Virus record (IMG/VR): IMGVR_UViG_3300023242_001002 | Location: 1 to 21,029 of that record | DNA from: a virus | Reading direction: 5' to 3' (one strand) | DNA length: 21,029 bases | Shown: positions 1-21,029 of the stretch, one piece after another | Position numbering within the stretch: position 1 is the stretch's first letter | Layout of the letters: each line of letters starts with the position of its first letter | Program-made: the position numbers and the translations under genes | Notes under the pieces: generated by a model | What the model saw: the letters and a program-made list of their open reading frames with translations, nothing else | Database searches by the model: none | What the model was told of the DNA's origin: nothing

Positions 1-327
1 AAAAGTAGATGTATTAATTACAGTATCACCTGTTAGTGTACCTCCTAATGATACTACACCACCTTGATTTATTAAACCATTATTAAATGTATTACCTGAT
101 GGTGTACTTGATTTTAATATTAAGTCACTATCAGTAGTACCAGTGGCATACCAATATTCTTCATTAGCTATATTTACAGTTAAACCAATATGTCTTAGAC
201 CCTGAATTATTGTGGTATTAACATGAGTTATACCTGTATAAGGAATATTATTTATTGGATTTAAATATTTATTTTCAAGTGGTTTACCAACATTAACTTG
301 TATGTTATCATTTAATATAATTGCCAT
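1..327 (-). CDS. Partial phage tail-fibre/virion structural protein (N-terminus only)
   Basis: An open frame of 109 codons starts at the ATG ending at 327 and runs off the left edge, so the C-terminus is missing. The protein begins MAIILNDNIQ. Residues around 45-68 (RHIGLTVNI...EEYWYATGTTDSDL) resemble a short segment common in phage tail-fibre and appendage proteins, where an aromatic-rich EEYWY stretch precedes a D-D-L motif. This is followed by Gly/Ser/Thr-rich sequence (GGVVSLGGTLTGDT) typical of beta-structured fibres. It is the last gene of a co-directional run of fibre-like genes, 34 bp after the stop of the preceding one. It most likely encodes a virion surface or fibre component; the exact role is unknown. 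It is too short and open-ended to be listed by simple ORF length cut-offs. Confidence 0.75.
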   Translation of the reverse strand, partial: MAIILNDNIQVNVGKPLENKYLNPINNIPYTGITHVNTTIIQGLRHIGLTVNIANEEYWYATGTTDSDLILKSSTPSGNTFNNGLINQGGVVSLGGTLTGDTVINTSTF

Positions 328-361
328 TATCTATTTTAGTTTTATCTATTTTTTATTTATA

Positions 362-1396
362 TTAACTGTTTCTAAATTGTACTGTTGTATCAACACCTGC
401 CACTTCTGAAATATAAAAATCATAATCAACTGCAGACCACAATCCTGTCGGTGAGTCAACACTTATATTTTCAATACGTACATATTTTTCACTGGTAGGT
501 GAACTAGATGCAATTGCACCAGTACTTAATACTGTCACAAACCAAACTGTTTTATTTGTTGATGTAGATGGAATTGCAAGCCATGTAAATTCAGTTCCTG
601 AAGTATTAAATGGAACAGTTACAGTACCACTACTTGTAACAAGACTTTTAGTTGCACCATTTAATAATGAGCTACTAGGCACAGGTTTAATTGAACTAGT
701 ATCATAAAATATTGGATAAATACCTGTTATTACAGGTGCACTATCACTTACAGTACCGGGTGCTAATGGAGAACCAAATGCATTGTCATTCGAATCTAAT
801 GGTTGTATTCCTGCATCATAAGTAACTCCTACTGATTCATTATTTGCTCCAAGTAGGACTTCATAATCAATTAAAGTAATTGTTTGAGTATCATTAGTAG
901 ATGTTACTGTATTTGCTGATATACCAGTAAAGCTATATGAGTTAGGTGCACCCGATCTATCTCCTTGTCTTGTTGTTGATTGATCAGTAGTGAGATTTAT
1001 ATCTCCTCTATCAAAATTAGCTGTGTATATTATATTTATTATAGAACCAACTTCTTGTGTATTATTTACATTTTCTGTTAAATTAACAGATGGTGCAACA
1101 AATAGAGGTGTAAATACTGTTATTAAAATATCTTGTAAAATCTGTGAAAGAGTTCTTCCACTTATTACTGCACCAGTTCCTAATGCACCTACAGCAACAT
1201 TAGTTGGTGATGCACCTGTATATGGTTGTCCAGAACCAACTAATAGTCCATCTACATAATCTTTATTTACAGCTTGTGTACCACCTGTTATACCATTTGC
1301 TGGATCAAGTAATAATTCTCCAAACAAAGTTAAGGTATTACCCGATGCTTGTTCAAATTTATTATCAGAAAGATTTAGTTTTGTTTTAAATGCCAT
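362..1396 (-). CDS. Phage virion structural / tail-fibre-like protein (344 aa)
   Basis: This 344-residue protein is rich in Ser, Thr, Asn and Gly and has almost no Cys, as expected of beta-rich virion fibre proteins. The N-terminus contains FEQASGNTLTLFG followed by AVNKDYVDG, a junction element widespread in phage fibre proteins. A middle block (about residues 70-105) contains GRTLSQILQDILITVFTPLF, and then a series of beta-strand-like repeats follows to the end. There is no signal peptide or membrane segment. The start at 1396 is supported by the match of its first 35 residues to the N-terminal pattern of the 3229-5391 gene (F-x3-SG-x-TL-x-L-x-G). A TATTTATA-type sequence lies 21 bp upstream. 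The role is inferred from composition and neighbours; no enzymatic motif is visible. Confidence 0.8.
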   Translation of the reverse strand: MAFKTKLNLSDNKFEQASGNTLTLFGELLLDPANGITGGTQAVNKDYVDGLLVGSGQPYTGASPTNVAVGALGTGAVISGRTLSQILQDILITVFTPLFVAPSVNLTENVNNTQEVGSIINIIYTANFDRGDINLTTDQSTTRQGDRSGAPNSYSFTGISANTVTSTNDTQTITLIDYEVLLGANNESVGVTYDAGIQPLDSNDNAFGSPLAPGTVSDSAPVITGIYPIFYDTSSIKPVPSSSLLNGATKSLVTSSGTVTVPFNTSGTEFTWLAIPSTSTNKTVWFVTVLSTGAIASSSPTSEKYVRIENISVDSPTGLWSAVDYDFYISEVAGVDTTVQFRNS

Positions 1397-1454
1397 ATTA
1401 AATAGTTTTTTCTTTTATATAAATAGTTTTTTTTTAATTAATAATTATATTTCA

Positions 1455-3227
1455 CTATGGTGAATATGAAGTTACATTCCAATTAATACCATTATATTCA
1501 AATGTTATTGATCCATAATCTGTGTTAATAAATGCTGTATTATCACCGTTGATATTTTTTCCATTACCAATAATTTCTATATTATTAATGTTTGCATTTC
1601 CTAAACCATCAGTAATTGTTATTTTACAACCAGTTTGTGGATTAGTTTGTAATGTATAACCAGTTGAACCTGATGATATATAATGTGAATCTATTGCATT
1701 ATCTGGTATTGTTGCAACAGATAAGATTGTAGTAATAAATGTATTTCTAAGACCATTACTAAATATTACAATATTATCACCACTAGTAGTAACACTTGTA
1801 GTACCACTACCTATAATACTTCTGAATCTTGGATTTCTAAAAGCATCAAATTCCTTAAAAATTTTACCTAAGCCACTACCTACATGTGAGATTGTGAAAT
1901 CTAAATCAAATCTTTGATTTGATATATTCCAGCCAATACCAAGACCAGCAAGAGATGCACCATCCACATCAATAGTAGTTCCATTTATGTCAATACCAAT
2001 CCCACCTATATATGTTATTGGTAATGATAATGCAACCCATTCAATTGCTGTTGATCCCACATCAATAGGGTCTGGTGTTATAACAACCCAAAGTGTAGCA
2101 TTATTTGTTGCTCCACTAACTACCGAAGTAAATGCACCTGAGACTATTTCACCATTAACATCAAAATCTAATGACCTACTAAAAGTAGTTGTACCTGTAG
2201 AGTATACATAAATTCCATTATCATTTTTATTTGTCTGATTTTTTACTAAAACTCTATCATCATGATTAAGATTATATCCATCAATTGTAGTATCTGATGA
2301 TCCATTAGTTAAATCAATTGGTATAATAGTAGCAACTTGTACAGCCTGTCTTACACTTAATCCACTTGCTACTGAGTCTACATAAGCTTTATCTACTAAT
2401 GATCTAGGTTGAAATGTGGGTGCATAATTTGCAGCATATCTAAGACCAAATTTGTTTGTAGTATCATCTTCAATTATGAAACTACTTGTACCACTAAAAG
2501 TAATATTAATATTGCTAGGTGCAATATAATTTTCTAAATCAACAGTAATAGTATTACCAGTAATATCTTGAGGACTAATACCTTGACCAGCACTTAATGC
2601 ACCTGAACTACCAAGAGCAACGTCTAAGTAATCACCAACAAAAAGATATGCTTCTATAAATGCAGGTCTTAATGCAGATACATTATATCCTGCAGGTGGG
2701 TCTTGAACAAATAAAACTCCACTATATGGGTCTAAATTCCAATTAATTGAATCGAATTTAGTAATTACAGTTGTACCATTTGTTTGTAATAGTACTGGAT
2801 CGTACTCAGTAGTACCATCATTTTTTAATGTACCATATAGAGAAGGCACAATTTGAAGTTTACCTAAAGCTTCATATAAATATGTACTATTTGCAAATAT
2901 TGCAGATAATGCACCTCCATTTGAGCTATAATTTGAAGGTAATTTTAACCTGTAACCCTGTGATTGATTTATTCCAATTTCAGTATCGGGAATTAAGTCT
3001 ATTTCAAATCTTATTTTTTCAATAATACCATCGGTGCTATATAAAGCACTTAGACCACCATTTGTTAAAGGTAGTGGATTAACAGTCTCACCAAATATTG
3101 TTGTATATGCAATCTGTAAATTTGAAGAAATACTTTCCTCTGTTGATGCAAATCCAAATTGTGTATGTGCCTTACCTGATAATTTTTTGAATGATATGGC
3201 ATTCTTATTTATGTCTACTAATGGCAT
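1455..3227 (-). CDS. Phage tail-fibre-type protein (590 aa)
   Basis: The protein is 590 residues, Ser/Thr/Asn/Gly-rich and beta-rich. A recognisable fibre domain lies around residues 275-400. It begins VDKAYVDSVASGLSVRQAV, continues with GYNLNHDDRVLVKNQTN and NGIYVYSTG, and ends with LWVV...IDVGSTAIEWV. This GDRVLVKNQ...NGIYV pattern is common in tail-fibre proteins of many dsDNA phages. The C-terminus (about 530-590) has TGCKITITDGLGNANINNI and GSITFEYNGINWNV, a frequent terminal fibre module. The N-terminus shares the FKKLSG...QFG anchor seen in the neighbouring genes. It starts one base after the stop of the upstream fibre gene (TAATATG), so the two are probably co-translated. Receptor binding or baseplate decoration is inferred, not shown. 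Confidence 0.85.
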   Translation of the reverse strand: MPLVDINKNAISFKKLSGKAHTQFGFASTEESISSNLQIAYTTIFGETVNPLPLTNGGLSALYSTDGIIEKIRFEIDLIPDTEIGINQSQGYRLKLPSNYSSNGGALSAIFANSTYLYEALGKLQIVPSLYGTLKNDGTTEYDPVLLQTNGTTVITKFDSINWNLDPYSGVLFVQDPPAGYNVSALRPAFIEAYLFVGDYLDVALGSSGALSAGQGISPQDITGNTITVDLENYIAPSNINITFSGTSSFIIEDDTTNKFGLRYAANYAPTFQPRSLVDKAYVDSVASGLSVRQAVQVATIIPIDLTNGSSDTTIDGYNLNHDDRVLVKNQTNKNDNGIYVYSTGTTTFSRSLDFDVNGEIVSGAFTSVVSGATNNATLWVVITPDPIDVGSTAIEWVALSLPITYIGGIGIDINGTTIDVDGASLAGLGIGWNISNQRFDLDFTISHVGSGLGKIFKEFDAFRNPRFRSIIGSGTTSVTTSGDNIVIFSNGLRNTFITTILSVATIPDNAIDSHYISSGSTGYTLQTNPQTGCKITITDGLGNANINNIEIIGNGKNINGDNTAFINTDYGSITFEYNGINWNVTSYSP

Positions 3228-3228
3228 A

Positions 3229-5391
3229 TTATATATTTGTTATTGTTAAATTATTGATTTTTCTAGTATAACCATTCCCTACACGAATTCTAGTTATTAC
3301 AATATCATCTATTGCTACTCTTGGTGTTGTTGAAAGAGTACAACTTACAGTAGTAATACTTCCTGAATGTGATATAGTTAAATTAGCGATACCTTCTGGA
3401 TTACCAGTTGATGCAAAAGGATTTGACCATTCATGAGTTGTACCATTTGATCTTTTTATTAAAAATTCAAATTTAATATTATTACCTGATGGTGTTCCTA
3501 AAATACCACCATTAGTTAGAAAATTACTAGCATTACCAGTTAAATGATTTATTTGGAATGTTAGTGTTGATTGAGTTGTAGTATTTATAGATTTAAATTT
3601 TCTATAATGATTTCTTTCTCCTGTTGCCGAAGTATAATTTACATTAGCTGCTGGAGTATTTGTTACATCAGCAAAATTACCAAAAGGAATTCCATATTCA
3701 GAAGCCAATAATGATGAATTTGGGTAATATAATGATCCATTTAATACTAAAAGACCAGTGTTATATTGCGAAGTAGCACCAACTAGACTTTGAATACCAT
3801 CCCAAGCATATGCAGTACTATTTATATTTGCATATAATAAAGGTGAATAATCTCTATCTTGTAATCTATTTACTTCACCTGAAAAATTTTCATTTTTTAA
3901 TGTACTAGTATCAATTATATTATAAATTAGAAAACCTGATCTGTTAACAATACCACCATTAAATGCTTTTACACTAAAAGGGTGTTTGATATCTATATTT
4001 GTTCTTAATTCACCACTATTTGTTAATGAGCCAATAACCGTAGTTACATTAATAGGTAATACAGATGTAATATTAATATCAGTATTTTGAGGATTAGTTG
4101 TTGTGTTTAAATTAGGTAATTGCTGTGAAGTACCAGTTAAAATACCTGCTCCTACTATAGAATTAGAAGTTGGATTACCTAGATTATTTCTACTTGGATA
4201 TGTTATTGCTGTTGCTGAATTACTATAAACGTTTTTATATACATTACTTGCTATAGCATTATAAGTTACATTACCACCAGTATGATATTTTACTCCAGAA
4301 ATATTTCTACTTCCTGTTAAACTAATATTATTAAATGTTTCAGCAGATAATGTGATTGAACTTGATTCAGAATCAAATATCCATCTACTAAAATTAGTTG
4401 TTCTATTAAATGTAACTCCACTATGTATAATTCTTAAATAATTATATCCTTCATTAAATATATTATTTGGAATATAGTAAGTACCTGTTCTATATAATAA
4501 TCCAGCAAAGTTATTTCCATTATCAAACCTAACTGGTCTTGCCTGACTTAAATTTAAATATGTTCCTGATGTTGCACCTGTATCTGATTGAATATCTATT
4601 GTTTCAATAATACTACCATTTAATTCTACTTGTATTAATCCTACATTTCCATCTTTAAATGCATTTGGTAAAAATGGTATTCCACTAACGCTTCCAGTAA
4701 CACTATCATTTAATATACCTGTAACATCATTCTGTGTTAGACCTTTTTGATTACCACTAATTAAATAAGTTCCATTTACATTTATTGGTGAACCATTACC
4801 TGCTGTTGATGCATTAGTATATCCAGAAATAATATTACTAGTACCAAATGATAATTTACCAGATACAAATGATCCTGAGCTTGACTGATCTGTTAATATA
4901 ATTGGTTGTGAAGGTGCTAATAATAATAATAACTCATTAATATCGTCTACTGCATCTGCAACTGTTGTTGTTCCAGTAAAAGGAAATAAGCCATCACTAT
5001 ACGTCCCATCACTAGGTATACCTAGTGCGCCACCATTAGATGAAATAGTAATTACATTACCAGAAGTTACTATGTCTACTCCACTACCACCAGATAATGA
5101 TCTTAAAAAACTAGTACTACCTGTACTTGCAACTTGATTATATATTAGTCCAGTACCACCACTTAAATTAGTTATAAATCCAGCACCACCACCTGCACTA
5201 TAAATGATTGTTCCTCCGCTATAAGTTAATGTTGCACCATCAAAAGGATTACTTGCATCAACAGGAACTCCTGCAATTACTAATCCACCAATTATTTTTG
5301 CAAAGTTAGTTGTACCTGATAATGATAAAGTATCACCACTTTGTTGTTGAAATTGTAAATTAGCTAATCTTGGTCTAGTAAAAAACGTCAT
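3229..5391 (-). CDS. Large phage virion/fibre-type structural protein (720 aa)
   Basis: A Gly/Ser/Thr/Asn-rich, beta-rich protein, largest of the fibre cluster. I place the start at 5391 (MTFFTRPRLANLQFQQQSG) rather than at the in-frame ATG at 5478. The 29 extra residues read through a perfect inverted repeat and do not resemble phage fibre N-termini, whereas LQFQQQSGDTLSLSG matches the N-terminal motif of the 362-1396 product. About residues 60-130 are Gly-rich (GGTGLIY...GGSGVDIVTSGNVITISSNG), a fibre-shaft-like stretch. After it comes DGTYSDGLFPFTGTTTVADAVDDINELL, a pattern often followed by large receptor-facing domains. No catalytic motif or membrane segment is seen. It has its own host-type promoter and an 85- to 110-nt structured leader, so it may head the fibre operon. 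Confidence 0.8.
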   Translation of the reverse strand: MTFFTRPRLANLQFQQQSGDTLSLSGTTNFAKIIGGLVIAGVPVDASNPFDGATLTYSGGTIIYSAGGGAGFITNLSGGTGLIYNQVASTGSTSFLRSLSGGSGVDIVTSGNVITISSNGGALGIPSDGTYSDGLFPFTGTTTVADAVDDINELLLLLAPSQPIILTDQSSSGSFVSGKLSFGTSNIISGYTNASTAGNGSPINVNGTYLISGNQKGLTQNDVTGILNDSVTGSVSGIPFLPNAFKDGNVGLIQVELNGSIIETIDIQSDTGATSGTYLNLSQARPVRFDNGNNFAGLLYRTGTYYIPNNIFNEGYNYLRIIHSGVTFNRTTNFSRWIFDSESSSITLSAETFNNISLTGSRNISGVKYHTGGNVTYNAIASNVYKNVYSNSATAITYPSRNNLGNPTSNSIVGAGILTGTSQQLPNLNTTTNPQNTDINITSVLPINVTTVIGSLTNSGELRTNIDIKHPFSVKAFNGGIVNRSGFLIYNIIDTSTLKNENFSGEVNRLQDRDYSPLLYANINSTAYAWDGIQSLVGATSQYNTGLLVLNGSLYYPNSSLLASEYGIPFGNFADVTNTPAANVNYTSATGERNHYRKFKSINTTTQSTLTFQINHLTGNASNFLTNGGILGTPSGNNIKFEFLIKRSNGTTHEWSNPFASTGNPEGIANLTISHSGSITTVSCTLSTTPRVAIDDIVITRIRVGNGYTRKINNLTITNI

Positions 5392-5422
5392 ATCTATATC
5401 TATATTTTTAAGTAAAAACCTC

Positions 5423-5442
5423 CATAACAAAAAGCCGTTATG
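5423..5442 (-). promoter_or_regulatory. Leader hairpin upstream of the 720-aa fibre gene
   Basis: On the minus strand CATAAC pairs with GTTATG across an 8-nt loop (6 bp, perfect). It lies 32-51 bases before the chosen start codon and directly upstream of GGAGG, the only Shine-Dalgarno-like sequence in this leader, which is too far from the ATG to act as a normal ribosome site. It may be a leader element, but no function is shown. Confidence 0.35.
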
Positions 5443-5448
5443 TGTTTT

Positions 5449-5478
5449 AAAAAAAATGGTTAAGTATAATTTAACCAT
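5449..5478 (-). terminator. Intrinsic terminator or attenuator in the fibre-gene leader
   Basis: The minus strand has ATGGTTAA, a 7-nt loop and TTAACCAT: a perfect 8-bp stem followed directly by a run of eight T. On the plus strand no T-run follows, so it is directional. It lies downstream of the promoter at 5506-5536 and upstream of the start at 5391. It could be a second terminator for the RNA operon, an attenuator of the fibre genes, or both. Confidence 0.6.
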
Positions 5479-5505
5479 TCATATATAAATACAGAATTAT
5501 GATTT

Positions 5506-5536
5506 CAAAAGTAGTAGGAAATAAAAAAACCCACAA
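5506..5536 (-). promoter_or_regulatory. Bacteroidota-type promoter for the fibre operon
   Basis: On the minus strand TTG is followed by 20 nt and TACTTTTG, which fits the flavobacterial sigma-A consensus TTG-N17-23-TAnnTTTG. Transcription would start near 5500. The TTG is in the 3' stem arm of the preceding terminator, so the end of the RNA operon and the start of the fibre operon are interlocked. The match is by eye only. Confidence 0.55.
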
Positions 5537-5555
5537 GATTTCTCTCATGGGTTTT
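5523..5555 (-). terminator. Rho-independent terminator of the tRNA/ncRNA operon
   Basis: The minus strand has AAAACCCA paired with TGGGTTTT (8 bp), an internal TG/TG mismatch, AGA/TCT (3 bp) and a GAAA tetraloop, followed by a T-run. It lies 20 bp downstream of the last tRNA, a normal position for ending the RNA transcript. Confidence 0.85.
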
Positions 5556-5574
5556 AATTATTAATAAAATATAG

Positions 5575-5661
5575 TTGCGAGTACAGGACTCGAACCTGTG
5601 TAAACCTTATAAGGGACTCCGTGCTTATGAGACAGGTGAGATGCCACTTCTCCAACTCGCA
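5575..5661 (-). tRNA. tRNA-Met(CAT)-like gene with an extra 15 nt in the anticodon arm
   Basis: Elements in 5'-3' order: acceptor TGCGAGT pairing with ACTCGCA, discriminator A; D-arm GAGA/TCTC with AGTGGCA loop; anticodon stem 5' strand CCTGT; loop CTCATAA (U33, anticodon CAT, A37), the usual Met loop; T-arm ACAGG-TTCGAGT-CCTGT. CCA is not encoded. The 3' anticodon strand is broken: after GC come 15 nt (ACGGAGTCCCTTATA) and then AGG. Removing them restores GCAGG, a full 5-bp stem, and a 5-nt variable loop TTTAC, giving a canonical 72-nt tRNA. Left in place, the stem has a C-C mismatch and a roughly 20-nt variable region. Long variable arms belong to Leu, Ser and bacterial Tyr tRNAs, not Met. 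It may be a pseudogene, a processed tRNA or a class II-like oddity. Confidence 0.75.
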
Positions 5662-5764
5662 AATCTTTACTTAGTTACGTTACAAAAGTAAGAGGCTTCA
5701 CTAAGTCTGTAATATTGTACCTCCAAGTTTGAAAATTTTCAGGGACAAGGAGGAATAAATTTAG

Positions 5765-5837
5765 TGGAGAGAGAAGGATTTGAACCTACGACCACCCCCT
5801 TTTATGGAGGCACTCTACCGGACTGAGTTACCTCTCC
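5765..5837 (-). tRNA. tRNA gene with an irregular anticodon loop, identity undetermined
   Basis: The acceptor is GGAGAGG pairing with TCTCTCC (one G-U) and discriminator A; positions 8-9 are TA. The D-arm is ACTC/GAGT with a GG-containing loop, and the T-arm is GTAGG-TTCAAAT-CCTTC (one T-T mismatch). Length is 73 nt without CCA. The anticodon arm is odd. CCTCC pairs fully with GGGGG only if the loop is six bases (ATAAAA). A seven-base loop (ATAAAAG) would give anticodon AAA, an unmodified A34 rarely seen in bacteria, and a C-T mismatch at the stem base. The amino acid therefore cannot be assigned. It lies between the large structured RNA and the tRNA-Met-like gene, presumably in the same transcript. 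Confidence 0.75.
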
Positions 5838-5844
5838 AAATTTA

Positions 5845-6712
5845 AATAAGCCTGAGAATACAGCTATAAACACGAACCTTTCAGAAGATTATAATAAGCC
5901 AAAGCTCTTCCTTCTTTATCCACTACAGTTTCCCATAGTAATCCGTGATTGCAAGTAAATTACGTCAACCAATCGTATCGTTAAAAGTTTCTTCTGCTAC
6001 TTCATATCTACTCTACTTATTTCAAAGCAAACTAAGGAGATGCCCCCAATAAACATCAGTAACACACATTCAGGCTTGCGACCATTATGCCCCGTCTTAA
6101 TAACGAGTTTTGCAACTTTAGCTTCTAACGCTCTAGCACTTATGCTGTTTATGTACCATAATAGATTAAGAGTCTACTGCTAAATTTAATTAGCTAATTT
6201 TTATCTCATCGGAGTCTAGAAGTTGTGGCTAGAGAGTAGATTTCTACTTTTTGAATAGAAAATACTACACAACTTCCTGTGAGTACCACCTCACCGTTTC
6301 AAACCCTCCATCGCTTATCAATAGGACGAATCCTTTGTTTCACGTTATGGTTTAAGTTTTTCAACTGATTACCGCCCTACATTGTTGGTACAATTATGGA
6401 CTATAACCTTACACTTATTTTTATTCTATTTTCATAGTCAATCCCGAATTCCTTACTTCGGAATCACTGCCTCAGTTAACCGCTAGGCGCACCTGAATAT
6501 CTTAAACAGTGAATAGTGTATTGCTTACAAGTATTATATTTCTATAATCGACCTAATAGATGTTAAGAACTCTACTAAATCTTTATCCTCGTTTCCGAGT
6601 TTATCTTCCCATAAAAGGGCTTTTTCTTCCGAAGAAGAATAGAGAATATAAGCATCCTCAAATATTTTTATTTAATATGTCAAATTTTTAATTGCTGTAC
6701 TTCTTTTAAGTA
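5845..6712 (-). ncRNA. Putative large structured phage RNA (about 870 nt), GOLLD/ROOL-like setting
   Basis: This stretch lacks a usable ORF, has about 33-42% G+C on four lines counted by eye (about 28% in a neighbouring coding line), and is full of strong minus-strand hairpins. Examples: TTCTTC-TTCG-GAAGAA (6624-6639), CTCG-GAAA-CGAG (6588-6599), an 8-bp stem with 8-nt loop (6441-6464), AGGA-TTCG-TCCT (6323-6334), GTGAG/CTCAC (6279-6294), AAGTTGTG/CACAACTT closing a nested 6-bp stem (6220-6275), and an 8-bp helix with a GAAA loop (5921-5940). Several are capped by UUCG or GNRA tetraloops, a mark of selected RNA structure. A promoter begins just upstream, two tRNAs follow and a terminator ends the unit. 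GOLLD and ROOL are large ornate RNAs found in phages and prophages, often near tRNAs; membership is inference. I saw no tmRNA, RNase P or clear intron signature. Confidence 0.6.
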
Positions 6713-6717
6713 CGATG

Positions 6718-6748
6718 CAAATCTAATTCTTTTTTTCTTTATTACAAA
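6718..6748 (-). promoter_or_regulatory. Strong Bacteroidota-type promoter for the ncRNA/tRNA operon
   Basis: The minus strand reads TTTTG, 19 nt, then TAGATTTG. This fully matches the -33 TTTG and -7 TAnnTTTG boxes of bacteroidote sigma-A promoters at an allowed spacing. Transcription should start near 6712, at a hairpin in which GTACTT pairs with AAGTAC. There is no gene start nearby, which is why I treat the downstream 1.2 kb as one RNA transcript. Confidence 0.7.
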
Positions 6749-6837
6749 ATGTTTTTAACTTTTTTAAAAAATAAAATTGTAATGAATAATTATAAATACG
6801 AATTAATTTATTAAAAGTTACAAAAAAATATAATATT

Positions 6838-8616
6838 TTATTTTTTAATGTTCGAGCTATTTTTACTACTCATTTCATTAAGTTGTTTTCTAATATCACT
6901 TTCTGATTCAGAAGATATCACAAATTTACTTAAATTTTTCATTTTTGCAAACTCATCCCTCATATTATCTTGTAATATATTGATATTTTTTTTCTGTTCT
7001 TCATTAAATACCTCATTTACAATTGGTTTAATTTCTACTTCTTTTTTAGGTAATTCACTAACTTCTTTTTCTTCCGCTTGATTTGTTGCAGTATCGCCAC
7101 TAATAGTATCTTTATAGTTTACTAAGTCTCGTCCTTCTTTATTTGCATCCATATTTCTATTCATGGCTGCAATCTTTTCACTCAACTTATCAATTTGACC
7201 ATCAGTAGCAATATTTGGTTCATCATCTTCATAGTCGCCCTTTTTATTTCGATAAGAGTAATCACTATCTCTCACAACAATTTTTACTGAATCATTATCG
7301 AATATAGCATCTTCAAATTTCTGACCATCTGCAGCAAATCTAGCTTTAAGTATTGCAATATTGGCAAGTCCTGCTCTTTTTTGTTCAGATGTTTTAGCAA
7401 CAGACATTAAAAAATGTGTTTTTTGTGCTCGTTTAATACTTCCACCCATTTGTGCAGTACCTATAAATTCACTAGCACTACCATCATTAGAGTTACTTCC
7501 TAAACCACTTCTATTTGCCTGTATTGCAGTCCAACAAGGTATATTATAATCAGATGCAATTCCTTCAAAAGCTTTAATAATACCCTCTTCTGCTTTATTT
7601 TGATCGAAATATTTCTCATGTGGTTCAACACAATCTATATAATCCAAGGCAAGTAAATTAAAACTTATACCCCACTTTTTCTTATATCGATCCATCCATT
7701 GACGTATCTTAGGTATAGTGATACCTTCTTGAGGGAATTTCTTTATAATTAACTTACCTAAGTTTCCATTATTTTGATAATCTTTGACACGCCTTCCGAC
7801 AGATTCTAGATTATCATTCATCTCGCTTAGTTTAGTATCAGACCATATCGCAAAGTGCTTACGTCTAATTTCATCTTCAGTGTCTTCAAATACTACATGA
7901 AGAACATTTTTACCTAATGAATGAGCTTCATTTGCAATTTTAGTTAATGCTGTTGATTTACCAACTCCAGTACCAGCAAGTATGATACCAATTTCACCTT
8001 TGCCTAGACCACCACCCATTAAATTATCAATAGCTAGTATTCCAGTTCCAATTGGTTCTCTAAAATTTACTTGTAAGGCTCTTTCAATATCATGAAAAAT
8101 CTCAATACCTTCATCTTCATCACTACCAATATCACTAATTCTTTTAGTCTTTTGATCGATTTTATAATTTATTTCATCAGTCAAGCCATGTTTAATATTT
8201 GACATTATAAATGCAGCAAGTTCATGATATTCACCTTGTTTTATGAAATTGTATACAGATTTTTGTACTGTATCACCATCATAGTCTAGGTTTTTATTTA
8301 AAACCCTATCATTCCAATTTTTAATGTTCTGAGCAATACCTAATAATATTTCTTCATCTACTGGATTACTTACTTGTTTAAATTTAGTTATTGCATGAAA
8401 GATACTCTTATTTTGTAAGTTTGGTGTTTTACCATATTCATTAAAATATTCTCTTAATACAGTAAAAAATCTTCTATGGTTAGGATCATCAAAGTATTCA
8501 GTCTTAAGAAATGGAAATATTTTATTTCCAAAATCAGGTTCAGTTAATATTTGCCATAACACTTTTAATTGATAGCCACTTCCAAGGTAGCCATCAATTG
8601 TATGCTCTTCTGTCAT
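6838..8616 (-). CDS. 41: Replicative DNA helicase, DnaB/T4 gp41 type (592 aa)
   Basis: This is the hexameric 5'-3' helicase that unwinds the phage fork and normally partners with a primase and with gp32. A small N-terminal helical domain spans about residues 1-150. The RecA-like core has Walker A GTGVGKST (215-222), an acidic FEDTEDE segment (243-249), Walker B LLALDYID (321-328), QANRSG (366-371), which is the H3-like sensor, and AQMGGSIKRA with ILKARF near the arginine-finger region. T4 gp41 is about 475 residues. The extra length here is a charged, low-complexity tail from about 455 to 592 (EEKEVSELPKKEVEIK and similar), perhaps a partner-binding arm. It is the last gene of the replication run, 39 bp after its neighbour; TATAAATA (plus strand) lies 21 bp upstream of its start. 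Confidence 0.93.
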   Translation of the reverse strand: MTEEHTIDGYLGSGYQLKVLWQILTEPDFGNKIFPFLKTEYFDDPNHRRFFTVLREYFNEYGKTPNLQNKSIFHAITKFKQVSNPVDEEILLGIAQNIKNWNDRVLNKNLDYDGDTVQKSVYNFIKQGEYHELAAFIMSNIKHGLTDEINYKIDQKTKRISDIGSDEDEGIEIFHDIERALQVNFREPIGTGILAIDNLMGGGLGKGEIGIILAGTGVGKSTALTKIANEAHSLGKNVLHVVFEDTEDEIRRKHFAIWSDTKLSEMNDNLESVGRRVKDYQNNGNLGKLIIKKFPQEGITIPKIRQWMDRYKKKWGISFNLLALDYIDCVEPHEKYFDQNKAEEGIIKAFEGIASDYNIPCWTAIQANRSGLGSNSNDGSASEFIGTAQMGGSIKRAQKTHFLMSVAKTSEQKRAGLANIAILKARFAADGQKFEDAIFDNDSVKIVVRDSDYSYRNKKGDYEDDEPNIATDGQIDKLSEKIAAMNRNMDANKEGRDLVNYKDTISGDTATNQAEEKEVSELPKKEVEIKPIVNEVFNEEQKKNINILQDNMRDEFAKMKNLSKFVISSESESDIRKQLNEMSSKNSSNIKK

Positions 8617-8655
8617 TATAAAAATTGATTAAAATGTTATAAATAAATAAGATTT

Positions 8656-9321
8656 TTAATTTTGAGTCCTATCATTACGTTTTGTGTTTTTTATGAAATT
8701 AGGATCACCTATTTTTTCCAACATCATATCTCTTCGTTTATTTGAAAATTCTCTGATTTGGTTTATATGTAAACCATAGGCGTATATTAAATCATAGTCA
8801 TCCCACATGTGTGATATATCTTGATTTTTCAATTTAAGATTAATTTCTTGAGCGATATCATCTACAGTCTCACTTAATTCAATTGAAAATCTTGATGATG
8901 GATTATACCCTTCGACATAAAAATCTCTTTCAACAATAGGATTATTATTAATATATAATCCAAATTTAAATTGAATTCCTGTATATGTTTTACCATTAAC
9001 AGTTTGATTAGACCTTTTCTTAAGTTTTAGTTTTTCATTAAAAGGTTTACCATTAAGTTTAGTGTGTTCAATTTCAGTTAAATTTTTGTAGTACTCAAGA
9101 AAATCGTAACTAGTTTGACCAAAGTCAATCTTATGTGAGATATTTCTTCTTGATAGTGCTTTTTGTAATCTTACTATAATTGAAAATATATCTTCTCTAA
9201 TATCTACTGAGTAGCGAACTACAGGATTAAATACATCTGCTGAAAACAGAGTTTCAATTATTGTTTCGTCATCTTGGTATAAACCAAATTTAAACATATT
9301 TTCGTGTTCTTTATTTTCCAT
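8656..9321 (-). CDS. Phage protein with two tandem copies of an unnamed domain (221 aa)
   Basis: I do not recognise a named family. The protein is an internal duplication. Residues 10-66 and 118-174 align over 57 positions without gaps, with about 20 identities. Both copies begin FKFGLY, have I-x-E, NP-x2-R-x-S in the middle, and end ISH-x2-D. A Lys-rich linker (about 85-112) separates them. It has no signal peptide, membrane segment or catalytic motif. It lies between the exonuclease and helicase genes and has its own host-type promoter, which suggests an early replication accessory. Its size is close to T4 gp59, the helicase loader, but I see no sequence resemblance, so that role is only a guess. 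Confidence 0.8.
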   Translation of the reverse strand: MENKEHENMFKFGLYQDDETIIETLFSADVFNPVVRYSVDIREDIFSIIVRLQKALSRRNISHKIDFGQTSYDFLEYYKNLTEIEHTKLNGKPFNEKLKLKKRSNQTVNGKTYTGIQFKFGLYINNNPIVERDFYVEGYNPSSRFSIELSETVDDIAQEINLKLKNQDISHMWDDYDLIYAYGLHINQIREFSNKRRDMMLEKIGDPNFIKNTKRNDRTQN

Positions 9322-9348
9322 CTTAATTTATTGTTTTGTTATGTACTT

Positions 9349-9379
9349 CAAATATAACTCAAATATTTCACTAAGTCAA
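9349..9379 (-). promoter_or_regulatory. Bacteroidota-type promoter upstream of the duplicated-domain gene
   Basis: The minus strand has TTG (within TTGACT), 20 nt, then TATATTTG, a complete match to TTG-N17-23-TAnnTTTG. Transcription would begin around 9343, about 22 nt before the ATG at 9321. It should drive the 221-aa protein and the helicase independently of the upstream gp32 promoter. Confidence 0.65.
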
Positions 9380-9384
9380 TCATT

Positions 9385-10437
9385 TTAAATAAGCTTTCGC
9401 TTTATTTTTAAATAATTTTTATAGTTCTGTTTTTCATTCATGATTACAGGATAAAATGGTTCAATATAGTTAACAAATGTCCCACCATATACAGATAAAA
9501 ATTGATCTTCATTCATCATGATTAATAGATTCTTTGAATTTCTATCTTCGTCTGATAATGGCATTTCCATTTGTGCTAGTTCTTCTTCTGCTTCTTCATT
9601 TAAGAAAGGTTCAGAAAGATTCATTAGCCTATGGTTAATCTTTAATCTTTCGATATTCGAAAGTAGATTTTCAAATGCTTTAAGTGGTTTTTTCTTGTTT
9701 TTAACTCTTTCCTTATTAATTTCATCTGCTTTTTTACAGATTTCTCTCACTGTAAATTGCTTAAATTTCATTTCAGGAAAATGTTTAAGTAATGTAGTCT
9801 CCTTAATTCCTGCTATACCAGCTAAATTATCGGATGTATCACCTTCAATTATTTTTATTGATAATGCATTTTTATAGTGATAATCAAATTCAAAAAAGAA
9901 ATTAGTTTTATTAATTGGATTTTGAATATTACCAAACTTAATTGTAATATCATATTCTAATAATTGTAAAAAATCTCTATCATTTGTATAAAGAGTAATA
10001 TCTTCATCATTTGACTTTTCAATCACATATGCAGCTATTAAATCATCTGCTTCAATACCTTCAACTTCTATTTGTCTTATGAATAGGTCTTCTGCATATG
10101 ATTGAATTCTTTTTCTTTGTTTTAATAAAGACTGTTCTTTATATTCTTCTCTTTTTATTTCAGCATCAGATAATTCAATCTTAACATACCATTTTTTATT
10201 CTTACGATTTGCTTTATATGCTGGATCAATAACATGTCTTTGTATTCCACCATTTTCACCATCCCAAGCAAGAATAACCTTATTAGCTCGATAATCTCTT
10301 ATAAGCATTCTAAGTGTTGTCATAAAAGAATATAAACCACCAATATGCCCATAGCTATCAGTATATGTATCTTTAGCTCCACTAAAAGATCGCTTTAATA
10401 AGTATGATCCATCAACTAATAAGGTTCTTGTTTTCAC
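9385..10437 (-). CDS. rnh: 5'-3' exonuclease/flap endonuclease, T4 RNase H family (350 aa)
   Basis: This is a FEN/PIN-like nuclease of the family that removes RNA primers and short flaps from lagging-strand fragments. Metal-binding acidic motifs are in order: LLVDGSYLL (D9), AWDGENGG (D59), EGIEADDLIA (E126, E129, D131, D132), TNDRDFLQL (D153, D155) and GDTSDNLAGIAGI (D200, D203), the last being the helix-hairpin-helix entry. ANRKNKKW around 76-83 fits the arch region. At 350 residues it is slightly longer than T4 RNase H (305). The start is GTG: the codon at 10435-10437 abuts the uvsX stop with no spacer (TAAGTG), and no upstream ATG is possible without overlap. The zero spacing suggests translational coupling to uvsX. 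Confidence 0.92.
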   Translation of the reverse strand: MKTRTLLVDGSYLLKRSFSGAKDTYTDSYGHIGGLYSFMTTLRMLIRDYRANKVILAWDGENGGIQRHVIDPAYKANRKNKKWYVKIELSDAEIKREEYKEQSLLKQRKRIQSYAEDLFIRQIEVEGIEADDLIAAYVIEKSNDEDITLYTNDRDFLQLLEYDITIKFGNIQNPINKTNFFFEFDYHYKNALSIKIIEGDTSDNLAGIAGIKETTLLKHFPEMKFKQFTVREICKKADEINKERVKNKKKPLKAFENLLSNIERLKINHRLMNLSEPFLNEEAEEELAQMEMPLSDEDRNSKNLLIMMNEDQFLSVYGGTFVNYIEPFYPVIMNEKQNYKNYLKIKRKLI

Positions 10438-11616
10438 TTAATTATCTTTCTCGTTTTCAAAGTCATCCATTAATTCTTGATTACCTTTTTTTAATGAATT
10501 AACTTTATCTTCTAAATCATCATGATTAAAGTCAGTTTCTTCATCCACAATATATTTATTTTTTATATCATCTGCTGTAAGATTTTCTTCTTTTAAAACA
10601 TCTCTAAAAAATTTAATATGTTCTTTCTTATATGCTTCCTTATCTGCAGATTCTATACCAATAAATCCATGCGGAGTTGATATTACTTTCCCTTCAAATG
10701 AGATACCACCAAGATCACCATCAATTTGATTTTTCTCAACTCTTATCTTAGTTTCTACACCATAAGATACATCACGACCACCAAAAGTAGCTGCAATTTT
10801 TTTAGTACCATGTGACTGAATTCCACCATGATGAAATATTAATCTAGCACCATAAAATAATGCTTCACCACCCTTATGTTTAATAACACCTGCACCTTGC
10901 ATAGAATCAATCCATATTTTTTGTACACCAATCATTGTATTTGTATATGGTTTATCAATCTTTCTAGACCTTGGTATTCTACTATTTACTAAGTATTTAA
11001 ATGATTTCTCAAATGCACCAGCATTCCACATATTATTGTCATTGGTATTCTTTTCATGTGCATTAATTGTTTTAATACAATCTAATGTTCCGAAAGAATC
11101 AACAGCGAATAATAAATCAAAAGGTAATTCACCTGCATCTTGTAAATCTAAGAAATGATGAATACATTCTGCCATATCTTCAATAGATGCTTCATTACGG
11201 CTTTTGTCATGATTTTTACCAAAATTCTGCAATAAAAAATCATTATCTACATAAATATAAAAACCTTCATTTTCCTCATCTCCTAAATCAAATCCCATTT
11301 TTTCTAAACGAGATAAACTTAAGTTATTTTCAGTATCAATTATTATTGATAATACACCCTGTTTTTGTGCGCCAACTATTGCTTCTGATAATGATGTTGA
11401 TTTACCAGTATTTGAAAATCCTCTTGTAAGGGAAACATAACCCATTGGAAATCCATCCATTCCTGTTTGGTCTTTAAATGCTTTTGAGCATTTTAACCAT
11501 CTTAATGGTTTGTTAGAGATATTCTCACTATTTGTTTTTTTCTTGAAGTCTGATAGAGAAAAGCTTTTTTTTACTGTTGGCTTTCTAGCAGCTTGATTTG
11601 TTGGAGTTTTACCCAT
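10438..11616 (-). CDS. uvsX: UvsX/RecA-family recombinase (392 aa)
   Basis: This strand-exchange ATPase coats ssDNA and starts recombination-dependent phage replication. Walker A is GFSNTGKS (66-73), the following catalytic-Glu region is IIIDTEN (91-97, E96), and Walker B is LLFAVDS (168-174). The segment GGEALFYGARLIFHHGG (249-265) corresponds to the RecA/UvsX strand after loop L2 (RecA: GGNALKFYASVRL). A basic N-terminal tail (RKPTVKKSFSLSDFKKK) and an acidic C-terminal tail (about 355-392) flank the core, as in RecA-type proteins. Its stop abuts the exonuclease start, and gp32 lies 86 bp upstream beyond a terminator hairpin, so some gp32 transcripts must read through or a weak promoter must exist. 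Confidence 0.92.
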   Translation of the reverse strand: MGKTPTNQAARKPTVKKSFSLSDFKKKTNSENISNKPLRWLKCSKAFKDQTGMDGFPMGYVSLTRGFSNTGKSTSLSEAIVGAQKQGVLSIIIDTENNLSLSRLEKMGFDLGDEENEGFYIYVDNDFLLQNFGKNHDKSRNEASIEDMAECIHHFLDLQDAGELPFDLLFAVDSFGTLDCIKTINAHEKNTNDNNMWNAGAFEKSFKYLVNSRIPRSRKIDKPYTNTMIGVQKIWIDSMQGAGVIKHKGGEALFYGARLIFHHGGIQSHGTKKIAATFGGRDVSYGVETKIRVEKNQIDGDLGGISFEGKVISTPHGFIGIESADKEAYKKEHIKFFRDVLKEENLTADDIKNKYIVDEETDFNHDDLEDKVNSLKKGNQELMDDFENEKDN

Positions 11617-11651
11617 TATATTATATTTTTTTATTGTAAAATATTATTGTT

Positions 11652-11683
11652 AAAAAAAGGTGGAAATTATTTTCCACCTTTTT
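11652..11683 (-). terminator. Terminator hairpin between gp32 and uvsX
   Basis: AAAAAGGTGGAAA pairs with TTTCCACCTTTTT (13 bp) around a 4-nt loop, followed on the minus strand by more T. It is symmetric enough to work in both directions. It probably lowers expression of uvsX and downstream genes relative to gp32, which phages need in large amounts. Confidence 0.85.
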
Positions 11684-11702
11684 AAAAAAAATCTATAGTA
11701 TA

Positions 11703-12950
11703 TTAAAATGGTAAATCATCATAATCATTATCTGAGTCATTATCATATTGTTCTACAATAGCAGGTTCTAGTTCTTTTTCTTGTTCTACAATACCACCAC
11801 TTATATCTAATGAATCATCTTTATACTCACCTACATCTTCTTTAGTGACATTATTAATGTTTACATTATTATATGAATTTGCAACAACATCTGATGCTCT
11901 CTCTACTTTTCTCTCTACGTTGTCAGTATTTGAACCAAGCGAAGAATCTCTATTGTTCATCTTTTCTTGTTTTTCATAATCTCTAGGATCAGGAAAAATC
12001 CACTTCTTGTTGCTCTTATCTGAATCGTCCCAATATGGATCAGTACCTTTTGCAATACGATCTAAATATTCTAAATCTGTTAATTCGGGAGCACTAGCAG
12101 GTTTAAAAACATCTCTCCATGTCTTATTATCACTTAACCACTGATTACGAATTAATTCGTCATCGGCTAGTAATGTTGCACCTTTCGCCATTATGTTTGA
12201 TACATCTTTAAATTTCACACTTGATCCCGGAATTTGGTTATCGACAACGCTAATAATTAAGTCAGTACCTTTTAATGGATCAGCAAAATCAACTTGTGAT
12301 TGTTCCACAAAATTCTGCAATGCCGGCATTAATTTATCATAGATACCTTGTTTCTTAAAATTGTGTTTAAATCTCCAAAATTTAACACCATCACCAGTGC
12401 TGTTTCTATCAATACCCCTAACAATATAGAATTTTTTAGCATCAAATGACATAGCATCTCTATAGATTCTATCATTATTTTTTTTAATATCTAATTGTTT
12501 GGTATTCATATCTTCTTTTTTTACTTTACGAAGAGATTGATCCTGTTTAGCAAGTTCTTGATCCCTTTTATCACAAATAGGACATGGTGCTGGAATCATG
12601 AATGGTTTACCATCTGCATCAGTAACTACATTTCCTTCTTTATCAAGTTTTGCAACTTCAGGATCGTTATGTCTTGGACAATAAATTTTTCTATATCTCT
12701 TACCATCTGTAGAATTAGTTTTTACAGCATGAAAAAATGCAGTCTCAACGTGTTTACGACCAGCTAGTGGAGGTATAATTCTAAAAGTTTCTTTATCTCT
12801 TCTTGGGGTAAAATACCTAGCGAGGATTTCTTCTTTACTAAGTTTTTTTGGTTTACCATCACCTTGGGTTTTGTAATCAGCGAATAAGGCTTTCGCTGCA
12901 TCAAGTGCACCACCTTGTGGTATACTTGAATTTTCATTTGAATTTTCCAT
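11703..12950 (-). CDS. 32: gp32-like single-stranded DNA-binding protein (415 aa)
   Basis: This protein coats ssDNA at the fork and recruits replication partners. The N-terminal basic region (PKKLSKEEILARYFTPRRDK, about 34-53) precedes the core. Candidate zinc ligands are H74, C91 (CPRH), C123 and C126 (CPICDK), matching the His-Cys-Cys-Cys layout of T4 gp32 but with a longer loop between the second and third ligands. It is longer than T4 gp32 (301). The C-terminal third is acidic and disordered and ends YDNDSDNDYDDLPF. A DDLPF tip is the hallmark of cellular SSB proteins, not of T4 gp32, so it may bind host or phage SSB-tail readers. It has its own promoter with upstream repeats and is followed by a strong terminator. 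Confidence 0.9.
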   Translation of the reverse strand: MENSNENSSIPQGGALDAAKALFADYKTQGDGKPKKLSKEEILARYFTPRRDKETFRIIPPLAGRKHVETAFFHAVKTNSTDGKRYRKIYCPRHNDPEVAKLDKEGNVVTDADGKPFMIPAPCPICDKRDQELAKQDQSLRKVKKEDMNTKQLDIKKNNDRIYRDAMSFDAKKFYIVRGIDRNSTGDGVKFWRFKHNFKKQGIYDKLMPALQNFVEQSQVDFADPLKGTDLIISVVDNQIPGSSVKFKDVSNIMAKGATLLADDELIRNQWLSDNKTWRDVFKPASAPELTDLEYLDRIAKGTDPYWDDSDKSNKKWIFPDPRDYEKQEKMNNRDSSLGSNTDNVERKVERASDVVANSYNNVNINNVTKEDVGEYKDDSLDISGGIVEQEKELEPAIVEQYDNDSDNDYDDLPF

Positions 12951-13012
12951 TAATTTTTACACTTTTTATTTAAACTTCAATTGTTTTCTTTTTTATAATT
13001 CGTTAAGAAACA

Positions 13013-13043
13013 CAATACTACGAATTAATTTTTCAATTGTCAA
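13013..13043 (-). promoter_or_regulatory. Promoter of gp32
   Basis: The minus strand has TTGACA at 13038-13043, 17 nt, then TAGTAT (13015-13020). Read as a bacteroidote promoter it is TTG-N20-TAGTATTG, one base off TAnnTTTG. Expected start is near 13007, giving an A/T-rich leader of about 57 nt. In the leader GTTTCTT can pair with AAGAAAAC (one bulge). T4 gp32 represses its own mRNA by binding such a leader; autoregulation here is possible but unproven. Confidence 0.65.
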
Positions 13044-13054
13044 TCTTTTTTAAT

Positions 13055-13093
13055 TTTTCACTTAAAATATTTTCACTTTTTTTATTTTCACTT
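13055..13093 (-). repeat. Three direct repeats with exact 15-bp period upstream of the gp32 promoter
   Basis: On the minus strand AAGTGAAAA occurs three times (plus coordinates 13085-13093, 13070-13078, 13055-13063) at exactly 15-bp steps, separated by 6-nt A/T spacers. The block ends 11 bp upstream of the -35 element. It looks like a binding array for an activator or repressor, or origin-type iterons. Confidence 0.7.
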
Positions 13094-13142
13094 CAATTCT
13101 TCTACTTTAAATACATCAAAATATATTTTTTTTATTAAAAAT

Positions 13143-14540
13143 TTAAACTATTTCAGTTGATGTTACAGTGAAATTTATTGGTTTTTTTACATCGTAAAGA
13201 CTACCACTAGACATTTTAACTTCTAAGAAATAATCTTGAGGAATTAACCATGATGTATCTAATAAAAACTCATATCCTGCTGTAGTTCGATCAGCTTTAG
13301 TAAATGGAATTACTTCTATCTGATGATTCACATCTTGCTTTACAAATAATCTATATTCAATATCTAATGGTAAGTTGTTATTTTGGTCTTGGTAAAGTTG
13401 CCTAGCATCAATTAATATTCTTCTAGTATTACTAGCTTGTATTTGTTCATTTGAACTTATGCCTATAACATTGAAAAAATAATTATCAAAATTTATTCTT
13501 TTAGATAAATCAAAATTTAAATATTGTTCTCCGTTTATTAGATAAAATTGTTGAGTAATATTTTTATTAATTCCATTAACAGTAATATTCCATATATCAT
13601 TAAAAATTACTTGATCTGGATATTCTAAACTAGAAACAGAATAAGATACTTTATACACTCCCTTTCTTATTTGTTGAATAGTATTTCCTGTTAGTATGTT
13701 AATTTCACTTCCTTCATAATCATTGATAGTCACACTATTTACAATAATGTCAACACTTTTACCACCTGCATTAGCATATAAGTAAAGATTATTATTCTTA
13801 TCCATATAAAAATACTCTCTATCATCCTCTATAAGATCGTTAACTATAGTTTCGACATATGGTTCATAAAAAGTAGGAGAGTCCTTTACATGGAATGCTA
13901 CCGCTTGTCTTTGAAGTGTTGTAGTTGTTTCTAAATCATTAGTAAATTTAATAGCTAATCCAAATGTTGTTCCTGTAAATCCTGTTACCCCTGAAACAAA
14001 TATTCTTGAGTTTATATAATCAGTTATATCAACTTTAATATCTTCACTACCATCCTGAAAATCAATGGTTTGTAAAATAGTTGACCCACTATTAATACCT
14101 CCTTCAGTTGACCATTCTACACCTGTTTTTCTTTCAAACCAATTAGATGCTTGTCTTGGTATGCTAGGAAATTCTTCTTCAATATAAATAAAATCATATC
14201 CATTACCTTCGTCCCAATCTTCTTCAACATTATAAAGTTCCAAAGTAAAACTAGAGGCACGTTGTGTTTCATTATCAGCATATCTAGTTCCAACTAATTC
14301 AGGTATAAATCTAATAGTATTAGTTAAATTAAGATAATGAGATTGTATTAAATTAGGATTTAGGAAACCAGAATTTAACTTATCTACTAGTGGTTGTAAA
14401 TCAATATCAAAAATAAATCGTGAAACCTTTTCTTGTAAAGTTCCATAAAAAATTTCAGAAACTGGGTTTTGAGAATTGTTAGTTCTATTATCTTCAATTA
14501 GTGTATTATTTTTTTTAAAATATGATCTAAATCTACCCAT
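13143..14540 (-). CDS. Probable phage structural protein with DNRLRE-like segment (465 aa)
   Basis: Composition is Asn/Ile/Thr-rich and beta-strand-like, without signal peptide or membrane helices. Residues about 98-205 resemble a DNRLRE-type beta domain. They include YNVEEDWDEGNGYDFIYIEE, a GVEWSTEGG turn, a hydrophobic-polar strand with KVDITDYINSRI, and then GTTFGLAIKF. That domain is common in extracellular and viral surface proteins. The rest consists of strand-rich segments with no enzymatic motif. It lies 35 bp after the 591-aa gene and is the last gene before the gp32 control region. A virion role (neck, fibre or decoration) is inferred from composition and neighbours; the true family is not known to me. 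Confidence 0.7.
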   Translation of the reverse strand: MGRFRSYFKKNNTLIEDNRTNNSQNPVSEIFYGTLQEKVSRFIFDIDLQPLVDKLNSGFLNPNLIQSHYLNLTNTIRFIPELVGTRYADNETQRASSFTLELYNVEEDWDEGNGYDFIYIEEEFPSIPRQASNWFERKTGVEWSTEGGINSGSTILQTIDFQDGSEDIKVDITDYINSRIFVSGVTGFTGTTFGLAIKFTNDLETTTTLQRQAVAFHVKDSPTFYEPYVETIVNDLIEDDREYFYMDKNNNLYLYANAGGKSVDIIVNSVTINDYEGSEINILTGNTIQQIRKGVYKVSYSVSSLEYPDQVIFNDIWNITVNGINKNITQQFYLINGEQYLNFDLSKRINFDNYFFNVIGISSNEQIQASNTRRILIDARQLYQDQNNNLPLDIEYRLFVKQDVNHQIEVIPFTKADRTTAGYEFLLDTSWLIPQDYFLEVKMSSGSLYDVKKPINFTVTSTEIV

Positions 14541-14575
14541 TATAATATTTTATTATAAATACTTATTGATATATA

Positions 14576-16351
14576 TTATAAACTATTATTGTCAATATAT
14601 TCTTGTAGTACTATTGTTGCCTCAGTGAATTCTTTTCTCTCATCAAGAATTTCGTCCATTTGACCATCTTGAGTTAATGATACAATTAAAAACATTTTAT
14701 TACCACTACCCATTGGTTGTTCCACTATTCTAATACCATATTCACTATTTGGATTATTAGTTGGAACTAAATTACCATTTCCATTATCTGATAATCTAAA
14801 TTCCTCCATATTTGATTCATCCATACCACCGTAATTATTCATCCAATTTGAAACACCTGAGTTCATCTCACTTTTCCATTGACTAAATCCTTGATTTCCC
14901 TCAATATTCCAAAATTTACCATCATTAGTTAATATTCCCTCAGCACCCCACTTGTTAATAAATTCTTGTTTCCATGAAGTAATTGTTTCAGGTCTTAACA
15001 TAACACTTGAAGTCATTGGGTCATTAGGTGAGGGTAGTTTTTCACCTAATAAATTAGGGTCATTAGGATCAATATTCTGAATTTCAATTGAGTTGACATT
15101 TGAATCTTCATTGATATCGTCACCTAATTTCTTTGGTGCATAATCATCAACCCAATATTGTGATGGGTCTAATAATACATTTGCACTATTATCACCTTGA
15201 TTTTCTTCAAATTCTATTCCATCTAATTCTTCTTCTTCTTGATTTTCTTCAAATTCTGGTTCTACACCTGCTTCATCTTCCATATCACCTAGTCTATCAT
15301 AGTAATCTGGAATTTCAGTCAAATGATCCATGGTAATTTCAAGTGCTTCTCTAGGATTACTAGTGTGTTCCATTTCGATTTCTAAACCTTTTAGAATTTG
15401 AATAGAATCAAAATCAGTTGGTTCTGCGCCATCTCCTACACCGCCAACCAATATTTCATCATTCTGATCTATTTCTTCTTCAAATTCTTCTTGCATTCTA
15501 AATCTAGAAAGATCAACATTAGAACCACCACTTTGACCTGAAGAATATGATTTTTCAATTGCATTTAGAATTACCATTCCAATTTGTCTTGGCTTAATTT
15601 CTTCTTCACCTGCTTTTACTGCACGTGTATTTACCTTTGTTAATAATTTACCAAAATCATCTCCAAACTTTTGAGCACTTTTTTGTAATTTTCCTATCTG
15701 ACTATTACCAGCTCCTTTTTGATATGATTTTTTTGTATCATCAACAAAATTATTTACACTTGTTTTAGCTTGATTATATTTATTTTTAACACCTTGTCCT
15801 ATTGAATTACCAACAAAATTGGCTGCACCTTTAAGACCTGACATTGATATTTCATCAAGTTCACTCATTGAATTATCATTAATCGGTTCTAAACTTTTTT
15901 CAAGAAAATTCCATACTACTTCGGGATTTCCAAGATTAGAATAATGAAGATTACCACTAACGTCTTTTTCTATGAATTTCCATTTGTTTATAACGCCCTC
16001 ATAACCATTATTTATAGATTGATCTAAAACTTTATATTCATTCCACAATTCATCTTTCAACTTATAAATTTGATTTGGAATAGTATTTTCGTTAACTATC
16101 TTATCTAGAGACTTATCTTTAGTTTTTAGCTTATCAATAGCAGGATAATCTACACCACCATCATATTTATTAGGTTGTTCTTTTTCTGCTGGTTGATCAC
16201 CACCTTTATCTAAGTATGCTTTATCATCAACAACAGGTACATCAAATGTTTCATTAATATCACTATTACTTTCTTTTATAATTGTTTTATTAACCTTTTG
16301 AAATATTTCGAAAAGTCTTTCCTTTGAACCACTTTGATTATGTACTTTCAT
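14576..16351 (-). CDS. Uncharacterised phage protein, probable virion/assembly component (591 aa)
   Basis: I do not recognise the family. The N-terminus (MKVHNQSGSKERLFEIFQKVN) is a compact helix-like element. A Lys/Glu-rich linker follows, then a helical region (about 95-150). A middle stretch of small residues and Lys (about 170-235, GLKGAANFVGNSIGQGVKNK and onward) could form an amphipathic or coiled surface. About 290-400 are very acidic (EEEELDGIEFEENQ). The C-terminal part (about 450-591) is mixed, ending EATIVLQEYIDNNSL. The start codon overlaps the stop of the 238-aa gene (TAATG), implying coupled translation and related function. The acidic, partly disordered layout would suit a scaffold or core protein, but that is conjecture. 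Confidence 0.7.
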   Translation of the reverse strand: MKVHNQSGSKERLFEIFQKVNKTIIKESNSDINETFDVPVVDDKAYLDKGGDQPAEKEQPNKYDGGVDYPAIDKLKTKDKSLDKIVNENTIPNQIYKLKDELWNEYKVLDQSINNGYEGVINKWKFIEKDVSGNLHYSNLGNPEVVWNFLEKSLEPINDNSMSELDEISMSGLKGAANFVGNSIGQGVKNKYNQAKTSVNNFVDDTKKSYQKGAGNSQIGKLQKSAQKFGDDFGKLLTKVNTRAVKAGEEEIKPRQIGMVILNAIEKSYSSGQSGGSNVDLSRFRMQEEFEEEIDQNDEILVGGVGDGAEPTDFDSIQILKGLEIEMEHTSNPREALEITMDHLTEIPDYYDRLGDMEDEAGVEPEFEENQEEEELDGIEFEENQGDNSANVLLDPSQYWVDDYAPKKLGDDINEDSNVNSIEIQNIDPNDPNLLGEKLPSPNDPMTSSVMLRPETITSWKQEFINKWGAEGILTNDGKFWNIEGNQGFSQWKSEMNSGVSNWMNNYGGMDESNMEEFRLSDNGNGNLVPTNNPNSEYGIRIVEQPMGSGNKMFLIVSLTQDGQMDEILDERKEFTEATIVLQEYIDNNSL

Positions 16352-17067
16352 TATTTTTTATATTTTTTATTCTCTGCAAGATTTAGGTTGAAACTTTGAC
16401 CAATTTCTCTTGAATTATGTTTTGGTAAGTCATCGAAGTCAGCCATATATGAACCATCTTCCATTTTTTTAATTCCTTGAATACCATCAACTTCTCTTCT
16501 AGCTTGAAAAGAATTACCTTTCCACATATCATTAAGGTTATAATAAAAAGGATGAGAATCTTCTTTACGTTTCATCAGCTTTTCAACATTTTTAGGTTCA
16601 CGTACCTCTTCTACATCTGAAGATAAAGTACCTATTTTACCATTAAGAGAGTTTACAGTATTTTCTAGCCCATCAATAACTGTTTGCATCTTCTGCATAG
16701 CCGAGATGTTAAGTTGAATTATTGAATTTTGTTTTTCTTCTACTGAAGGTTCTTGTGAGATTGGTTCTTCCATACCCATTTCAGGTGATATTCCTTCTGG
16801 TTCTACAGCAACATCAATACCCATCTGACCATCATCCGCAGCATTATTCATATTATCATTTGATGCTGGTTCTTCGATGGGAGGTGTTTCAGAACCCATG
16901 TCAGGTTCTTGTTCCACATTAGGTTCTTCTACTTCTGGTTCTGTTAAATCAGGCATATCATCATCTTCATCAATTCCACCAACTAATGAATAATTAGCTT
17001 CTGAAATATTAGATAATTTCCTCATTCTTATGAGTCTTTCATCAACAGTCTCTCTAATATTTGCCAT
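16351..17067 (-). CDS. Acidic coiled-coil phage protein (238 aa)
   Basis: No named family is recognised. Residues 1-26 (ETVDERLIRMRKLSNISEAN) form a short helix-like head. About 33-110 are strongly acidic and Pro-rich with repeated EEP, EPE and QEP units, likely disordered. About 115-160 (IIQLNISAMQKMQTVIDGLE and then VNSLNGKIGTLSSDVEEV) are a heptad-like coiled coil. The C-terminus is basic/aromatic (HPFYYNLNDMWKGNSFQARR). The stop overlaps the next start by one base. An oligomeric virion-assembly role alongside the 591-aa protein is plausible but not shown. Confidence 0.7.
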   Translation of the reverse strand: MANIRETVDERLIRMRKLSNISEANYSLVGGIDEDDDMPDLTEPEVEEPNVEQEPDMGSETPPIEEPASNDNMNNAADDGQMGIDVAVEPEGISPEMGMEEPISQEPSVEEKQNSIIQLNISAMQKMQTVIDGLENTVNSLNGKIGTLSSDVEEVREPKNVEKLMKRKEDSHPFYYNLNDMWKGNSFQARREVDGIQGIKKMEDGSYMADFDDLPKHNSREIGQSFNLNLAENKKYKK

Positions 17068-17075
17068 TTTATAAA

Positions 17076-17267
17076 TTAGTATTGCTCTCTAAGTAATTGT
17101 TTTCCATCTTTAGTGACATAGATAGGGTCAATACGTTCGACTAAACCTTCTCTTTGATTTATAATAATCTTTTTTTGATTATTATTATCTAATTTATTTT
17201 TACTTGATGTTGATATTTTATCATCATTTAAAAATCCTTCTAAAGCTTCTTCTTTTGTCTTTTTCAT
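17076..17267 (-). CDS. Small basic hypothetical protein (63 aa)
   Basis: A Lys/Asn-rich small protein (MKKTKEEALEGFLNDDKIST at the start, IDPIYVTKDGKQLLREQY at the end). It has no motif or membrane segment. It is probably real because it shares tight spacing with the next gene (8 bp) and leads this operon; a TATTTATA-type sequence (coding strand) lies about 14 bp upstream of the ATG. Function unknown. Confidence 0.6.
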   Translation of the reverse strand: MKKTKEEALEGFLNDDKISTSSKNKLDNNNQKKIIINQREGLVERIDPIYVTKDGKQLLREQY

Positions 17268-17300
17268 AATAATATATTTATTATAAATACTATGAAATAA

Positions 17301-17966
17301 CTATTTTGACAATAATACTACTAGATATCTCTTTAGATTGTTATATCCACTAAAAATTTTATTATATTTTGCCAATATATCCCCATCCTGATCATTTATG
17401 ATATTTTTGGGTTGTGAGATGTGAGATGTGTTAATAAATGTTTCAGATGCGTTTTTCATTCCGAAGAAGTCCCATTGATTATGGTCGATGCCATATATAG
17501 TGTTATCTCGTAAAACATACGTTATATTATTTTTATATATATAAATAGCATCTGTGTCAATACTACTAGTTTTAGATTTGTACCAATTAAGTATATTATT
17601 CTCATTAAATAATTTTTCTTGAACTGGGTCGATTGGTATGTAAGTATATTTAGACTCAAAGAAATATATTGGTACATTTCTAATAAACATATCAACACCC
17701 GTTATATGAGTAGATTTTTGCTCATTAAATGAAAATTCCCAATATAATTTATTTAATGATATTTTATTATTAAGAATAGATAATTTCGATATATCAAACA
17801 TATCTATAAAGTCCACCTTCAATGAATTCCATCCAACAATAAGAGTTGGTAATGATTTATCAAATCCATTTAATTTTGACTCTTGGGTTGTTAAATAGTT
17901 TATATAATCTACTTTTGTATGATTTATAAGTGGCTCATTAAATATTATATTTCCAATCTTATTCAT
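17301..17966 (-). CDS. Hypothetical protein downstream of the epimerase (221 aa)
   Basis: No family is recognised. It is rich in Asn, Ile, Lys and Tyr (IVGWNSLKVDFIDMFDISKL around 43-62; VPIYFFESKYTYIPIDPVQE around 103-122), mixed alpha/beta, with no signal peptide or membrane helix. Its ATG overlaps the end of the epimerase gene by 8 bp (ATGAATAA), so it is co-translated with it and probably works in the same sugar or surface pathway. It could be a transferase-associated or virion-attached protein; the sequence does not decide. Confidence 0.65.
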   Translation of the reverse strand: MNKIGNIIFNEPLINHTKVDYINYLTTQESKLNGFDKSLPTLIVGWNSLKVDFIDMFDISKLSILNNKISLNKLYWEFSFNEQKSTHITGVDMFIRNVPIYFFESKYTYIPIDPVQEKLFNENNILNWYKSKTSSIDTDAIYIYKNNITYVLRDNTIYGIDHNQWDFFGMKNASETFINTSHISQPKNIINDQDGDILAKYNKIFSGYNNLKRYLVVLLSK

Positions 17967-18990
17967 ATATTAATTCTTTCAAAATTGACGTTATAATTTG
18001 TGATGAATTACCATTACCATATGGACAACTATGTTCAATTGGAATATAATTTTTTTCATGTAATTCAAATGCGTTTGATAAATCATTTGGTTTTCTTACT
18101 AGGTAACTTGTAAGTCCTAATGATTCAGGTCTTTCAGTTTCTTTTCTACAAATTAAACAAAACTTTTTAAAAAAACTACATTCTTCTTGAATACCACCAG
18201 AATCTGTTATTACTAACTTAGATTTTACTAAAATATTTAATAGTTCTGAATGATTTAATGGTTCAATAATACTAACATTCTTAAAGATATGTTTGTGTTT
18301 TTGTACATTAGGATTCGGATGTAATGGTATAATAAACTCTAGATTATAATATTTAGTTGCAAGTTTCTCAATTTCTTCGAACCACCTATCCATTATATCA
18401 TGGTTTTCACGCCTATGCAAAGTAACTAATATTTTATCACCATATTCACACTTATCCAAATAAGGGAGTAAATTATCAAGTACAGTATTACCAACCACAT
18501 ATATTTTATTCATAGGTATTCCTTCATCCAATAAATTATCTGCAGCTGATTGTGTTGGTGCTAGATGTATATCTGTAATTCTAGATACTAATTGTCTATT
18601 AGCTTCTTCAGGAAATGGATTTTCAAAATCATATGTTCTTAGACCTGCTTCTAAGTGAATTATTTTCTTTTTATGGTGAAATGCTGATAATGCTAATGCT
18701 AATACTGATGTAGTATCACCTTGAACCAATACATGAGTTATTTCACTTAGCGTATCAAAAATATCATTAATATGCCAAAGAGTAGTTGCAATAACATTAT
18801 CCAATCTATTAGTTGATAATTTATCACATTCATTTATATTAAGATTCATGACATTATCATCTTTTGGAATAATGTCATTATGTTGCCCAGTAGTCATTAC
18901 CTCATATGGTAATCCTCGTTTCTTAAATTCATTAATAAGAGGTTTAACTTTTAGGTATTCTGGTCTTGTTCCGTAAGTGAATAGTATCAT
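17959..18990 (-). CDS. wecB: UDP-N-acetylglucosamine 2-epimerase (343 aa)
   Basis: This enzyme interconverts UDP-GlcNAc and UDP-ManNAc, the precursor of several surface glycans; it is cytosolic. It has the two Rossmann domains of the GT-B-like epimerase fold with the full motif set: YGTRPE (6-11), VQGDTTS (89-95), HLEAGLRT (112-119), FPEEANR (126-132), TLHRRENH (200-207), PLHPN (222-226), DSGGIQEE (263-270), ETERPE (284-289) and YGNGNSS (334-340). Length is slightly under the usual 370-380, mainly from short loops, with no key residue missing. Its start overlaps the GDPD-like stop (ATGA), and its end overlaps the next ORF, so the three form a coupled operon. In a phage it likely alters host surface sugars or supplies a virion glycan. 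Confidence 0.93.
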   Translation of the reverse strand: MILFTYGTRPEYLKVKPLINEFKKRGLPYEVMTTGQHNDIIPKDDNVMNLNINECDKLSTNRLDNVIATTLWHINDIFDTLSEITHVLVQGDTTSVLALALSAFHHKKKIIHLEAGLRTYDFENPFPEEANRQLVSRITDIHLAPTQSAADNLLDEGIPMNKIYVVGNTVLDNLLPYLDKCEYGDKILVTLHRRENHDIMDRWFEEIEKLATKYYNLEFIIPLHPNPNVQKHKHIFKNVSIIEPLNHSELLNILVKSKLVITDSGGIQEECSFFKKFCLICRKETERPESLGLTSYLVRKPNDLSNAFELHEKNYIPIEHSCPYGNGNSSQIITSILKELIYE

Positions 18991-19460
18991 TGGTTTTGAT
19001 ATTTATTTCTATATAACATTATCTCATCACTACATATACCACCATGTGGAATATCTACATCATCATTAGTCCAATCAAATAGTAATATTATTTGTTGATA
19101 ACTATATTGTATTATTTTTTTATTTGGATATGTCCATATAAAACCATGTGTTGTTAATGTATAATCATCTTCTTGATGCCAAAAACTATTTAACTCTAAA
19201 TATGTTAATTCAAGCAGTGCTTCTAAATTTTTTGTATGACACCATAAAAACTCAGAATGTTTTAAAAGCCATTCAACATTAACTTCATATTGTGGTTTAT
19301 CATGACCTAGAAAATATTTACAACTAGTATTAGTAGGTTCAAACCAAACATCAATTTCAACGTCAAAACCTTCATTTATTGCTTCTTCGATATACTGTGG
19401 CTGGTTTTCTCTTTCAGGTTTTTTACTAGTTAAATTACCTCTATGTGATATAAATTTCAT
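18987..19460 (-). CDS. Truncated glycerophosphodiester phosphodiesterase-like protein (157 aa)
   Basis: The N-terminal half matches the GDPD/PI-PLC-like barrel: ISHRGN (H6, R7, G8), E18-N19, VEIDVWF (E35, D37) and LGHDKP (H53, D54), the usual metal and acid-base residues. WCHTKN (74-79) resembles a later strand. Full GDPD enzymes are about 230-330 residues; this one lacks the distal barrel strands, so it may be a minimal family or a substrate-specific variant. No signal peptide is seen, implying a cytosolic product. It is joined to the epimerase by an ATGA overlap, which points to glycerophosphate- or sugar-containing surface polymers as the substrate. Activity is inferred. Confidence 0.8.
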   Translation of the reverse strand: MKFISHRGNLTSKKPERENQPQYIEEAINEGFDVEIDVWFEPTNTSCKYFLGHDKPQYEVNVEWLLKHSEFLWCHTKNLEALLELTYLELNSFWHQEDDYTLTTHGFIWTYPNKKIIQYSYQQIILLFDWTNDDVDIPHGGICSDEIMLYRNKYQNQ

Positions 19461-19476
19461 TTTACTTAAAATTTGA

Positions 19477-19791
19477 CTATTTAAAGTTTTGCCTAAATGG
19501 CTTATTGCATTTTGGACAAGAAGTACCTAAATAAAATCCGTCACTTATCGGCTCGCAACACTGTTCGCTTTGCCCTACAACATTTAAGAAATCCTCAATC
19601 CTTTGATTAACTCGTTTTAATTTTGAGTGATTTTCATCTTGATGGTAAATCAATTCTCTACGGTTGTATTCTTCTAAATTACGACCACGTTCTGAATCTC
19701 TCCAGTTTTCTCTTTGTGATAATCTTTGTTCGAGAATTGATTTTATGTTAGTTAAATCACTCAAGTTCATTGTTTTAATATTAAGTTCCAT
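19477..19791 (-). CDS. Small protein with C-terminal Cys motif (about 97-104 aa)
   Basis: The N-terminal two thirds are helical and Arg/Glu-rich (SILEQRLSQRENWRDSERGR), likely coiled-coil. The C-terminus has CC (78-79), then SCPKCNKPF (C92, C95), which resembles a small zinc-binding knuckle. Two starts are possible: the ATG at 19791, or the one at 19770 (MNLSDLTNIK), where ATGA overlaps the stop of an upstream 31-codon frame. Function unknown; a DNA- or RNA-binding or adaptor role would fit. 16 bp separate it from the GDPD-like gene. Confidence 0.65.
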   Translation of the reverse strand: MELNIKTMNLSDLTNIKSILEQRLSQRENWRDSERGRNLEEYNRRELIYHQDENHSKLKRVNQRIEDFLNVVGQSEQCCEPISDGFYLGTSCPKCNKPFRQNFK

Positions 19792-19913
19792 ATAAATAAA
19801 CGTTGTATAACAAGGTATATCTGAAATACCCTATTAAGGTTTGTGTTAATTTTAAAGTTCATCAAGAGTTCTCCCAGTCATAAATAAACATATCCTTACC
19901 GTTATGTGTAATA

Positions 19914-20351
19914 CTAATCTTCGTCTTCGATTTGATTTTTCAAGTCAACTACAAAATCGAATAATCTTCCTTCAAAAATTAATTCACCACCAATAGGGTA
20001 TTTAGATGTAATATTCAAAGCCTTACTTGTTTGAATAGTGGCATTGGAGTAATCACTGCTTATAGGCTGTATAATATGTTTATAAATTACATTACAATCT
20101 TCATCATTCTTATGTGTTGTTATTTCAATTCCATCAGGTCTATCAACCCACTCAGTTAGCCTTTTGATTATTTCTAAGCACATATTTCCCCAATTAAGTC
20201 TACCATCATGAAATCGCTCTGAATTATCAATATCACCACATATACCTTCTAAAATCGGTATAAATTCCTCTTTATGTGTATTTGCTCTAATATAAATTGT
20301 TGTTAGATGATTACCATCACTATAATTGAATTGTATTACACTATCAGTCAT
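19914..20351 (-). CDS. Hypothetical protein (145 aa)
   Basis: No family recognised. It is acidic overall (ends KNQIEDED), mixed alpha/beta, with GRLNWGNMCLEIIKRLTEWV (50-69) as a helical segment and YPIGGELIFEGRLFDFVVDL (118-137) near the end. There is no signal peptide. The 122-bp gap downstream holds no clear gene. It lies 10 bp after the 43-aa ORF. Confidence 0.65.
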   Translation of the reverse strand: MTDSVIQFNYSDGNHLTTIYIRANTHKEEFIPILEGICGDIDNSERFHDGRLNWGNMCLEIIKRLTEWVDRPDGIEITTHKNDEDCNVIYKHIIQPISSDYSNATIQTSKALNITSKYPIGGELIFEGRLFDFVVDLKNQIEDED

Positions 20352-20361
20352 TTTATTAAAT

Positions 20362-20493
20362 TTAAATTGTCTGCATTTCTAACCACCATTCAGGCTCACT
20401 GTTTTGCCAAGGTGTTTCTTTATCAATTTTTTCTGTTTGGGTCAGTATGTATTTCTTTAAGTTTTTCCATTTTTCAAGAGGCGTACTGCCCAT
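20362..20493 (-). CDS. Tiny hypothetical protein (43 aa)
   Basis: A short frame from the ATG at 20493 to the stop at 20362-20364 encodes a Lys/Glu/Trp-rich peptide (MGSTPLEKWKNLKKYILTQT at the start, PEWWLEMQTI at the end) with four Trp. It fits exactly between its neighbours (10 bp to the next start), which supports it as a gene. The longer plus-strand frame over it looks like a shadow. Function unknown. Confidence 0.55.
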   Translation of the reverse strand: MGSTPLEKWKNLKKYILTQTEKIDKETPWQNSEPEWWLEMQTI

Positions 20494-20647
20494 AACATCA
20501 CCTATTTATAATGCCTTTTCTTGACTTGGTTTATTTTCTTTTCCTTTCATCTTGGTGCTTATTATTATTTCGTATGTATATAATTTTGTTCTTTATTTGT
20601 TATTTAAAATTCAGTTAATTAAAACGCAACGTATCTTATCAAAGTCG

Positions 20648-20869
20648 TTAGCACCCATTTAAGATAGTCTTTATGGTTCTAAAGTCATCAAGTTCTTTTT
20701 TAAGTGCTTTTAATCCATCAATTTGCATTTCAAGGTCTGCTATCACTATTTCATTATCTGAACGCTTCATTTCTTTTTCAAGGTCAGTTGCAATTCGAGT
20801 TAATAAACGTGTGCTAACACCACCTATACGTAATGCCTGTTTTACTGATAAAGTTTCTTCATTTTCCAT
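20648..20869 (-). CDS. Small helical hypothetical protein (73 aa)
   Basis: The sequence has alternating charged and hydrophobic residues (LLTRIATDLEKEMKRSDNEI, LKALKKELDDFRTIKTILNG) and is probably one or two coiled-coil helices. VKQALRIGGVSTRLLTRIA at 9-27 could be a short helix-turn-helix-like start, but evidence is weak. An overlapping plus-strand frame of similar length is Ser/Ile-rich and looks like its shadow. No regulatory site is obvious. Between its end and the 43-aa gene (20494-20647) I see nothing certain. Confidence 0.6.
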   Translation of the reverse strand: MENEETLSVKQALRIGGVSTRLLTRIATDLEKEMKRSDNEIVIADLEMQIDGLKALKKELDDFRTIKTILNGC

Positions 20870-20942
20870 TGTTTCTGTTTTTAATTAAAGTTTGTGTGTA
20901 ATTTCAAAAAGGCACTACGCATAGCCTTACCGTTATCGCCAA

Positions 20943-21029
20943 TTAAAGACCGAGCATTTTCAATATTCCCGCTTGCAATTCGTCTGGTTTTGATTTTGAT
21001 AAGTTATCAAATGAAGTGTTCGCTTTATT
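20943..21029 (-). CDS. C-terminal fragment of a gene cut by the window edge
   Basis: The frame is open from the right edge to TAA at 20943-20945, ending SKSKPDELQAGILKMLGL. Only 28 residues are inside the window, so no product can be named. A second frame over the same bases reads on to a stop at 20881, just 11 bp before the next gene, so a frameshift or an alternative reading cannot be excluded. Confidence 0.45.
   Translation of the reverse strand, partial: NKANTSFDNLSKSKPDELQAGILKMLGL

Follow-up and report, generated by a model that had tools for sequence, protein, structure and literature searches.

The window analysed here is a virus record of 21,029 bases whose main genes all lie on the minus strand, including genes that encode a DnaB-like helicase resembling T4 gp41, a phage exonuclease and a recombinase similar to UvsX. 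It derives from a T4-like phage whose host is probably in the Bacteroidota. More than 1,300 bases separate the helicase gene from a large ORF (Table 1), and no usable ORF was found in this gap, the longest stop-free runs within 5849-6748 being 58 codons on the minus strand and 74 codons on the plus strand. The G+C content of the RNA region is about 0.37, versus about 0.29 in its surroundings, and its folding energy is -216 kcal/mol, versus -193.5 kcal/mol for shuffled sequences (z = -3.1; 0 of 20 shuffles were equally low). Hairpins with a UUCG tetraloop (CTTCTTCGGAAG, 6624-6639 region) and with a GAAA tetraloop (CTCGGAAACGAG, within 6581-6604) are both present. A preliminary description of this DNA had claimed a large structured phage RNA with no usable ORF, raised G+C and strong hairpins, several of them closed by such tetraloops, ending in two tRNAs and a terminator, and all of these features were recovered.

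Table 1 Positions of the GOLLD unit and of its neighbouring genes in the window
Feature	Position	Strand	Basis
DnaB-like (gp41-type) helicase gene	6838-8616	minus	
σABfr-type (Bacteroidota) promoter TTTG-N19-TAGATTTG	6718-6748	minus	Exact match; in place in L003 and L009
Hairpin at predicted RNA 5′ end, GTACTT AAAAG AAGTAC	6697-6713	minus	Sequence and paired changes
GOLLD 5′ domain (putative cap)	6278-6713	minus	Match to model R1 at 6518-6627, E = 1.2e-8; 19/107 pairs covary
Cap hairpin GAGGATGCTTATATTCTC, loop GCUUAU at 6648-6653	6642-6659	minus	Loop contact covaries in 24 other GOLLDs
GAAA-loop hairpin AUAAAC-UCGGAAACGA-GGAUAAAG	6581-6604	minus	Best-conserved motif in GOLLD 5′ domains
GUAAGC, partner of the GCUUAU cap loop	6523-6528	minus	Loop-contact comparison
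GOLLD 3′ domain	5849-6277	minus	Rfam RF02032, 172.8 bits
CUCUAGC, 5′ strand of long-range helix closing the linker	6228-6234	minus	7/7 pairs with 6131-6137
Variable linker	6142-6220	minus	Alignment to other GOLLDs
Anticodon-arm-like hairpin GUAGA-CUCUUAA-UCUAU in the linker	6161-6177	minus	Stem covaries in L003 and L009
GCUAGAG, 3′ strand of linker-closing helix	6131-6137	minus	Pairs with 6228-6234
tRNA directly after GOLLD, 6-nt anticodon loop	5764-5837	minus	Rfam tRNA, 47.7 bits
tRNA, anticodon CAU, unusually long variable region AGTCCCTTATAAGGTTT	5574-5661	minus	Rfam and ARAGORN
Intrinsic terminator closing the unit	5523-5555	minus	13-bp stem and T run
Large unassigned ORF	3229-5478		No PHROGs family

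The TTTG-N19 promoter of the preliminary description is also in place. The match alone is not significant (three such matches in the window versus 2.0 expected), and its position is kept as TTTG-N19-TACATTTG in contigs L003 and L009, which represent two lineages about 75% alike. The third position of its -7 element is a G, a base almost absent there from mapped F. johnsoniae promoters (PMC6847099). The stem of the hairpin at the predicted 5′ end is retained through paired changes, reading GTTCT..AGAAC in L003 and GTTCTT..AAGAAC in L009. At the other end of the RNA, the first tRNA starts after a gap of 11 nt; its anticodon arm reads CCTCC-ATAAAA-GGGGG, and ARAGORN assigned no amino acid to it. 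In the near-identical contig L002, a change at 5808 gives the counterpart of this tRNA a perfect stem, and the odd 6-nt loop is therefore no single misread. Relatives carry an ordinary tRNA-Met where the window has the CAU tRNA with the long variable region.

The Rfam covariance-model scan suggested in the preliminary description gave the RNA its name. The GOLLD model (RF02032) matched the minus strand over all of its 416 positions (E = 2.6e-47), with a score only 23 bits over the curated threshold of 150 bits; close relatives scored 196-208 bits and other GOLLDs up to 322 bits. Among 4227 Rfam families searched at E ≤ 1, only GOLLD, tRNA and chance matches were obtained, and ROOL, tmRNA, RNase P and introns, having no Rfam match, were rejected. 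BLASTn comparisons of the RNA with 50,697 phage records returned a tRNA match only, those with plasmids returned no match, and no earlier annotation had flagged this copy. GOLLD RNAs are about 800 nt or more in length, split by a variable linker, and are located in phages or prophages, often near tRNAs; the window RNA runs from 6713 to 5849 with such a linker and lies among phage genes with two tRNAs downstream. Though divergent, it is an ordinary member of a family already known, and very probably a full-length GOLLD RNA (~865 nt) from a T4-like phage. The preliminary description had seen a likeness to GOLLD and ROOL and had left the choice between a divergent member and a new class; the divergent GOLLD is borne out by Rfam and by the homology of the 5′ half, and ROOL and the new class were abandoned. 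For the family name Rfam is the sole external authority. Because its GOLLD model spans the 3′ domain only, the remaining 440 bases (6278-6713) were given a test of their own, and the 5′-domain tests below are those of the present analysis.

Comparative analyses of relatives carrying the gp41 helicase found GOLLD above threshold at the corresponding place in 8 of 12 loci. With near-identical copies set aside, the gp41-promoter-GOLLD-tRNA unit occurs in three lineages (the window, L003 and L009), which are about 75% identical from the end of gp41 through the promoter and GOLLD. The preliminary description had also proposed looking for covariation among homologues next to gp41, and the outcome was positive. 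In the 5′-domain alignment of this clade (A3, five sequences, structure by RNAalifold), 95.5% of the cells are paired and 19 of 107 pairs have changed on both sides, values that come from three real lineages, a modest depth, with the structure derived from the same alignment. The contrast with controls is large: 0 of 500 shuffles reached either value, and slid alignments gave at most 6 double-changed pairs and 52% paired cells. Both halves belong to GOLLD, the secondary structure and the promoter are conserved, and the region is non-coding.

A pattern search for the GOLLD 3′ end yielded 74 viral contigs, whose 5′ domains had no BLASTn similarity to the 5′ domain of the window. These domains contain the motif AUAAAC-NNNGAAANNN-GGAUAAAG, and the loop of the hairpin before it has its complement in a GUANNCAA segment farther along the RNA. 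Across 24 diverse GOLLDs outside the window's clade, all 144 cells of this loop contact are paired and 22 changes affect both sides, counts that overstate independence because the representatives share ancestry. The variants include GCUUA/UAAGC, GUGUA/UACAC, GUCUA/UAGAC, GCCUA/UAGGC, GCAUA/UAUGC and GUAUA/UAUAC; the result was reached in 0 of 500 shuffles, and slid controls were at most 55% paired. A covariance model of a 110-position 5′ region (R1), built from other GOLLDs without the window's clade, found the window (Table 1) and, at E values of 6e-7 to 2e-4, the other two lineages. The R1 register in the window lands on an inserted hairpin, and the pairing of the loop GCUUAU with GUAAGC was set by eye. 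The comparisons exclude four genome contigs, L089, L091, L093 and L100, whose pattern matches seemed fortuitous. A search of viral contigs with the motif AUAAACUNGGAAACNAGGAUAAAG gave 70 contigs; 67 occurrences were read, 52 of them had enough downstream sequence, and 37 of these 52 show the GOLLD 3′ motifs by a simple pattern. Most of the tested contigs without that pattern are GOLLDs by Rfam, at 262-284 bits. Judged from its sequence, the 5′ half of the window RNA is a homologue of the GOLLD 5′ cap domain.

Several RNAs with the cap motif (L111, L112, L113, L117, L124, L134, L140, L145 and L147) have no boxA in their leaders, an element described below, and in those tested the GOLLD 3′ match was below the Rfam threshold (116.5 bits in L124) or was not obtained (L111 and L113). 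This group is a putative divergent GOLLD branch missed by Rfam. Unannotated GOLLDs were also observed in Acinetobacter phage AM24 (L184, record positions 25213-25581, 214.7 bits) and in a 634-kb uncultured phage (L185, 287.3 bits). The AM24 copy retains the cap contact as GUGUA/UACAC, and a cultured GOLLD-bearing phage therefore exists.

A second long-range contact closes the linker. Over 40 GOLLD representatives this helix has on average 6.5 of 7 pairs, a value somewhat favoured because the best candidate was picked in each RNA, versus 3.67 when segments were swapped between RNAs. The 40 RNAs contain 28 distinct 3′ segments, and perfect 7-pair helices include GCUUAUC/GAUAAGC, GUUACCU/AGGUAAC, CUUCGGG/CCCGAAG and CGUCACC/GGUGACG. 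The covariation is compatible with a contact inside one chain as well as with one between chains. This copy shows the weakly conserved 5′ half to be a homologous domain, alignable by means of two covarying long-range contacts, and both contacts provide ready-made tests by compensatory mutation.

Within the linker of the window, the anticodon-arm-like hairpin is retained with paired changes, as GUACA-CUCUUAA-UGUAU in L003 and CUUCU-CUGUUAA-AGAAG in L009. The tRNA model matched the window linker below threshold (12.5 bits, E = 3.3), over positions from the D-arm to the anticodon arm, and had no match in the linker of L005; ARAGORN found no tRNA in the window linker, and a true tRNA was rejected. 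A decayed tRNA is plausible. L003 and L005, otherwise near-identical GOLLDs, differ by a 14-nt linker deletion that removes a D-arm-like hairpin and spares the anticodon-arm-like one. In Mycobacterium, a GOLLD located in a tRNA cluster is known to contain a pseudo-tRNA (PMC6582537); those hosts are actinobacterial, and that pseudo-tRNA was recognised by prediction, whereas the fragment in the window is below threshold.

In cryo-EM, GOLLD env-38 is a closed, hollow 14-mer cage with the 5′ domains as caps, the 3′ domains as rings and a disordered linker inside (PMC12286853), and GOLLD is one of very few natural RNA-only cages. The window RNA shares with this known GOLLD (RF02032; env-38) the whole-model 3′ domain, the homologous 5′ cap, the variable linker, the phage location, the tRNA neighbourhood, the lack of an ORF and a length of about 865 nt. 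It differs in its divergent sequence, in an additional hairpin, inserted in the cap, that separates the GCUUAU from the GAAA hairpin, in a linker that holds at most a tRNA-like fragment, and in the adjoining T4-type gp41 helicase gene. With this copy, GOLLD now also covers a lineage of T4-like phages whose promoter is of the Bacteroidota type. Host RNA polymerase would transcribe GOLLD and the two tRNAs from the σABfr-type promoter and stop at the terminator, and 5′-end processing of the first tRNA would release the 3′ end of GOLLD. Since both domains and the tested contacts are conserved, the window RNA likely forms the same 14-chain cage; the cap would be built by the 5′ domain, the ring by the 3′ domain, and the interior would hold the variable linker. 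This assembly is assigned by homology, and not by mapping the known intermolecular bridges (L20:J13/15, L21a and L21b) residue by residue. PMC7567579 reports that GOLLD levels go up in the lytic phase and that an L. brevis prophage can do without the RNA. The role that we chose, a lytic-phase RNA compartment holding small translation-related RNA or RNP cargo, is a tentative guess at what the cage may do.

A role mainly as leader and processing scaffold for the downstream tRNAs, and not as a cage, is unlikely. The short distance to the first tRNA and the closure of the unit by a tRNA and a terminator would suit such a scaffold; however, the size and conservation of GOLLD far exceed the needs of tRNA processing, and the downstream tRNAs vary between relatives while GOLLD persists. 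It is quite unlikely that the RNA is a decayed GOLLD remnant which no longer folds or assembles: its score is the lowest among close relatives and the adjoining tRNAs are odd, but the three lineages keep their pairs with many compensatory changes, and the promoter is intact, as are both long-range contacts.

That the RNA only resembles GOLLD and represents a separate, new class of giant phage RNAs is very improbable. The BLASTn result against phage records, limited to a tRNA, and the position of the 5′ half outside the Rfam model would fit a new class, but the Rfam match is full-length, and the 5′ half was found by a model of other GOLLDs and shares their loop contact. A self-splicing intron or a ROOL RNA in place of GOLLD is almost certainly wrong. 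ROOL, which likewise forms cages (PMC12286853), has the size class and the phage and tRNA neighbourhood in common with the window RNA but differs in sequence and structure, and Rfam gave no match to either kind. The preliminary description had taken a GACTAT/ATAGTC pair as a hint of an intron; the pair exists (6434-6439 and 6399-6404), but L003 and L009 read GAGCAT or GAGTAT against an unchanged ATAGTC, so the hint fails because the pairing is not conserved in relatives.

Leaders of related GOLLDs frequently carry the element GTTCTTT[GA]A, written GTTCTTTGA in the leader RNA. Among GOLLDs with the cap motif, 48 non-redundant leaders were compared, and 35 of them have the element upstream of GOLLD, versus 0.28 expected from dinucleotide shuffles (an initial count gave 30 of 45, versus 1.7 expected); these include L016, L018, L021, L033, L044, L086, L103, L105 and L120. 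A TTG-N17-23-TANNTTTG promoter is present in 21 of the 48 leaders, versus 0.72 expected, and the distance from promoter to element is 26-28 nt in 14 of the 19 leaders having both. In rRNA antitermination, boxA serves as the site for NusB/NusE (S10) (PMC4807359). Because GOLLD-bearing MAGs had no 16S leader assembled, other genomes from the phylum to which a GOLLD-bearing Saprospiraceae MAG belongs were used, and GTTCTTT[GA] occurs in 12 of their 17 readable 16S rRNA leaders, mostly 80-175 nt before 16S. The motif of the GOLLD leaders, compared as sequence, resembles boxA in form and location. In the literature that was searched, no paper linked boxA with GOLLD, and the association is apparently new.

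In contrast to these related contigs, the clade of the window lacks the canonical element: neither the window nor L003 has GTTCTTT[GA]A in the stretch from promoter to RNA, and the window leader reads TTTGACATATT at this place, at best half a boxA. We slightly favour a scheme in which GOLLDs of Bacteroidota phages are transcribed like rRNA through boxA and host Nus factors, and in which the clade of the window kept the promoter, lost boxA and gained the 5′ hairpin. With boxA at a fixed distance of 26-28 nt from a host-type promoter, host Nus factors would carry polymerase through the long untranslated RNA; such Nus-aided read-through, if true, would supply GOLLD in bulk for cage assembly and offers a concrete hypothesis for a high GOLLD copy number.

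The linkers of other GOLLDs are varied in content. tRNAs inside the linker are known for some GOLLDs, and whole tRNAs were found in the linkers of seven representatives, namely Asn, Phe, Leu, Ser, Lys, Cys and one typed Pyl. In the GOLLD linker of L037 (~13600-13670, minus strand), a T-arm and acceptor 3′ strand (GCTGGTTCGAGTCCAGCCTCCCCCGCCA) precede a 5′ half (GGGGGGAGTAGCC), and the linker has an Rfam beta_tmRNA match of 24 bits; from this order, the piece seems to be a circularly permuted tRNA or tmRNA-like.
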